Below are positions 1-64,000 of a stretch of DNA of 64,000 bases, in pieces (within the stretch, counting starts at the first letter, position 1; the number at the start of each line of letters is the position of its first letter). The notes beneath the pieces were generated by a model. That model was not told where the DNA came from. It searched no databases and saw only the letters and a program-made list of their open reading frames with translations. Source of the stretch: Acidobacteriota bacterium (GTDB lineage Bacteria; Acidobacteriota; Terriglobia; Versatilivoradales; Versatilivoraceae). The translations under genes were made by a program, and so were the position numbers. The DNA is taken from positions 1-64,000 of the forward strand of contig JAPPDF010000001.1 of NCBI GenBank assembly GCA_028875575.1, read 5' to 3'.

Positions 1-11
1 CCTGGAGGGGG

Positions 12-139
12 AGTCGGTGAGACAAGGGCTCCGCCCGCAGTCGAACCGGTGGGGAGGACGGAATCGGCGTGATAGCCACATAGGAGATTCAGCCCGCTGT
101 CGAGTCGGTGGGGCCCCCAGACTCCGAGGTTTGTAAGAG
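12..139. repeat. Repeat family B, first location (tandem, degenerate)
   Basis: Two imperfect tandem units (about 12-55 and 64-113) each end in a CGGTGGGG-like block. The second unit with its right flank (60-139) aligns with 31086-31166 over about 80 bp at roughly 80% identity by eye. Shared words include GGAATCGGCG, GGAGATTC and CCGAGGTT. No coding sequence is convincing in the first 271 bases. Function unknown; it resembles an interspersed intergenic repeat. Confidence 0.55.
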
Positions 140-271
140 GCACCTGTTTCACCCTGTATGATCCGTCCGCCAGGCCGGAGGCCGGACTTGCCTGATACTA
201 TCCCCTGCGCCGGGTGGCTGGAAACCGGTTTATAGTCAAGCACGGAAAGATTTTTCTTAAAGAGGCCTCAT

Positions 272-2005
272 TTGCCCCCAGCACGCTCAAACCAGAACAT
301 CCGCTACCAACCGGACGAGCGTTGTCCCCCGCTGCTGACCCTGGGGGTCGCGGCCCAGGGCATCACCTTTGTGCTGGCGCCGACCGTGTTGATCGTGGCC
401 ATCACCGTCCTGGCGACCGGCCAGGACCAACAGTTCATGTCGTGGGCCGTCTTCGCGGCCCTGATTATCACCGGAGCGGCCACCGCCTTGCAGGCTGCCA
501 GGATCGGGCGGCTGGGCGGAGCCCACCTGCTCATTACCACGGTCACTCCCAACTTCATCGCCGTTTCCGTCCTGGCCATGGAGGAAGGAGGGCCTGCCCT
601 GCTGGCCAGCCTCGTCGTCCTATGCTCGCTCTTTTACCTGGCATTGTCGGCCTGGCTGCCCCGGCTGCGACGCATCATTACGCCGGTCGTCTCCGGCACG
701 GTACTCATGCTGATCGCGGCCATGGTCCTGCCCATCGCTTTCGATCGGATGAAGGAGGTTCCCGAAGGCGCGACTTTGGCTGCGGGTCCGTGCGTGGCGG
801 CAGTGACGCTGGTCGTCACCACGATGTTGATGCTGCGCGCCCCCCGGATCTGGCGTCCCTGGTCGCTGCTGATCGGAATCGCGGCGGGCTGCCTGACGGC
901 AGTTCCGTTTGGATTGTACGACTTTGAGCACCTGGTCGCATCTCCCTGGGTTGGAATCCCCGACAGCCAATTCCCAGGGCTGGACCTGACACCGACCGCC
1001 GGCTTCTGGGGGCTGCTGCCGATGTTCCTGATTGTGGGCCTGGTGCAGGTGATCAAGAGTATCGGCGACTCCATGGTTGCTCAACAGGTGTCGCGCCGAC
1101 GGCCGCGGGCGACCGATTTTCGCCTGATCCAGGGCTCAATCTATGCCAACGGGGTGGGTATCCTGTTGTCGGGTCTTGCCGGAACGCCGCCGACGACCTC
1201 CTACTCCTCGCTCACGGTCTCACTCATCAACCTCACCGGTGTCGCCGCGCGCAGCGTTGGCTATACCGTGGGCGGTCTCCTGGTGGTGCTGGCGTTCTTT
1301 CCCAAGTTCACGGGCCTTCTGCTCATCATTCCCAGCTCGGTCATGGCCAGCTTCCTGGTGATCGCTCTTGCGATGCTCTTCGTCGAGGGAATTCAGACCC
1401 TGGCACGGACCGGCCTCGATCCGCAAAAAGCGATCGTGGCAGGACTGGCGTTTTCCACCGGCCTCGGCATGCAACATCTGAATATATTCAAGGACCTGGT
1501 GGGCAGTCCCTGGGACATGTTGCTCGGCAATGGCATCACCGTGGGCACGGCCACAGCGATTGCTCTGACCGCCTTTTTGGAGTGGACCAGCCCTCGGCGC
1601 CAACGCCTGGAGGTTCGGTTGGACATCGCCGACCTTCCCCGGATCGATGCCTTCCTCCAAAAGGTTGCGGCCAGGATGGGTTGGGAGGCTGCCGCGACCG
1701 GGCGGCTGCGGTCCGCGGGCGAGGAGACCCTGGCAAGCTTGTTGCAGCCAGGAGAAGAATTCCCGGAAGGCGAGAGACCGCGCTTGATTGTGGCGGCGCG
1801 CCCCAAGGCCGAGGCCGTGGAAATGGAATTCCTGGCGGTTTTCGACGAGGAGAACCTGGAAGACCGCCTGGCCTATCTGAACGAACAGACCGAGACCTTC
1901 GACGAAAGGGAGCTATCCTTCCGCCTCTTGCGACACTACGCCTCCGCGGTGCGCCACCAGAAGTATGACGGGCTGGACATCGTCACCGTCCGAGTAAACC
2001 GATAG
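272..2005 (+). CDS. NCS2-family nucleobase (xanthine/uracil) permease with C-terminal soluble domain
   Basis: A 577-residue inner-membrane transporter of the nucleobase:cation symporter-2 family, which imports xanthine, uracil or related purines/pyrimidines with H+ or Na+. About 12-14 hydrophobic segments cover residues 20-440, with the family-like stretch GLAGTPPTTSYSS in the middle. After residue 445 there is a soluble tail of about 130 residues that reads like a degenerate anti-sigma/HATPase-type fold. Permeases with such a tail are known, but the domain call is inference. The start is TTG at 272, supported by an AAGAGG Shine-Dalgarno six bases upstream. It converges on the hydrolase gene at 2017 with an 11-base gap. 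The substrate cannot be read from the sequence. Confidence 0.85.
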   Translation: MPPARSNQNIRYQPDERCPPLLTLGVAAQGITFVLAPTVLIVAITVLATGQDQQFMSWAVFAALIITGAATALQAARIGRLGGAHLLITTVTPNFIAVSVLAMEEGGPALLASLVVLCSLFYLALSAWLPRLRRIITPVVSGTVLMLIAAMVLPIAFDRMKEVPEGATLAAGPCVAAVTLVVTTMLMLRAPRIWRPWSLLIGIAAGCLTAVPFGLYDFEHLVASPWVGIPDSQFPGLDLTPTAGFWGLLPMFLIVGLVQVIKSIGDSMVAQQVSRRRPRATDFRLIQGSIYANGVGILLSGLAGTPPTTSYSSLTVSLINLTGVAARSVGYTVGGLLVVLAFFPKFTGLLLIIPSSVMASFLVIALAMLFVEGIQTLARTGLDPQKAIVAGLAFSTGLGMQHLNIFKDLVGSPWDMLLGNGITVGTATAIALTAFLEWTSPRRQRLEVRLDIADLPRIDAFLQKVAARMGWEAAATGRLRSAGEETLASLLQPGEEFPEGERPRLIVAARPKAEAVEMEFLAVFDEENLEDRLAYLNEQTETFDERELSFRLLRHYASAVRHQKYDGLDIVTVRVNR

Positions 2006-2016
2006 GGAAACGAAAG

Positions 2017-2928
2017 TCACAACTCCGTGTTTCGCTCAATGAATTCGCGCAGTTCGGCCGCGCATTCCTCGGGCTGTTCCACTTGCAGAAGGTGGGTCGT
2101 CTCAGGCAGGAAATCGTAGTCCACGGTCAGTATGTGACTGAGATCGAGCGTCGGCAGATAGGAGTAGGGGAGGGTAGGATCGGCGCCGATGACCTTGATC
2201 GGGCAATGGAAGGTTGCAAAGTCGACCAGCACGGCATAAGGGGCCGCATACTCGGTGACCTGCGCCTCGAAATCTCGCGGGCAGCGAAGCTCATAACCCT
2301 CTCCATTCTCGCATTCGCGCAGCGTTGTCCGGGCCATCAGGTCGAAAAACCCCGGCACGGTACGCTGAAAGGTCGGAATATAGGAGAGAACTTCGGTTAA
2401 CTGTTCCCTGTTCCGGAACCGATGGGCGCGGCGCCGAACCATTGCCGCCAAACGCTCGGCGGCGGCATCGAATTCTTCGTAGCTGGCTCCGCGCTTGCAC
2501 AGGGGAGGATCGAAGAGTACATAGCCCGAGAATTGGCTGCCCTTGGTGGGGGACAATAGAGTCGTCAGGGCAGCGATCGAATGGTAGACACCGATCTTGG
2601 GTTTCTTGCCGTAGTTGCGATCGATGGCTTCCAGGATGATGTCGTGGTCGCTGACGAACGTCGGAACATTGTGCTTTTCCCGAGCGCTGACGGCGTTCCA
2701 ACCATGGTTTCGGAGATCGTAGATCACCAGGTCGAAATCGTCGAGAAGCAGTGACCAGAAGGGGTAGTAGAGATCGATCGCCAGACCGCTGCCGTGGCTC
2801 AGGACGAGCCGTGGTCCCGCCGGGTTTCCATGGCGGCGCAGGGTGATGACGGTGTCATCGTCCACCCGAACATCGCTGGTGGAAAGAGGTTCGGGAATCT
2901 CCCACAGGGTTTCTGAAGTCGTGGTCAA
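2017..2928 (-). CDS. Alpha/beta hydrolase, probable release enzyme of the PKS cluster
   Basis: 303 residues with an alpha/beta-hydrolase fold. The oxyanion stretch LSHGSG is near residue 45. The candidate nucleophile is Ser117 in VYHSIAA, a variant of the usual G-H-S-x-G elbow. The C-terminal candidate His279 lies in ETTHLL. There is no signal peptide, so it is cytosolic. It is the last gene of a minus-strand operon: its ATG overlaps the stop of the phosphopantetheinyl transferase in an ATGA junction. The PKS upstream has no thioesterase or reductase domain, so the likely job is hydrolysis or editing of the polyketide thioester. That role is inferred from context only. Confidence 0.75.
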   Translation of the reverse strand: MTTTSETLWEIPEPLSTSDVRVDDDTVITLRRHGNPAGPRLVLSHGSGLAIDLYYPFWSLLLDDFDLVIYDLRNHGWNAVSAREKHNVPTFVSDHDIILEAIDRNYGKKPKIGVYHSIAALTTLLSPTKGSQFSGYVLFDPPLCKRGASYEEFDAAAERLAAMVRRRAHRFRNREQLTEVLSYIPTFQRTVPGFFDLMARTTLRECENGEGYELRCPRDFEAQVTEYAAPYAVLVDFATFHCPIKVIGADPTLPYSYLPTLDLSHILTVDYDFLPETTHLLQVEQPEECAAELREFIERNTEL

Positions 2929-3719
2929 TGGGAACCCGGGGACAGTTCATGAGCGATGGCGGCGGCGAAGTGCTCGTTGCCAAGGTCCTCCAGCCACCAT
3001 CGGACTGTCGGGAGGTGAGGGAATCGAAATATGCTGGTCTTGACACCGCGGCGCATGGCCAATGGGATCTCGAATCCGGAGACATCCGGGGAAAGTCCCG
3101 TGCCAAGCGCTTTCATCAGTGCTTCCTTGACTGTCCAGAGATGGTAAAACAAGTGAAGTCTATGGTTTCCGCGAGCCAATGCCAACTCGGCTCGTTCGGC
3201 CGGCCCCATCACGCTGCCGATGAGTCCATCGAAATCACGCGCCGGGCTGCGTTCCTCAACGTCCACACCCAGCCTCCCTTCGGCGGCAAAGGCAATCAGG
3301 CCATGTAGGCTGCCGTGACTGACATTGAAGCCGATGGGGGCCGGTTGCCCATTGACTAACGCATAGGGCTTACCGTGATGGGTAGCGCCGAAGGCGAGCT
3401 GGTAGTTGGGGCAACCGAGTTGACTACAGAGAATAGCCCGGAGCGCGGCTCGGCACAAGGCAAATCGGCGCCGAGCACCGTCGAACCTGAAGCGCTGCCG
3501 ACGCGACTGTTCTTCCTCGTCGAGCCAGGTTAGAGCAGCCGCTTCACGGGCCGCATCGGGGGCCAGATCGACATACAGAACGGCAGCGCTGCCGACTCTC
3601 CTGAAAGGACGCCACCAGCAGTCGGCAACAGAGGCGGGCATTACACGTCGGGATTCTGCACCGGCTCGCGGAACCGACGGTGCCGGCGATGGTTCCTCGA
3701 GACGGGCAAACGACTTCAC
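2925..3719 (-). CDS. 4'-phosphopantetheinyl transferase (Sfp type)
   Basis: 264 residues. Transfers phosphopantetheine from CoA to the conserved Ser of carrier proteins, here probably the ACP of the PKS and the discrete ACP next door. All family signatures are visible: FNVSHG at 131-136, the Mg-binding GVDVEE at 151-156 and WTVKEALMK at 195-203. Length fits the Sfp/EntD group (about 220-260), with some 25 extra N-terminal residues rich in Pro and Arg. It starts 7 bp after the discrete ACP gene and overlaps the hydrolase by 4 bp, so the three are translated together. A dedicated activating enzyme suggests the cluster works as a self-contained unit. Confidence 0.93.
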   Translation of the reverse strand: MKSFARLEEPSPAPSVPRAGAESRRVMPASVADCWWRPFRRVGSAAVLYVDLAPDAAREAAALTWLDEEEQSRRQRFRFDGARRRFALCRAALRAILCSQLGCPNYQLAFGATHHGKPYALVNGQPAPIGFNVSHGSLHGLIAFAAEGRLGVDVEERSPARDFDGLIGSVMGPAERAELALARGNHRLHLFYHLWTVKEALMKALGTGLSPDVSGFEIPLAMRRGVKTSIFRFPHLPTVRWWLEDLGNEHFAAAIAHELSPGSH

Positions 3720-3726
3720 GCGGAGT

Positions 3727-3972
3727 CTAGCCGGGTTGGGAATCGATGAAGTCGACTACTTCCTTCACGCTGTTCAACGTCGTGCAGTGTTCGAGAGTAA
3801 ATTTGACGTTGAAATCCCGAGCGACCAGTTTCGCAAAAGCAACCAGATCCACGGACGACACACCGGCCTCGAGGAGACTGATATCCAGATCCTCCGGCAC
3901 ATCGATGGCCTGCCCATCGATTTCGAGGTTGTCGGCAATGAGAGTTTTGAGGCGATCTCCGGTTGAGGCCAT
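3727..3972 (-). CDS. Discrete acyl carrier protein
   Basis: About 81 residues, the usual ACP size, with a four-helix pattern. The phosphopantetheine Ser lies in GVSSVDLV, a variant of the common GxDSL motif (DSL replaced by SSV). The ATG at 3972 is preferred over the in-frame GTG at 3981 because GAAAGG lies 9 bases ahead of it. The gene sits 87 bp after the PKS stop and 7 bp before the phosphopantetheinyl transferase, same strand. The second PKS module ends without an ACP, so this protein is the natural acceptor for the last KS. That link is inference from the missing domain and the gene order. Confidence 0.88.
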   Translation of the reverse strand: MASTGDRLKTLIADNLEIDGQAIDVPEDLDISLLEAGVSSVDLVAFAKLVARDFNVKFTLEHCTTLNSVKEVVDFIDSQPG

Positions 3973-4042
3973 GTCTAGCACCCTTTCACATTGGTAGAGA
4001 GGTTAGTTAGAGGGACAAGCAAAATAGCAAGAGGGACAGCTT

Positions 4043-4106
4043 AAGTCAATCCAATTTGGTCAACCCCCGGCGCTTGAAGCCGTCCGATTCGCCAAGTCAA
4101 TCCAAT
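4043..4106. repeat. 13-bp direct repeat spanning the PKS 3' end
   Basis: AAGTCAATCCAAT occurs at 4043-4055 and 4094-4106, exactly 51 bp (17 codons) apart. The right copy encodes the final IDL of the RHWIDL post-AT motif on the minus strand. The left copy lies just past the stop codon in the same reading frame and would read NWIDL. It looks like a small duplication at the PKS terminus. Confidence 0.6.
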
Positions 4107-7100
4107 GGCGCCGGCGCTGGAAGGGATAGCCGGGCAGCGAGATCCGGCGCCGCGGCTCCCCGGCGAACAAGCCCGCAAAGGAAAGTCCCAGCCCTGCCTG
4201 GTAGGCTCCCGCAACCGCCTCCAGGAAAGCGTCGTCTCCCTGCGAGTCCCGCTGCAAGCTCGACAGCACGACCGGCACTCCTGTGCCCCGGGACGGCTCA
4301 GGCCAAGCCGAAACTACCCTGGGACCCAGCACCGCGTCGGGGCCGATCTCCACCACGACCTGCACACTCAGGCCAGCCAAGGTCTCCACACATCGGTCGA
4401 ATTCTCCGGTCTCACCCGCCTGGCGCTGCCAGTAGGCCGCGTCGAACGCGGCACCCGACTCCACCGATCGGCCGGTCAAACTGCTCACAAAAGCAAGCGA
4501 CGGCGGCGCACCTGCGATGTCTTCCATAGGCTCCTCCGCGCCCCGCGCCGCGGCAAGCCGCAGCCCTTCCTCCAAACCGAAGACCCCCGACGCCTGCGCC
4601 GCCGCAAGCTCCCCGATACCGTGTCCGACCACCACGCTCGGCCCAATCCCCAGGCTCGACCAAAGCGCCCCCAGGGCGCATTCGAGTGCGTAAATGGCCG
4701 GCTGCGTCCACGCCGGGTCGTCCAGGGCTCCTTCCGCACCGGTCCGGCCGAACATCACGTCCAACAGCGATGCGCCCCGTTCTTCCCGCAGTAGCGCGTC
4801 GCAGTGATCCAGAACCGCCCTCACCACCGGCTCGCTTTCGTACAGCGCCTGCCCCATGCCGGCCCACTGGCTGCCCTCCCCGCTGTAGGCGAACGCTACC
4901 TTGGTTGCCGTCAACGGCTTGGGCCGCTGACCCTCGCTCGCGAGTGCCTCCAGCCCGCCCCTCAGCGAAGCGGCATCGTGAAACACCACCCCTGCACGGT
5001 AACCGAAATGGCTCCGCCCCACGCCGGCGGTCCATGCCATGTCCGCAAGCAGCGGCCGGCCGGCCGGCCCTCCAGCAGAAAACTCTTCGGCTCGTTCGTC
5101 GAGCCAGGACAGATAAAGTCCCGCCAACGCCCGAAGCGCACCGTCCGCCTTCCCCGACAACGGCAGCAAGCGTGTCACGCGTGGCCGAAACTCTTCCTGT
5201 GAAAGCGGCAGGTCCGCCACCGACTCCGGCATGGAAACGGTTACGGGTTGCGCGGAACCCGCGGGCAGAGCCCGATCATCCGGACCGGAGCCGTTGGTTT
5301 CCCCGTACCCTTCCACCACCACGTGGGAGTTCGTTCCCGATATTCCAAAGGCGCTTACACCCGCGCGCGGCGGGCGACCGGGATGACTCGGCCAGTCGGT
5401 CATGGCCGACACCACCCGAACCGGAAGTCGATCCCATTCCAGGTGCGGGTTGGGGTTCCGGAAATGCAGATTCTTCGGGATGGCCCCCTGCTTCATGGCC
5501 AACACGGTCTTGATCAGGCTCGCAACTCCGGCCGCCGGCTCCAGGTGGCCGATGTTGGTCTTCACCGAGCCGATCAGGAGAGGCCGGTCCGCTTCGCGTC
5601 CCCTGCCGTACACCGCCGCGGCCGACTGCACCTCAATCGGGTCTCCGAACCCTGACCCCGCCCCGTGGGCCTCCAGGTAATCCACTTCCTGCGGGGCAAC
5701 GCGCCCCCGCGACAGCGCCTCTGCAATCACCCGCTCCTGCGCCGAACCGTTCGGCACCGTCGGTCCGGCGCTGGCCCCGTTCTGGTTGACCGCCGATCCG
5801 CGGATAACCCCCCAGATACGGTCGCCATCGGCCTCCGCCTCCCTCAACCGCTTCAGCACAACCATGCCGCATCCTTCGGCGCGCACGAAACCGTCGGCGG
5901 CGGCATCGAAGGTCCTGCACCGCCCGCTTGCCGACAACATCCCCAGTTCCGCCATCTCTCGGGTTATGTCAGCGGACAGGAGTACGTGCGCGCCTCCGAC
6001 CAGAGCCATGTCCACTTCGCCCTGATGCAAGGCCGAGACCGCATAGTGCACCGCGACCAGTGACGACGCGCAATTGAGCTCCACCGGAATGGTCGGTCCC
6101 TCCAATCCCAGCGCGAAGGAAATTCTTCCCAGCGTCATGCTGGCGGCGGTGCCCAGGTAGCTGACGCCGTACTTGCCGCTTGTCATCAGGTCCCGGTATT
6201 CGCTGGTGGAAATGCCGGCATAGATCCCGGTTCGGCTGCCTCGCAATCGGTCCGGATCCACCCCCGCATCCTCAAGAGCCTGCCAGCTTGTCTCCAGCAG
6301 CATCCGTTGCCGCGGATCCATCGCGCGAGCCTCGATCGGCGATATCCGAAAGAACCTGGAGTCGAACTGCTCGATCCCTTCCACAAACCCGCCCTGGCGG
6401 TAGGCAGCGTACTCGGCGGGAAGATCTTCAGCCAGCTCGCCCCAGGAACCTGAACCTCCGCGTCCATCCGTGACGGCGTCCGCCCCCGCTTCGAGCTGGC
6501 GCCAGAATGCCGAAATATCCGTGGCTCCAGGAAATCGGCAGGCCATGCCCACGATCGCAATTCCGTCCTCTGCCGGCTGCACCACCGCCTGGCGCTCCGG
6601 CTCGGGTTGCGTCCGGGCCGCCGGCGCACTGGCGGCCCCGCCCAGTTCTCCGGCCAGATGACGGGCCAGAGCCGCGATGTCCGGGTAATCGAACACGACG
6701 GTATTGGGTACCGTGTACTCTTCCGCAAACGCCCGATTGAGACGATTCCGCAACTCCACTGCCATCAGCGAATCCATCCCCAGGTCGAAGAAACCCACCG
6801 TGGACTCGGGGGACGACGACAGCCTCAACACGGCTTGCACCTCCTGCTGCAGGAAGGAGACGAGCAGCTCCTCGCGAGCCGGTGCCTCCTGCAAGCGGGA
6901 CAGCAGGTCCTCTGACGACGTCGGGGAATCGGCTTCGGCGTCCGATGCGGCAGACAGCAAGTCCTCCAGGAAGGCAGGACGGTCCTGCACGGCCTCTTTG
7001 AACACCGACCAGTCCATCGACATCACCACGGAAGTGGTGGAGTCCTGCCGCACCAGTTGGTCGAATGCCCGAAGGCCCTGCTGCGGGGTAAACCAGCGGC

Positions 7101-10100
7101 CTCCGAGTGCCGTTCGTTGCCGGTCAATCCGTTCCCGTTGTTCGGCGGCCTCGCCGATCTCCGACCATGCTCCCCAGGCGATAGCCTGTCCGGGAAGCCC
7201 CCGGGCGCGGCGGTGGCCGGCGAGCTGGTCCAGAAAGGCGTTGGCCGCCGCGTGATTTGCCTGGCCCGGATTGCCCATAACCCCCACCCGGCTCGAAAAG
7301 AGAATGAAGAGATCCAGATCGAGGTCCTGTGTCGCCCGGTGCAGGTGCCATGCGCCCAGCACCTTCGGCCACAGCACCCTCTCGAATCGCTCCCAACTCT
7401 GGTTGGTGAGCGCGCCGTCCGACAGCACGCCCACGCTGTGGATCACGCCCCCGAGGGGTGGCAGCGTCGCATCCATCCTCGCCAGCATCTCATCGATGGC
7501 GTCGGCGTCGGTCACATCCGCCAGTTCCACTTGTACCGTGACACCCCGCTCCCGCAGCCCGCCAATTGCCTCCTCGGCCTCGGCATCCGGCGCACGGCGC
7601 CCGTTGAGCACGATCGCCCCGGCTCCGTGGTCCGCGAGCCAGCCGGCTATGGCCAGTCCGATCCCGCCCAAACCGCCGGTCACGAGATAAGTCCGGTCCT
7701 GCCGCAACCTGCCCTTCGCCAGCGGCGGCAGCGTCACCACGATCTTCCCCAGGTGCCGGCCTGACCGCATGAAGCTCAGGGCCGCCCCGGCTTCGGCAAG
7801 CGGCCACCTGCTGTGGATGATCGGTTTCAGCTCTCCCGTCGAAAGGCGCTCCAGCACCTGCCGCAGGACCCTGCCCACCCAGGCCGGTTCGGTCTTTTTC
7901 AGAACATCCAGTTCCAGGATGGCGTAGGACACATCCGGACGCACCCCTGCCATCTCTTCCTCGCTCAGGATGTCTCGCCTGGCCATCTCCACGAACCTGC
8001 CGCCCTGCTTGAGGCAGGACAGACTGGCCTCGATGAAGCCCTCTCCCGTCAGGCTGTTCAACACCACGTCCACACCCGCGCCGTCGGTGGCTTCGAGGAT
8101 CTCCCTGCCGAAGGCTGTCGTGCGGCTGTCGAATATGTGCTCCACGCCCAGTGACCGGAGATAGGCCTGCTTCGGTGCACTGGCGGTGGCGAAGACCTCC
8201 GCTCCGGCGGCTTGCACCAACTGGACGGCCGCCAGCCCGACGCCGCCCGCGCCGGCGTGAATCAGCACCTTCTCGCCGGATGAGAGCCCCGAATACTCGA
8301 AGGAGAGGGCGGCGGACACGAAGGCGCTCGGCACCGTGGCCAGCCCCGACACCGAGAATCCGGATGGCCTGGGCGCAACCAGCTCCTCCCGAGTGACCAT
8401 TTGCGGGCCGAACGCGCCGAACCCCAATCCGACCACCGGATCGCCGATAGAGACGGTCGTCACCTCGGAACCCACCTCGAGGATGTGGCCGCAGAACTCT
8501 CTGCCCAGCAGCCCCTCCTCGATGAAGCCGAGCGACCGAAACACGTCCCAGAAGTTGAGTCCGGCCGCCTCGACCCCAACGCGAACTTCCCTCGGTTCCA
8601 GGGAACGCGCCGGCAGTGGCTGCACATTGGGTCTGTCGAACACGCCGGCCGGGTCCGGAGCCAGCACCCAGTCCGGCTCCTCCGGCAAGGTCAGCCGCTC
8701 CGGCCCGGCGCTCGCCCGAACCAGGCGGGCCACCTGACGGCGTCCCGATCGATAGGCGATGTGATTCTCGGAATCGGGATAGAGGAGTTCATTGACGAGG
8801 TCGGGTGTGGGCACCGTTTGGCCTGGGTCCAGATCGATCATCCTGGGCTGGAGATGAGCCGCTTCACGGGCCACGGCCTTGCCGAAACCCCACAGCGTTG
8901 CGCCGGCAAGTTCTCCGCCGCGCTCCCGCTCCAGCACCTGTGCGCCGCGCGTAATCAACCAAACGCCGTGGGCGGGGATCGCATCGGAATCGGCGACACC
9001 CTGCACCAGCGCCAGCGCACTGGCTCCGGCTCGTTTCACGTCCTCTGCCATCTCCTCCGTGGTGGCCTGTGCCCCGCGACCGTCCAGTCCCGCCAGATGC
9101 ACAACGCCGCTGAGCGGTAGGTCGTCGGGCAGGCTGGTCACAAGTGCCCGCCAGGACTCCCGCTGATTCATTTCCACGGCAGTCCGGAAGACACCGGGAC
9201 CGGCCACTGCCGGCCCCTCTTCTTCCGGCGCTTCACAGCCAGCCAGCACGACCGTCTGGTTGCGCGCCGCCAGTTCGGTTGACAGCGTCGCCGCCAACCC
9301 TCCCTGGTCCGCTGCCAGAATCCACAGTCCCGGAGACTCCTTCACTTCCGCGGGGCCCTGAGCCACAATGACACCCTTGTCCGGTGTTCGTGAGGGGTCT
9401 GACTCGTCCGGTCCGAGAACCTCAGCGGCCTGGAAGCCCGCCTGGCCGAGGGCGTGGCGCCACACCGCCGGGCTCGCCAGGGCGTGGTGGGGGCGGAAGT
9501 CGTCGGCAAAGCGCCACCACCCGTCCAACTGGCCGAAGGTCAGGTCCATCCAGCCCAGACCGCTGAGGTTTTCCAGCGCGATCAAGTGTCCCGACGGCGC
9601 CACTAGATCCAGGCAGTGGCCCAGCGTTTCCTCCAGGTACCGCGTGGCGTGCAGGACATTGGACGCGATCAGCAGGTCATAGCCATGCCGGTCGAACCCC
9701 TGGTCGATGGGGTCCTTCTCGATGTCCAGCGGACGGTACTGGATGCACCCGCCGCCATCGCCGAACCGAGCTTCCGCCTCGGCAAAGAAGCCCGCGGAGA
9801 TATCGGTGTAGGTGTAGTCGAACCGTCCGTCAGGAAGCTCCGGGAGCACCGAGGCGGTCGCGGACCCGGTACCCGCCCCCACCTCTATCACCCTGAGACG
9901 CCGTCCCTGGGGCAATGCCGCCACCAGCGCCTGCACGGCCTCCGACAGCATCCGGTTGGCTGCTCGCGCGACGGGCGCTTTCAGATACAGATCGGCCGCC
10001 GTGGGTTCTCCGCTGCTGAACAGCAGTGTCAGCGGATCCTCGCGACCGCGAAGCACCTGGGCCAGAGCCTTGCCGGAACGCCGGAAAAGTCCGATCTCGG

Positions 10101-13100
10101 TCAAACCGTGGGGATGGAGGTCGGTCAGCCGGGAGGAGAACTCCTCGAGATCGCCGGGCAATGCCGCCGGCAGCGGATCGTCGGGCCCCACCACGACTAC
10201 AAAGCCATCGCCAACCTCCTCGAGCACTCCCGACTTGGCCAGCATCTCGAGCATCCGGCGAAAGAGGCGCTTGTGTTCCGGGAGGACCTTCAACCGGCTC
10301 CGCAAGGCCTCCGGGTCCACGGTCTCGCCCGACCGGCGCTTCCAACCCAGCTCTTGCAGGGTGGCGAGCGCGCGGGACCGGGACCAACGCTCGAGGTTGG
10401 CAAGCAGGGCGTCCCGGTCATCGGGATCGACCCCGGCGTCTCTCAGATAACCCGCGAACAACTGCGCGCCCGCCGCAACGGCCGCGGGTTTCGGGAAGAA
10501 GTCGGCCGGTGTGATTCCGGGTGGAAGGTCGCGCTCACGCCACACCACCTCGTACAAGAGTTCCTTGACCCCTTCGATCGCCGAAAGCAGCGCTGCCCGG
10601 GTCGCCCGCTTGACGGTGTAGCCGCTCAGGCGGCCGAGCAGAGTCCCGTTCGGATCATAGATGCGCAACTCGCCGCTCAGAACTTCGGCAGGCTCGCCTG
10701 CGCCGGTTTCCGCCTCGCGGGAGGCTTCACTCAGGCGCGCGTGGCAGACGACCCGATCCGGCAGAGGTCCAGCCAGCCACAGTCGTTCCCAGCCGAACGG
10801 CAGATAGGCGGCCCCGCCCTCGCTTCCCGCCAGGTTGCGGGCCGCGCCCAAGACCTGGAAGCAACCGTCCAGAACCAGCGGATGGATATCAAGCCCATGT
10901 CCGGTCAGAGAATCCGGCAGAGAAACCTCGCCCAAGGCCTCGCCCGGGCGGGACCAGACCCTACCCAGCGTGCGAAGGAGGGTACGGAGATCGACCCCGG
11001 TACTGGCCCTGTGACGGTAGTAGCCTGCCACGTCCCCGGGCGACAGGCCGGCCTTCAGGCCTTCCAGGTCGATCCGCTCACCCCCTTCCGGGTCGGGGGT
11101 GTCTGGCAACAGACGACCCTCCACGTGGACCGTCCATTGCCCGTCGCTCCCCTTGCTGAAGATCTGGACACCGCGTGCCGAGGTCGATTCGGAAGCCTCG
11201 AGCACCACCTGGACCCTTCGGCCCTCCTCATCCGTTCCGCTCTCGTTCTCCTCGAAGACGAGAGGGTTGTGAAGCTGCATGTCGTCCACGACCACCGGGC
11301 CGCTACGCTCCAGAAGGGACACCGAGGCCGCCATGGCGCCGTAGAGAGCGCCTGGCGCCACCACCCGGTTGAACACCCGGTGGTCGCTCAGCCAGGCTGG
11401 CTCCGAGGGGAATATTTCCGTCTCGAATGTGATCTCGCCACGGGCGGATTCGTGCCGGTCGCCCAACAGCTTATGGCCGGCGCTTCCACGTCGACGTCTC
11501 GGCAACTCGATCCAGTGCCGCTCGCGCTGGAACGGATAGCTGGGCAACGAGATCCGTCGCCGCGTCTCCCCTGAGAAGAGCCCCTCGAAACGAATCGGGA
11601 GCCCCGCCTGGTAGGCCTTGGCGACACTCTCCACGAAACCGTCGATTCTTCCGGTCTCCTCCGTGCTGTCGGACGGCGGGCAGAGACTCGACAGAACCAC
11701 TGGTGGCGGCGCCTGCGGCGTCTCCGGCCAGGACGAGGCAGCCATGGGAGCCAGCACCGATCGCGGGCCGATCTCCAGCACCAGGTCCACCCCCAGATCC
11801 GCCATCGTCTTCACCCCCTGGGCGAATGCCACCGGCTCCCGGGCATGCCGCTTCCAGTAGGCTCCGTCCTGCACCTGGCCCGGCTCCACTGCCCGACCTG
11901 TCAGGTTGCTGACCACGGCTAAAGCGGGCGTCCGGATCTCGACGCCGCCGAGGGACGCTTCCAGTTCGTCCAGAATGGGCTCGACCAGGGCGCTGTGGAA
12001 CGCACGGGTCGTGTTCAGCCGCCTGACCCGCACACCCTCCAGCTCGAATCGCTTCGAGATCGCTTCAATTCCCGCAATCGGTCCGCTGACCACCTGGTGG
12101 GTGCCGTTGAATCCCGAAATGCTCAGCCCGACATGGGAAGAGGCCGCGTTCACCGCCTCCACCGCCGGCGCCACCCGCTCCGGCGGCGCGAAGACTGCGG
12201 CCATGCCACCCTCTTCCATCTGCGACATCAGCCCGCCCCGTTTGGCGGCGAACCGCATCCCGTCCTCGAGACTGAATACACCTGCGGCCTGCGCGGCCGC
12301 GAGCTCCCCGATGCTGTGTCCGACGACCACGCCGGGGTGAACGCCGACACTCGACCAAAGCGCCGTCAAGGCGCACTGCAGCGCGTAGAGGGCGGGTTGT
12401 TCCCAGGCCGTGTCACCGAGGTCCCCCTTGCTTCCGGTCCCACCGAACATGACATCCAGCAGGGAGACTCCTCGCTCCCGAAGCAGGACCGCCTCGCAGC
12501 GGTCCAGCACCGCCCGCGCCACCGGCTCACTCTGGTAGAGCCCCTTTCCCATGCCAACCCACTGACTCCCCTGCCCGGTGTAGGCAAACGCCACCCGGGT
12601 CGGTGTCCGCGACGACGCACCCCTATCCTCTTCAGCCAGTCCGCGGAGTCCGTCTCGCAGTGATTCCACGTCGTGGAAGACGACGCCCGCGCGGTGACCG
12701 AAGTGACTCCGGCCCACGCCGGCCGTCCATGCCATGTCAGACTGGAGCTGCCCGCAAGCGTCGCCCTCGGCTGAGAGCTGATCCGCACGTTCGTCGAGCC
12801 ATGACAGGTACCGCCCGGCCAGATCGCGGAGCGCGCCCTCCGACTTGCCCGACAGCGGAAGGAGACGTGTCGGGCGCGGCCGAACTTCCTGCTCCGGCAG
12901 CGGCAGATCCCCCACCGTCGCCGGCAGCCAAGCCGTCACCGACTTCCCGGAGCCGACGGCCCACGGCTCTCCGTTGGACCTGCCGTCCGGGGCACGGTAC
13001 TCCTCCATCACAATGTGAGCGTTCGTCCCGGATATCCCGAAGGAGTTCACACCCGCCAGTCGTTGCCGCCCCGGCCGCTGCGGCAAATCCATCATCGACG

Positions 13101-14352
13101 ATGTCACCTGCAGAGGCAGACGATCCCAGTCGAGACTCGGATTGGGATTACGGAAGTGGAGGTGCTTCGGGATCACACCCCGCTCCAGTACCAGCGCCGC
13201 CTTGATCACTCCGGCCACGCCCGCGGCCGACTCCAGGTGACCGACATTGGTCTTTACGGAACCGACGAGAAGCGGGCGGCTGTCGGGCCGGCCCTTCCCA
13301 TAGACTGCGGCAACGGCATCGATCTCGATCGGATCCCCTACCGCGGTACCGGTCCCGTGGGCTTCCAGATAGTCCACCTCCAACGGGGAGACTCCCGCGT
13401 CGGACAGCGCTGTTTTCATCACTTCTTCCAGCGCGGGGGTATTGGGCACCGTCAATCCGACGCTGGCTCCGCCATGGTTGACCGCGGCGCCGCGGATCAC
13501 CGCCCGGATCCGATCGCCGTCCGCCTCCGCATCGCTCAGCCGCTTGAGGACCAGGACCCCGCAGCCCTCGCCTCGCACGTAGCCGTTGGCCGATGCGTCG
13601 AACGCCTTGCACTGCCCATCGGGAGACAGCATCATCGAATCGGCTCGCAGTTCGTAGATGCGGCCATTGAGGATCGCCTGCACGCCGCCGGCGATGGCCA
13701 GATCCGCCTTGCCCTGCTGCAGGTCCGCCACCGCGTCGTGGACCGATACCATGGATGAGGCGCAGGCGGCGTCCACCGCCTTCGCCGGCCCTCTGAGACC
13801 CAGCACGAAGGATACCCGTCCGCTGGCACCGTTCAGGTTGGTGCCGCTGAGAGCATAGAGGCACCCGGCAGCCTCGGAGGGCTTGCTCGAGTCCACGACC
13901 AGCATTCGGTATTCGTCGTTGCTGATCCCGGTGTAGACGCCGGTGAGGCTTTCTCTCAGGCTCTCCGGATCGATTCCCGCGTCCTCGAGAGCCTCCCAGC
14001 TCGTCTCCAGCATCATGCGCTGCTGCGGGTCCAGCAGTTCCGCCTCTACCGGAGAAATCCGGAAGAAGGCATCGTCGAACAGGTCGATGTCGTCAACGAA
14101 GGCGCCGTAACGACACCCTACGCTCTGAACCCCGTCGTCGGGGAAGAGCAGGCCCCAGCGGCCTTCTCCGGAGCCCGGCACCCCTTCGCTGACGGAGTTC
14201 CGACCGGCTTCGAGCAGACGCCAGAAGGCAGAAATGTTTGGCGCGCCAGGGAAACGGCACGCCATCCCGACGATGGCTATGGGCGGCGTCCGGACCAAGT
14301 CTGCCGTCCGCTCCCGATTATCGGTCGCCTTTGAGGATTGATTGCTTGCCAT
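4060..14352 (-). CDS. Two-module type I polyketide synthase (KS-AT-DH-MT-ER-KR-ACP-KS-AT*)
   Basis: 3430 residues. Approximate domains: KS1 22-450 (Cys197, His332, His372); AT1 587-890 (Ser680 in GHSIGE, His786); DH 957-1255 (His991, Asp1162; HxxxGxxxxP has Asn for Gly); C-methyltransferase about 1440-1650 (EVGAGTG); structural pseudo-KR 1672-1880; ER 1895-2207 (HAGAGGVG); KR 2218-2400 (TGGLGGIG, but His2367 where the catalytic Tyr is usual); ACP 2485-2570 (Ser2528); KS2 2596-3012 (Cys2761, His2896, His2936); AT2 3152-3365. AT2 reads GHGIGE, so Ser is Gly3245. About 90 residues including the region of the catalytic His are missing between 3270 and 3285. The protein stops just after the post-AT linker, with no ACP or release domain. 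Module 1 should make fully reduced, alpha-methylated units, unless the KR substitution matters. The ATG has GGGG upstream. Operon with ACP, PPTase and hydrolase. Confidence 0.95.
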   Translation of the reverse strand: MASNQSSKATDNRERTADLVRTPPIAIVGMACRFPGAPNISAFWRLLEAGRNSVSEGVPGSGEGRWGLLFPDDGVQSVGCRYGAFVDDIDLFDDAFFRISPVEAELLDPQQRMMLETSWEALEDAGIDPESLRESLTGVYTGISNDEYRMLVVDSSKPSEAAGCLYALSGTNLNGASGRVSFVLGLRGPAKAVDAACASSMVSVHDAVADLQQGKADLAIAGGVQAILNGRIYELRADSMMLSPDGQCKAFDASANGYVRGEGCGVLVLKRLSDAEADGDRIRAVIRGAAVNHGGASVGLTVPNTPALEEVMKTALSDAGVSPLEVDYLEAHGTGTAVGDPIEIDAVAAVYGKGRPDSRPLLVGSVKTNVGHLESAAGVAGVIKAALVLERGVIPKHLHFRNPNPSLDWDRLPLQVTSSMMDLPQRPGRQRLAGVNSFGISGTNAHIVMEEYRAPDGRSNGEPWAVGSGKSVTAWLPATVGDLPLPEQEVRPRPTRLLPLSGKSEGALRDLAGRYLSWLDERADQLSAEGDACGQLQSDMAWTAGVGRSHFGHRAGVVFHDVESLRDGLRGLAEEDRGASSRTPTRVAFAYTGQGSQWVGMGKGLYQSEPVARAVLDRCEAVLLRERGVSLLDVMFGGTGSKGDLGDTAWEQPALYALQCALTALWSSVGVHPGVVVGHSIGELAAAQAAGVFSLEDGMRFAAKRGGLMSQMEEGGMAAVFAPPERVAPAVEAVNAASSHVGLSISGFNGTHQVVSGPIAGIEAISKRFELEGVRVRRLNTTRAFHSALVEPILDELEASLGGVEIRTPALAVVSNLTGRAVEPGQVQDGAYWKRHAREPVAFAQGVKTMADLGVDLVLEIGPRSVLAPMAASSWPETPQAPPPVVLSSLCPPSDSTEETGRIDGFVESVAKAYQAGLPIRFEGLFSGETRRRISLPSYPFQRERHWIELPRRRRGSAGHKLLGDRHESARGEITFETEIFPSEPAWLSDHRVFNRVVAPGALYGAMAASVSLLERSGPVVVDDMQLHNPLVFEENESGTDEEGRRVQVVLEASESTSARGVQIFSKGSDGQWTVHVEGRLLPDTPDPEGGERIDLEGLKAGLSPGDVAGYYRHRASTGVDLRTLLRTLGRVWSRPGEALGEVSLPDSLTGHGLDIHPLVLDGCFQVLGAARNLAGSEGGAAYLPFGWERLWLAGPLPDRVVCHARLSEASREAETGAGEPAEVLSGELRIYDPNGTLLGRLSGYTVKRATRAALLSAIEGVKELLYEVVWRERDLPPGITPADFFPKPAAVAAGAQLFAGYLRDAGVDPDDRDALLANLERWSRSRALATLQELGWKRRSGETVDPEALRSRLKVLPEHKRLFRRMLEMLAKSGVLEEVGDGFVVVVGPDDPLPAALPGDLEEFSSRLTDLHPHGLTEIGLFRRSGKALAQVLRGREDPLTLLFSSGEPTAADLYLKAPVARAANRMLSEAVQALVAALPQGRRLRVIEVGAGTGSATASVLPELPDGRFDYTYTDISAGFFAEAEARFGDGGGCIQYRPLDIEKDPIDQGFDRHGYDLLIASNVLHATRYLEETLGHCLDLVAPSGHLIALENLSGLGWMDLTFGQLDGWWRFADDFRPHHALASPAVWRHALGQAGFQAAEVLGPDESDPSRTPDKGVIVAQGPAEVKESPGLWILAADQGGLAATLSTELAARNQTVVLAGCEAPEEEGPAVAGPGVFRTAVEMNQRESWRALVTSLPDDLPLSGVVHLAGLDGRGAQATTEEMAEDVKRAGASALALVQGVADSDAIPAHGVWLITRGAQVLERERGGELAGATLWGFGKAVAREAAHLQPRMIDLDPGQTVPTPDLVNELLYPDSENHIAYRSGRRQVARLVRASAGPERLTLPEEPDWVLAPDPAGVFDRPNVQPLPARSLEPREVRVGVEAAGLNFWDVFRSLGFIEEGLLGREFCGHILEVGSEVTTVSIGDPVVGLGFGAFGPQMVTREELVAPRPSGFSVSGLATVPSAFVSAALSFEYSGLSSGEKVLIHAGAGGVGLAAVQLVQAAGAEVFATASAPKQAYLRSLGVEHIFDSRTTAFGREILEATDGAGVDVVLNSLTGEGFIEASLSCLKQGGRFVEMARRDILSEEEMAGVRPDVSYAILELDVLKKTEPAWVGRVLRQVLERLSTGELKPIIHSRWPLAEAGAALSFMRSGRHLGKIVVTLPPLAKGRLRQDRTYLVTGGLGGIGLAIAGWLADHGAGAIVLNGRRAPDAEAEEAIGGLRERGVTVQVELADVTDADAIDEMLARMDATLPPLGGVIHSVGVLSDGALTNQSWERFERVLWPKVLGAWHLHRATQDLDLDLFILFSSRVGVMGNPGQANHAAANAFLDQLAGHRRARGLPGQAIAWGAWSEIGEAAEQRERIDRQRTALGGRWFTPQQGLRAFDQLVRQDSTTSVVMSMDWSVFKEAVQDRPAFLEDLLSAASDAEADSPTSSEDLLSRLQEAPAREELLVSFLQQEVQAVLRLSSSPESTVGFFDLGMDSLMAVELRNRLNRAFAEEYTVPNTVVFDYPDIAALARHLAGELGGAASAPAARTQPEPERQAVVQPAEDGIAIVGMACRFPGATDISAFWRQLEAGADAVTDGRGGSGSWGELAEDLPAEYAAYRQGGFVEGIEQFDSRFFRISPIEARAMDPRQRMLLETSWQALEDAGVDPDRLRGSRTGIYAGISTSEYRDLMTSGKYGVSYLGTAASMTLGRISFALGLEGPTIPVELNCASSLVAVHYAVSALHQGEVDMALVGGAHVLLSADITREMAELGMLSASGRCRTFDAAADGFVRAEGCGMVVLKRLREAEADGDRIWGVIRGSAVNQNGASAGPTVPNGSAQERVIAEALSRGRVAPQEVDYLEAHGAGSGFGDPIEVQSAAAVYGRGREADRPLLIGSVKTNIGHLEPAAGVASLIKTVLAMKQGAIPKNLHFRNPNPHLEWDRLPVRVVSAMTDWPSHPGRPPRAGVSAFGISGTNSHVVVEGYGETNGSGPDDRALPAGSAQPVTVSMPESVADLPLSQEEFRPRVTRLLPLSGKADGALRALAGLYLSWLDERAEEFSAGGPAGRPLLADMAWTAGVGRSHFGYRAGVVFHDAASLRGGLEALASEGQRPKPLTATKVAFAYSGEGSQWAGMGQALYESEPVVRAVLDHCDALLREERGASLLDVMFGRTGAEGALDDPAWTQPAIYALECALGALWSSLGIGPSVVVGHGIGELAAAQASGVFGLEEGLRLAAARGAEEPMEDIAGAPPSLAFVSSLTGRSVESGAAFDAAYWQRQAGETGEFDRCVETLAGLSVQVVVEIGPDAVLGPRVVSAWPEPSRGTGVPVVLSSLQRDSQGDDAFLEAVAGAYQAGLGLSFAGLFAGEPRRRISLPGYPFQRRRHWIDLANRTASSAGG

Positions 14353-14392
14353 GGTGGATCCCCCAGCCCAAGTTCTGCGCCGACCACTTTAG

Positions 14393-14415
14393 TGCGGTAG
14401 CTCCACCGCATTATA
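14393..14415 (-). promoter_or_regulatory. Putative PKS promoter -10 with overlapping inverted repeat
   Basis: On the minus strand a perfect TATAAT (14410-14415) lies about 58 bp ahead of the PKS ATG. Immediately downstream are inverted arms TGCGGT and ACCGCA (14393-14398 and 14405-14410) separated by 6 bp, where a repressor could block initiation. I see no good -35 hexamer, so an activator may be needed. Prediction only. Confidence 0.45.
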
Positions 14416-14473
14416 TACTTTGAAGGCCGGTAATTGTACCCCCGACTGACCCGAGATGGCAGCAGTCCTTTTG

Positions 14474-16150
14474 CTACTCCACTTCCTTGTAGAGCAGCAC
14501 CGACCCCGAAGCGGCCCGCTGGAGCTGCAGCCGGATGCGCGCCGCGTAGTCGTCCAGCACCGCCCGCGTCAGGAAACGGGCACCTGCGCCGACGATCAGC
14601 GTCACCAGGACAACTGCCAAAGTTGAGCGAAACAGAAGGTACTGAATCCCGACCGCAATCCCCGCGGCCATCAAGTAGACCATCATCAGTACGAAGTCCG
14701 CCGCGCCGCGGGTCGGCACCGCTTGTTTGCCGAACGGCACACCGTCGATCAGCCTGAGACCCACCCCAAGGTAGAGGGAAGTCACCGCCATGCTGAAGGA
14801 GACAAAGAGGAGAACGTCCGGCATCGGCCAGAACCAGGCCAGCACCGGCAGCGATAGCAGGTTGGGCAGGGCGGCCAGCAGGAGCCAGAGCGCCGCATGG
14901 ATGCCCCCCGCAAAGGGGCGGAAGGAGGAATCGGGAGCGGTGAAAAACCAGGCGGTGGCCTTGAAGTCGTTACCGTAGGCCAGAAACCGGCAGATCGAGA
15001 TCATCAAAAGGCCAAGCAGGTGGGGCAGAAAGTGGATGAGGGCAAATTCCGGCCCGAAGGGAGAGGCCAGCCCGGCGCTGGCCAACACGAAACAGAATGA
15101 AAGGATCAGCACAAGAAGGACGGGAGCCGCGTTCCTGAGGAACTGCCAGTCCCGGAGCATCAGGGAATGCAGATATTCATAACCCGCGCGACAGGCCTGT
15201 CCCCCGCCAACCCGGGCAACCCAGGGGCCCACTCTCGACCCCTTGCGCTTGAGCCACCGGACCCTGCTGCCGGAGTGCATCAGGCCGGAGACTCGGATCA
15301 GGTGGTCCGCCGAGAGGGCCCGCAAGCCCTGGAGGATCGCAACCAATCCGACAACGCCACCCGCCACCCCCAAAAACACCGGGAATCCGTCCGACAGGGC
15401 GCCGACTGCAGCCAGCCACCGCTGGAATAGCTCGACCGATCCTGACCAATCTACAAGGTCTCTCCACAATCGAAGCAGAATCTGGAATCCGAACAGTAAA
15501 AGCATGGGGACCACCTGCACCAGGCCGGCGGCCGCCTTGAGGCGCCGCACCGGGACAAAGCGAATCAGCCAGCCGAACAGGCTGCAGCAGAGCAGTGCGA
15601 ACACCATCCCCGCGCCCAAGGCGATCAAAAGGTGCGCCAGGGGATAGACCAGCCAGCCGGTCCCCTCCCCGTGAGGAAGAATGAGACCAACCAGTGCCGG
15701 CACTCCGTTGACTCCCGCCACCACGTAGACCACCGCTCTGACCAGGTGGGTCAGCTTGGCGGCCGACCAGGTGGCTCCGTTCACCGGCTGATGGGCCAGA
15801 ATCAGTCCCTCGACTGGGTTGACCAGGGTTTCGGCCGCCTCGGGGATCAGCAGTATGCTGAGGTTGAAAACGGTGATGCCGAGAAATAGGAGGAGATACC
15901 ATTCGGGGGCCGTACCGGTGAAGGCCATTGCCAGGCTAATGAGGCTGGCCAGGAAGAACCAGAAGATCACCAGAAATCGCAGGGAGTAGTCCTGGTTGCC
16001 CATCCGGGCCACTTCTCCCCGGTTGCCCAGCGTCTGGAACAAGTCGACCAGGAGCCAGTATCGTCGGGGCTCGATGCCGCAGCTTTCCAGCAGCCGGGTA
16101 AAGGCCCTGCCGCGAAGGCAGCGCCTTGCGATCGAACCAAGGACCCTCAT
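14474..16150 (-). CDS. ABC transporter permease (ABC-2-like, large membrane subunit)
   Basis: 558 residues with about 12 hydrophobic segments (first near residues 55-75, last near 500-520) and long charged loops around 300-340. No ATP-binding motif of its own. It overlaps the ATPase gene by 4 bp (ATGA), which marks it as the membrane partner of that ATPase. No signal peptide, solute-binding protein or periplasmic adaptor is nearby, which favours an exporter. It lies directly upstream of the PKS on the same strand, but the 121-bp gap holds a candidate PKS promoter, so export of the polyketide is possible and not shown. I do not recognise a specific substrate family. Confidence 0.75.
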   Translation of the reverse strand: MRVLGSIARRCLRGRAFTRLLESCGIEPRRYWLLVDLFQTLGNRGEVARMGNQDYSLRFLVIFWFFLASLISLAMAFTGTAPEWYLLLFLGITVFNLSILLIPEAAETLVNPVEGLILAHQPVNGATWSAAKLTHLVRAVVYVVAGVNGVPALVGLILPHGEGTGWLVYPLAHLLIALGAGMVFALLCCSLFGWLIRFVPVRRLKAAAGLVQVVPMLLLFGFQILLRLWRDLVDWSGSVELFQRWLAAVGALSDGFPVFLGVAGGVVGLVAILQGLRALSADHLIRVSGLMHSGSRVRWLKRKGSRVGPWVARVGGGQACRAGYEYLHSLMLRDWQFLRNAAPVLLVLILSFCFVLASAGLASPFGPEFALIHFLPHLLGLLMISICRFLAYGNDFKATAWFFTAPDSSFRPFAGGIHAALWLLLAALPNLLSLPVLAWFWPMPDVLLFVSFSMAVTSLYLGVGLRLIDGVPFGKQAVPTRGAADFVLMMVYLMAAGIAVGIQYLLFRSTLAVVLVTLIVGAGARFLTRAVLDDYAARIRLQLQRAASGSVLLYKEVE

Positions 16151-16992
16151 GACCGGAGACCCTCGATGATTTCCGAGACGCCGCTGGCGGTTCCCTCGGC
16201 CTGGGTCAGTTGCCGAAAGACGTCCTCCAGGCTGCCCCTCGCGGTGGAAGCCTTCAGCGATTCCAACGACCCGTCCGCGATGAGCTTTCCTTCATGGATG
16301 ATCAGGGCGCGATCACACACGCGCTCCACCACGTCCAGGACGTGGGAACTGTAGAGAACGGTCTTCCCCTCCGCAGCCAGGGCACCCACCAGGTCCCGCA
16401 CCATCAGCCCGGTGTTGACGTCCAGCCCCGAAAGCGGCTCGTCCAACAACACCAGCTCGGGATTGTGCAGCAGGGCCGCGCTCAACAGCACCTTCTGCCG
16501 CATGCCCTTGGAGTAACCGTCCAGACGGCGCCTGCGCTCATCGGCCAGGTCGAATTGCTCGAGGAAAAGGTCGATTCGGGCCTGCAGAGTCGGCTCGGGG
16601 ACTTCCTGAAGGCGGCCCATCAGCTCCAGGAACTCCTGCGCCGTCAGGCTCTCGAAGAGCGCGGCCGACTCGGGCACATATCCGATGCGCTTCTTGGCCT
16701 CCACCGCCTCGCCCGGCATGGAAAAACCGGCGACTCGAACCGATCCTCCGCCCGGAGGCAGGATGCCCGTCAGAACCTTGATGGTGGTGCTCTTGCCGGC
16801 GCCGTTGGGACCCAGCAGTCCCACTACCTCGCCCCTCCCCAGGGTGAAGGAAATCCCGTGCAGGACCTGCCGGCTCGCATAACTGAAGGTCAGCCTCTCT
16901 ACGGTCACCACGGCATCAGGATGGTGGGCTTCACTCAAGTCGGGCCTGCACTCTAATTCAATTCTGAACGAACTCGCGAGGTTGTGCCTCAA
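16147..16992 (-). CDS. ABC transporter ATP-binding protein
   Basis: 281 residues. Hydrolyses ATP to drive the adjacent membrane protein. Walker A GPNGAGKST at 61-69, the Q-loop region following it, signature variant YSKGMRQK, and Walker B LVLLDEPLSGLD are all present; this is the CcmA/DrrA-like class that serves ABC-2 exporters. The open frame begins at a TTG (16992). Family alignments usually begin nearer residue 28 (VVTVERLTF), and a second TTG or GTG there is possible, so the start is uncertain. First gene of a two-gene operon with the permease (ATGA overlap). Upstream lies the higBA cassette, separated by 72 bp. Confidence 0.88.
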   Translation of the reverse strand: MRHNLASSFRIELECRPDLSEAHHPDAVVTVERLTFSYASRQVLHGISFTLGRGEVVGLLGPNGAGKSTTIKVLTGILPPGGGSVRVAGFSMPGEAVEAKKRIGYVPESAALFESLTAQEFLELMGRLQEVPEPTLQARIDLFLEQFDLADERRRRLDGYSKGMRQKVLLSAALLHNPELVLLDEPLSGLDVNTGLMVRDLVGALAAEGKTVLYSSHVLDVVERVCDRALIIHEGKLIADGSLESLKASTARGSLEDVFRQLTQAEGTASGVSEIIEGLRS

Positions 16993-17064
16993 ACCGACCG
17001 GCAGGGAAAAAAGACATCCACGAAGGGACGCTAAGGAACTGATTAAGGAATGGTTGACTGCTGA

Positions 17065-17364
17065 TCAGGCGGCCTGTCGCGGCGTGATGCTCTTCGCAAT
17101 CCGTTTCCCGGTCCTAATTTCAGCCATCCGCAGCTCGAATGTCTTTTGCAGGTTCAACCAGAACTCCGCCGTGGTGCCGAGATAACGGGACAAGCGCAAC
17201 GCGGTGTCAGCGGTAACGCCGCGCCGCCCATTCAGTATCGCAGTTATTCGGTTACCGGGAACATCCAAAGCCTCGGCAAAAGCCTTGGCCGACATCTCCA
17301 GCGCGGCAAGCTCGTCGCGCAGAATTTCGCCGGGATGCACAGGTCTCATGCCATTTTGGCTCAT
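17065..17364 (-). CDS. higA: HigA-family antitoxin (XRE-type HTH)
   Basis: 99 residues. Opens with the family hallmark HPGEILRDEL, followed by a helix-turn-helix (about residues 24-65) containing NRITAILNGRRGVTADTALR and then the conserved W-LNLQ stretch. This is the antidote of HigBA toxin-antitoxin modules: it binds HigB and represses the shared promoter. It follows the toxin gene by 15 bp, the toxin-first order typical of hig loci. Both genes look intact, with no truncation. Confidence 0.93.
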   Translation of the reverse strand: MSQNGMRPVHPGEILRDELAALEMSAKAFAEALDVPGNRITAILNGRRGVTADTALRLSRYLGTTAEFWLNLQKTFELRMAEIRTGKRIAKSITPRQAA

Positions 17365-17379
17365 ATCACCATCCTCCCT

Positions 17380-17661
17380 CTATCGATGATAGTCCACAAT
17401 CTCCACATCATGGGGACCATCCTTCTGCCACCGGAAACAGACCCTCCACTGTCGATTTATTCGGATGCTGTATTGACCCGATCGCTCATCGGACAAGGAT
17501 TCCAGACGATTACTGTGCAAGGCGGATAAATCGCGCAGTGTCGTCGCGCTATCAAGAACAGCGAGCCGGCGCGTCGCCTGGTCGGCGAAACCCTGGAAAC
17601 CCGGAACCCGTTGGCCTTCAAAAAATCGTTGGGTCTTCCGGTCCCTGAAACTTCGGATCAT
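17380..17661 (-). CDS. higB: HigB-family toxin (RelE-like mRNA endonuclease)
   Basis: 93 residues, the exact usual size. The start IRSFRDRKTQRFFEG and the C-terminal segment with RINRQWRVCFRW and VEIVDYH match the HigB family, whose members cleave mRNA on the ribosome. Stop and HigA start are 15 bp apart. Upstream on the minus strand is an A/T-rich stretch and a GATACGTATC palindrome that could be the HigA operator. The frame is undamaged, unlike the second toxin locus near 48 kb. Confidence 0.92.
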   Translation of the reverse strand: MIRSFRDRKTQRFFEGQRVPGFQGFADQATRRLAVLDSATTLRDLSALHSNRLESLSDERSGQYSIRINRQWRVCFRWQKDGPHDVEIVDYHR

Positions 17662-17977
17662 AGTCTATAGTGTTTGGAAAAAATATGCGATACGTATCCT
17701 GTATCGGAGGCGCACGATCTCTCGCCGCACCAGTGAACTCCGCAGATCGAAGTGGGGGAGATAGGGTCGGGCTGCGCCCGGACTGGGGCGGGCGGGACGC
17801 CCGCGCTCCCGGGCGGGCCGCCTCCCATCACTCTTGCTTTCAAAGGGGGCGCAGGTCGAGTTTCAAGGTCGCAATTCGCGCCGATGCGGCAAAGCCGTCC
17901 CGCTTGGTGGTCCTTCGTGATCCTTCGTGTCCCTTCGTGGATAGCTCTTTTTATTGCTTCCGGCAAACGACGGCGAT
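17662..17977. other. Non-coding spacer upstream of higB
   Basis: 316 bp with no convincing gene. It holds the candidate hig operator (17689-17705), a GC-rich run with repeated GGGCGG/CCCGG words (17770-17825), and a CCTTCGTG array (17912-17940) that includes the right arm of the inverted repeat flanking higBA. Confidence 0.5.
17689..17705 (-). promoter_or_regulatory. Candidate HigA operator
   Basis: Perfect palindrome GATACGTATC (17689-17698) followed 2 bp later by a further GTATC half-site (17701-17705), 28 bp upstream of the higB ATG. HTH antitoxins usually bind palindromes at this position. Binding is inferred. Confidence 0.45.
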
Positions 17978-18790
17978 TCAGAAATAAAGGAGCAGCCCCA
18001 CCCGGGCGCTGACTCCGCTGGCTTCCAGAGACAAGGGGACCGTCACCCCCACGTCGGTGAACGGAATGATCCTTGAGGCGCTTCGGTAGTCCGTGTACCT
18101 CACTTCGCCCCTTATGGCGATGGCTCCCAGCTTTTTTTCGATCCCGCCACCGGTGGTCCAGCCGATGAAATTCTCGTCGAACCGGTCGGTCCCCGAGGTG
18201 AACTCGCCGGCCTCGGTACAGGGCTCCGGATTCAGGCATCCGGTATAGTCCGACCTGAACCCCGCCTTGAGGTGGCGCAGGCCGACCAACCCGTAAATGC
18301 TGGGACCAAGCCCCGGCCCCACCACCGGAATTCCGGCGCCCAGGCGCAGAGTGAAGCCGATGCTTCTGTCCTTGTCGAAAGACCAGTCCTCGGGCCAGAC
18401 CTCTCCCAGTTGGTTGCGCCCCTCGGAAGTCCCCAGTCCCGGCAAGCGCCCTATCACTGCGCCACGGTGATAGGCCATGTCCCCCTCGCCGGCCACGAAA
18501 AAACCGGTGAGGCCGATAGGAACGCGGTAGCCGGCCAGGAAACCGTAGCCGAAGGCCGCCTTGGTAGCGGAGTCGTCGGCTCGAAAAACCTCGCCCGGAT
18601 TGAGTGAAATGTTGTTGGGGGCGGTGTTGTCCACGGTCTTGTCGTACAGGACATCCAGACGTTCGCCCGACCCCGTGAGACCGACGTAGAAGTCTCCCCC
18701 TTCAGCCGGCGCCGGGCCCATGACAGTCCAGAGCAGTCCGGCTGCAAGACAGCCCCACCATTTGACTCTTCCAATGGGCATCATCCGCAT
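17978..18790 (-). CDS. Outer membrane beta-barrel protein
   Basis: 270 residues. A signal peptide is clear (hydrophobic CLAAGLLWTVMGPAPAEG, cleavage near residue 27). The mature part alternates short amphipathic strands with Gly/Asn-rich turns and ends in a C-terminal Phe (GLLLYF), the export signature of outer-membrane barrels. The start at 18790 is chosen over the upstream in-frame start because GGAGG lies 5 bases ahead. Size and strand pattern fit an 8- to 10-stranded OmpA/OmpW-like barrel with unknown ligand. It stands alone on the minus strand, 136 bp from the DUF1552 gene. Confidence 0.72.
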   Translation of the reverse strand: MRMMPIGRVKWWGCLAAGLLWTVMGPAPAEGGDFYVGLTGSGERLDVLYDKTVDNTAPNNISLNPGEVFRADDSATKAAFGYGFLAGYRVPIGLTGFFVAGEGDMAYHRGAVIGRLPGLGTSEGRNQLGEVWPEDWSFDKDRSIGFTLRLGAGIPVVGPGLGPSIYGLVGLRHLKAGFRSDYTGCLNPEPCTEAGEFTSGTDRFDENFIGWTTGGGIEKKLGAIAIRGEVRYTDYRSASRIIPFTDVGVTVPLSLEASGVSARVGLLLYF

Positions 18791-18926
18791 AAAGACCTCC
18801 ATCATGCCCGCGCAGTCGCGGGCGATTGAAATTTCCAAAAGGGTTATGGAAGGGGGGCAAGAAGACAAGTATCCAGGCTTGCCTTAACGTTTTGAGAATC
18901 GAGGACGGGAGCCCGCTGTCGAGCGG

Positions 18927-20231
18927 CTAGACTTCCAGCAGCCGCTCCTGCGAGTCGCCGAACTCCTTGAGGTGAATGCCGTACTTGTCCAGCATGGACA
19001 GGAACAGGCTGCACATCTTGCGGTTGGGTTTATCGAGGTAATTCAGGATCCGGCCGCCCTCCAGCTGCCCCCCGGCGCCGCCCAGCAGGACTACCGGCAG
19101 TTGTTTGGCGTTGTGGCGACCTGTCAGCATGCTGGAGCAGATCATCAGCATGGAGTTGTCCAGGGCGGTCCGCTCGCCCTCCTGCACAGCATCCAGCTTG
19201 CGGGCGATGTAGGCCAACTGTTCCACGAAGAACTGGTTCACGCGAAGCCAGGCGTCGTTATCCTGATGGGAGAGCTCGTGGTGGCCGACCGTGACTCCCA
19301 GGTGGCGGAACAGCAGGTAGCTGTGATCGTTGTTGAGCTTCAGGGTGCAGACCCGGGTGGTGTCGGTCTGGAAGCCCAGCACCAGAATGTCGCTCATGAG
19401 CCGCATGTGTTCCGGGATGTCCTGCGGCATGCCGTCCGGCGGACGGGGAATGTTGGGCTTGTCCAGGGTGGGACGCCAGCCCTGCACCTCCCCCCGGTTA
19501 CCGGCCTGCTCGATGCGCCGCTCCACCTCACGCACCGAGTTCAGATACTCGTCCAGCTTGTGCTGATCGTTGGAGCCGATGTCCCGGCGCAGGCGATTGG
19601 CTTCGTCCAGCACCGCATCCAGCACACTCTGGTCTCCGCGCTGGACGCTGTCCTTGAACAGCCGGTCGAAAGCCAGGGCGGGATAGACTTCCAGCGGGGT
19701 GGGAGCCGTGGGAGAACTCCAGGAGATGTGCGAGCTGTAGAGCATGGAGTAGTTCTTGTGAATCCCCGGGTTGGACCGTTCGCAACCGATCACCATGCTG
19801 GGCACCTTGGTGGAGCGCCCGTAGCGCTGGGCCACCACCTGGTCGAAGCTGGTTCCGGAACGAATCTCGCCGCCGTTGGCCAGCGGCGCCCCGGAAAGCA
19901 GGTTGCCGGTCTGGGAGCTGTGGATGTTGCCCTTGAGCGCCTCGGCGTTGTAGAGCCCGCGGATGAAGACCATTCGCTCGCGAAAATCGGTCAGGGGCTC
20001 CAGCACCCGGCCGAGCTCCATTTGCTTCCCTGCTCCCCTGGCCCACCACTCCTTGGTGTGAAACCCGTTACCCGCAAACAACACGCCCAGGCGAACCGGG
20101 GCCTCATTGGAGGCGCGCACACCGGGAGCCGCCCATGCATCCCGAACCGGCAGCGACTCCATCCAGGGCAGCGCCATGGTGACGCCCAGCCCCCGGAGGA
20201 ATTTTCGTCGAGAAAATCGAGGATTGATCAT
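18927..20231 (-). CDS. DUF1552 family protein, Tat-exported
   Basis: About 434 residues. The N-terminus carries a twin-arginine-like signal (SRRKFLRGLG followed by a hydrophobic stretch), so it is probably exported folded. The body matches the DUF1552 family (HxxSHH-type): the stretch GHHELSHQDND near residue 290 carries the family histidines. The molecular function of DUF1552 is unknown. The ATG at 20231 is chosen because GAGG lies 6 bases upstream; an in-frame GTG lies 12 bases further out. It follows the DUF1592 cytochrome gene on the same strand by 139 bp, the order seen for this pair in Planctomycetota, Acidobacteriota and relatives. Confidence 0.88.
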   Translation of the reverse strand: MINPRFSRRKFLRGLGVTMALPWMESLPVRDAWAAPGVRASNEAPVRLGVLFAGNGFHTKEWWARGAGKQMELGRVLEPLTDFRERMVFIRGLYNAEALKGNIHSSQTGNLLSGAPLANGGEIRSGTSFDQVVAQRYGRSTKVPSMVIGCERSNPGIHKNYSMLYSSHISWSSPTAPTPLEVYPALAFDRLFKDSVQRGDQSVLDAVLDEANRLRRDIGSNDQHKLDEYLNSVREVERRIEQAGNRGEVQGWRPTLDKPNIPRPPDGMPQDIPEHMRLMSDILVLGFQTDTTRVCTLKLNNDHSYLLFRHLGVTVGHHELSHQDNDAWLRVNQFFVEQLAYIARKLDAVQEGERTALDNSMLMICSSMLTGRHNAKQLPVVLLGGAGGQLEGGRILNYLDKPNRKMCSLFLSMLDKYGIHLKEFGDSQERLLEV

Positions 20232-20370
20232 GATCGGCCTCACGGCAAAGGAGAGAGGGATTGCGGGGGTATTCTACCTCTTATCGCCTCCGAACGCACC
20301 AGGAACCTCGAAACCCCGCTATTGACAGTACGGATCGGGAACGGCCCCGCCGGGAGCTTTCCCACAAAGA

Positions 20371-23300
20371 TCAGTGACCGGTTCCCCGGGCCACCTGCAG
20401 ATCCCGGCCCCGGATCTCCCGGAACTGACGGCTTCGAACGATCGTCTCGATGGCCACCGAGAACCGGTAGTCGTTTTCGGCCAGGCGTTCCAGAATCTCG
20501 GTGACCAGCGGCTGGTCGGAGAGTTTCAGTTCCCGGCCAATGGCATAACCCAGCAGCTTGCGGCAGAACTGGCGCAGCACTTCCTCTCGCCGGTGCTCCA
20601 ACAGGTAGTCCCGCAAACCGCCCAGTCCCTCCACCTCGGTTCCGTCGGGAAGCGTGGTCCGGGTATCCAGGGGACGGTCGGCCATGTCCCGGTCGCGGCG
20701 CCGGCCGATGGCGTCGAAGCCCTCCAGTGCGAAGCCGAAGGGGTCGATCCTTCGATGGCAGGAGGCGCAACTGGGCTCGCTGGTATGCAGGGCCACCAGC
20801 TGGCGCAGGGTCAGCCCCTCGGTCGCGGTCTCATCGGGTGGAAGTTCGGGCACGTCCGGGGGCGGCCGGGGCAGCTTCTCTCCCAGGAGCACTTCGCTGA
20901 TCCAGTTGCCGCGCAGGATGGGACTGGTCCGGGAGGCGCCCGACTGCTTGCTCAGGGTGGTGCCCAGCGCCAGAATGCCGCCGCGCCCATGCTCCTGAAC
21001 CTGGATGCGCTGCCAGTCCTCGCCCCGAACGCCCTCGATCCCGTAAAACTCGGCCAGTCTCTGGTTGACGAAGGTGTGATCGGCGTTGAACAGGCTCAGC
21101 AGGGAGCCGTCCCGTTGAAACAGATCGGTAAAGAACCGGATGGACTCCTCGTACATCTCACCGCGTATTTCGGCAAACTCCGGGAAGTACCGCTCGCTTT
21201 TGACTTCGGTCTGGTCGAAGTCGTAGATGTGCAGCCACTGGCAGGCAAACTCGGTGGCCAGCCTCCGCACCCGGGCATCGGCCAGCATGCGCCTGGCCTG
21301 CCAGACCATCACTTCGGGAGCACGCAGCCTGCCCTGAGCGGCCAGGGCGCGCAGTTCCCGGTCCGGCTGGGAAGACCAGAGAAAGTAGCTCAGCCGGCTG
21401 GCCAGCTCCCAGTCGGAGACCTCAGCCGTGGCTTGGGGCGGCGCCTTCTCCAGCCGGTAGAGAAAGGGGGAGGCGACAAAGACACGGGCCAGCGTCAAGC
21501 GAAACGCCTCTTCGTGGGGAAGCTCCTGCTCCCGCAGCCGGCGGTACAGTCCGTGAAGCTCCTCCACTTCCAGTTCGGTCAGGGGACGGCGGTACGCCCG
21601 GCCGGCAAACTGGACCAGGGCCGCCAACTGCAAGGGTTCGGCTCCCACCAATTCCTGGCGAAAGGCAGCCGCCTCCCGCTTGATGGGTGGCTGCAGAGGC
21701 AGCAGGGCCCGGTATTGGGAACGGTCCCTTCGGCCGTTGCCCTGCATGGCTTCCATAAGCAGATCCAGGGCTGTCACCCGATCAAAGGGACTCTGGCTGA
21801 CGAAGCGAAGTTCTTCCCAAAGCCGGTCGAGCCGAGCCCGCTGGCGGCTGTCCAGCATCAACCGGGCCAGGTGGTCATCCTCGCGATAGAACAGTTGCAG
21901 GGTGAGGATCTCGTCGACCGGCACGATCTGGGTGAAGCAGAGCGCCGCCGGAAAGAGGCTACGATATTCCTCCAGGGCCGCCTGCATCCGCTCCCGGGCG
22001 CCGCCGCCTTCGGCCACCAGGATGGGCCGGGTGAGGGAGAGGTCCCGGCGGTCCGAAAATACCTGGCTCACGCTCGAATACAGGACGCTGGTCCGACTGA
22101 CCAACAGGCCGGATGTCTCTGCCGGCTCTCCCAGCACCAGTTCCACCTGAACGCTGCCCTCGCTGCCGGTTTCCTCATCCAGCACGGCCCGGGCGACCAG
22201 GTCGCGGCCGGACGCAAGGGAGGCAGGCAGGCGAATGGGAATCACCGCCGGTGCGCGCACGACCAGCGAGTCGGCATCAATGGCCTTGCCGTTGGGATGA
22301 CTGCCGAACATGCCCGGGTCCAGGCCCCACTCGACTTCTTCCGGAGTGGGTTGGCCAGAGTCTGAACCGCTCGTTCCCCGGCTGAGGCCGCGAACCTCCC
22401 GCAGCAGCACGTCGGGTTGACCCACCCGCACCAGGCGCGGCCGCTCCAACACCACCAGGTCATCCTCGTTCCCGTCCCCGGCATCGGTCACCACCAGAGA
22501 CACCAGCACTTCCCCGTCTCGCCGGTCCGGCGGCCTGGGGGGGATGGAGGCACACAGGTACTGCTGAAAGACCAGGGGGTCGACCGGCTCCATCCACCGC
22601 TTGGGTCCTCCGGTCCTGCCGATCAAGCCGACCGGCCCAAAGGTCCAGAGGGCCCGCTGCCAGGCGGCAACCGCCGAGGTCAACGCCCCGGCGTCGGAGG
22701 GCCCGGCGCCGCGCCAGCGGGCACGCAGGTCATCCATCAGGGGAGAGGGGGCGACTCCGTTGAGACTGTTCCACAACCGGCCGAGGTAGCCGGCATTCAG
22801 CCCGTATTGCCGGGCCACGGCCGGGATGGTCTTGCGGCCGGAGCGCAGCGCCTGCCGCTCGGCCAGCGTAGCTGCAAAGTATTTCTGCAGCGGCAGAGCT
22901 CCGGACAACCCGATGCGGGAGTTTCCGTGGACGTTGACGTTTCCCACCTCCGAACCCACGCCCAGCTTCCGGACGTCCGTGTACCGGCCGTAGAACTGGC
23001 GGATCTCGGCCAGTATCTCGTCGGTCCAGTCGCGCCGGGTCTTCTGAAGGGAAAAACGAAACCCGTCCGGCAACAGCACGGCGTGTTGGGCAATGACCTT
23101 GCCGGCGTCGAGATACTTCTGCAGCAGGCCGGGAGACATCACCAGGGCGTTGCCGGCATTGGTGAACCCTTCCCCGGCCGCGCTGTCGGTGGGAAACTCC
23201 CGGGTCGGATCCAGAGCGATTCCGGTCAGGTCGCGAACGGTGTAGGTGTACTCGGCGTTGTTGAGCCGTCTGAGCACCACCGGCCCCGGGTCCCCGGCAT

Positions 23301-23712
23301 TGGCCAAAGACTCCGCCCGCAGATATCCCTTTACCCAGTCCAGCAAAGCCTTTCTTTGCTCGGGTAACGGTTGGCCGGATCCCTCGGGGGGCATCTCCCC
23401 CCGCTCCAGCATGTCGACCACCTTGACCCAGGCCCCGGCATCCTGCCGCACCTCGGCCATGTCGGTGAACCGCTCCAGGTCCAGCTCCCCGGTGCGCAGG
23501 GCCGTCGAGTGGCAGTTCTGGCAGAACTGCCCGATCAACGGCCGCACCTCCCGGTCGTACCGGAGTCCGAGCGCTTCGAAGGACTCGGTCTGTTGGTCGC
23601 CGGCCAATAGCGGAGCACTGGACACTGCTACGGCCAGACCAAACAAGGCACCCAGAAAGGCCGGCGCCATGACGCCTCCGGCACTCCCGCGGGTACTAAA
23701 AACAGCACCCAT
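20371..23712 (-). CDS. DUF1592/DUF1588/DUF1587/DUF1595/DUF1585 protein with planctomycete-type cytochrome c motif
   Basis: 1113 residues, exported (hydrophobic signal about 15-37). A CQNCHS heme-type motif at 64-68 is followed by regions corresponding to the DUF1587, DUF1595, DUF1592, DUF1588 and DUF1585 set. A second CxxCH lies in PSCASCHRRIDPFG near residue 1000. Central residues about 380-520 hold extra beta-rich sequence, possibly carbohydrate binding. The start at 23712 is fixed by GGAGG 6 bases upstream; the open frame extends 24 bases further to a GTG. Proteins of this build pair with DUF1552 proteins and are thought to act in periplasmic redox or polymer breakdown, but no activity is established. 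Confidence 0.9.
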   Translation of the reverse strand: MGAVFSTRGSAGGVMAPAFLGALFGLAVAVSSAPLLAGDQQTESFEALGLRYDREVRPLIGQFCQNCHSTALRTGELDLERFTDMAEVRQDAGAWVKVVDMLERGEMPPEGSGQPLPEQRKALLDWVKGYLRAESLANAGDPGPVVLRRLNNAEYTYTVRDLTGIALDPTREFPTDSAAGEGFTNAGNALVMSPGLLQKYLDAGKVIAQHAVLLPDGFRFSLQKTRRDWTDEILAEIRQFYGRYTDVRKLGVGSEVGNVNVHGNSRIGLSGALPLQKYFAATLAERQALRSGRKTIPAVARQYGLNAGYLGRLWNSLNGVAPSPLMDDLRARWRGAGPSDAGALTSAVAAWQRALWTFGPVGLIGRTGGPKRWMEPVDPLVFQQYLCASIPPRPPDRRDGEVLVSLVVTDAGDGNEDDLVVLERPRLVRVGQPDVLLREVRGLSRGTSGSDSGQPTPEEVEWGLDPGMFGSHPNGKAIDADSLVVRAPAVIPIRLPASLASGRDLVARAVLDEETGSEGSVQVELVLGEPAETSGLLVSRTSVLYSSVSQVFSDRRDLSLTRPILVAEGGGARERMQAALEEYRSLFPAALCFTQIVPVDEILTLQLFYREDDHLARLMLDSRQRARLDRLWEELRFVSQSPFDRVTALDLLMEAMQGNGRRDRSQYRALLPLQPPIKREAAAFRQELVGAEPLQLAALVQFAGRAYRRPLTELEVEELHGLYRRLREQELPHEEAFRLTLARVFVASPFLYRLEKAPPQATAEVSDWELASRLSYFLWSSQPDRELRALAAQGRLRAPEVMVWQARRMLADARVRRLATEFACQWLHIYDFDQTEVKSERYFPEFAEIRGEMYEESIRFFTDLFQRDGSLLSLFNADHTFVNQRLAEFYGIEGVRGEDWQRIQVQEHGRGGILALGTTLSKQSGASRTSPILRGNWISEVLLGEKLPRPPPDVPELPPDETATEGLTLRQLVALHTSEPSCASCHRRIDPFGFALEGFDAIGRRRDRDMADRPLDTRTTLPDGTEVEGLGGLRDYLLEHRREEVLRQFCRKLLGYAIGRELKLSDQPLVTEILERLAENDYRFSVAIETIVRSRQFREIRGRDLQVARGTGH

Positions 23713-23809
23713 ATCAAACCTCCAAGTGTGAGTCACAATTTAGCGCAACCGCCCGGTGCTGTCCACTTCATTGGGGGATGAGGGGCGGTGTTGGCGTGGG
23801 CTTGGAGAG

Positions 23810-24243
23810 GCCGTGTGTTCCTGAAGGACGTTACTGATTCGCCGCTTGGCGGCTGCGGCAGCGCGGGTTTCAGATGGGAAGCGCCGGGTAAGAATTGAGG
23901 AGCGAAGGCGGCGGTGGTGGGTGATTGTGGCGGGGGGCGGAGTTTTTTTGGGGAAGCTGTGCGTTCCCGAACGGGTGCTTTCTATTCGCCGCATTCGCGG
24001 CTGGGTTGACGCAGAACTCATAGGACCCCGGGTTGACACCTCCGTCGCCCAGAGGACTCTGCCTTCGCTGCCAAGCGCGACTCCTCCCAGGCTCCTCCTG
24101 GCTCACCCCGCAGGCGACACGAGGGCGCAGCTTTGCTGCTATATAAGGATGGCCTGTAAGGGACGTTTCCTCAATTGACCTGCGGCAACCGCAGCTTCGC
24201 AGCTCTCACCCTACCAACAACGCCGCCGCAGGATAGGATTTTT
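23810..24243 (+). repeat. Modular intergenic repeat family A, full-length copy 1
   Basis: About 430 bp that aligns in inverted orientation with 35711-36127. Landmarks in order: GAGGCCGTGTGTTCCTGAAG (23810); GCGTTCCCGAACGGGTGCTT (near 23961); the mini-hairpin GCCGCATTCGCGGC; CCCCGGGTTGAC; a block of about 110 bp beginning GCCCAGAGGACTCTGCC that is shared only with copy 4; AACCGCAGCTTCGCAGCTC; and the end word GGATAGGATTTTT. No gene is convincing in the whole 23713-24270 space. Sequence relation is seen directly; function is unknown. Confidence 0.75.
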
Positions 24244-24270
24244 TCTCGTGGGCGGCACGGTCCATACGCC

Positions 24271-25680
24271 TCAGTAAACCCGGTGGCGGCGCGTGAAGGG
24301 GAGGGCCGCCAGGAAGACCACCACGGCCACGCCGAAGCCGAAGAGGGCGGCGCCCAGGTCTCCCGGTGGATCCAGCCACAACCAGAGGATGGTGGCTGCC
24401 GTAGCGGCCGCCATGGAAACCACCACGGCGGGGGCGCGTTCGGGGCGGTACCAGAACAGGCCCACCAGGAAGGGCAGCACCATGCCCGGGGCCCAGAAAT
24501 CGTAGACGAACACCAACACCGAGATGATGTCCTGGTAGAGGTAGGCCAGCAGGGCGGCGGCCACTCCGGTGCCAAGCGTGGTCCACTCGGCCACCCGCAG
24601 CAGGGTCCGGTCCCCGGCCCGGGGGTTGATGGTGCGCCGATAGATGTCCTGCATCACCACGGTGGCGTTGCAGGAGAGCACGCTGTCGGCCGAGGACATG
24701 GCGGCGGCCGCCATGGCGGCGATCATGACCCCGGCAAAGGCAGGGTGGAAGGTGGTTCGAACCAGGGCGGGAAACACCTGCTGAACCCCTTCGGCGGCCG
24801 CCTGCTGCACCTCGGGGTGGGCAGCCGCCGAGAGTCCCAGCACGCAGGTGGCGATGGGCAGAAACAGCAGCAGGAAGAGGCCGCTCCCGGCGACTCCCAG
24901 CCTGGCCTGGCGAGCATCGCGGGCAATGAAGCAGCGGACCGTGTAGGTGGGGATGAACATCTCGCCCAGCAGAAAGGCCACAAACAGGCTGACGGCCCCC
25001 GTCATCGACCAGTGGCCCGTGATCTGGAAGTGGGCCTGACCGAGCTGCTCAGCCAGCGGAAGAAAGCCTCCCTGCTGGAAGATCAGCATGCCCGAGGCAG
25101 CGGCTATTCCGCCCACCAGGACCACGAACTGCAGGACATCGGTGGCCACCACCGCCCGCATTCCGCCCACCGTGGAATAGAAAATAGTCACCGCGGCCCC
25201 GATCAGCAGGGCGGTGCCATAGGGAATGCCGGCGATGGAGGCGGTGATGGTGGCCATGGCCGCCATCTGGGCTACCAGGGCCCCCACCAGGAAGAGCAGG
25301 CAGTGGGCCGTCGCCATGGCCCGGGCCACCCGGCCGAATTTCAGCTCGAAAAAGTCCGCTACCGTGACCAGGTCGAGCGCCCGGAGCCGGGGGGCCGCCC
25401 ACAGGCCGGTAAAGATCAGTTGCAGGTGCCAGGCGCAGGTGACCAGCGCCGCGGCCACGCCGATTTCATAGACGCGGGAGACGCTACCCACCGAAGCCCC
25501 GCCCCCGATCAGCGTGGCCGCGGTGGTGGCCAGCAGCACCACCCAGGGGACGTTTCTTCCCGCCAGGGTGTAGTCGGTCGAGGTGCGGATGCGGCGGGCG
25601 CTGCCCACCCCGATCCAGAGCAGAACCGCCAGGTAGGCGATCAGGGCGGTCAGCTCAACCATGCGGCTGCTGTCGAACAT
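24271..25680 (-). CDS. Sodium:solute symporter family transporter
   Basis: 469 residues with about 13 hydrophobic segments from residue 5 to 465. The sequence follows the SSS (SLC5-like) family: GGGASVGSVSRVYEIG early, the DLVTVADFFELKFG stretch in the first third, and AAMAAAAMSSADSVLSCNATV in the second half, where the Na2-site Ser residues lie. It imports an unidentified solute (sugar, organic acid or amino acid) with sodium. Monocistronic on the minus strand, bounded on both sides by family A repeats. The ATG at 25680 and an in-frame ATG six codons later are both possible starts. Confidence 0.88.
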   Translation of the reverse strand: MFDSSRMVELTALIAYLAVLLWIGVGSARRIRTSTDYTLAGRNVPWVVLLATTAATLIGGGASVGSVSRVYEIGVAAALVTCAWHLQLIFTGLWAAPRLRALDLVTVADFFELKFGRVARAMATAHCLLFLVGALVAQMAAMATITASIAGIPYGTALLIGAAVTIFYSTVGGMRAVVATDVLQFVVLVGGIAAASGMLIFQQGGFLPLAEQLGQAHFQITGHWSMTGAVSLFVAFLLGEMFIPTYTVRCFIARDARQARLGVAGSGLFLLLFLPIATCVLGLSAAAHPEVQQAAAEGVQQVFPALVRTTFHPAFAGVMIAAMAAAAMSSADSVLSCNATVVMQDIYRRTINPRAGDRTLLRVAEWTTLGTGVAAALLAYLYQDIISVLVFVYDFWAPGMVLPFLVGLFWYRPERAPAVVVSMAAATAATILWLWLDPPGDLGAALFGFGVAVVVFLAALPFTRRHRVY

Positions 25681-25865
25681 GGGAATTGGTGTCGGTTGGA
25701 GATGAGGTAGATGAGGCGACGGAGTTGATCCCCCGTAACCGCCATCGTCTCGAAATTAGCGACGCACCAAAGGGCAGCGCTTGCGAATAAGGATAATCGC
25801 CGGGGGGTGTGGGTGTTTAGGGTTTTTGGGGAGGGGGTGGTATGTAGATGCCGGGTGGGGGTGGT

Positions 25866-26190
25866 TGTGGGGCAGCGGTGCGTTGAGGTATGAGGCTTTT
25901 AATTCGCCGCCTACGCGGCTAGGGGCGGCGTGGGGTTCATACGACTTAGGGTTATTGGGTGGCGTCTTTTTGGAGAAGCGGTGCGTTCCCGAACGGGTGC
26001 TTCCTATTCGCCGCATTCGCGGCTGGGTTGGGGCTGACCCATACGACCCCGGGTTGACACCCGGGGCTACCCTGAGCCGCAGCTTCGCAGCTCTATAAGG
26101 ATAGCCCGTAGGTGGCGTCTCGCCGGGTAACCCCGTCAACCGCAGCATTCGCAGCTCTCCCCGAACCCACAACGCTGCAAGAGGAAACGT
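25866..26190 (+). repeat. Repeat family A, copy 2 with a degenerate tandem unit
   Basis: A diverged unit (about 25866-25965, with ATTCGCCGCCTACGCGGCTA) is followed by a better unit from 25980. The latter has GCGTTCCCGAACGGGTGCTT, the GCCGC-ATTC-GCGGC hairpin, a strong CCCCGGG/CCCGGGG hairpin near 26050, CCGCAGCTTCGCAGCTC, and a segment (CTCGCCGGGTAACCC) shared with copy 4. The 110-bp block of copies 1 and 4 is absent. The rest of the 759-bp space (25681-26439) shows no gene. Confidence 0.7.
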
Positions 26191-26380
26191 GCTTTTCTAT
26201 TTAGAATATGCCCAGGGCAAAAGCCCGGGGGGAGCCATTGGAAAACGTCACATAGGGGAGACGCGGGCGTCCCCTACGGGAGTAGAGCCGCGAACGCGGC
26301 GGCACGCTCACGCAGGCGGTAATCCCCGGAGAAATTGCCCTACGGGGCGCCCGTCCTCAATTGACGTGGCTGTTATACTC

Positions 26381-26420
26381 GCCCCTGTTGGCAGGGGCCA
26401 GATGTCTATCAGAGCATCTG
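26381..26420 (+). promoter_or_regulatory. Two small hairpins in the leader of the PotA-like gene
   Basis: GCCCCTG/CAGGGGC with a 4-base loop (26381-26398) is followed directly by CAGATG/CATCTG (26399-26404 and 26415-26420). They end 19 bp before the start codon. They do not match a riboswitch class I know. They could modulate translation of the operon. Confidence 0.3.
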
Positions 26421-26439
26421 CCGAAGGCAGGCAAGTCGA

Positions 26440-27579
26440 ATGGCAGAAAACAATACTAGCCCCCCGATGGACTCACCCCAGAAGGCCCACGTCGAGTTCG
26501 AGGGTGTCAGCAAGAGCTACGACGGTCGCACTGTCGTGGTTCGGGACCTGGACCTGGTGGTTTACGAGGGCGAGTTCCTGACGTTGCTGGGTCCCTCCGG
26601 CTCCGGCAAGACCACCTGCCTGATGATGCTGGCGGGCTTTCAGACTCCCACCTCGGGCACCATCCGCATCGGCGGGCGCGCTGTAGACGATCTCCCCCCG
26701 CGTAAACGCGACATCGGCGTCGTCTTCCAGAACTATGCCTTGTTTCCCCACATGACCGTCGGGGAAAACCTTTCCTTTCCCCTGGAAGTGCGCGGAATGG
26801 AACCGCGACAAATCCGGGAACGGGTCCTCGGCGCGCTGGAACTGGTCCGCCTGGATGGACTGGAAGGCCGGCGCCCCGGCGAGCTTTCCGGCGGCCAGCA
26901 GCAGCGGGTGGCCATCGCCCGGGCGCTGGTGTTCGAGCCGGCCCTGGTGCTGATGGACGAACCCCTGGGAGCTCTGGACCGCCGCCTGCGCGAGGAGATG
27001 CAATACGAGGTGCGGCGCATCCAGCGCAGGCTGGGAGTGACGGTCGTCTATGTCACCCACGACCAGCAGGAGGCCATGGCCATGTCGGATCGGGTGGCTG
27101 TCTTTCAGCGGGGGCGCATCGAGCAAGTAGCGGCGCCTGAAGCCCTTTACGAGGAGCCGGAACGGGAGTTCGTGGCCCGGTTTATCGGAGAGAACAACCT
27201 GCTGCGTGGAAAGGTCGTCGCGGTCGAGGGCGATTTCTGCCGGGTGGAGGTCGGCGGACAGATTGTCAAGGCCTTCCGTGTGGCGCCCTGCGCGGTCGGC
27301 GACTCCGTTTCGGTCGCCATCCGCCCGGAACGGGTCGCCGTGGCTCCCGAGCCGGGCCTCTACGGCAACGAGTTCGACGCCAGGATCGAGGACATCGTAT
27401 TCCTGGGGGATCACCTCAGGATCCGCATGACGGTTTGCGACAGTTCGGACTTCATCGCCAAGATACCCAACATCGTGGGGCACGGAGCAGTGCTGGAGGG
27501 TGATCGGGTCCGCGTCGGCTGGACGCTGACCGACGGCCGGGCGCTGGAGCCCGACGATCCCGAGGCAGGCTCCCCATGA
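26440..27579 (+). CDS. PotA-like ABC transporter ATP-binding protein
   Basis: 379 residues. Nucleotide-binding domain 15-250: Walker A GPSGSGKTT, signature LSGGQQQR, Walker B ALVLMDEPLGALD and the switch His in VTHDQQEA. The C-terminal 120 residues form the TOBE/OB regulatory region typical of importers of the PotA/MalK/UgpC group. It powers uptake together with the three downstream genes, forming a complete ATPase-binding protein-permease-permease operon in + orientation. Its stop overlaps the next gene by 4 bp (ATGA). Polyamines are the usual substrate for this gene set; other small cations or sugars cannot be excluded. Shine-Dalgarno is weak (GGCAAG). Confidence 0.9.
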   Translation: MAENNTSPPMDSPQKAHVEFEGVSKSYDGRTVVVRDLDLVVYEGEFLTLLGPSGSGKTTCLMMLAGFQTPTSGTIRIGGRAVDDLPPRKRDIGVVFQNYALFPHMTVGENLSFPLEVRGMEPRQIRERVLGALELVRLDGLEGRRPGELSGGQQQRVAIARALVFEPALVLMDEPLGALDRRLREEMQYEVRRIQRRLGVTVVYVTHDQQEAMAMSDRVAVFQRGRIEQVAAPEALYEEPEREFVARFIGENNLLRGKVVAVEGDFCRVEVGGQIVKAFRVAPCAVGDSVSVAIRPERVAVAPEPGLYGNEFDARIEDIVFLGDHLRIRMTVCDSSDFIAKIPNIVGHGAVLEGDRVRVGWTLTDGRALEPDDPEAGSP

Positions 27580-28766
27580 TTCCCTTCCGGTCGCAGCTCC
27601 ATGGGCTCAATTTGTTTGCCCGAGCACCGGGCGCGGACAGACGGAGCGGCCGACAAGCTTTAGCTTCCGTGAGCGGCCGAGGCCGGCGGTGCCTCGCCAC
27701 AGTGCTCCCACTGCTGATCGCCCTGACCGGGCTCTCCCCTTTCGCGCTCGCCGAGTCCTTGACCGTGGTCTCCTGGGGCGGTTCCTACGAAAGGGCCTGC
27801 GATAAGGCTTATCACCAACCCTTCACTGCCGAAACCGGCATCGAGATACGGATGGAGGACTACAACGGCGGGCTGGCCCAGATTCGGGCCCAGGTCGAAA
27901 CCGGCAACGTTCACTGGGATGTGGTCGATATGGACATGGCGGATGCGGTGCGGGCTTGTGATGAAGGACTGCTGGAACCCATCGAGGTCAGCGACCTGCC
28001 GCCGGGTGCGGACGGCACTCCGGCCGCCCAGGATTTTTATCCCGGCACCGTCACCGAGTGCGGGGTGGGCACGCTCTTCTACTCCACCATCTACGCCTAC
28101 AACCTGGAGCAGTTTCCCGGAGCCAGGCCGTCCACCATCGCCGACTTCTTCGACCTGGAGAAATTCCCGGGGCGCCGCGGCATGCGGCGGACCCCGCAGG
28201 TCAATCTCGAGTTCGCCCTGATGGCCGACGGGGTGCCGATGGACCAGGTGTACGCCACACTCAGAACCCAGGAGGGGCTGGACCGGGCGTTCCGCAGGCT
28301 CGACAGCATCAAGGACCACATCGTCTGGTGGGAGGCCGGCGCCCAGCCGCCGCAGATGCTGGCAGACGGCGAAGTGACCATGAGCACGGCCTACAACGGA
28401 CGCATCTTCAACGCCCAGGTGCTGGAAAACCAGCCCTTCGTCATCGTCTGGGACGGCCAGTTGCTGGACACGGGTCAACTGGTGATCGTGGCCGGAAGCC
28501 GGAACCTGGAAGCGGCGCGGAAGTTCTTTTCCTTCGCCACCACGGTCCGGTCCCTGGTGGCGGTCGGCCGCTATATCTCCTACAGCCCCGCCCGCCAGTC
28601 GGGAACGGCGCTGATTTCAACCCACCTGGAGACGGGGGTGGACATGAAGCCGCACATGCCCACGTCACCCGAAAACGCAGCCCGCGGCATTCAATACGAT
28701 TGGGAATGGTGGAGCGACCACATCGACGAGATGAACCTGCGATTCATCGCCTGGCTGCTGCGCTGA
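27576..28766 (+). CDS. PotD-like periplasmic solute-binding protein
   Basis: 396 residues. A long basic N-terminus leads into the hydrophobic signal CLATVLPLLIALTGLSPFALA, cleavage near residue 59. The mature part begins LTVVSWGGSYE and continues with the family pattern of the spermidine/putrescine-binding PotD group: DVVDMD, FYSTIYAYN, TIADFFDLEKFPGRRG, and WWEAGAQPPQMLADGEVTMSTAYNG. Captures the solute in the periplasm for the downstream permeases. ATGA overlap with the ATPase gene. The 58-residue N-terminal extension is longer than usual; a start within it is possible. Confidence 0.88.
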   Translation: MIPFRSQLHGLNLFARAPGADRRSGRQALASVSGRGRRCLATVLPLLIALTGLSPFALAESLTVVSWGGSYERACDKAYHQPFTAETGIEIRMEDYNGGLAQIRAQVETGNVHWDVVDMDMADAVRACDEGLLEPIEVSDLPPGADGTPAAQDFYPGTVTECGVGTLFYSTIYAYNLEQFPGARPSTIADFFDLEKFPGRRGMRRTPQVNLEFALMADGVPMDQVYATLRTQEGLDRAFRRLDSIKDHIVWWEAGAQPPQMLADGEVTMSTAYNGRIFNAQVLENQPFVIVWDGQLLDTGQLVIVAGSRNLEAARKFFSFATTVRSLVAVGRYISYSPARQSGTALISTHLETGVDMKPHMPTSPENAARGIQYDWEWWSDHIDEMNLRFIAWLLR

Positions 28767-29950
28767 GGAGTCCACGCCTGCGTCCGGCAGCGTTGGTGTT
28801 GCCCCTGGCGGCCTTCATCCTGGTGACCTTCGTGGCCCCCCTTGTGGTCATGTTGGGGCGCAGCGTCTACGACCCCATGGTGGCCGACGCTCTCCCCGAG
28901 ACCCTTCGCCTGCTGCGCAGCTGGGACGGCGAGCGCATCCCGCCCGAGGCGGTTTTCGAGAGCATGGCCCGCGAGCTGCTGAAGGCGCGCCAGGAGAAGA
29001 GCCTGGGCCGGATTGCCACTCGCGTCAACCGGGTGCAGGCCGGTCTGCGCAGCGTCCTTCTGAAGAGTGCGCGCACGCTGCGCGGGGCTGCCCGCCCCGA
29101 CTCCTGGCGCGAGTCCATGATCGCCATCGATCCCAAGTGGGGCCAGGCACCAACCTGGCATGCCATCCGCCGCGCCGGAGAACGCTTTACCCTGCGGCAC
29201 TACCTCCACGCCCTGGATCTGGATCAGGCGCCCGGCGGAGGCATCATCCGGCAACCGCCCGACCTCCGCATCTACCTGCCGCTGCTGAGACGCACGCTGG
29301 CGGTGAGTCTGGGCATCACCCTGCTGTGCCTGCTGCTGGGCTATCCCATCGCCTATCTCATCGCCAACGCACCGCCCGGGCGGGCCCACCTGCTGCTGTT
29401 GCTGGTGCTGGTTCCCTTCTGGACCTCGCTGCTGGTGCGGACGACCTCCTGGATCGTGCTGCTCCAGACCCAGGGCGTGATCAACGACCTGCTGGTGGCC
29501 ATGGGGCTGATTGCCGACGATCAGAGGATCTCCATGATCTACAACATGACCGGCACCGTGGTAGCCATGACCCACGTGCTGCTGCCCTTCATGGTGCTGC
29601 CCCTCTACTCGGTCATGCGCACCATTCCGCCGCTCTACATGAGCGCGGCCGCCTCGCTGGGAGCCAGCTTCCTGCAGGCCTTCCGGCGCGTCTACTGGCC
29701 GCAGACACTGCCCGGAGTGGCGGCCGGCTCGCTGCTGGTTTTCATTCTGGCCATCGGGTACTACATCACTCCCGCGCTGGTCGGCGGCCAGAGCGGCCAA
29801 CTCATTTCCAACATGGTTGCCTACCACATGCAGCAGTCTCTCAACTGGGGGCTGGCTGCCGCGTTGGGTGGACTTCTGCTGGGTGGTGTGTTCCTTCTGT
29901 ATCTTCTTTTCGACCGCCTGGTCGGGGTCGACCGCATGCGATTGGGGTGA
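28706..29950 (+). CDS. PotB-like ABC transporter permease
   Basis: About 414 residues if the ATG at 28706 is used. That start lies inside the 3' end of the binding-protein gene (61-bp overlap) and gives a basic N-terminus ahead of the first membrane segment (LVLPLAAFILVTFVAPLVVML). No ATG lies between the binding-protein stop and that segment; only CTG, TTG or GTG codons. A soluble insertion of about 130 residues follows segment 1, as in a known PotB subgroup. The core has six membrane spans and the EAA-type loop (ASLGASFLQAFRRVYWPQTLPG). Forms the import channel with the next gene. Confidence 0.82.
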   Translation: MVERPHRRDEPAIHRLAAALRSPRLRPAALVLPLAAFILVTFVAPLVVMLGRSVYDPMVADALPETLRLLRSWDGERIPPEAVFESMARELLKARQEKSLGRIATRVNRVQAGLRSVLLKSARTLRGAARPDSWRESMIAIDPKWGQAPTWHAIRRAGERFTLRHYLHALDLDQAPGGGIIRQPPDLRIYLPLLRRTLAVSLGITLLCLLLGYPIAYLIANAPPGRAHLLLLLVLVPFWTSLLVRTTSWIVLLQTQGVINDLLVAMGLIADDQRISMIYNMTGTVVAMTHVLLPFMVLPLYSVMRTIPPLYMSAAASLGASFLQAFRRVYWPQTLPGVAAGSLLVFILAIGYYITPALVGGQSGQLISNMVAYHMQQSLNWGLAAALGGLLLGGVFLLYLLFDRLVGVDRMRLG

Positions 29951-29957
29951 GGTGAAG

Positions 29958-30785
29958 ATGCCCGGAAATTCTTGGGGAAAAGTGGGCCGGCGATGCTACC
30001 TGGCCTTCTGCTCGGCGGTGTTCCTTTTTCTGATAGCGCCCATCCTGGTGATCGTGCCGCTCAGCTTCAACGTCGAGCCCTACTTCACCTTCACCGAGGG
30101 AATGCTGAGCCTGGATCCCGAGGCCTATTCGCTGCGTTGGTACCGCACCGTGGCCGAAGACCCGGAGTGGCTGCGGGCGCTGGCCAACAGCCTGGTCATC
30201 GGCTTCGCGGCCACGGCCCTGGCCACGGCCCTGGGCACGCTGGCGGCCCTGGGGCTGTCCAATCCGGCCATGCCCGGGCGCTCCCTGGCCATGAGCCTGT
30301 TGATCTCGCCCATGGTCACGCCAGTCATCATCTCGGCGGCCGGCATGTTCTTCTTCTATTCCGACCTGGGTCTGGCCCAGACCTACCCGGGGCTGATCCT
30401 GGCCCACACGGCGCTGGGCACTCCCTTCGTGGTGATCACGGTCACGGCCACCCTCAGCGGCTTCGACCCCAACCTGACCCGAGCCGCCGCCAGCCTGGGA
30501 GCAGGGCCGGTTCGGACCTTCCGGCGGGTGCAACTCCCGCTGATCGCGCCCGGGGTGATTTCCGGGGCCCTGTTTGCCTTCGCCACCTCCTTCGACGAAG
30601 TGGTCACCGTGCTCTTCATCGGCGGCCTGGATCAGCGCACCATTCCGCGCCAGATGTGGGCGGGCATCCGCGAGCAGATCAGCCCGGCCATCCTGGCCGT
30701 GGCCACCCTGCTCATCGCCTTCGCCCTGCTCTTGATGCTGGTAGTGGAATGGCTGAGGCGGCGCGGGAGCGCCAAGCCGGCATAG
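29958..30785 (+). CDS. PotC-like ABC transporter permease
   Basis: 275 residues with six predicted membrane spans and the EAA motif (AAASLGAGPVRTFRRVQLPL) near residue 175. It is the second permease of the importer and docks the ATPase. The ATG at 29958 is preceded by GAGGTG at good spacing and lies 7 bp after the PotB-like stop; an open frame extends upstream but overlaps PotB coding sequence and lacks family similarity. Last gene of the four-gene operon. It is followed by a family A repeat and no clear terminator. Confidence 0.88.
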   Translation: MPGNSWGKVGRRCYLAFCSAVFLFLIAPILVIVPLSFNVEPYFTFTEGMLSLDPEAYSLRWYRTVAEDPEWLRALANSLVIGFAATALATALGTLAALGLSNPAMPGRSLAMSLLISPMVTPVIISAAGMFFFYSDLGLAQTYPGLILAHTALGTPFVVITVTATLSGFDPNLTRAAASLGAGPVRTFRRVQLPLIAPGVISGALFAFATSFDEVVTVLFIGGLDQRTIPRQMWAGIREQISPAILAVATLLIAFALLLMLVVEWLRRRGSAKPA

Positions 30786-30875
30786 GCGATCACCCTGCTC
30801 GCTGGAGCGTCCACTCGTGAGAACAGGCAGCCCGGCGCAGCTTGCCGACCCGGCGTCTCCTGCTGTTTTGTGGAG

Positions 30876-31036
30876 GCATTGCTTTCCGGGACGGGTGCTT
30901 TCTATGCGCCGCATTCGCGGCTGGGTTGGCGCGGAACCCATACGACCCCGGGCTGCCGCCCGGGGCTACACGAGGCCGCAGCTTCGCAGCTCTCACCGAA
31001 CTCGCAATGCTGCAAGGGGGAACGTGTTTGTCTATT
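30876..31036 (+). repeat. Repeat family A, copy 3 (short form)
   Basis: About 160 bp: GGGACGGGTGCTTTCTATG, the GCCGC-ATTC-GCGGC hairpin, TGGGTTGGCGCGGAACCCAT, an 8-bp-stem hairpin CCCCGGGC/GCCCGGGG near 30948-30967, GCCGCAGCTTCGCAGCTC, and a tail (CTGCAAGGGGGAACGTGTTT) that matches the end of copy 2. It lacks the 110-bp block of copies 1 and 4. Together with repeat B it fills the 435-bp gap 30786-31220. Confidence 0.7.
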
Positions 31037-31085
31037 GGAATCATTCCCCCGATGGCAGTTCGGAGATTCCAGTCGAGGGGGGGCG

Positions 31086-31166
31086 GAATCGGCGAGATTG
31101 CCACATCGGAGATTCTGCCCGCAGGCGAGCCGGTGGGGGTCAACCCAGAGCCCCGAGGTTGGCTAC
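31086..31166 (+). repeat. Repeat family B, second location
   Basis: Aligns with 60-139 over about 80 bp: GGAATCGGCG, GCCACAT, GGAGATTC, GCCCGC, CGGTGGGG, CCGAGGTT occur in the same order. It lies directly after family A copy 3, so the two families can be neighbours. Confidence 0.6.
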
Positions 31167-31220
31167 CGGTCCCATGCCTCCGGAAGTGGTGCTACAATGT
31201 ATGACACCAAGGAGGCGCCT

Positions 31221-31433
31221 ATGCGTTCGAGAAAGCTGGTCACCATTTCACTGCCTCCGCCCCTGTTGAAGGAGGCGGAGAAGGTCGCCAAGGAAGAGTA
31301 CCGCAACATGTCCGAGCTCTTCCGGGAGGCGCTCCGCTTCTACATCGACACTCGCGAAGTACGCAGGGAGGCCGCCAAGGACGGCCTGTTCGACGTGATC
31401 GCCTCCGCCCAGGAGCGGAACCCCAAAGACTGA
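31221..31433 (+). CDS. Ribbon-helix-helix (CopG/Arc-type) DNA-binding protein
   Basis: 70 residues. The N-terminal strand RKLVTISLPPPLLKEAEK is followed by two helices (NMSELFREALRFYI), the pattern of ribbon-helix-helix repressors and RHH antitoxins. The ATG at 31221 is set by AGGAGG 5 bases upstream; the ATG at 31197 lacks such a site. No toxin gene follows: the next 77 bp lead into the DUF1553 gene. It is therefore either an orphan antitoxin or a small regulator, perhaps of its own transcript. It acts as a dimer on DNA if typical of the family. Confidence 0.8.
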   Translation: MRSRKLVTISLPPPLLKEAEKVAKEEYRNMSELFREALRFYIDTREVRREAAKDGLFDVIASAQERNPKD

Positions 31434-31510
31434 CGCCCCGCTGGTACCTCTCCACCCTTTGCCCCTCCCCCCTTGACCTGATCGGGAACTGGTGAGACAC
31501 TTCAGGCATC

Positions 31511-34273
31511 GTGAAAACTCTACGGGCAGCAGCAGCGGCGGCGATCCTGTTGCTTTGGGCGCAGGGTCTGTCTGCATCGGAAAACCCCTCCGATTTCTTC
31601 GAGGAACACGTCCGTCCGCTGCTGGCCCAAAACTGCTTCACCTGCCACACCGATTCTCCTCAAAACGGGCTCCGGCTGGACTCTCGTGAATCGATACTGA
31701 AGGGGGGCCAATCGGGTCCCTCCATCCTTCCGGGCGACCCGGAGGCCAGCTTGCTGATCCAGGCGGTTCGGCGCACCCACCCGAGTCTCAAGATGCCGCC
31801 CGGGAATCCTCTGACTCCCGACCAGGTTCGCGCCCTGGAGACCTGGGTTCGGACGGGCGCCTTCTGGCCGGAAGCCCGGGACCAGGCGGCGAAGGCGAAG
31901 ACTGAAAACGGGCACCCCTATCGCATCACCCCCGAGCAGCGGTCCTTCTGGAGCTTCCAGCCCATCCGCAAGCCGGCGACGCCCGAAACCGCAAACAGTC
32001 AATGGCCCCGGTCGGCCATCGATCGGTTCATCCTGGCCAGGCTGGAGTCGGAGGGATTGCAACCGGTGAAACCGGCCGGGCGCCGGGTGCTCATCCGGCG
32101 AGCCAGCCTGGATCTGATCGGCCTGCCTCCTACTCCCGAGGAGGTGGAGGCCTTTGTCCGGGACCGCTCGCCGCTGGCTTTCGCCAAGGTGGTTGACCGC
32201 CTGCTGGCCTCGCCCCACTACGGGGAGCGCTGGGGCCGCTACTGGCTGGATCTGGCCCGCTACGCCGACGACCGGCTCAACGACACCCGGGACGATCCCT
32301 ACCCCAACGCCTATCGCTACCGGGACTGGGTGGTGCAGGCACTCAATCGGGATCTTCCCTACGACCTCTTCGCCAAGGCCCAGATCGCCGGGGACCTGCT
32401 TCATGCGGAGGAGCCGGGGCAATTCGCGGGCGGTCTCGGCCTTTATGGCCTGAGCCCCCGGCTACCGGACGATCGGGTGGACGTCACCACCCGGACCTTT
32501 CTGGGACTGACGGTGGCCTGCGCCAAATGCCACGACCACAAGTACGATCCCATTCCCACACGAGATTTCTATTCGCTGCAGGGCGTCTTTCAGAGCACCG
32601 AATCCCACGAGTTCCCCCTGGCTCCCGAAGCGGTGGTATCCGAGTACCAGAAGCGGGCCAAGCGCATCGCAGACCTGGAAACCGACCTCAAGGAGTTCCT
32701 GAATCGGGAGACCCTGCAACTGGGCGACATCCTGGCCAACCAGACCTCGAGGTTCCTGAGAGCCGCCCGTCAGGTGTTGGGGGAATCCGGGTTGCCGGTG
32801 GCCGAGGCCGCCCGTCAGGCCGGGCTCGATGCCGAAACCCTGCAACGCTGGATCAACCACCTGAACACCTGGCCCAAGGAACATCCCTATCTGAATGACT
32901 GGCCCCAACGGCTCCAGGCTCCCGAGGAGGACTTCCGGAAATGGGCGGAGGAGTTTCAGTCCCGGGTGATCTCGGTGTCCCGGGAACAAAGGGTGCTGGA
33001 CCGCAGGAACCGGAGCGCTCCCAAGGGGAAGCCGCGCGAGGTGATGGAAGCCGACAAGGCGGGCTTCTGGAACGCCTTCTACTTCGCCACCCCCAGACCC
33101 GACCTGCCCTATCGCCCACCGCTGGGAATCTACTACTACGGCGAAGTGAACCAGTATCCCGGGATGGAAATGAAGGTGGTTCCCTTCCTGAAGGGCGGGC
33201 GGCGGGAACATGTGGACGGGTTGCTGGAAGAGATCCGGGTGCTGAAGGAGAGCCTGCCGGCCAAGTACGCCTTCCTTCACGCCATCCGGGACTCGGAAAA
33301 GCCGGCTGACCTGAAAGTCCACATCGGCGGCAGCAAGGACAACCTGGGAGAAACGGCCCCGAGGCGTTTCCTGCAGATCCTGTCGGAGGGAGAACCCCCG
33401 CCCTTCCAAAAGGGAAGCGGCCGGCTGGAACTGGCCGAGGCCATCGCCGATCCCGGCAATCCCCTGACGGCCCGGGTGATGGTCAATCGCATCTGGATGT
33501 ACCACTTCGGACGGGGCATCGTGAGCACCGCCAGCAACTTCGGCCAACTGGGGGACCGTCCCACCCATCCTCTACTGCTGGACTACCTGGCTTCCCGGTT
33601 CATCTCCAGCGGCTGGTCGCTGAAGTCGCTCCATCGCGAGATCATGCTTTCGGCCACCTACGCCCTCTCCAGCGTCCAGTCCGACCGCAATGCCGACCTG
33701 GACCCCGACAACCGCCTCTACTGGCGTGCCCATAGGAGGCGGCTGGATGCCGAGGCGCTGCGAGACACCCTTCTGTTCGTCTCCGGGAAACTGGATGCGG
33801 CCCTGGGAGGGGCCCCGCTGTGGTTGACGGAGAACCTGGCCTGGCGCAAGGGCCCCGACGGGGAGCCCGACAAGTACAGCCAGCCGGCCGAGTGGATCCT
33901 GGCCGATTCCAATCGGCGCACCCTCTACGGCTTCGTCAGCCGGCGGCGTCCGGACAAGACCATGACCCTGTTCGACTTTCCCAATCCGACCGCCATCAGC
34001 GAAACCCGCTTCGAGACCTCCACGCCACTGCAGCGGTTGTTCTTCCTGAACAGCGCCTTTCTCACCCGACTGTCGGAGGCGCTGGTTGCCCGTCTGGACA
34101 GTGGGACCGGGGATCCGGCCAGGATTCGCCAGATTTATCGTATCCTCTTCGGCCGCAATCCTACTGCCGAGGAGTTGCGGCTCGGCGGTGAGTTTCTTCG
34201 GGACAACGAGAAGAGTTGGCCCCAATACGCTCAGGTGCTGCTGAGCTCCAACGAGTTTCTTTACGTGAAATAG
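31511..34273 (+). CDS. PSCyt1-DUF1549-DUF1553 protein (planctomycete-type cytochrome)
   Basis: 920 residues with a GTG start and a signal peptide (AAAAAILLLWAQGLSASE). CFTCH at 42-46 is the single c-type heme motif of the PSCyt1 domain (about 28-115). The DUF1549 domain follows (about 165-375: FILARLESEGLQP, GERWGRYWLDLARYADD, CAKCHDHKYDPI, itself another CxxCH). The C-terminal DUF1553 domain spans about 640-900 (PLTARVMVNRIWMYHFGRGIV). Exported redox protein of unknown substrate. It precedes the DUF1501 gene by 33 bp, the standard pairing in Planctomycetota, Verrucomicrobiota and Acidobacteriota. A helical segment rich in Arg/Glu (380-470) separates the two main domains. Confidence 0.93.
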   Translation: MKTLRAAAAAAILLLWAQGLSASENPSDFFEEHVRPLLAQNCFTCHTDSPQNGLRLDSRESILKGGQSGPSILPGDPEASLLIQAVRRTHPSLKMPPGNPLTPDQVRALETWVRTGAFWPEARDQAAKAKTENGHPYRITPEQRSFWSFQPIRKPATPETANSQWPRSAIDRFILARLESEGLQPVKPAGRRVLIRRASLDLIGLPPTPEEVEAFVRDRSPLAFAKVVDRLLASPHYGERWGRYWLDLARYADDRLNDTRDDPYPNAYRYRDWVVQALNRDLPYDLFAKAQIAGDLLHAEEPGQFAGGLGLYGLSPRLPDDRVDVTTRTFLGLTVACAKCHDHKYDPIPTRDFYSLQGVFQSTESHEFPLAPEAVVSEYQKRAKRIADLETDLKEFLNRETLQLGDILANQTSRFLRAARQVLGESGLPVAEAARQAGLDAETLQRWINHLNTWPKEHPYLNDWPQRLQAPEEDFRKWAEEFQSRVISVSREQRVLDRRNRSAPKGKPREVMEADKAGFWNAFYFATPRPDLPYRPPLGIYYYGEVNQYPGMEMKVVPFLKGGRREHVDGLLEEIRVLKESLPAKYAFLHAIRDSEKPADLKVHIGGSKDNLGETAPRRFLQILSEGEPPPFQKGSGRLELAEAIADPGNPLTARVMVNRIWMYHFGRGIVSTASNFGQLGDRPTHPLLLDYLASRFISSGWSLKSLHREIMLSATYALSSVQSDRNADLDPDNRLYWRAHRRRLDAEALRDTLLFVSGKLDAALGGAPLWLTENLAWRKGPDGEPDKYSQPAEWILADSNRRTLYGFVSRRRPDKTMTLFDFPNPTAISETRFETSTPLQRLFFLNSAFLTRLSEALVARLDSGTGDPARIRQIYRILFGRNPTAEELRLGGEFLRDNEKSWPQYAQVLLSSNEFLYVK

Positions 34274-34306
34274 GGACGCCGGCGTTTGCCGGCAGGAGAG
34301 TTTGCC

Positions 34307-35677
34307 ATGAATCGTCGCCAGGCACTGAAGAATCTGGGAAGCGGATTCGGCCTGCTTTCGCTGGCCCATCTGCTGGCCCGGACAGGCCTTGTCCGGGAGG
34401 CTGCTGGCGCTCCGGGACTCCACTTTCCCGCCAAGGCCAAGCGGATGGTCTACCTGTGTCTCAACGGCGGGCCCTCCCACGTGGACACCTTCGACCCCAA
34501 ACCCATGCTTGCCAAGTACGACGGGCAGACCGTTCCCGAAAGCATGAAGTTGGAAAACGCCAAGGGCATCCTGATGAAATCGCCCTTTCGATTCCAGCCG
34601 CAGGGACAGAGCGGACTGGAAGTCAGCGAGATCTTTCCCAAGCTGGCCGGCTTGATCGACGACTGCTGCGTCATTCGTTCCATGCACGGCGACAGCTCGG
34701 GGCACGGCATCAGCTTGCTGCAGATGAACAGCGGTCACCTCTCCGCAGGCCATCCCTCCATGGGATCCTGGATCACCTACGGTTTGGGCAGCGACAACCA
34801 CAACCTGCCCGGATTTATCGTGCTCTGTCCCGGCCTGCCCGTCATGGGAGCCCAGTTGTGGACCTCGGGCTTCCTTCCGGCCATCCACCAGGGCGCTCAC
34901 CTGCGCAATCGGGACGAACTGGACCCGGCCAAGCTCATTCACTACATCCAGGGAGCCGGGCCCGGCCACCCGGAGCAGCGCCGACAGCTCGACCTGTTGT
35001 CCCGGCTCAACCGGCTGGACATGCCCCGGGAAGGAGAGAGCCCCGAACTGGAGGCCAGCATCCAGTCCATGGAGCTGGCCTTCCGCATGCAGACCGAGGC
35101 CCTGGACGCCTTCGACGTGCGCAAGGAGAGCCAGGCCACACGGGAACGGTACGGCGACGGCTACTTCGCCCGCGGCTGCCTGATGGCCAGGCGGCTTCTG
35201 GAACGGGGAGTGCGGGTGGTCCAGGTGTTCTTCGGAAACCGCAACCCATGGGACAGCCACGCCAACATCTTCGACCAACGCGACCTGGCGGCTCTTTCCG
35301 ACGGGCCCATCGCCTCGCTGATCGGCGACCTCAAGACGCTGGGACTGCTGGAGGACACCATCGTCATGGTGGGCGGAGAGTTCGGCAGACTGCCGACCCG
35401 TGACGGGGTCTACTACGGCCGGGGGCACAACAACCGCGGCTTTACGGTCCTGCTGGCCGGTGGAGGTTTCCGCGGAGGCATGGCTTACGGCGCCACCGAC
35501 GACTTCGGTTTCGCCGCTGCCGAGAAGCCGGTCCACATGCACGATCTCCACGCCACCCTGCTGCACCAGCTCGGCCTGGACCACACCAAGCTCACCTTCC
35601 GCCACAGCGGCCGCGACTTCCGCCTCACCGACGTCGGCGGCAAGGTGATCAAGGAAATCGTCACCGGGGCCGGATAG
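34307..35677 (+). CDS. DUF1501 family protein (sulfatase-like fold, Tat-exported)
   Basis: 456 residues. Starts MNRRQALKNLGSG with a hydrophobic stretch to about residue 30, a Tat-type signal. The body is DUF1501, a family related to alkaline phosphatase/sulfatase folds: LCLNGGPSHVDTFDPKP near residue 48, GDSSGHG, DTIVMVGGEFGRLPT and GRGHNNRGFTVLLAGGG carry the conserved metal-site-like residues. Start at 34307 is set by AGGAG upstream; the open frame extends 21 bases further. Operon partner of the DUF1553 protein. The enzymatic activity of the family is not established. Confidence 0.92.
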   Translation: MNRRQALKNLGSGFGLLSLAHLLARTGLVREAAGAPGLHFPAKAKRMVYLCLNGGPSHVDTFDPKPMLAKYDGQTVPESMKLENAKGILMKSPFRFQPQGQSGLEVSEIFPKLAGLIDDCCVIRSMHGDSSGHGISLLQMNSGHLSAGHPSMGSWITYGLGSDNHNLPGFIVLCPGLPVMGAQLWTSGFLPAIHQGAHLRNRDELDPAKLIHYIQGAGPGHPEQRRQLDLLSRLNRLDMPREGESPELEASIQSMELAFRMQTEALDAFDVRKESQATRERYGDGYFARGCLMARRLLERGVRVVQVFFGNRNPWDSHANIFDQRDLAALSDGPIASLIGDLKTLGLLEDTIVMVGGEFGRLPTRDGVYYGRGHNNRGFTVLLAGGGFRGGMAYGATDDFGFAAAEKPVHMHDLHATLLHQLGLDHTKLTFRHSGRDFRLTDVGGKVIKEIVTGAG

Positions 35678-35710
35678 CTGCGCGTCCCAGGCCAGCGCCC
35701 GAAAACAAAG

Positions 35711-36127
35711 AAAAATCCTATCCTTCCGCAATGTGGTGGGTTATGGGGGAGCTGCGAAGCTGCGGTTGACGTGGGTTACCCGGCGAGAAGCCACCTACAG
35801 GCCATCCATACAAAGCTGCAAAGCAGCGCCCTCGTGTCGCCTGCGGGGTGAGCCAGGAGGAGCCCTGGAGGAGTCGCGTTTGGCAGCGAAGGCGGAGTCC
35901 TCTGGGCGGCGGAGGCGGCAGCGCGGGGTCGTATGGGTTCCGCGCCAACCCAGCCGCGTATGCGGCGAATAGGAAGCACCCGTTCGGGAACGCATTGCTT
36001 CCCCAAGAATCGTTAATCCCACCCGTCCCCGACTGCACAAACACGCCCAAGCGTCAGCCAAGGTCGTGGTATCTCGCACCGCCCGCAGCCGCAAAGTGGC
36101 AGATCAGTAGCATCCTTCCAGAACGCA
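35711..36127 (-). repeat. Repeat family A, full-length copy 4 (inverted relative to copy 1)
   Basis: On the minus strand this reads from GAGGTCGTGCGTTCTGGAAG (36127) through GCGTTCCCGAACGGGTGCTT and the GCCGC-AT(A)C-GCGGC hairpin, the 110-bp block starting GCCCAGAGGACTCCGCC, CTCGCCGGGTAACCC, AACCGCAGCTTCGCAGCTC and the end word GGATAGGATTTTT. The block order is that of copy 1, at close to 90% identity over the 110-bp block by eye. It fills most of the 549-bp space after the DUF1501 gene. Confidence 0.75.
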
Positions 36128-36146
36128 CGACCTCTCCAAAACACCG

Positions 36147-36184
36147 CCCAAAAAAACAAAACCCCCGGCCTGAGCACGGGGGTT
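36147..36184 (-). terminator. Rho-independent terminator of the LRR gene
   Basis: On the minus strand AACCCCCG and CGGGGGTT (36177-36184 and 36160-36167) form an 8-bp stem with a 9-base loop, followed at once by a T-rich run (TTGTTTTTTT). It lies 43 bp past the stop of the LRR gene. Confidence 0.85.
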
Positions 36185-36226
36185 CGCGTTAAACCACGAA
36201 TATTTTAACAACCTTCAGCAGCCGAA

Positions 36227-36874
36227 CTACGACTTCTCTTCCTTCTTCTCTTCCGTTTCCTCTTCTGCCGGCTCTTCCGATTCCTTCCAGCCGACGTCGA
36301 TCTTGCAGTCGGGAAGCGCCTTCTGCAGCTTTTCGACTCCCGCCTCGGTCACCTTGGTCTGCCACAAGTAGAGATTCTTGAGGCCCGTCAAGCCTTCCAG
36401 GTGGGCGAGTCCGGCGTCGGTGATGCCGGTTTGATAGAGGTTGAGGTAGTTCAGGTTCTGCAGATCCTTCAGACTAGCCAGGCCGGCGTCCGACACCTTG
36501 GTCCTTTCCAGGTGGAGGCGCGTCAGCGAGCTCAGTCCCGCCAGGTGGGGCAATCCTTCGTCGGTCACGTCGGTCCCGCCGAGATGGAGCCAGACCAGGT
36601 TCTCTACCTCCTTCAGGATCCCCAACTCCCCGTCGAGGGCAGCAGGCTCGGGATCTCCCGGCTTGGGAGTTTCGAACTGCCGCAGGCCGTCATGGTTGCG
36701 GCCCAGGTGAAAATAAACCTCGAGGCCATCGTCGTTCTGGGCGATCTTCATGACCTTGCCGCCGAGTTGCTCGACTTTCTGGACAATCGCCGAATCAGCT
36801 CCATCCTCCGCTTGGGCCGCAACCGACCCCATCAACACGAAGGAAAACAAAACCGCCAGGGTGATGCTCCGCAT
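36227..36874 (-). CDS. Secreted leucine-rich-repeat protein
   Basis: 215 residues. Signal peptide SITLAVLFSFVLMGSVAAQAE, then four to five LRR units of about 24 residues (LVWLHLGGTDVTDEGLPHL, LTRLHLERTKVSDAGLASL, LNYLNLYQTGITDAGLAHL, LKNLYLWQTKVTEAGVEKL), and an acidic tail rich in Glu and Lys. The repeats resemble the ribonuclease-inhibitor-like LRRs common in Planctomycetota and relatives, which serve as protein-binding scaffolds. The ATG at 36874 has GGGAGG 5 bases upstream; the longer open frame to 36955 is rejected. Own promoter (near 37034-37061) and terminator, so monocistronic. The binding partner is unknown. Confidence 0.85.
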   Translation of the reverse strand: MRSITLAVLFSFVLMGSVAAQAEDGADSAIVQKVEQLGGKVMKIAQNDDGLEVYFHLGRNHDGLRQFETPKPGDPEPAALDGELGILKEVENLVWLHLGGTDVTDEGLPHLAGLSSLTRLHLERTKVSDAGLASLKDLQNLNYLNLYQTGITDAGLAHLEGLTGLKNLYLWQTKVTEAGVEKLQKALPDCKIDVGWKESEEPAEEETEEKKEEKS

Positions 36875-37033
36875 GGAATCCTCCCTTTCCTGAACCCGGG
36901 ATGAGACCGGTGATCTGCTCGACCCTGCCGGCAACGCCGGGGCAAATTCGCCCAAGGGATAGGTGGCGCCAGTTCCGGTTGTCGACGGCCTGTTGCGACC
37001 GGGAACCTACCGGTCCGCCGGAGGGTGCGCTCC

Positions 37034-37061
37034 ATTATACTCCTATACTCCGGGACGGCAA
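37034..37061 (-). promoter_or_regulatory. Candidate sigma-70 promoter for the LRR gene
   Basis: On the minus strand TTGCCG (37056-37061) and TATAAT (37034-37039) are 16 bp apart, 160 bp upstream of the LRR start. The remaining divergent spacer 36875-37213 shows no gene. Confidence 0.4.
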
Positions 37062-37213
37062 TCCCCGGACCGCTTTGCAAGCCGTGGAGCGCCGCCGCCC
37101 CCGATCGCCATTGCCTTCGGGCGGGAACCAAATACGGCCGACCTCGACGCCTTGTCGGGGCGAGACTCTTGAAGTAGAATCCCGATCTCGAATTCAGTAT
37201 AGGGAAGAACTCA

Positions 37214-37582
37214 ATGGTCGATGCCGCACGGTTGACCCGCTGGCTGGACAAGCTCAGGAAGGGCACGCTCACCGAACAGGATCTGCGGGAGGCTCTGGAC
37301 GAGTTGAAGCAAGGGGAGGACGGCGCCCCACCGCCTCAGAAGCTGCTCTACCTTCAGACCCACAGCACCGCCGTGGACTCGCCGGTCAACGGCATGTCCA
37401 TCGTGGAGGGAGGAGAAGTGCGGCTGCCGCCCGAAGACTACGAGGACTGGCCCTATCACACGGTGCTGGACGCCCTCCAGGACGGGTGGCGGGTGGTCAA
37501 GTTTCCGGAACTGTCCCTGCTGTTCGACCATCCCGACGAAGTCGACCGCTGGATGGGGTGCGAGTTCATCCTGGAGAAATAA
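37214..37582 (+). CDS. Hypothetical protein, operon partner of the PhyH-type oxygenase
   Basis: 122 residues, soluble, no signal peptide or membrane segment. N-terminal helices (RLTRWLDKLRKGTLTEQDLREALDEL) are followed by a mixed region with QTHSTAVDSPVNGMSI and a C-terminal FPELSLLFDHPDEVDRWMGCEFILEK. I do not recognise the family. AGGGAAG lies before the ATG. The next gene begins 11 bp after its stop with its own AAGGAGG, so the two are co-transcribed and may act on the same substrate. It could be a small accessory or chaperone subunit, but nothing in the sequence proves it. Confidence 0.75.
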   Translation: MVDAARLTRWLDKLRKGTLTEQDLREALDELKQGEDGAPPPQKLLYLQTHSTAVDSPVNGMSIVEGGEVRLPPEDYEDWPYHTVLDALQDGWRVVKFPELSLLFDHPDEVDRWMGCEFILEK

Positions 37583-37593
37583 GGAGGCCGGCC

Positions 37594-38415
37594 GTGGCGC
37601 TGGGAACCTACGACTGCAAGCCGACGCTTACCGACCAGCAGATGATGGATTTCTGCCGCAACGGATACCTGATGCTGGAGGAGGTGGTCTCGGACGAGGT
37701 CAACCGCCGGACCGTCGAGTTCATGAAGGACCACGATGTGGAGGAGCCGGTCGAGATCCTGGAGGAAGAGTGGTTCGTGGATGCGGTCATCAAGAACCCG
37801 CAGGGGGCCGGCGCCGTCCGGTCTCTGCTGGGGAGGGATTTCCGCCTGCCGCTGGTCATGAGCAGCCATCGGATTCAATGCCCCGGCCCGGCCCAGCCCT
37901 GGCATCCGGACGCCGGGTCCATCTCGGCTCCGCGGCTGGACTACCTGCAGGTGTTCTACTACCCCAGCGGCGCCACCCGCGCGATGGGCCCCACCGAACT
38001 GATTCCCGGGAGCCATCTCAGCCAGGCCCGCAACGCCTTCCTGGGACGCCTGCGCAGCCTGAAGCCGGCGGTCTCTACCGCTTCACCCCCGGGTTCCATC
38101 ATCGTCACCGCCTATTCGATCATTCACCGCCGCAGCCCGAGCACCGCCACAGGCGTACGCGACAACCTGAAGTACAATTACTGGCGCACCACTCCGCCCC
38201 AACGCGACTGGGCGGTGGATCCCGACTTTAACTTCTCTTGGCACAAGAACGTGCTGCCTCCCTTCAGCGTTTCCGCCGCCCGCATGTTCGCGTGGCTCTG
38301 CGGGGAGGACTGGGAGCACATCGGCGGCCAGGCCTGGCCCTGCTTCATGGCGGGTGTCTACGACTTCGACCAGATCGGCCTGCCCAAGGGCCTGCGACGT
38401 AATCGGGAGGGATAG
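37594..38415 (+). CDS. Phytanoyl-CoA dioxygenase family protein (Fe/2-oxoglutarate oxygenase)
   Basis: 273 residues starting at GTG 37594, which has AAGGAGG at 6-base spacing; the open frame reaches upstream but overlaps the previous gene. The iron triad is visible: His104-x-Asp106 in PWHPDAG and the distal His178 in SIIHRR, followed by an Arg for 2-oxoglutarate (RDNLKYNYWR). PhyH-type enzymes hydroxylate lipids, polyketides, sugars or small acids using O2 and 2-oxoglutarate. Here the substrate is unknown. It follows an unknown 122-residue protein and precedes an MFS transporter on the same strand. Confidence 0.88.
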   Translation: MALGTYDCKPTLTDQQMMDFCRNGYLMLEEVVSDEVNRRTVEFMKDHDVEEPVEILEEEWFVDAVIKNPQGAGAVRSLLGRDFRLPLVMSSHRIQCPGPAQPWHPDAGSISAPRLDYLQVFYYPSGATRAMGPTELIPGSHLSQARNAFLGRLRSLKPAVSTASPPGSIIVTAYSIIHRRSPSTATGVRDNLKYNYWRTTPPQRDWAVDPDFNFSWHKNVLPPFSVSAARMFAWLCGEDWEHIGGQAWPCFMAGVYDFDQIGLPKGLRRNREG

Positions 38416-38559
38416 TCAGGAGCGCCTTCGTCGTTCTGCTCCGGTTCGGCGAGACCTCTCCACTGCAACCTGTCGGAGCACTCCCGGAAGAGCACTCCGC
38501 TCCGGCAGGCCACCAACGAGAACCGGCCCTGCGGTGCCTCCCGGGCCACTGCCCGTACC

Positions 38560-39795
38560 ATGCCATCGGCTGACCACCATTCCGAAGACGAAGTCTCGCG
38601 CCGGCGGCGGCGGTTGGCCATCGCCGTCCTGATCATCTTCAACCTCACTTCCTATAACGGGGTCATGGGCGTTTTCAGTCCCCGGCTCCGCGAATATTTC
38701 TCCCTGACCTATGAGCAGTGGGGAACCATGTCTGGCCTGGGCAGTCTGGGTCAAACAGTGTCCCTGTTGCTGGTGGGGCTGGTGATTGCCCGATTCGGGG
38801 TGCGGCGGATCACCGAACTGTCCCTGGGCGGCGTCGGCGCCTGCTTTGTGTTGATCGGACAAGGCGCCAATCTGCTCGCCCTGAAAGTCAGCCTGTTCTT
38901 TCAGGGACTGTTTGGAGGTTTTTCCAGGTCATCCCTCCCCGCCTACCTGGTGGCTCTCTATCCGTCACACAAACGGCGGATGATTTCGCTCCAGTTGACC
39001 TGCGGTTCCGTCATGGGCATCGTGATTCCGCTGTGGGCCGACCAGCTTCTGAGGTGGTCCCGGGAGGGGGGGCACCAGGAAATGGCCAGGCTGTTCTTCT
39101 CGCCCTTTCTGGTCGCCGGGTTCGTGGTCCTCTGCGGCTGGGCCCTGCTGAGCTTCAGCAGGCAGCCCGACTTCCAAAGCGTTCAAACTCCCGGCCAAAG
39201 CCTCCGCCTTCGCCCGCTGCTGGGCATCCGCCCCTTGGCCATCGTGCTGCTGATCACCCTGCATGCCTCTGCCGACGGAGCCACCTACGAGTTCCTTCCC
39301 ATGTTCATGGACCACCAATTCGAGGAGCTTGTCATACCTGCGGGCATGACCCTGGCGGGCCATAACGTGGCCTACCTCATCACCCGCTCCCTGCTTTCAG
39401 TCCTTCCGGAAGGATTGGGCCAGCGGGCCATTCTGACCCTGGCCGGCCCCATCGGAGGGTGCCTCCTGCTGGTGATGCTGTGGCAGGGCAATGCCGTCAC
39501 CGTCCCCCTGATCTACTTCCTGGCCAGCCTCTTCTACGCTGCCGAATTCCCGGTGCTCCTCAGCGAGATCTCCTCCCGCTCCATGGCCCACTTCGCCGCG
39601 GTCATGTCCGGGGGCTACCTCCTCGGCAACCTCACCTCCTTCCTGCTGATGAAGGGAACCGGCCGCCTGGTGGACACCACCGGCGACTTCCGGGTAGCCC
39701 TGAGCGTAGCCGCCTGCGGCTTCATCCTCTTCGGGTTGGTCGCCTTCCTGGCGGGTTTGGGCAAGCGGCCTGCTGCGGGCGAAGAGGCTGCCTGA
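38560..39795 (+). CDS. Major facilitator superfamily transporter
   Basis: 411 residues with 12 hydrophobic segments and a short charged N-terminus (RRRRRL). The loop between segments 2 and 3 (ARFGVRRITEL) is a weak form of the MFS A motif, and PSHKRRMISL follows segment 4. Twelve-span MFS proteins move small solutes by proton coupling. The substrate cannot be told; the neighbours (oxygenase, unknown protein) suggest a small organic acid or metabolite. A 144-bp gap separates it from the oxygenase, so it may have its own promoter. It is the last GC-rich gene before the lower-GC island. Confidence 0.87.
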   Translation: MPSADHHSEDEVSRRRRRLAIAVLIIFNLTSYNGVMGVFSPRLREYFSLTYEQWGTMSGLGSLGQTVSLLLVGLVIARFGVRRITELSLGGVGACFVLIGQGANLLALKVSLFFQGLFGGFSRSSLPAYLVALYPSHKRRMISLQLTCGSVMGIVIPLWADQLLRWSREGGHQEMARLFFSPFLVAGFVVLCGWALLSFSRQPDFQSVQTPGQSLRLRPLLGIRPLAIVLLITLHASADGATYEFLPMFMDHQFEELVIPAGMTLAGHNVAYLITRSLLSVLPEGLGQRAILTLAGPIGGCLLLVMLWQGNAVTVPLIYFLASLFYAAEFPVLLSEISSRSMAHFAAVMSGGYLLGNLTSFLLMKGTGRLVDTTGDFRVALSVAACGFILFGLVAFLAGLGKRPAAGEEAA

Positions 39796-40054
39796 CGAGG
39801 AAGACCGGGCTGGCTTCCCTATAGGAAGGAACATGCAATGCTAGATTTTTGGGATTGATGTGCGAACCTACCCGTCGACCTTTGGCAGTGACATTTCTTC
39901 CCCTATTCCTTGAAAGGGCAGGACGCCCTCCCGAATCTCTTATGGTGGACTGGGCTGAGACTCCATGGAACGGTCCAAGAATGTCGCGTAACCTACCATC
40001 CCCAGCAAAAAGATTATTGTTTGGTAAGTGCTGTAACTGTTAACCGGGAGGAAC
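39796..40054. other. Composition boundary, no gene
   Basis: 259 bp where GC content falls from the chromosomal level to that of island 1. No repeat, integrase, tRNA or terminator is evident here. Confidence 0.5.
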
Positions 40055-41116
40055 TTATATGTGACCTAATTTGGCTCCCGTCGTTGGGCATGCTGGGCAA
40101 CTAACGATGCTGTTGGGTTGTAGCTCCTTGTCAGGGTTGCTGTCTGTGTCGAGTTGACCGGCAATCAATGCTGCCACTTGTGAATCAAAAGCATCTCTAT
40201 TCACGGCATACATGCCTCCGCGTGCACCTTCAAACCCACAGTTCCACGACGCAAGTGCCTGTCCATAGCGAAGTGCCTCTCTTATCCTCTTAGCGCCACC
40301 TCTCCTTAGCTGAACCATTCCCCTAGCAGTGGACTTTGCCAGAAACCCTGCAGTTACCCAATCGCCCGCACCACAACTATCGGCAAGCCGAGGCACAGGA
40401 ATAGCATTAAGGTATAACCATTTCGACGGTAGCCGACCAAAGCGATGACGATACCTAAGACCGTTCTCACCGAGCGTTTGAACCTCGAGAAGCGTCGATG
40501 AATCATTACCCATCACTCCATTCACTCCCGCCATTCGTTGATCAGAATACTTGACGATGTGTGCCAGGCGTATTGCTTCTGCCATCAGATTCTTTGTTCC
40601 CCTACCCGATGGCTCAAAGACTACAACTGCACCCCTTTCGGCTGCTATTTTGGCAAGAGACAGCGCAGCATGAGACAGTCTGTCAAAGAAGAAAACTGAT
40701 ACATTCATCATAGAATGGGCGACCGTTTCAGTTGCTGTTTTCCACACAGGCTTGTAGGTAGGAAGCCATTTTCCACACTTGGGACAGGACCACGAAAATC
40801 TATGTCTCGGCTTTCCGTTTCGACCACGTCCTATTTCCTGTATGACGATTGGAGTATTTGCAGTTGGCTCACAACTAGCGAAGTCGAGAAACATCCCCCA
40901 ATGCCCGAAATCAGCTCGTACACGCTGAGACGCCTGATCACCATTCATTCGTGCGACCGGAAAAGCCTCCCAACCTAGAAATGCCAGAATAGCCAACACA
41001 TTTCCACACGTACCCCCTGCCCAAGACCGCACCGACGATTGAGGATCTGGGCCAAGAACAAGATCAAGGGCAACGAGACCGGTACCGAAAATTCTTGGTC
41101 GATCACTAGAGGTCAT
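40055..41116 (-). CDS. PfkB-family carbohydrate/nucleoside kinase (island 1 operon)
   Basis: 353 residues. PfkB/ribokinase fold: N-terminal WAGGTCGN (34-39 region) for sugar binding and DSCGAGDW (246-253), the anion-hole/catalytic Asp motif, with NCGFEGARGG (292-301) near the ATP site. Would phosphorylate a sugar or nucleoside. Unusual: a CPKCGKW knuckle at 111-117 inserted in the substrate-lid region, and a further CPAC near the C-terminus (340-343). The ATG at 41116 is chosen because it lies 4 bp after the previous gene's stop; a longer frame to 41185 overlaps that gene. Last gene of the five-gene operon. GC content is clearly below that of 20-39 kb. Confidence 0.85.
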   Translation of the reverse strand: MTSSDRPRIFGTGLVALDLVLGPDPQSSVRSWAGGTCGNVLAILAFLGWEAFPVARMNGDQASQRVRADFGHWGMFLDFASCEPTANTPIVIQEIGRGRNGKPRHRFSWSCPKCGKWLPTYKPVWKTATETVAHSMMNVSVFFFDRLSHAALSLAKIAAERGAVVVFEPSGRGTKNLMAEAIRLAHIVKYSDQRMAGVNGVMGNDSSTLLEVQTLGENGLRYRHRFGRLPSKWLYLNAIPVPRLADSCGAGDWVTAGFLAKSTARGMVQLRRGGAKRIREALRYGQALASWNCGFEGARGGMYAVNRDAFDSQVAALIAGQLDTDSNPDKELQPNSIVSCPACPTTGAKLGHI

Positions 41117-41120
41117 TTTT

Positions 41121-42242
41121 CTACGCTCCACTTGCTTCCAACGTAGACTGTCCTGCCGGATACACCTCACCCTCCAACCAAACATGAATTAGATTCGGTT
41201 CAGGCATAGTGTTAGGAACCGACGCGCATAAATCGTACCCCATAGACTCGAGGTGTGCGACTGGGAGATCTCGTTCGAGTGCTGCCATCAGTGCGCCTAA
41301 TGCCATCACCTTGCTGCCAAGCGGAGACAGGACAAGAAGAGATCCGCCGGTCTCGGCAAACACTGGTCTGCGCAAGTCATCAAGTTTAAGAATCGTGCGA
41401 TAGAGGTCCAATGGGTCTCCCTCATCGGCGTAGACAATGTTACGCGTATCGACCGCCCATGTGTTCTCCAATTCCACCAAGTATTCCGCAGCCAACGTAT
41501 CCACCAATTGAGGATCCGTTGCCGGAAACGGCAGAATTGGACAGGTATCATGGGGGACAACAAAGTCAAACAATTGTCTTAGTGCGTTGCTGCGTCCAGC
41601 TGCCAGTTGTGGCAACCATAGTTTGGCAGCTGAAGCAGCACCGTCGAGAGTCGAGCGACCTCTATAACCGTGAACGTACCCAGGAGCATCGCTTGGTATC
41701 GAGCGAATACCCGCATCGAGCTTAGGATCATGCGCAACGAATACGTGAAGGTTTGCAGGGCCTCTCCCTCCTCTGATGAGCTCCGCGAAGTACCTAATAA
41801 TCGGAAAGCTCGTACCAACCGATAGCGCACTAGTATCGATCACTACGTCAGTAGTGCCGTCCAGAGCATGCTGACTTAGCTTTCGAACAACATTACGTCC
41901 ACCTGTTACGGCTATTGATCCGGCCCCGAAAATGTCAACTGGTAGGACTAAGTGCTCCCTAACCGCTCTTTCTAAAGTGCAACGATTTTGCTTTGCCCGG
42001 GCGAGTAGTTCCTGAGTCGGGTTTGGTCGATTCTCTTGGATGTACAGGGCACGTAAGCTCTTAGCAACTGCGGACAGCTTTACCGGTACAACAGTCGAAC
42101 GCGGATCGAAACCCGCCCCCGCGAGCAACAGTACTCGCCGGTCGGGCAGTGCAAAGTATTCAGATATAAAATCAACTGCCTCGCTACCTCGATGCGAAAC
42201 GCATGGATCCCAGCGGAGTTCACTATCAAATACGGTTATCAT
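41121..42242 (-). CDS. Unrecognised conserved-looking protein of island 1 operon
   Basis: 373 residues from ATG 42242 (a TTG at 42266 extends it by 8). Soluble, alpha/beta pattern. Early [13 protein letters not shown] (38-50) looks like a dinucleotide- or nucleotide-binding turn. The middle [21 protein letters not shown] and the C-terminal [35 protein letters not shown] (in two parts) resemble strand-helix units of Rossmann-like folds. I do not recognise the family. It starts inside the 3' end of the ATPase gene (17-bp overlap) and ends 4 bp before the PfkB gene, so it is tightly coupled to both. It may be the sensor or effector of the set, which is inference only. Confidence 0.8.
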
Positions 42243-44136
42243 CGAGAAATCGGTCCAAATTCTCAACGCGCCGTTCTAGAAATCCTCCACGACTCAACGT
42301 CAAGCCATGCTGTAGCAACAACACACCACTCAATTCGATCAAGCACCACAATCGACGTTTGGTACCGTGATTAGGCACCAAAACAAAAGCGTTATAGGCG
42401 ACACCGTATTTGAGCACATTCGCCAGTCGCGGATGGGTGTTGGGAATCGCGTTGAACTCTTCCTGTGGAATGCCGACCGCATTAGCGCCCCCCCCAAGCG
42501 AAGCGTTTCCTTCCAAGCTCTTCGTAACGCATTCTGATGCAATGCCTTTAGCTAGTCGACGTACCATCTGATGCTGCGGGAAACTCCACGCACTTACGAT
42601 TTCGTCGGCTCGTTCACGCAGTAGCTTGTGTTGAGAATCACTGCTTAGCGTCGGTGGTTTCCCACGAATGAGTTGTGTTTCCGCCTGTGAAATCAAGCGT
42701 GCCGTAAGATGAAGGAACTGCTCGGCATTCTCTGAGCTAGCATCGCAGACCGTATCGATACCAAAGAAAAATGGTCGATTATATCGGTGAAGCAAGTGTA
42801 TCCTAGCGCCTTCCGCGACACTAGAATCGACGGACAATGGCCGTTTTGGCTCTGCCTTGGAATAGAGTTCTGCGAAGAGTCCTCCCTCGCCTATCCGCTT
42901 TGCATACCGCTTCATAAGCACGGCTAGCATCGCGAGCCTCAGATCATCCCCATCGTCTCTCTTATGTTCGAGATATGCATCAACGTCATGCTCGAATTTT
43001 TGGCGTCGCTCCAAAGAAATCCCTAGCCTTCGCTGCAGACTATTTACCTGCTTTTCAAGCCTGGCTCGCTTACCCGATGTAATTCTCACGAAATTGTTTG
43101 ACAGAAAATCACCGAGATTCTGCAATCCACGCCTATTAAATAACTCCATTTGACGAATATACCGACTTGCCATATCCTTCGCCATTTTCCGAAAAGCGAT
43201 TCTATGACCGCGACGATTCTGGGTTCCTTGCATCCAGATGTCTGTTATCTCGCGGTTTAGTTTAACGCCCGCTTTCGCGCTTTTTGGTGACTTGTCCAAT
43301 AGCACATCCTCAGGAGTCAATCCGTCCAAACGAGTCAGGATCCATCGCGCCACCTTGAGTTCGCGCCGAACCAACCATTGACGCAGAGCGACAAATTGAG
43401 ACGAGTGTAGGGAATGTGCATCATCAAAAATTATTAGCGGTCGAAGGATCAACTTGTTCTCGCCGTCCTTGATTCTCATGGACTCGATAACGTCGAAGGG
43501 TCGATAAACCGTACTCCCCTTGGCATCAATATCGTCTACCTCCGGTGGTATTAGTGCCGCCGACACTCGATAGATCGCCTCCTCCACCTCGCGGGCACGT
43601 TCAAGAAGAGCCGGTCCGCTGGTTCCGCCAATCGCCCTGAGTGCCGCCAATGCGTCGCCTCTCGGGATAACCTCTACATCGTGAAGAGACACGCCGGCCC
43701 GCTCGAAGTTTCGAAGCCACGCAATGATCGATCGGGCCTGCAATAGTGCAATCATTAGCCCAGTCCTGAGGGATTCAGGATACGGCAACTCCCAAAAATC
43801 TCGATATTCCGCCTCCAAGGGAAGCCTCGCTGCCGAAATTGTTGCTCTACCGTCCACGATAGCATCGCACGTCGACAAAGTATCAATAAGCGGTTTGTAT
43901 GTGTTTAGTCCTGAATTGCGGAGCAACGTCCGAATTGTCGAGTATTGAAACAACCGGGCCAGTGTTGTTTTTCCGCTTCCCGGTGTGCCAATGACCATCA
44001 CTAACCGATCATAAAGTCTTCCGTCCTTCGCAGGCTTCTCAAAGAAAGTTCTAAGGGGTTCTGATGTCACAACGGCGAGGAATGCCTCGTCGTCCCGAAG
44101 GTACTCCGTTGCTCGCTTCTCGAAAGGGTTGGCCAT
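42226..44136 (-). CDS. P-loop ATPase of island 1 operon
   Basis: 636 residues. Walker [10 protein letters not shown] at 50-58, Walker B LIIFDDAH near 234-241, then WILTRLDGL in a sensor-like position: an AAA/STAND- or Orc-like ATPase core in the first 300 residues. The rest is helical and Arg/Lys-rich ([21 protein letters not shown]), with no known domain that I can name and no membrane span. The ATG at 44136 has AAGGA 7-8 bases upstream and lies 10 bp after the PRTase-like stop; the frame to 44298 overlaps that gene and is rejected. Probably the energy-using switch or scaffold of the system. Confidence 0.85.
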
Positions 44137-44146
44137 CTCCCGTCCT

Positions 44147-45277
44147 TCACAAGTGACGTTGGCGGCGTCGAAAAAGCGGCCGCATCGCCGGTACAGCGAC
44201 GCCGCCGCGTTCACCACCACCCGTCTCTGCCCAAAGAAGGGCAACTGAGTTATTCGGCGTGTTGTGTTCAAGCACGACAGGCAATGCGCCACCAGCATAG
44301 CCGAGTGCCATGTTGGAGACTGTACCCACCTTTGTGTGCTTCGTTTCTATCTCTGGATCGTAGTACTTGCGTGCTAACGCGACAAAATCTTTGTAACGGC
44401 CTGCTTGAGAATCTACAGGCAAATCATCCGGTAGAATAGTGCCAAAGGAAGCATGTATCGCGTGCGCCCATCCCCTATCGTTTAGGAAATCGCTTGCCGC
44501 AGATAACTTGCTCTCAATAGAAATTGCGGCATTTGCAGACGCCATGTAGTGATGAATGCACAGCTCCCAGTCTGGAGAGAGAAAAGAGCCTTCCCTAGCA
44601 ACATCATTGATCGAGTGTTTAAAGCGTACAAGCTTCCCTTTCCAGCCCGTTTCTTGGTCAGCCCGCAAGAACGTTGAGCCGGATGCGGTGAAGTCATCAA
44701 TCAAATAAATGATACGAAACTTGGCTGCTTCATCAGCGAGGTCGGACCTCAAGTGATTAAGGAGGTCCTTCCATTTTTCAGTGTCCAGCTGGATTCCACC
44801 GACCAACTGTTCATTACTTAGCCGTCCTGTATTGGCATGACGAATAGTGTCCATGCGGGCACCATCGCTCAGTCCCAAAAAAAGCGTCTGCCGTCGAAGA
44901 CGCCCAATTTCTGCACGAGCATCACTATCAGCGAGCACACGATAGGTTGGAATTGATAGTTTGGCGGCGACTGATCGAACCAGTCGATCGTGCACAAAAT
45001 GTGGATAGAATTGCTCTACTAAGCGCTGCACTTCACCTTGACCAAAATAGACCAACGCTGTACGCACAAAGTCGTAAGCTGTGTTCCGTTCATCCGGTGT
45101 AAATTGTTGAAGCCACATTACTAAACTTTCTATAAAGCGCATTCCCGCTTGGAAATCACGATAGCTATCATACTTTAGCCTTGCCATAAGCCTTAACCAT
45201 CGAAATTCTTCTCGTGCCTGTTCATCCGACCAGTCCATTATTTTGCCCAGGACTCTTAGGGCAAGTTCTTGATTCAT
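44147..45277 (-). CDS. Phosphoribosyltransferase-like protein (PRTase-CE-like) of island 1 operon
   Basis: 376 residues. [14 protein letters not shown] (189-202) is a good match to the PRPP-binding loop of type I phosphoribosyltransferases (two acidic residues, then small residues and Thr). The C-terminal HNTPNN (338-343) followed by SVALLWAE is a second conserved-looking block. The N-terminal 110 residues are helical. From memory, NCBI lists similar proteins as phosphoribosyltransferase-like, and computational surveys of bacterial conflict systems use the name PRTase-CE; I could not check the match. The 4-bp overlap with the SIS-HAD gene shows co-translation. A C-terminal Arg-rich tail (FRRRQR) is odd. 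Confidence 0.82.
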
Positions 45278-47214
45278 TGGAGGGCCCTAGCCTCAAAACA
45301 GAAGTCACCATTTGCACTCTTCAATCTGCTAATGTAGTCGACGGCAACAATGGGGCCACGCTGTCCAGGTTGTGCGAGATTCCAGCAAGTTTCGGGGTCA
45401 GTACTGCATTCGTTCACACTTAGTGAATAAGGCCCGCGCAACAATTCAAAATCGTTACCTGGCCAGCGGCCCTGATCTCCTATAGCAAGTAAAGGTGTAC
45501 TACCGACTTTGCCCCGAAGTTTATTCAAGACATTAGTTTTAGAAACGCCACCAGCGACTACGTCGATTGAGTGGCTTGAACGGAACACGCGCAAATCCGA
45601 CGCTTCAATAGCCATAAAAATTTGCAGAACAATTTCCCAAAAACGGTTCAATGATCTAGTGTGCGTTGGTTCCAGCGTGATCTGGAAACGGCGATCAGTC
45701 TGTTTCACCCATCGGCTCAGCTCGGGTGTTGACCGGAAGGCCGCCGCAATGCTGGTCAGGCTGTCACAAGGTGTTTCGCCGCTATCTGGAACATCGTCGT
45801 CGCACAATTCCGCAATCTCAGCTCCATTGTAATAACCCACAATGACCCGTTTCCAGAGCGAGCAAGGGAGGCACGTTTGGAGGTCACGTCTCACGGATGC
45901 ACCACGACCCGTTGCTATGCCAATCCAAGCTCCCTCCTCTAGAAGTCGAACGAGTTCCTTACCTACTTCATATTTTGGTGGCCGCAAGCGATCACGAGCC
46001 TCTATGAGCGTGCCATCATAGTCCAACACGACACCAGCGAAACGCCTATTGAGAAGGCGAGTACGGAACGTGTCAAGACAAGTTTTCCAATGTACCAGTT
46101 CGCCTGTGTCCCTGAGACGGTCCAGTGGCATACCGCTCTTTCGCGAAATGGCGGCGAGGTCGCGCGCAGGTAAACGTTTTTCCAAGGATTCTTGTGCGCT
46201 CGGCAGTGCCAACCTGTAGAGTTTCCGCCCGAATTCCGGCACACCTGGACGCCCAGGATCAATCCCCCGTGATTTTCCCGCCCAACCACAGATTTTTAGT
46301 GCGGCAACAAGCGAGAGCAGTGCCGATGCACTTGAATTGCCTGGTAATGTCAGTCGAGCCTGCGGAATCTCAGCCGGGATCAAGTCAAGCGTCCGTTCTG
46401 CGAGTGGACGATCCGCATCCGTTACGAAGGCCATTACGGCGCTAAACTGTCCGCACTTCGCAAGCCAGTGATGCCGTCCATGCGCAAAATTTCGGTAGTC
46501 TGCAATTTGAATATTTCCGATCGCAGCCTCCGTAAACTTGGATTCGAGATCGATAGCTCCGATCCGTGTTGAAGGCCCGTAAAGAACTAGAGTCGTGGGC
46601 CGCTTCCAAAGCGGTATCGTTTGCCTTTGCCATTCTTCGGAAATTCTCGATAACGGTGAGACGGTTGTTCGAACAAGACCTGCCGTTACCTTCCATTGTT
46701 CCTTGGAATCGAACTCCTCCATGTAAGCACGTGCGATCAGTGCCGTGAACCCGAGCAATGAATTCGTAGCAAGAAAGCCATCTTTGCCTGTTGGTGTCGG
46801 AAAGAGCAAGAAATCCGCGAATGGGTGAGCTCGGCAAAGCATCTCCAGACGACTTTCAACACGTCCACACAGCACAGCAATCTGACACGGTTCGCGCCGG
46901 ATCAGTATTCGCGCCGCAGCGAGAACGTCAACGTTGTTCCCGCCAGCGGACAAAAGCCAGTGTGAGACTCCAGAATTTAGTGGGTCACAGATGGCCTCTA
47001 TCGGAGTAGCAACCGCTGCAATTTGTCGGGTATAGAGTTGATGGAAATAGCAAAGAGCATGAGCTGTTGTAAGCGATCCACCGGAACCGATCGCCCGTAA
47101 TGGCAATTGGCTCGCACTCTGGATAACCGTTCGAATCGGACGAATGTCAGTTTGAGTCGCCCAAGCGAACGTCTCCGGGAACTTCGCCATTTCATTTTCG
47201 TAGATTCTTGCCAT
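45274..47214 (-). CDS. SIS-HAD fusion protein, first gene of island 1 operon
   Basis: 646 residues. Residues 38-310 form a double SIS (sugar isomerase) region: AIGSGGSLTTA (41-51), LSAGGNNVD (88-96), and a second lobe with the Glu and HGRH (245-248) typical of the GlmS isomerase/AgaS group. Residues 392-646 are a HAD phosphatase: DYDGTL (398-403, nucleophile Asp398), ATGRG (434-438), Lys559 and GDQGRWPGND (579-588), closest in style to Cof/trehalose-phosphatase types. The fusion would bind or isomerise a phosphosugar and remove a phosphate. It leads the minus-strand operon and sits just after an 8-bp inverted repeat. Confidence 0.88.
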   Translation of the reverse strand: MARIYENEMAKFPETFAWATQTDIRPIRTVIQSASQLPLRAIGSGGSLTTAHALCYFHQLYTRQIAAVATPIEAICDPLNSGVSHWLLSAGGNNVDVLAAARILIRREPCQIAVLCGRVESRLEMLCRAHPFADFLLFPTPTGKDGFLATNSLLGFTALIARAYMEEFDSKEQWKVTAGLVRTTVSPLSRISEEWQRQTIPLWKRPTTLVLYGPSTRIGAIDLESKFTEAAIGNIQIADYRNFAHGRHHWLAKCGQFSAVMAFVTDADRPLAERTLDLIPAEIPQARLTLPGNSSASALLSLVAALKICGWAGKSRGIDPGRPGVPEFGRKLYRLALPSAQESLEKRLPARDLAAISRKSGMPLDRLRDTGELVHWKTCLDTFRTRLLNRRFAGVVLDYDGTLIEARDRLRPPKYEVGKELVRLLEEGAWIGIATGRGASVRRDLQTCLPCSLWKRVIVGYYNGAEIAELCDDDVPDSGETPCDSLTSIAAAFRSTPELSRWVKQTDRRFQITLEPTHTRSLNRFWEIVLQIFMAIEASDLRVFRSSHSIDVVAGGVSKTNVLNKLRGKVGSTPLLAIGDQGRWPGNDFELLRGPYSLSVNECSTDPETCWNLAQPGQRGPIVAVDYISRLKSANGDFCFEARALQ

Positions 47215-47236
47215 TTACTTTCTTGTTCAGTTCAGC

Positions 47237-47257
47237 AGTCCTTTGACATAAAGGACT
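47237..47257 (-). promoter_or_regulatory. Perfect inverted repeat ahead of the island 1 operon
   Basis: Arms AGTCCTTT (47237-47244) and AAAGGACT (47250-47257) with a 5-base spacer, 22 bp upstream of the SIS-HAD ATG. It could be a repressor operator or a short RNA hairpin controlling the operon. No poly-T follows in the operon direction, so a terminator is unlikely. Confidence 0.5.
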
Positions 47258-47661
47258 CAGGCTAGAGTTAGGAATGATCAGAAAGCGATCGCATGAATCC
47301 TAACCACAGAAAACTTACTGAACTACACAGCAACAGTATTTAACTGACGGTTTCCCTGGTAGAGAGGGTTAATTACGCTGCCTTCCGCGTTTATACATTG
47401 GAGTCTTCGGGGACTTCAGAGCCATCTCTTGCGCTCTGCTTCTGAAGGAATCCCAAAAAGCTTGCCTCAAACGCTGAGTGAAACTCCCTCGGCATGGAGT
47501 TAACCCACTCGTGTGCCAAGATGGTCTTTGGCTAGATCCTGAAACTAGCCTCCGCCAAGAACATAAATCTTGGCCTAGGGACAATAGAGATGGGAAAACC
47601 AATTGGGGTCACCAGGACTCGCGAACGGTTGGCCGGGATTATTGGCCTTCCATGTGCACCC
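47258..47661. other. Non-coding spacer between island operon and antitoxin gene
   Basis: About 400 bp, no convincing gene and no repeat found. A promoter for the operon should lie here, but I see no pair of good hexamers. Confidence 0.4.
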
Positions 47662-47940
47662 TCACGCGGGATCGAAGCTGATCCGCAGGCGAGTCTTGGT
47701 TGCCTGCGCGATTTTGTCCAAGGTTCTTGTTGATGGTCGGGTGCGGCCACTCTCTAGGCGAGCCACGACGGATTGCGTTGTATTCATTCGTTGGGCAAGT
47801 TCTGCTTGAGTGAGCTTTGCGCGTGTACGGGCCTCAATGAGGGAGCGGGAGATCTCAAGTTCCGGGCCAAGTCGGTCGTAGGCTTTACGGTATTCCGTAT
47901 CCTCGCTCCACTTCTTATGTAGATCGACCACCTTGCTCAT
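47662..47940 (-). CDS. XRE-family antitoxin
   Basis: 92 residues. The C-terminal half is an HTH (LTQAELAQRMNTTQSVVARLESGRTRPSTRTLDKIA), the N-terminal half a helical dimer/toxin-binding region (SEDTEYRKAYDRLGPEL). This build matches antitoxins that follow RelE/HigB-type toxins with the core VxGRxGIARAxYV. The ATG at 47940 has GAGAGGT 6 bases upstream; the longer frame to 47970 is the relic of the toxin's 3' end, which is in the same frame. The gene is intact while its toxin partner is broken. Confidence 0.87.
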   Translation of the reverse strand: MSKVVDLHKKWSEDTEYRKAYDRLGPELEISRSLIEARTRAKLTQAELAQRMNTTQSVVARLESGRTRPSTRTLDKIAQATKTRLRISFDPA

Positions 47941-48261
47941 TTCGTGACCTCTCCGGCGCCTCAGCGCCAATTCGATCCCTCGTCAGGGTGTACTTACGGT
48001 CTTCTTCACGATAACACTCACCGCCACGCCACGTATTCCCTTGGAGGAAACATACACGGCTCGCGCTATTCCACTCCGGCCGTTCACTCCTATTTCCCAT
48101 AGAAGGCCAGTTAAATGCTTGAAATGCGGACCACTCATCCTTTCGAGGGCGGTTGACTCTGTCAATTCGTAGATTCGTAAAAATCTCACCCGCAAAACGA
48201 CCGGCAACGAATGAAGTTCCTTGTCCACGATTGCGTTCAGAGTCTAGACATTCCACTCCAT
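47941..48261 (-). pseudogene. RelE/HigB-type toxin with two in-frame stop codons
   Basis: In one frame the minus strand reads MEWNV, stop (TAG, 48244-48246), TLNAIVDKELHSLP..., PHFKHLTGLLWEIGVNGRSGIARAVYV..., VIVKKTVSTP, stop (TGA, 47983-47985), RGIELALRRRRG, then directly into the antitoxin ATG. The parts before the first and after the second stop look like the normal N-terminus and C-terminal helix of this toxin family, so both stops are probably nonsense mutations. The remaining open frame (GTG 48228 to 47983, 81 residues) lacks the first strand and last helix. A tolerated loss of toxin beside a kept antitoxin fits decay. Recoding at both stops is unlikely. Confidence 0.75.
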
Positions 48262-48273
48262 TGGACGTTCAAC

Positions 48274-48293
48274 TTATAGCATATTTGCTATAA
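48274..48293 (-). promoter_or_regulatory. Palindromic operator candidate of the broken TA locus
   Basis: TTATAGCA and TGCTATAA arms (48274-48293, 20 bp, one central position off symmetry), 13 bp upstream of the original toxin ATG. It contains TATA-rich -10-like sequence. Likely binding site of the XRE antitoxin; predicted only. Confidence 0.5.
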
Positions 48294-48508
48294 ACACAAT
48301 GATATGTGCGCAAAATTGCGAGTCCGTATTTTCGTCCCCACGACTCCATCATGGTGCACAATTTCGTTCTGCAGTGCGCAAGGCTTAGAGGTGTCCGCCG
48401 CATCGGGATGCCTCCGGTCACAAAGGGACGGAGTTTCAATTATAGTGTACCGGGCGCTGGTTCTCTGTGCCTGGAAACGGAGGGCCGCCCTCGACCTTGG
48501 GAAGCACC

Positions 48509-49480
48509 ATGAAAACCATTCGCCGAATCCTTCTGATCGTCAGCACGGCACTGCTGGCGTTCGCCGTCTCCCTGCCCGCCACCGCCCCGGCCGGCAAGCG
48601 CATGGTGTTTGGGGGCGGTCCGGCGGGAGGCACATTCCAGATCGTGGCCAATGCCATTCAGACCTTCGGCCCGATCAAGGAGTCGCCGGACTACACCATC
48701 AAGGCCCAATCCTCTGCCGGGTCGCTGGAGAACCTGCGCAAGATCGATCGGGGCAGGATGCAGTTCGGGGTGGTCTACTCCGGGCATGTCTACCTGGGGC
48801 GCCATGGCCAACTGAAAAATGACGGTCGCACCTACCAGGACGTGCTCGCGGTCGCTTCCCTGTACGGAGCGCCGGCGCAACTGGTGGTGCGCAAGGGATC
48901 GGGAATCCGGGGTGTCAGGGATCTGGCCGGCAGGAAGGTCGGCGTGGGGAACGCGGGCTCCGGCGCCTTCGCCAACTGCGAGCTGTTCTTTAGCCACATG
49001 GGGATTTGGCACGGGATCGAGCGCAACGCCATGGGCTACAACGATGCGGCCGCCGCTTTCGGCAACCGCCAACTGGACGCCTTTTGGCTGTTCACCGCCC
49101 TCCCCAGCGGCGCCGTGATGCTGGCGGCCCAGACGAACGATATTGCCCTGGTCGATCTGGCAGCGGAGGCCAAGAAGAGTGGCTTCTTCGACAAGTATCC
49201 CTACTTCTCAACGGGTGCCATTCCCGCCGGCACCTATCGGGGCGTCGATCGAGCGGTTTCATCGTTTCAGGACTCCGCGCTCTGGGTAGCCAACGCCAGG
49301 GTCCCGGCCGACGTGGTCTACGACCTGCTCTCCAAGGTTTACACCGAAGCGGGGCTCGCTTACCTGCGAAGCCAGAAAGAGACCTTCAAGCACATGAGCG
49401 TCCGGAACGGGATCAAGGGTGTGGTGACTCCTCTCCACCCCGGTGCGGAAAGGTTCTGGGAGGGGCAGGGCCTTTTCTGA
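48509..49480 (+). CDS. TAXI-family TRAP transporter solute-binding protein
   Basis: 323 residues. Signal peptide (IRRILLIVSTALLAFAVSLPATA), then the TAXI hallmark GGGPAGGTFQIVANAI at 36-51 and GVGNAGSGAF in the middle. Binds an organic acid (glutamate- or dicarboxylate-like in studied cases) in the periplasm and hands it to the fused permease 106 bp downstream. The ATG at 48509 heads the signal peptide; an open frame continues upstream without family sequence. Returns to high GC, so it lies outside island 1. Confidence 0.92.
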   Translation: MKTIRRILLIVSTALLAFAVSLPATAPAGKRMVFGGGPAGGTFQIVANAIQTFGPIKESPDYTIKAQSSAGSLENLRKIDRGRMQFGVVYSGHVYLGRHGQLKNDGRTYQDVLAVASLYGAPAQLVVRKGSGIRGVRDLAGRKVGVGNAGSGAFANCELFFSHMGIWHGIERNAMGYNDAAAAFGNRQLDAFWLFTALPSGAVMLAAQTNDIALVDLAAEAKKSGFFDKYPYFSTGAIPAGTYRGVDRAVSSFQDSALWVANARVPADVVYDLLSKVYTEAGLAYLRSQKETFKHMSVRNGIKGVVTPLHPGAERFWEGQGLF

Positions 49481-49586
49481 ATCCGGCCCGCGGGGAGAAA
49501 TTCCACCCTTGCCGTAGGGTGCGTTCCGTGAATGCCGGCAGTGCGCCGGGCTCGCCTCCCCCCTCCGTCCTCGCTAAAATATCGGG

Positions 49587-51311
49587 ATGTTCGAGAAGCT
49601 GAACCGGGTCGAGCGATGGATCTTCGATATCCTCTCGCTGGCCCTGGTGGTCTTCTACTCCTACTCCGCCGTCCTTGATCCTGCCGCAACCCAGTTTCAC
49701 CGCGGAATCTACATCGTCATCACCTACGTCCTGGTGTTCCTCCTCTACCGGTCGAAATCCGGCCTGGGAAGATCAGTCGACTATCTGCTGATCGCCGGGT
49801 CCGTCGTCTGCATCGGCTACTGGATGTGGAACTTCGAGGCCATCAACTACCGGGTCGGCGCCGAAACCGACCTGGATCAGTGGATCGCCATGGCGGGGGT
49901 TCTGCTGGGAATCGAACTGGCGCGGCGGGTGGTGGGGAACGCCTTCGTCATCCTAGCCGCCGTCATGCTGATCTACGGTGTTTACGGGGACTACGCACCC
50001 GAGATCATCTCTCATGCCGGCGACACCTTCCCCGAACTCTGCACCAGCATCTTCTACAAGAGCGACGGCGTATTCGGCATCATGGCCAACGTCCTGGCCA
50101 CCTACGTGATCCTGTTCGTCATTTTCGGAGCCTTTCTGGAAGCCAGCGGAGCCCAGCGCTTTTTCGTCGACTTTCCGCTGGCGGCGGTGGGGCACAGAAT
50201 CGGCGGACCGGCCAAGGTGTCGGTGATCGCAAGCGGCCTGTTCGGGTCCATTTCCGGCAGCGCCATCGCCAACACGGTTTCCACCGGCAGCTTCACCATC
50301 CCCATGATGAAGAAAGCCGGCTTCAAGCCGCATGTGGCTGGCGGCATCGAGTCGGCGGCTTCCATCGGCGGCATGTTCATGCCCCCCATCATGGGCGCGG
50401 GCGGCTTCATCATGGCCGAGCTCACCGGCGAGCCCTACTCCACCATCATGCTGGTGGCCGTCTTTCCGGCCCTGATGTACTTCTTCAGCGTCTTCGTGAT
50501 GGCGCACTACGAGGCCAGGCGCCATGGTATCCGGGGCGATAAGTCGCCGGTTGGCGCCGGGCAGATCTTCAGGCAGGGCTGGTTCTACAGCCTGCCTCTG
50601 GGAGTCATCACGGTGCTGATGCTGGCGGGCTATTCCCCGGGTTATGCAGCCATCCTGGGGCTGGTCGCCTGTATCGGGGTGAGTTGGCTGCGCAGAGACA
50701 CCAGGATCGGTCCCAAACGCTTCCTGGAGGCTGCGCGCACGGGAGCCCAAAACAGTCTCAAGATCGGCGCCACCGTGGGCGTCATCGGCATCATCATTGG
50801 CGTGCTGACCTACAGCGGGCTGGTGCTCACCTTCGCCGATATCGTGATCGCGCTGGCGGACGGCAAGCTCTGGCTGACCATTCTGCTCATCGCACTGGCC
50901 TCGCTGATCCTGGGCATGGGAGTGCCGGTCACCGCCGCCTACCTGATCACCGCGGTGGTGGCCGTGCCTCCCCTGACCGAACTGGGCGTCAGCCCGATCG
51001 CGGCCCACATGATCGTCTACTGGCTGTCCCAGGATTCCAACATCACCCCGCCGGTATGCATTGCGGCCTTCACCGGAGCCGCCATCGCCAAGGCCAACAT
51101 GTGGAAGACCGCCTTTTCCGCCTTCAAGTTCGCCAAGTTTCTCTACCTGGCGCCGTTTCTGTTCGGCTACGTTCCTGCCTTCTCCCTGGAGGGAAGCACC
51201 TACGACATCGCGGTCGCCTTCCTGCTGATCGCCGTCGGAACCTGGGGCTATGCCCGGCTGCTGAGCGCGATCAGGCTCGAAGGGTTCAGCTTTCGGTCAG
51301 TGGATAGCTGA
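49587..51311 (+). CDS. TRAP transporter fused permease (DctQM type)
   Basis: 574 residues. Roughly 4 N-terminal spans correspond to the small DctQ part, and about 12 further spans to the large DctM part. The family pattern GSISGSAIANTVSTGSFTIP, SIGGMFMPPIMGAGGF and LGMGVPVTAAYLI is clear. Uses a sodium or proton gradient to import the solute brought by the TAXI protein. The fused form is the usual partner of TAXI binding proteins. Two-gene + strand operon. Substrate undetermined. Confidence 0.93.
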   Translation: MFEKLNRVERWIFDILSLALVVFYSYSAVLDPAATQFHRGIYIVITYVLVFLLYRSKSGLGRSVDYLLIAGSVVCIGYWMWNFEAINYRVGAETDLDQWIAMAGVLLGIELARRVVGNAFVILAAVMLIYGVYGDYAPEIISHAGDTFPELCTSIFYKSDGVFGIMANVLATYVILFVIFGAFLEASGAQRFFVDFPLAAVGHRIGGPAKVSVIASGLFGSISGSAIANTVSTGSFTIPMMKKAGFKPHVAGGIESAASIGGMFMPPIMGAGGFIMAELTGEPYSTIMLVAVFPALMYFFSVFVMAHYEARRHGIRGDKSPVGAGQIFRQGWFYSLPLGVITVLMLAGYSPGYAAILGLVACIGVSWLRRDTRIGPKRFLEAARTGAQNSLKIGATVGVIGIIIGVLTYSGLVLTFADIVIALADGKLWLTILLIALASLILGMGVPVTAAYLITAVVAVPPLTELGVSPIAAHMIVYWLSQDSNITPPVCIAAFTGAAIAKANMWKTAFSAFKFAKFLYLAPFLFGYVPAFSLEGSTYDIAVAFLLIAVGTWGYARLLSAIRLEGFSFRSVDS

Positions 51312-51441
51312 TTGGAGGCAGCGGAATTAGGTGGCGGGCATGGCCCTGAGCGGAAATGTCAGGGTTCCCAGAGGTTTCACGGCTGCCTGTGGGTTGCGAA
51401 GGGGGTGCCCCACTTGTTAGGGCTTTGACCTGCGGGCGATC

Positions 51442-52209
51442 TTATTCGGGAGCTTTTTCCTGACGTTTGATGGTCAGAGGAGTGGACTGCCCCGACTGCT
51501 TCCAGTGGCCGACGATTTCGGACCCGTCCGGACTGAGCGTTCCTTTGAAGGATGCGCGCGGTCGGTCGAACCTGAGCCGAACGGAGTTGTCCTTGAACCG
51601 TATCCGCGAAAGTCTCAATCCCATCGCCCCTTGATCCAGGCTATCGAGCGTCCCGGTGAAGTCTCCTTCCTGGTCCTGATCGATCCTGAAGAGCAACCGC
51701 AAACTGATCTGCGCGATCTCCAGGCGACCGAACCAGATCCCGGCCAGGCCCTCGCCCGGCACCCCTTGGATGGGTGGCGGAGGAGGCTTCCGGGCCGCGA
51801 CCTTCGCCGGGTCGACGTCACCGGTTCGTTCGAGCTTGAAAGGAAGGCGGGCGGCCCCCTGGCTGAAGGTGCCGTAGAGTTGCCGGCCGTCTTCGGAGAG
51901 TTTTCCGTTGAATTGAGGAGCCCCCGGCACACCCTCCATTGAGAACGACGCCCGGTCCCCTCTCACTCTCACGTTCGAGAGAAGGAATTCCGACAGCCCC
52001 TGCACCGGAATGCTGATCTTGCCGGCCCAGACTCCCTCTGGAGTAGGGGCATGATCAACGATGACTCCCAAGGCCTGACCGGGCGTCTCGATCGCCCCCT
52101 CCCAACGGCCCTGTCCCGCAGGTGTCGATTGCTGGGCATGAAGGGATCCGTCCAGAGCGAAGAGCAGAAAGCAGACAAAAAGCACCAGCGGCTTTGCAGC
52201 AGAGTTCAT
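51442..52209 (-). CDS. Secreted protein with two tandem beta-rich domains
   Basis: 255 residues with a signal peptide (LVLFVCFLLFALDGSLHAQ). Two copies of a domain of about 95 residues follow: GRWEGAIETPGQALGVIVDH... QGAARLPFKLER (33-128) and GIWFGRLEIAQISLRLLFRI... GQSTPLTIKRQ (157-250). Each has a central DS/DQG-type turn (TLDSLDQGAMGLRLS in copy 2). Such domains are often seen N-terminal to alpha/beta hydrolases; here they stand alone without a catalytic domain, joined by a Pro-rich linker. Probably periplasmic binding role. It follows the DUF1761 gene by 18 bp on the same strand. Confidence 0.72.
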   Translation of the reverse strand: MNSAAKPLVLFVCFLLFALDGSLHAQQSTPAGQGRWEGAIETPGQALGVIVDHAPTPEGVWAGKISIPVQGLSEFLLSNVRVRGDRASFSMEGVPGAPQFNGKLSEDGRQLYGTFSQGAARLPFKLERTGDVDPAKVAARKPPPPPIQGVPGEGLAGIWFGRLEIAQISLRLLFRIDQDQEGDFTGTLDSLDQGAMGLRLSRIRFKDNSVRLRFDRPRASFKGTLSPDGSEIVGHWKQSGQSTPLTIKRQEKAPE

Positions 52210-52227
52210 GGATGACGTTCCTCGCCT

Positions 52228-52665
52228 TCAACTCCAGACGGCGATGACCACGGCCTGCCCCATCAGGGACACCCCGTTGTAGCCCAGGTTGAGCCAGAAG
52301 AGTCCCGCCTTGCGGCCCTCGTAGGCCCAGGACTGGTAGGAGACCGGCAGAACGAACGCGATGAGGGCCATCAGCGCCAGGTGGACGCCCACCATGGCGT
52401 TGCCGGCGCTGCCGGCCATCGAGGAGACGCTCTCGGGTCCACCCATCTGCGCGAAGAGCTGCGCAAGGATGAAGGCCGTGACCAGCGCCAGAACGAAGCT
52501 GGCTCCGTGGGTCTTCCACGGATTGAAATTCTTCCGGATCTCCTCTTCGGTGGTCTCCATGAGTGCCAGCCACCGCTTGCTGAACAGCGGGCCGTACCAA
52601 AGGAAGCCGACAATCATGGGAACGATTGCGGCCACCAGCACCGCCAGTAAATTGACATCATGCAT
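52228..52665 (-). CDS. DUF1761 family membrane protein
   Basis: 145 residues with four hydrophobic segments. The opening VNLLAVLVAAIVPMIVGFLWYGPLFSKRW and the later WLNLGYNGVSLMGQAVVIAVW match the small DUF1761 family, whose function is unknown. The ATG has GGAGGA 7 bases upstream. First gene of a two-gene unit with the secreted tandem-domain protein. Confidence 0.85.
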   Translation of the reverse strand: MHDVNLLAVLVAAIVPMIVGFLWYGPLFSKRWLALMETTEEEIRKNFNPWKTHGASFVLALVTAFILAQLFAQMGGPESVSSMAGSAGNAMVGVHLALMALIAFVLPVSYQSWAYEGRKAGLFWLNLGYNGVSLMGQAVVIAVWS

Positions 52666-52843
52666 GATCCTGTCCTCCTTGAGTCGTGGGATATGGGCAA
52701 GAATTACAAGGGCAGTATAGATGATGGGGCAAGGGCCAGGAAGCGCCTACCCCGGCAGCGTGAACCAGCGCGAAACCGGCTTCATTCCAAAGTTGGCTGC
52801 TGCTACACTACCGGGCAACCAACCGTCCCCGAGTTAACACACC

Positions 52844-53596
52844 ATGAAACGACACCTGAAAACCCTTCTTCCCATGTGTTTGCTGTGGCTGCCGGCTTGC
52901 AACATCACGGTCACCGACGGCACTTCGCCGACCGATCCTCCCGAACGGGGGCCACGCACCCAGCCGGGCACCACCATGGAGATCTATGCGCCCGAACAGC
53001 ACGAACTCTATGACGGGCGCTTCATCATCTCGGGAGCTCGCATCTACCAGGTGGGCACGCTGAACGACGAGAGCCCCTGGGACCATATGGGCAATGACGG
53101 ATCGAATCTGCGACCGGTCGAGGGCACGGCCAAGCTCGACGTCGACGAGATCAACAATACGGGAACGTTCCGCGCCGAGCTTGAACTTCCCGAAGGCAGC
53201 TACGTGATCGAACTCGAAGAATTCAAGGAATTCTCACCCTGCCAGGACGGCGGCATCGCGGCCTGGCTGTTCGAGCACGGAGATTCCGGCTGCGGGGATG
53301 CCTATTGGCCCAAGAGCGTTCTCTACGTGGCCGGGTGGGGGATCGGCTCCGCCACCTTGAACGGAAAGCCGCTCTACCGGGACTACCAGATTCACTTCAT
53401 GGTCACCCAGGGCATGCGGGATCGGAACCTGGTGGCTCACTATCCGCTGCAGGGGAAGAAGTCCCAGGCCGGCGCCGTCAATCCGGCCCTCCAGCAGTTG
53501 GATTTCTACATCCGCAGTCCCGAAACCAACGACGCCAATATTCCCAACCGCGAGGTGTTCGACCACTTCTTCGCGATGGAAGTGACCTGGAAATAG
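52844..53596 (+). CDS. Putative lipoprotein of unknown function
   Basis: 250 residues. A short signal peptide ends in the lipobox LPAC (Cys19), so the protein is probably lipid-anchored; a Pro/Thr-rich stretch follows. The rest is beta-rich with WDHMGNDGSNLRPVEGTAKLD and FDHFFAMEVTWK near the end, and cysteines at CQDGG and GCGDAY. I do not recognise the family. Alone on the + strand; its 3' end converges on the methyltransferase gene with a 28-bp gap. Confidence 0.75.
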   Translation: MKRHLKTLLPMCLLWLPACNITVTDGTSPTDPPERGPRTQPGTTMEIYAPEQHELYDGRFIISGARIYQVGTLNDESPWDHMGNDGSNLRPVEGTAKLDVDEINNTGTFRAELELPEGSYVIELEEFKEFSPCQDGGIAAWLFEHGDSGCGDAYWPKSVLYVAGWGIGSATLNGKPLYRDYQIHFMVTQGMRDRNLVAHYPLQGKKSQAGAVNPALQQLDFYIRSPETNDANIPNREVFDHFFAMEVTWK

Positions 53597-53624
53597 CCGG
53601 GCGAGGGTGCAACCCTGGGCTGTT

Positions 53625-54464
53625 TCACGTCTTCTCGGCGACGATCCCGATCATGGGCGGCGACGACAGGAACGTGCCCGGATCCTGTTCGCGAGCGCGC
53701 CACTCGGCTTCGAAGGCGCATCGATCCGCCTCCGTCAACAAGCCGGCTTCGACCAGGCGCGGCACGTAGCCGAAAAAGAACTGCGTCGGCCAGTCCCAGA
53801 ACCTGGTGCCGGGTCTGATGAACTTTACGAGGGGAACCAGGTCGAGCAGGCGGCACCCTGACTTCACAACCAACCCCGGCAAACGAGCGCCCACGTCCAG
53901 ATCGCCGCCGGTGGGTTTCCAGCTTTCCTTGACCGCCGCCAGCACGCGATCGAACACCGCGCTCCGCGGCTGCAGGGTGGTGGCGCGGTAGTTCAGGTAG
54001 TCCCAGATCACCAGGCGGCCGCCCGGACGCAGTCCCGACACAACCCGTTCGATGACCGGGGCGGGGTCCCGCAGAAAGCAGAAGATCCAGCGCGCAAAGG
54101 CACCGTCCAGCGAGCCGGTCTCCAGTTGCAGACCCTGGGCCCTCTCCACCCGTGCCGTGAGCTGGTCGATCCCGCGACGGCCCGCTTCTCGGACCAGAGC
54201 GTCGATGAAGCGCGGCGACTCGTCTACGGCGAGAACCCCGCCTTCGGGACCAACCCGGGCCGCCAGTTCAAGAGCAGCGAATCCCGGTCCGCAGCCAAGA
54301 TCCAGCAGATGCGCACCCGTCCCGAACCCGGCGCGGTCCCAGAGGTCACGCGCTGCCTCCGCCCACAAGCGGTGCTGCGTCTGGAGGCGTCTGCCCTCCT
54401 CCGGATCGGTGCCGAGCAGATAGGGTTCTTCCGACTTGAGGCGAGTATGCGTTTCCGGTCTCAT
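53625..54464 (-). CDS. Class I SAM-dependent methyltransferase
   Basis: 279 residues. LLDLGCGPGFAALELA (52-67) is the SAM-binding motif I, followed by VLAVDESPRFID (motif II) and a DGAFARWIFCFL post-motif region, in the Methyltransf_11/25 style. Transfers methyl to an unknown small molecule. No signal peptide; cytosolic. No operon partner: both neighbours are on separate transcripts or convergent. Confidence 0.85.
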   Translation of the reverse strand: MRPETHTRLKSEEPYLLGTDPEEGRRLQTQHRLWAEAARDLWDRAGFGTGAHLLDLGCGPGFAALELAARVGPEGGVLAVDESPRFIDALVREAGRRGIDQLTARVERAQGLQLETGSLDGAFARWIFCFLRDPAPVIERVVSGLRPGGRLVIWDYLNYRATTLQPRSAVFDRVLAAVKESWKPTGGDLDVGARLPGLVVKSGCRLLDLVPLVKFIRPGTRFWDWPTQFFFGYVPRLVEAGLLTEADRCAFEAEWRAREQDPGTFLSSPPMIGIVAEKT

Positions 54465-54717
54465 GCGGTTTACGTACGCGGATTCGTTGCCGACAGGTCC
54501 AGGACGTCAGTCACCTCGTCGATCGCCGTTCGGGATCTTTCGATCAGCGCGACCGGAGGCAATCCCCTTGAGCAGACAACTGAACATCGAAGGCGCGGTG
54601 GATCCCTGCCTGTGAGAGTCATCGGTCAGGGAAGAGTCTAGCAGCCGTTGGGACCCCGGCGAAGGGGGAAGCCGCCCGACGGAAGGTCGAGATGCGGTGG
54701 CGGTAGCTCCACGCGAG

Positions 54718-55512
54718 TCACACCAGCAGCTCGCAACGCATGATCGTGACGGCTTGGCCGGAGAGGGCTACACGGTCCCCGCGAACTTCCACCTTGACGA
54801 GGCCGCCACGAGCGGAGGCTTGCCACGCTGTAAACGTGGTCCTGCCGAGGCGGCGTCGCCAGTAGGGTGCCAGGCAGCAGTGGGTCGATCCGGTCACCGG
54901 ATCCTCGTCGATGCCGGCACTCGGGGCGAAGTAGCGCGACACGAAGTCGATGCCGTCGGTTTCGGCCCACGCGGTGACGATGATGCCTCGGCAGGTAGCA
55001 ACGTTTCCGAGCCGCCTGATGTCAGGCGCGAGCCGCCGCACTGTCGCCTCCGAGTCGACCTCCACGAGGTAGTCGAAGCGGTTTCGCCCAACATAGATCG
55101 GATCGGCCCCGAGGGCGTCGACCAGGCCGTCGGGAACGGATGCCGGCCGGTCCGGCTCCGCGGGGAAGTCCATCTCGATCCATCCATCGCGCAGGATCGC
55201 CGACAATCGGCCGGACCGGGTGTGGAAGACAGCCGGCGTGTCCGGGGCCAGGTGTTCCTCCTCCCACAGCACGTGAGCGCTCGCCAGCGTCGCGTGGCCG
55301 CACAGGTCCACCTCGACGGCCGGCGTAAACCAGCGCAAGTCGAACGAACCGTCGTTGCGCTCCACCAGGAAGGCGGTTTCCGGCAGGTTCATCTCGCGCG
55401 CGACCCGTTGCATCCATCCCTCGTCGGCGGGAACGGGCAGCAAGCAGACGGCGGCCGGGTTGCCGCCGAATGGTTCGCTGGTGAAGGCGTCCACCTGCGT
55501 TATCGTCAACAT
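54718..55512 (-). CDS. PhzF-family isomerase/epimerase
   Basis: 264 residues starting at ATG 55512 (GAGGGGG just upstream; a longer frame to 55590 is rejected). The family pattern is clear: VDAFTSEPFGGNPAAVCLL at the start, the catalytic Glu45 in LPETAF, CGHATLASAHVLW, and DPVTGSTHCCLAPYW in the second half. PhzF enzymes move a hydrogen in small amino-acid-like metabolites; outside phenazine loci the substrate is usually unknown. No phenazine genes are nearby. The last residues (CELLV) and downstream 80 bp recur as a relic at 55.8 kb. Confidence 0.9.
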   Translation of the reverse strand: MLTITQVDAFTSEPFGGNPAAVCLLPVPADEGWMQRVAREMNLPETAFLVERNDGSFDLRWFTPAVEVDLCGHATLASAHVLWEEEHLAPDTPAVFHTRSGRLSAILRDGWIEMDFPAEPDRPASVPDGLVDALGADPIYVGRNRFDYLVEVDSEATVRRLAPDIRRLGNVATCRGIIVTAWAETDGIDFVSRYFAPSAGIDEDPVTGSTHCCLAPYWRRRLGRTTFTAWQASARGGLVKVEVRGDRVALSGQAVTIMRCELLV

Positions 55513-55618
55513 CACGACCCCCTCTTCGGTTTCAGGAGCAAAGGCGGCATCTGAGGTGAATTGGCGCTTTTTCTTCGATCCCTCAATCAATGCAACTTAT
55601 TGACAATTGTAGCGAATA

Positions 55619-55734
55619 GGGGACGTTGTTGAATGACTGGAATAACTTCGATCGGCCGCTCCTGAATTGCTTTGCTGCAATCACGTCTTCTACGTGCTCT
55701 CTATAAGTTATTCCAGTCATTCAACAACGTCCCC
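55619..55734. repeat. 116-bp element with perfect 29-bp inverted repeats
   Basis: Arms 55619-55647 and 55706-55734 are exact reverse complements over 29 bp (outer end GGGGACGTTG, inner end GGAATAACT), enclosing 58 bp without a gene. It can fold into one long hairpin. The shape fits a miniature transposable element or a REP-type palindrome mobilised in trans by a Y1-type (RAYT) transposase. It sits between phzF and the relic of a second copy. Confidence 0.8.
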
Positions 55735-55748
55735 AGCACTGCACCCCG

Positions 55749-55890
55749 AAAAGTCTAGCAGGGGTTGGAACCCCTATGAAGGGACGGAAAGCGACCGGAC
55801 GGAAGGCGGAGATGCCCTGGTAACAACTTTCCGGGCGTCACACGAGCACCTCGCAATGCATGACCGTAGCCAACAATTGGGGGGCACGAG
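55749..55890 (-). pseudogene. Relic of a second phzF 3' end and its downstream flank
   Basis: On the minus strand 55838-55890 ends ATVMHCEVLV-stop, matching the end of the PhzF gene (VTIMRCELLV-stop). The next about 90 bp (to 55749) also match the DNA downstream of phzF (54636-54717), for example GTCTAGCAG and GACGGAAGG. Everything upstream of the last 15-20 codons is missing. This indicates a duplicated phzF of which only the tail survives. Counted by eye at roughly 70% identity. Confidence 0.6.
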
Positions 55891-55972
55891 GAACGAATGA
55901 GACCGACTTCGTAACGTGGTACAATGATCCTATCGCGGCCAACACACCAGCATGACGTAATAGGGGAGGTCC

Positions 55973-56227
55973 ATGGTCACCAATGATCTTGCGCGGGAAA
56001 CTGCGCTCTATGAGCAACGTAAGGCCGAGTTTGAGAAAGAGCACAAATTGGAGTGGGTTGTGATTCACGAAGATGAGGTCGTCGGTTTCTATGACGATTT
56101 TCAAAAGGCAGCTAGAGTTGCTGTCGAGCGCTTCGGACGTGGACCCTATCTCATTCGCCAGATTGGAATCTCCAGGCAACCATTGCCCGCATCCGTACTC
56201 TACCGACCTCTCTATGCCGACAACTAG
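55973..56227 (+). CDS. Small hypothetical protein, partner of the retropepsin
   Basis: 84 residues: a charged N-terminal helix (ARETALYEQRKAEFEKEHKLEW), then VVIHEDEVVGFYDDFQKAARVAVERFGRGPYLIRQI, the pattern of small DUF5678-like proteins. GGGGAGG lies 6 bases before the ATG. It overlaps the retropepsin gene by 14 bp. Such pairs occur repeatedly in bacterial genomes, but the function is unknown. Lower GC than the core genome. Confidence 0.75.
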   Translation: MVTNDLARETALYEQRKAEFEKEHKLEWVVIHEDEVVGFYDDFQKAARVAVERFGRGPYLIRQIGISRQPLPASVLYRPLYADN

Positions 56228-56711
56228 TTGTGGATTCCCACCGGCCCCTGGTCATTCTAGCTCTCAACAGCTTGAACAATGGGGTCCGACACTATCAGTA
56301 TTAGTTGGCTTTGATCCTCAGTTCAGAGCCGGCAGCGACTTTCCACCGAAATTGCCAAGCACCCTAATTCCGGCACTCGTTGACACGGGAGCAGCAATTA
56401 GTTGTATCGACACTAACCTAGTTAAATCTCTTAATCTTCCGTTGGTTGGAACTCAGAAATTTAGCGGAATGGCCGGATCCAGTGATCGCACTATGCATCT
56501 AGCCCAAATTAGAGTTCCTACCCTCAATGCCAATATCTACGGTGATTTTGCAGCAGTCGACCTTTTGGCAGGTGGTCAACCTCATGCGGTACTCCTGGGC
56601 AGAAGTTTCCTGTCACACTTTCGAATGACCTATGACGGTCGAAGCGGCGATGTCATTATCGAGAACGAGACTCCTCTCCTCCCCCCCATGCAGCCCCCTC
56701 AGAATACATGA
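56214..56711 (+). CDS. Retropepsin-like aspartic protease
   Basis: 165 residues. ALVDTGAAIS (near 55-64) is the aspartyl-protease active-site motif D-T-G-A. The later VLLGRSFLSHFRMTYDGRSG matches the LLGxxFL flap region of bacterial retropepsins (single-domain, dimeric). No signal peptide, so cytosolic. The ATG at 56214 lies within the upstream partner's 3' end (14-bp overlap); the longer frame to 56073 overlaps the partner. Probably cleaves one specific protein, perhaps the partner product, which is inference. Confidence 0.82.
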   Translation: MPTTSCGFPPAPGHSSSQQLEQWGPTLSVLVGFDPQFRAGSDFPPKLPSTLIPALVDTGAAISCIDTNLVKSLNLPLVGTQKFSGMAGSSDRTMHLAQIRVPTLNANIYGDFAAVDLLAGGQPHAVLLGRSFLSHFRMTYDGRSGDVIIENETPLLPPMQPPQNT

Positions 56712-56880
56712 GGCATTCCTGAACACTTAGGCTAAGGCCTGCGCCAATCGTATAACCACAATACCTAAGGGGAACGCTTGAGCCTGAATCGGAAGGATTA
56801 GAGTCGTTTTGTTTGCCGTTCCGATGGTGACACGCTAGTTTCTCTCAATTCCCAAAATCCCTGTAAGTTATTGAAAATAC

Positions 56881-56930
56881 TGGTGAGCCGCCAGGGAATC
56901 GAACCCCGAACCTACTGATTAAGAGTCAGT
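56881..56930 (-). other. tRNA-Lys(CTT) 3' fragment, attachment site of an integrative element
   Basis: On the minus strand a 5-bp anticodon stem (ACTGA/TCAGT) with loop CTCTTAA, a T-arm (CGGGG-TTCGATT-CCCTG), the acceptor 3' strand GCGGCTC, discriminator A and CCA are all present. The bases that should form the 5' acceptor and D-arm (56931-56960) do not fit: pairing is poor and no GG-containing D-loop is present. It is therefore the 3' half of a tRNA gene, the usual att core. The integrase starts 181 bp away. Confidence 0.72.
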
Positions 56931-57110
56931 TAATCTATTTGTTTCACTACATCTCATTCTATCCTAGACAGTTCATTAATCTACTTATATAGTTTCATTT
57001 ACACATTTATTGTCGTATTATCACGTCTCAGAAAGTTCAAGTAAATCTCGTTCATAGTGGAACCTATATGGAACCTAAAACGAGTCGAGAATCAAGAATA
57101 TGGAGCAAAG

Positions 57111-58325
57111 ATGCCCACTGCAAGACTGACAGACCGGCTACTGAAGAACCTGAAAACAGAACAATCTGTAGAGGAATTCTGGGATCAATCATTCCCCGGA
57201 TCGTTCGGAGTGCGGGTAAGAAAGAGCGGTCGCAAGACCTTTGTATTTCTTTACCGAACTGAGGGTCGTCGACGACGGATGAAGTTAGGTGTATACCCCG
57301 CACTTTCTCTTGCTGGAGCCAGGGATCAGGCGTTCAAATTTCTGGGCGCAGTCCAGCGGGGAGAAGACCCGGCGGAGAAACGTACACAAGAACGCGGGGC
57401 CGGAACATTTGAGGAGCTGGCCGAGTTGTATCTGGAGAGGCACGCTAGACCACTAAAGAAGCCGGCTAGCATTAAGGAAGATACCCGCATCTTAAACACC
57501 TACTTACTGCCGGTCTGGGCCCGGAGAAGGTTTCGGTCGATCACACGCTCTGACGTCATTTTTCTTCTAGACAACATCCAATTCAATCGTCAGGCTCCGG
57601 TCATGGCCAACCGAGTCAAAGCGCTGACTTCCACGATATTCAATTTTGCGTTAAGAAAGGCCTTGGTGCCGGTGACATTTGCCAATCCCTGTACTCACAT
57701 AGCGTTGCCTTACAAGGAAACGAGTCGTGACCGCGTGCTTAGCGACGATGAAATCCAAGCGCTGTGGAAAGATTTAGAAAACCACGCAGAACCCACCGCT
57801 TCAATCTTTCGGCTATTATTGTTGATCGGCCAGCGACCGGGTGAAACGAAGGTCATGCGGTGGCGTGACTTAGACGACAATCACATTTGGACCATTCCAG
57901 CAACCGTGACCAAAACCACGAGGGAACATAGGGTTCCCCTGTCAACGCAAGCGGTCGCTGTCATCGAGGAACTACGCCCCTTCAGCGGGGACTCGGAATT
58001 TGTCTTTGCGTCTCCCAAGGGTGGACACATACGTTGGCTTCAAAAAATGAGTCAACAGATCCAAAAGAACACGGGTTCCCATTTTCGACCCCACGATTTG
58101 CGCAGAACCTGTGCAACCAACTTGAGCAAGCTCGGAATTGGTGATGTCACCATTGCCAGGATCCTGAATCACTCGTGGCCATTGCGGCAAATGACGGCCG
58201 TGTACAACCGGTGGGATAAGCTACCAGAGATGGGCCGCGCATTACAGATATGGGGAGAACATCTTGAGCAGTTAGTCACGGCAAACAGAGTACCAATGTG
58301 TTGTCCCAATGTGTTGAGAATATGA
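57111..58325 (+). CDS. Tyrosine site-specific integrase (P4-type)
   Basis: 404 residues. N-terminal DUF4102-like arm-binding region (LTDRLLKNLK... GVRVRKSGRKTFVFLYR), core-binding region (130-200) and a catalytic domain with Arg in GQRPGETKVMRW, HDLRRTCATNL (H-x-x-R), the second His in ILNHS, and the nucleophile Tyr in AVYNRWD. Inserts and excises the element at a tRNA gene. The ATG at 57111 has GGAG upstream; the frame to 57057 is rejected. Its position beside the tRNA-Lys fragment is typical. A Cys-containing tail after the usual end (MCCPNVL) is unusual. Confidence 0.93.
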   Translation: MPTARLTDRLLKNLKTEQSVEEFWDQSFPGSFGVRVRKSGRKTFVFLYRTEGRRRRMKLGVYPALSLAGARDQAFKFLGAVQRGEDPAEKRTQERGAGTFEELAELYLERHARPLKKPASIKEDTRILNTYLLPVWARRRFRSITRSDVIFLLDNIQFNRQAPVMANRVKALTSTIFNFALRKALVPVTFANPCTHIALPYKETSRDRVLSDDEIQALWKDLENHAEPTASIFRLLLLIGQRPGETKVMRWRDLDDNHIWTIPATVTKTTREHRVPLSTQAVAVIEELRPFSGDSEFVFASPKGGHIRWLQKMSQQIQKNTGSHFRPHDLRRTCATNLSKLGIGDVTIARILNHSWPLRQMTAVYNRWDKLPEMGRALQIWGEHLEQLVTANRVPMCCPNVLRI

Positions 58326-58524
58326 CAGTCGGAATGGCACAGCCCGCTCGTAGCCCGCTCAAGAATGTGACCGAGGAGTGTCCTGGAGATGACTATTGCC
58401 CATTGGTCAAGAAACCGAGGCAGGGGAATTGAAACTACACAAAATCGTCACTTAGTTTTTCGATCCAAATAATTTATGAATCTTCTGCCGGGAGTATCGA
58501 CTATACTATTTACTCAAGGCGTTG

Positions 58525-59313
58525 ATGGAACCAGCATCGCTGGCTTGGAGTAGCGTGGCGCAGCCAACTACCCTCAAACGTCCTCCCATCACCGAAGCGC
58601 TTGTGGATCTTCGGGCGACCATTCCTGGAGATCTTGAGTCGTTTAGCGCTCTCGCCCGGCAGTTGCATAACAGATTCCCTCACCTACAGGAGAATCGTCA
58701 ATTCGAGGGTAAGCTGGAATTTGAAGGTGGTGACGTGCGATCCCACGTTAGCCCTCCAGCGTTTGCGGGCATTTTTGCGGCGAACGAGGAGAAAACGATC
58801 TATGTGCAGTTTCGTCCCGACGGATTTACTCTGAACAATGTAGTGAAAACCGCAGGAAGCTACATCGGCGGCGATCAGCTTATTGGCGAAGCACTTGATC
58901 TCTGGAGGTGGTTGGTTGAACGGACGGAGATTACGGGTGTATCGCGCGTAGGTCTTTACTACCTCAATCAACTGGATGGATTGCCGCTAAAGCCAGGTGA
59001 GAGAACTAATCTGTATTTCCGCAATCCTCCCACGCTTCCCCCAGGCTCACCCCAAACAATCAAGGGGTTCCTTTCACAGATCACGGCCTATGATCAAGAT
59101 CGAAAAGCCAATGTGATCGTGATTCAACAGGTTAAGCCACCCCCCAAAAAAGGCGAAATCCCTCCGGTCAGAATTGCCGTAGACGTGTTTCAGATAGGAG
59201 CTTTCCCCGTGGATACGGCTACATTGGGGGGCATCCTTGGTTCTCTCCGAGAGCTAAAGAACGAGATCTTCTTCTCGCTTCTCACAGATAGAGCAGTGAG
59301 GCACTACCAATGA
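58525..59313 (+). CDS. TIGR04255 family protein
   Basis: 262 residues. LKRPPITEALVDLRATIP near residue 18 is the N-terminal signature of the TIGR04255 family, and VRIAVDVFQIG with a C-terminal LRELKNEIFFSLLTDRAVRHY fits the rest. The biochemical role is unknown; members are often found on mobile islands beside short hypothetical genes. It overlaps the next gene by 4 bp (ATGA). First of three co-translated genes inside the element. Confidence 0.82.
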   Translation: MEPASLAWSSVAQPTTLKRPPITEALVDLRATIPGDLESFSALARQLHNRFPHLQENRQFEGKLEFEGGDVRSHVSPPAFAGIFAANEEKTIYVQFRPDGFTLNNVVKTAGSYIGGDQLIGEALDLWRWLVERTEITGVSRVGLYYLNQLDGLPLKPGERTNLYFRNPPTLPPGSPQTIKGFLSQITAYDQDRKANVIVIQQVKPPPKKGEIPPVRIAVDVFQIGAFPVDTATLGGILGSLRELKNEIFFSLLTDRAVRHYQ

Positions 59314-59774
59314 TTCTTGATGACGCACAGCCATCTTTCGGGCCCCCTCCACTGGTCCATTGGGGATTTCGCCCCTTGGGAACAGAGGCAATAGAACTAC
59401 AAGATTCGGTAAGCAGGGCCTTCGATCCCAGGGTTGAGCACAGGGAGGTCAGGATCTTCTTTCACCTCTTGGAGGTTGTCCGGCAGTCTCCTGGAGTGTC
59501 GGCGATCTCCTTCCACAGGGCCCTGAGCTTACTCAAGTCCCTGCCCAGCGACATTCCCCTACCTTTTGTGTGTGTGGAGTCAAAGGACGAGATCGGATTA
59601 GATTGGGATGAAGGAGGAGAAAAAGTCGTCAACCTCGTGATTGACACTTCCCCCGAGATCGGGTTTGTTACACTGCTCAAAGCGATGCCCGCGTATGGGA
59701 CAGTTGAGTACCGTGAAGCGTCTAGCACGCCTCCTGGCATTGTTCAATTTCTTCTGGAGCATGTGTACCCGTAG
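59310..59774 (+). CDS. Hypothetical protein, second gene of the TIGR04255 operon
   Basis: 154 residues, soluble, no motif I can name. It has a central helix pair (REVRIFFHLLEVVRQSPG) and an acidic strand region (SKDEIGLDWDEGGEKVVNLVID) typical of small binding proteins. Translationally coupled on both sides: 4-bp overlap with the gene before and 14-bp overlap with the one after. Its conserved position next to TIGR04255 proteins suggests a fixed complex; this is inference. Confidence 0.78.
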   Translation: MILDDAQPSFGPPPLVHWGFRPLGTEAIELQDSVSRAFDPRVEHREVRIFFHLLEVVRQSPGVSAISFHRALSLLKSLPSDIPLPFVCVESKDEIGLDWDEGGEKVVNLVIDTSPEIGFVTLLKAMPAYGTVEYREASSTPPGIVQFLLEHVYP

Positions 59775-60210
59775 GCCCGTGACTGATCCTTACGATGATG
59801 GTCCGATTAGCCCCACTGAACGCCTGTCTCGATTCGTCTACGACAGGAACAAATGCAAGCTTCAAAAAGAGCGTGTCGACGTAAGTCGGTTTTTGCCTCC
59901 AAAAGAGGGAAATAACACAGAGGAGATTTCTGTTTGGAGAACAGAAAATCTCACTGAGGAGAGGGTGTGGGGATTTGCTCCACCACGTTCTCATAGTCCA
60001 GTCGTCGCTCGTGGAGACTTTACAGCTCGAGATGTAGCAAGGAGTAAGGACAACGACTGGCAGCTACGGGCTGAGCCATCTCCACCAGCTCGGCACGTCC
60101 GGATCGTCGGATGGCCTCCAGTAAGTGAGAGAATGGCACGAAGGTATCTTGCCCGCAAACTTAGTCAAGTCGCTCGGCTCGTCCTTCACGAAGAAAACTT
60201 CTACTCCTAA
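59761..60210 (+). CDS. Hypothetical protein, third gene of the TIGR04255 operon
   Basis: 149 residues starting at ATG 59761 inside the previous gene's end. Recognisable blocks: RLSRFVYDRNKCKLQKERVD, FLPP, SVWRTENLTEERVWGF, and RHVRIVGWPPVSERMARRYLARKLS near the end. From memory, this arrangement (FLPP, the VxR T-x-L block, and H-x-x-I-x-G-W-P) belongs to a widespread unnamed family of small bacterial proteins. No catalytic motif is visible. It closes the three-gene unit. Confidence 0.75.
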   Translation: MCTRRPVTDPYDDGPISPTERLSRFVYDRNKCKLQKERVDVSRFLPPKEGNNTEEISVWRTENLTEERVWGFAPPRSHSPVVARGDFTARDVARSKDNDWQLRAEPSPPARHVRIVGWPPVSERMARRYLARKLSQVARLVLHEENFYS

Positions 60211-60965
60211 TCAAATATTTCCGGCAGAGTCCTTGCTTGCTCACCAGTGCACACGAATTTCCAGGGCCCCAACCCCAACCTCTTGTTTTGATGAAGAACC
60301 GCCCCTGAGTGTTTAGGCGCATGCTTTTCCCCTCCTAAATCCATGACAACAAAGGGGGCTGGTTACTCTCCTATATAGGTTCCATCTAATTTGGTAGTTT
60401 ACAATCGATCGACTGCAGGCGCCGCCGAGGTTGACCGGCTATCTTCGCCTACATTGATCCTGGTATGGCCACCTCCAAGAAGCTGCATCCTGGGGAAGAG
60501 TCACCGCGAGCTTTGGGCCAAACTCCGGCGGGCCGGCGGGACAGTGGAAGTGGCTAAATTCGCTTGGGACCAATACCATCTCGACCGCACCCAGCGTGTT
60601 CTCTAGATCTAGACAAACTGAGACGCGGGAGCGGCCAAGACAGAAGCGGACAGGCTCCGGCCAAAGCCGCCGTTTCCTCGGCCACTTGGTCGATCTTATC
60701 CTCGACGGCGCCGAGGCTGCCAAGACGTGCGACGGCGATCCCATCACTTCCGCTTCCGGGGGGCAAGGCCGTGGAGAGCACCGACAGACTCATATCCACA
60801 GCAATGCAGAAAGAAAGACAATTCGCCAGGGGACTTCTACGCGATGAAGATGAAGATTTTTTATTCGTGCCAACCCGAGTGTAGGTCCAGAACAAATAGT
60901 TTGGATTGGAAGATGTATACGCAGAAGCACCTTTCTGGAACGTTTTCGGTAGCACTGAAATCGAA
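60211..60965. other. Long spacer between the TIGR04255 operon and the methyltransferase
   Basis: About 750 bp with no convincing gene on either strand; short open frames here lack family sequence, and possible relic coding sequence near 60391-60606 cannot be identified. A TGGAACCTATAT word near 60370 recurs inverted at 57058-57069, close to the integrase. Confidence 0.4.
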
Positions 60966-62930
60966 ATGACCCCCGAACAACGTGAAGAACTTGTCCGCCT
61001 GCTGAATCTGGGGGAGGAAATTTCTCCTGCATGGTCCCGGATTCTGTTCCCTCCAGAAAAACGGGAGTATGAGCTTATCTATCACGGCAAGGAACGGGCG
61101 GAAGACATCCTAGCCGACGCGCTTGCCGTCCCGCTGCAGCCCGTTCGCACTTTCGGCAATATCGGTGTTGACTGGCACAACATGCTTATCTTTGGCGACA
61201 ACCTTCAGGTTATGAAAACGTTGCTGGAGATGAAAAAGGCCGGCAAACTGCGAAACGCTGATGGAACAGACGGTGTGCGACTTGTCTATATTGATCCACC
61301 ATTCTCTACGCGAAGGGACTATCTCGGTACAGAAGACCAGAGGGCCTATCAGGACAAAATCGCGGGCTCCAGATTTCTTGAATTCCTCAGAAGGCGACTG
61401 GTCCTCATCAGGGAACTACTTAGCGATGACGGCACATTTTTTGTTCATCTCGACTTGAAGAAGATCCACCATGTAAAGCTCCTTCTTGACGAGATATTTG
61501 GTGAAAGCAGAATACTTAACGAGATTGTCTGGTATTACGAGAACAAGCTTGGAACAGGCGGAGACGTTCTAGACCGTCGACATGACACGCTTCTTTGGTA
61601 TGGAGTCGGTAAGAAACATAGGTTCAATGTCCTACATGAGCCGGTAAAAGAACGCAAGCTCCAGCCCGTTACTCAGAAGATCGGTGGCAAAAGGATCTGG
61701 CTCCGCGACGAAAATGAGAAGCGGCTTTACCGACCCAGCCGCAGTACACGACCGGTCGGTGATATATGGACGTTGCCGATCATCAATCCCGTTGCTAGTG
61801 AGCGGCTCGGTTACCCGACTCAGAAGCCTGAGGTCCTACTAGATCGCGTGATACAGATGGCTTCAGGCCAAGGGGACATCGTCCTGGATGCATTTGCTGG
61901 CTCGGGCACGACATGCGCCGTGGCCGAGAAGCTTGGGCGGCGCTGGATTGGAATAGACTGCGGTAAGCTTGCCGTCTACACGATCCAGAAACGTATGCTG
62001 AACCTCTGCAAGAAGATTGGCAATAAGGGACCAAAGCTCCAACCCAAGCCGTTCACCCTCTTCAATGCCGGATTATACGACTTCTCGAAGCTCCGAAACC
62101 TCTCGTGGAAGGACTGGCGATTCTTTGCGCTGCAGTTGTTCCAGTGTCGCGACCAGCCTCACGATGTAGGCGGCGTGGCGTTCGATGGGTTTCGCCAAGG
62201 TGCAGACGTGATGGTGTTTAACCATTTTATGCACAAGAACGCTGTGATTAGTGAGGAAACAATCCGAGAGATTCACGAGGCGGTTGGAACCCGCATCGGA
62301 AGCAAGGTGTTCGTTATAGCTCCAGCGTTGGCGTTTGATTTCCAGCAGGACTACATCACACTCGGAGGCGTGCGCTACTACGCGCTGCGTATTCCTTATT
62401 CCATCATCCATGAGTTACACCGTAGGGAGTTTACTGCACTAAAGCAACCCGCGGATGAAATGGCGGTGAACGACACAGTTGAAGCGGTTGGGTTTGATTT
62501 CATCCGAACGCCAGAACTGGAATACGAACTCGGGCGGACAAGACAGACGGGTGAATCGTTCGAGCAAGTTTTCATTGAAATCAAGTCGTTCCAAAGCGAC
62601 TTTGTGGTGAGCGAGCCATTTCGAAAGAGGGCCAATCGGGAAACGCTTTCCATGGTCATGATTGACTTCAACTATGACGAGAAAAGCCAGGTGTTTGATC
62701 TAGATGCGGTCCAATACGCGGATGAGATCAAACAGGCGGGATGGAAGGTAACGTTCTGCCACGACTTGATTGGCAGGAAAGTAATGGTGGTGTTCGTTGA
62801 CATATATGGCAACGAAGCCCGGATTCTGATCGATTCACGGGATTTTGAGAAGATCGGGAGGAAAGCACCAGCGGGGAGCCGGAATGCGCGTTCCGAGAAA
62901 GACGCGGCAAAAAAGGTGGAAGGAAAATGA
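60966..62930 (+). CDS. Type III-like site-specific DNA methyltransferase (Mod)
   Basis: 654 residues from ATG 60966; a TTG at 60906 would add 20. Beta-class adenine-methyltransferase order: motif IV DPPF (110-113) precedes motif I FAGSGTT (310-316), with GDNLQVM (77-83) and TQKP (285-288). The opening MTPEQREELVRLLNLGEE and FPPEKREYELIYHGKE are typical of helicase-partnered methyltransferases. A long C-terminal region (about 360-654) probably contains target recognition and contact with the partner. It methylates adenine in a short site and overlaps the helicase gene by 4 bp. Start is uncertain because no clear Shine-Dalgarno is visible. Confidence 0.9.
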   Translation: MTPEQREELVRLLNLGEEISPAWSRILFPPEKREYELIYHGKERAEDILADALAVPLQPVRTFGNIGVDWHNMLIFGDNLQVMKTLLEMKKAGKLRNADGTDGVRLVYIDPPFSTRRDYLGTEDQRAYQDKIAGSRFLEFLRRRLVLIRELLSDDGTFFVHLDLKKIHHVKLLLDEIFGESRILNEIVWYYENKLGTGGDVLDRRHDTLLWYGVGKKHRFNVLHEPVKERKLQPVTQKIGGKRIWLRDENEKRLYRPSRSTRPVGDIWTLPIINPVASERLGYPTQKPEVLLDRVIQMASGQGDIVLDAFAGSGTTCAVAEKLGRRWIGIDCGKLAVYTIQKRMLNLCKKIGNKGPKLQPKPFTLFNAGLYDFSKLRNLSWKDWRFFALQLFQCRDQPHDVGGVAFDGFRQGADVMVFNHFMHKNAVISEETIREIHEAVGTRIGSKVFVIAPALAFDFQQDYITLGGVRYYALRIPYSIIHELHRREFTALKQPADEMAVNDTVEAVGFDFIRTPELEYELGRTRQTGESFEQVFIEIKSFQSDFVVSEPFRKRANRETLSMVMIDFNYDEKSQVFDLDAVQYADEIKQAGWKVTFCHDLIGRKVMVVFVDIYGNEARILIDSRDFEKIGRKAPAGSRNARSEKDAAKKVEGK

Positions 62931-64000
62931 GCCGCACACACGGTGACCGCCAGACTTTTAGGAATGAGGATCTTGTCCTTCGGGTCACGACAGACATTGA
63001 CCCAACGGTTTGGAATGAGGCCAGATACGAGCCTTTCATAAACGAACTCTGCGGCTCCAGAGAGTATCAGGTGGACGCCATCTGGACCGTCATGCGCTAC
63101 ATGGCAGGCGGACGGTATGCCAACCTAAGGGAATTGGCAAAGGCTAATTTCGAGGCCAATGACGAACTGGGATCAAGATATGGATCGTGGAAGGGAATGG
63201 AGGCTCATCTGCAGATGCCCGACCATCTTGCGTGTTCTCTCGACATGGCGACGGGGACCGGTAAGAGCTATGTGCTCTACGGTGTGGCCGTCATCTTGCT
63301 CGCCGAGCGGCTGGTGGACCGCGTACTCGTCCTGTGCCCATCCAATACGATCGAGGCCGGACTGCTGGCGAAATTTCGAGATCTGGCCAGCAATGCTGAC
63401 CTTCGGGACCTACTCCCGTCTAACGTGAAGGTGCGCGCACCTAAAATCATCAACGCCTCAGAGACGATCGTGGATTGCTCTATCTGTGTGGAAAATTACC
63501 ATGCGATTCTAAAGCATGTGAAGTCGTCGATTCGCGATAGCCTAAGCGGCAAGGGTGATCGGGTGGCCGTCCTAAATGACGAAGCTCATCACGTGGCTAA
63601 CGAGACGGGCACGAACGTGAAACGATGGAAGGAGTTTTTGCTAAATCCCGACTATGGCTTTCGCTATATCTTGGGTGTTTCGGGAACCTGCTATATCGGT
63701 GACCAGTATTTCGCAGATGTTGTAAACCGTTACTCCCTGCGCCAAGCGATCGAGCAGCGTTTCGTCAAAACGGTGAAGTACGTGGCTGAAATGCCGCAGA
63801 CGGACAATCCAGACGAGAAGTGGCAGCTCATCTATAACCGTCACCAAGCATGGAAAAAAGAGTTGAAACGGCGTCAAATCCGCCCGCTGACGATTATTGT
63901 TACAAGGGACATCAAGACGTGCAAACGAGTTGCTGAAGAACTCCAGCGTTTCCTTGAGGAACGGGAGTTGCTTGAGAGCGAAGAAGCAGGGGCGAAAGTG
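62927..64000 (+). CDS. DEAD/DEAH-box helicase, type III-like restriction subunit (Res), 3' end beyond window
   Basis: The first 358 residues are seen; the frame is open at the window edge. Walker A ATGTGKS (108-114), DEAH at 218-221, SGT at 252-254, and an upstream YQ (47-48) Q-motif give a superfamily 2 helicase. Family members run to about 900-1000 residues and end in a nuclease. ATGA overlap with the methyltransferase gene shows coupled translation. Together they should form a restriction or defence complex that cleaves unmodified DNA. Whether the nuclease part is present cannot be seen. Confidence 0.9.
   Translation, partial: MSRTHGDRQTFRNEDLVLRVTTDIDPTVWNEARYEPFINELCGSREYQVDAIWTVMRYMAGGRYANLRELAKANFEANDELGSRYGSWKGMEAHLQMPDHLACSLDMATGTGKSYVLYGVAVILLAERLVDRVLVLCPSNTIEAGLLAKFRDLASNADLRDLLPSNVKVRAPKIINASETIVDCSICVENYHAILKHVKSSIRDSLSGKGDRVAVLNDEAHHVANETGTNVKRWKEFLLNPDYGFRYILGVSGTCYIGDQYFADVVNRYSLRQAIEQRFVKTVKYVAEMPQTDNPDEKWQLIYNRHQAWKKELKRRQIRPLTIIVTRDIKTCKRVAEELQRFLEERELLESEEAGAKV

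Follow-up and report, generated by a model that had tools for sequence, protein, structure and literature searches.

The three overlapping genes at positions 58525-60210 of the window (the whole stretch analysed here, 64,000 nucleotides of an Acidobacteriota contig) probably form a tripartite toxin-antitoxin module that consists of a toxin with an ADP-ribosyltransferase (ART) fold, an antitoxin, and a TIGR04255 protein that would act as the guardian of the antitoxin. The module itself is fairly well supported. In the mechanism that we propose, gene 3 would be the toxin, a small protein with a KptA/RES-like ART fold that would probably act on RNA or on a nucleotide by modifying or destroying it; the antitoxin, gene 2, would bind and block gene 3; and gene 1, the TIGR04255 protein, would be a dedicated partner needed to hold or fold the antitoxin. 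If TIGR04255 were titrated away, for example by a phage protein or a misfolded protein, the antitoxin would fail and the toxin would act. A guardian of antitoxins is the simplest account because a constant gene is accompanied by exchangeable pairs, some of them with known toxins, and because the putative antitoxins of two pair types share a module. We infer the chaperone role of TIGR04255, the toxicity of gene 3 and its neutralisation, the trigger, and an anti-phage function of the trio.

Operon, conservation and the predicted fold of gene 3

All three genes lie on the plus strand in the order gene 1 (58525-59313, 262 aa), gene 2 (59310-59774, 154 aa) and gene 3 (59761-60210, 149 aa). Genes 1 and 2 overlap by 4 bp and genes 2 and 3 by 14 bp, which bears out an earlier note on this DNA that had described three co-translated, overlapping genes. 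Gene 1 matches the NCBIfam family TIGR04255 with 68.4 bits over positions 17-259 (curated cut-off 30); a Pfam search of gene 1 was empty up to E 1, as was a PDB search with a 96-row profile up to E 10. For genes 2 and 3, nothing in Pfam, NCBIfam, PADLOC or PHROG scored above cut-off. Both are nevertheless recognized by HMMs built from 47 other loci without this lineage, gene 2 at E 1.4e-11 and gene 3 at E 1.1e-22, while the best of 828 decoys reached 0.36 and 0.72, respectively.

Of 101 genomes (the source genome and its relatives), 5 contain gene 1 and 3 contain gene 2. The gene order is the same in congener G001 and in relatives G052 and G060, and in G091 the trio comes in two pieces. The window and G001 share 84, 85 and 81% protein identity for genes 1, 2 and 3, with dN/dS of 0.32, 0.20 and 0.22. 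Homologous trios, with TIGR04255 first, occur in many phyla. Judged at the level of sequence, from the congener copy and from HMM matches far above decoys, the trio is more than a chance arrangement. The fixed trio described in the earlier note is supported, and the three genes likely form one functional unit. Its description of a TIGR04255 trio whose third protein belongs to a widespread unnamed small family holds for gene 3, and fails if the third protein was meant to be TIGR04255 itself, which is gene 1.

The predicted fold of gene 3 comes from a homologous locus, L056, whose genes 2 and 3 were modelled together by reading through the stop between them (pLDDT 91.3, pTM 0.70; about 92-98 by blocks of ten in the gene-3 part). 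In a fold comparison, five KptA/Tpt1 entries ranked first, with Z from 8.1 to 6.6 (top three 8.1, 7.8 and 7.7); the best of these superimposed at 2.8 Å over 92 residues and covered only KptA residues 88-180. RES toxins (Z 4.6), TreTu (4.5) and diphtheria toxin (3.9) followed. Foldseek gave weak results with the same model (best E 0.18; KptA at E 0.31, probability 0.72). KptA/Tpt1, RES, TreTu and diphtheria toxin are different families of one superfamily, and we therefore regard the ART assignment as credible despite the weak Foldseek scores. The model thus predicts an ART fold for gene 3, and conserved residues E20, R24, S57, R111 and H112 would be compatible with an active site.

Sequence comparison places gene 3 in none of these families. 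It matches neither KptA/Tpt1 (PF01885) nor RES (PF08808) in Pfam, where its sole match is to AUX_IAA at 0.049, below cut-off. With hhalign it shows no link to KptA or RES, which is uninformative because KptA and RES are not linked to each other either. Gene 3 shares a predicted fold with the KptA/Tpt1 tRNA 2'-phosphotransferases and is not of the same family. The predicted fold is likewise of the ART type seen in toxins of RES-Xre toxin-antitoxin systems, but the putative antitoxin paired with this gene 3 (type I, see below) has no Xre match. In a separate search, the predicted structure of an unnamed viral protein of 114 aa, A0A345BPV0, matched part of the gene 2-gene 3 model (E 3.4e-5, TM 0.71 of the target).

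Gene pairs exchanged behind TIGR04255

Species genomes were scanned with an alignment of gene 1. The best 80 of 181 relatives were kept and joined by 3 viral-contig loci, giving 83 gene-1 loci (an in-frame stop kept L091 out of the gene-1 alignment); 3 of these end at or just behind gene 1, and 80 have downstream sequence. Partners clustered by BLASTP (E below 1e-4) fall into a few types. The pair found in the window (type I) is present at 48 of the 80 loci, and a type-I-like gene 2 with no matching gene 3 called at another 7. At 10 loci gene 3 is a DUF7689 protein (type II; 8 complete pairs, 1 cut by a contig end and 1 with gene 2 not read), with E 3.9e-37 and 1.1e-39 in the two proteins scanned. 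At 8 loci it is a protein of a TQSCDL family (type III), at 4 a relative of gene 2 is followed by a different gene 3 (type IV), and the remaining 3 loci carry other partners. Types I-IV require 4 changes on the gene-1 tree; pairs are therefore exchanged now and then and are otherwise inherited with gene 1.

More distant TIGR04255 operons carry recognizable toxin domains in some cases. We surveyed 30 loci from a scan of the phylum, and scanned 50 partner proteins against Pfam (55 extracted, 6 omitted as fragments, unrelated or masked, and 1 added). Downstream of TIGR04255 were a PIN domain (1.7e-11) and a PemK domain (5.8e-19), both above cut-off, together with a second PemK match (0.0061), a HEPN match (0.027) and a HicA match (0.038), all below cut-off. 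Gene 2 was Xre/HTH-like in some of these operons (best 1.1e-05). Most of the 10 plasmid records viewed have two annotated genes closely behind TIGR04255, 3 being ambiguous from a gap or missing annotation, and on a Vibrio plasmid TIGR04255 is followed by a hypothetical gene and then by a gene annotated as zeta toxin. The zeta, HicA and HEPN assignments found no support in PDB searches. Most partner pairs are unnamed proteins, which we count against the module reading. One unnamed family, TQSCDL/TQTCDI, recurs as gene 3 behind TIGR04255 (L079:4681-5205, L121:2913-3731 and L142:530-1078); it has no Pfam or PDB match and is a candidate toxin family. Locus L141 (2172-2585) has a two-gene form, with a VapC20-like PIN protein (2.3e-9) directly behind TIGR04255, a 4-bp overlap and no gene between, and this form may show the role of TIGR04255.

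The putative antitoxins of two pair types have a segment in common. At 41 of 48 loci the start of type I gene 2 lies 1 or 4 nt within gene 1, and the family usually carries a GWDGYGA motif, which is lost in the gene 2 of the window. When the N-terminal 65 residues of gene 2 from 47 type I loci were built into an HMM, 4 of 9 N-termini of type II gene 2 scored above every one of the 828 decoys (L061 1.1e-4, L075 1.9e-4, L049 3.9e-4 and L053 6.3e-3), whereas an HMM of the remaining, C-terminal part finds no type II gene 2. Thus an N-terminal module is common to two gene-2 families whose C-termini are unrelated. Its consensus centres on G.S.EA; in the model, two helices come after an initial stretch of ~20 residues whose prediction has low confidence. 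Type III gene 2 gave no significant match to this module. The window's own gene 2 gave E 16 and no score, a result that counts against the module reading.

Host element and movement of the trio

The trio is carried by a ~17-kb element integrated in a tRNA-Lys gene. Its left end, attL, repeats 51 bp of the tRNA-Lys(CTT) 3' end on the minus strand (56881-56931), and a perfect second copy lies at 74064-74114 of the contig, outside the window, within an intact tRNA-Lys (BLASTN and ARAGORN). Next to attL, on the plus strand, is a tyrosine integrase (57057-58325; Pfam Phage_integrase 1.4e-21, Arm-DNA-bind_3 3.3e-19). Behind the trio, also on the plus strand, is a restriction-modification pair as neighbouring cargo: an adenine DNA methylase (60906-62930; N6_N4_Mtase 5.3e-49) and a ResIII-type helicase/restriction subunit (62927-64000, running on to contig position 65386; ResIII 1.7e-14). 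The site is empty in three congeners. One intact tRNA-Lys on a single contig is bracketed by the flanks of the two element ends in G006 and G004; in G003 these flanks lie on two contigs, one of which carries the tRNA-Lys. In G005, the same junction carries an integrase; the 91% identity reaches contig position 58353, immediately ahead of the trio, and the G005 contig ends soon after. The placing of the trio between an integrase and a restriction-type pair, as the earlier note had it, is confirmed by Pfam matches on both sides, and its claim of element cargo by the integrase, the att repeats and the empty site.

Beyond the window, the element contains a tRNA-Leu(CAA) at 65633-65716 of the contig and, at about 67.5-73.9 kb, a transposase, a GIY-YIG protein and a relaxase-like protein (identified by eye), because of which it may be mobilizable. 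Outside the element, at 55612-55750 of the window, lies a dispersed repeat that is about 130 bp long and bounded by inverted repeats; a 2.5-kb query around it gave 106 matches in congener G001, and most of those listed are to this repeat.

The trio also occurs away from such an element. In G001, a block 86% identical and corresponding exactly to 58450-60236 lies at another genomic place. The two segments that border it there are separated by only 275 bp in G004, by 451 bp in G000 and by 847 bp in G005, and the two bordering genes are close neighbours in other congeners. By eye, no integrase was seen among the ORFs surrounding the G001 copy. We conclude that the trio moves as a unit without being bound to this integrase; its patchy presence (5/101 genomes) and its two different positions within one genus indicate that the trio itself moves.

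Linkage to mobile elements is not general. The earlier note had proposed looking for the trio on other mobile elements: relatives of this gene-1 type occur in 3 of 72,556 plasmid records, in 0 of 50,697 phage records (tblastn) and at 3 loci on viral contigs. It had also held that a location mainly in the core genome would speak against the cargo idea, and core-type neighbours were in part what we found. The trio lies in the gyrB-gyrA interval in two relatives, G060 and G091, and near ftsH and ruvA in a third (gene names by eye), and the G001 copy has no integrase; the patchiness and the two positions nonetheless speak for movement.

Alternative roles for TIGR04255 and relation to known systems

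TIGR04255 might instead be an antitoxin itself, or regulate the toxin-antitoxin operon as a DNA-binding protein, a reading that we consider unlikely. The two-gene form in L141 favours it, as a VapC-like gene directly behind TIGR04255 is a poor fit with a guarded, separate antitoxin. However, nearly all other loci have a separate gene 2 between TIGR04255 and gene 3, and several Xre-type gene-2 proteins already have an HTH-like region. The AlphaFold2 model of gene 1 (pLDDT 91.3, pTM 0.87) also speaks for this reading. It is an alpha/beta structure whose elements suggest a duplicated TBP-like saddle fold, and in Foldseek its only matches below 1e-3 were three TATA-binding proteins (1ais E 6.3e-4, probability 0.99); these matches have TM of 0.25-0.39 and are no proof of DNA binding.

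We assign a still smaller likelihood to a three-subunit enzyme or stress complex outside toxin-antitoxin logic, in which gene 3 would be a KptA-like RNA-processing enzyme with an ART fold and not a toxin. The best fold match of gene 3 is indeed a tRNA-processing enzyme, and the location between gyrB and gyrA in two relatives agrees with such a role. In contrast, the presence in so few genomes, the movement within the genus, and the exchange with PIN and PemK pairs in operons led by the same gene 1 family argue against it. We think it very improbable that gene 1 has a phosphagen/McsB arginine-kinase-like fold and, as an enzyme, tags the antitoxin for proteolysis: guanidino kinases including McsB head the VIA comparison of the model (Z 8.8 to 7.5, with S-adenosylmethionine decarboxylase and TBP near 7.5) and R141, R145, D218 and D220 are conserved, but a best Z of 7-8 is typical of models with no true match and may reflect a common arrangement, and the kinase superpositions have an rmsd of about 4 Å at 4-9% identity.

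A guarded toxin-antitoxin pair, the reading that we prefer, has counterparts among described systems. In toxin-antitoxin-chaperone (TAC) systems, a SecB homologue accompanies HigBA, HicAB or MqsRA pairs, and there is a C-terminal addiction region (PMC5105189). In the anti-phage system CmdTAC, whose chaperone is SecB-like, a phage capsid protein draws off the chaperone, the antitoxin is degraded and the ART toxin is freed (PMC11618068). CmdTAC is a precedent for the combination of an ART toxin, an antitoxin and a chaperone (PMC11618068). Like CmdTAC, the trio is a three-gene module with a putative toxin, here of predicted ART fold, and a third protein beside the pair; unlike it, TIGR04255 has no sequence match to SecB, and the order is partner-antitoxin-toxin (PMC11618068). 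As in TAC of the M. tuberculosis type, one extra protein would serve several toxin-antitoxin families, and a separable antitoxin segment would go along with it (PMC5105189). In TAC, the addiction region is C-terminal and has no significant similarity between systems, whereas the segment described above is N-terminal and shared between two gene-2 families (PMC5105189).

Three genes in one operon, as in TAC, are present. SecB homology of gene 1 was not found by sequence (Pfam and PDB profile search), and SecB is absent among the fold-search entries shown for the gene 1 model, an absence that excludes nothing. Because SecB homology was tested and not found, we liken the trio to TAC in its working and do not classify it as TAC. 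A literature search for tripartite toxin-antitoxin systems returned SecB-type TAC, HipBST or other systems. A full-text search whose scope excludes preprints and most subscription journals returned no paper on TIGR04255 or DUF7689. The literature searched describes no role for TIGR04255. Of 396 genomes from the phylum, 39 have the family (35 over cut-off), against 0 of 14 control genomes.

The occurrence of TIGR04255 beside many unrelated toxin-antidote pairs across bacteria suggests that the family is an as yet unnamed guardian of these systems. Should it guard antitoxins in general, it would solve in a second way the problem that falls to SecB-like chaperones in TAC; several unnamed toxin families (type I gene 3, DUF7689 and the TQSCDL family) would be indicated at once, and whether such guardians are phage sensors would become directly testable. 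More tentatively, and as somewhat less likely than not, TIGR04255 may be the founder of a second guardian class for toxin-antitoxin systems, one with no relation to SecB. Its TBP-like saddle would capture an N-terminal addiction module present on many antitoxins that are unrelated elsewhere, and a single sensor could in this way be coupled to ART-fold, PIN, PemK/MazF, HEPN, HicA-like, DUF7689 or TQSCDL effectors, released on infection.

None of the three proteins matches a described defence family in PADLOC at E up to 1. For the neighbourhood of such loci, the PADLOC comparison covered 131/132 nearest flanking ORFs, 131/132 ORFs more than 5 kb away and 125/131 random ORFs (six long ones dropped for their size). 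Restriction, DISARM and BREX families appeared in both the nearest-flank and the >5 kb sets, and more generic matches in the random set; we claim no defence-island enrichment, because matches were not counted per distinct protein. At three further loci (L117, L119 and L138; translations read by eye), TIGR04255 modules adjoin restriction or DNA-methylase genes, as in the window.
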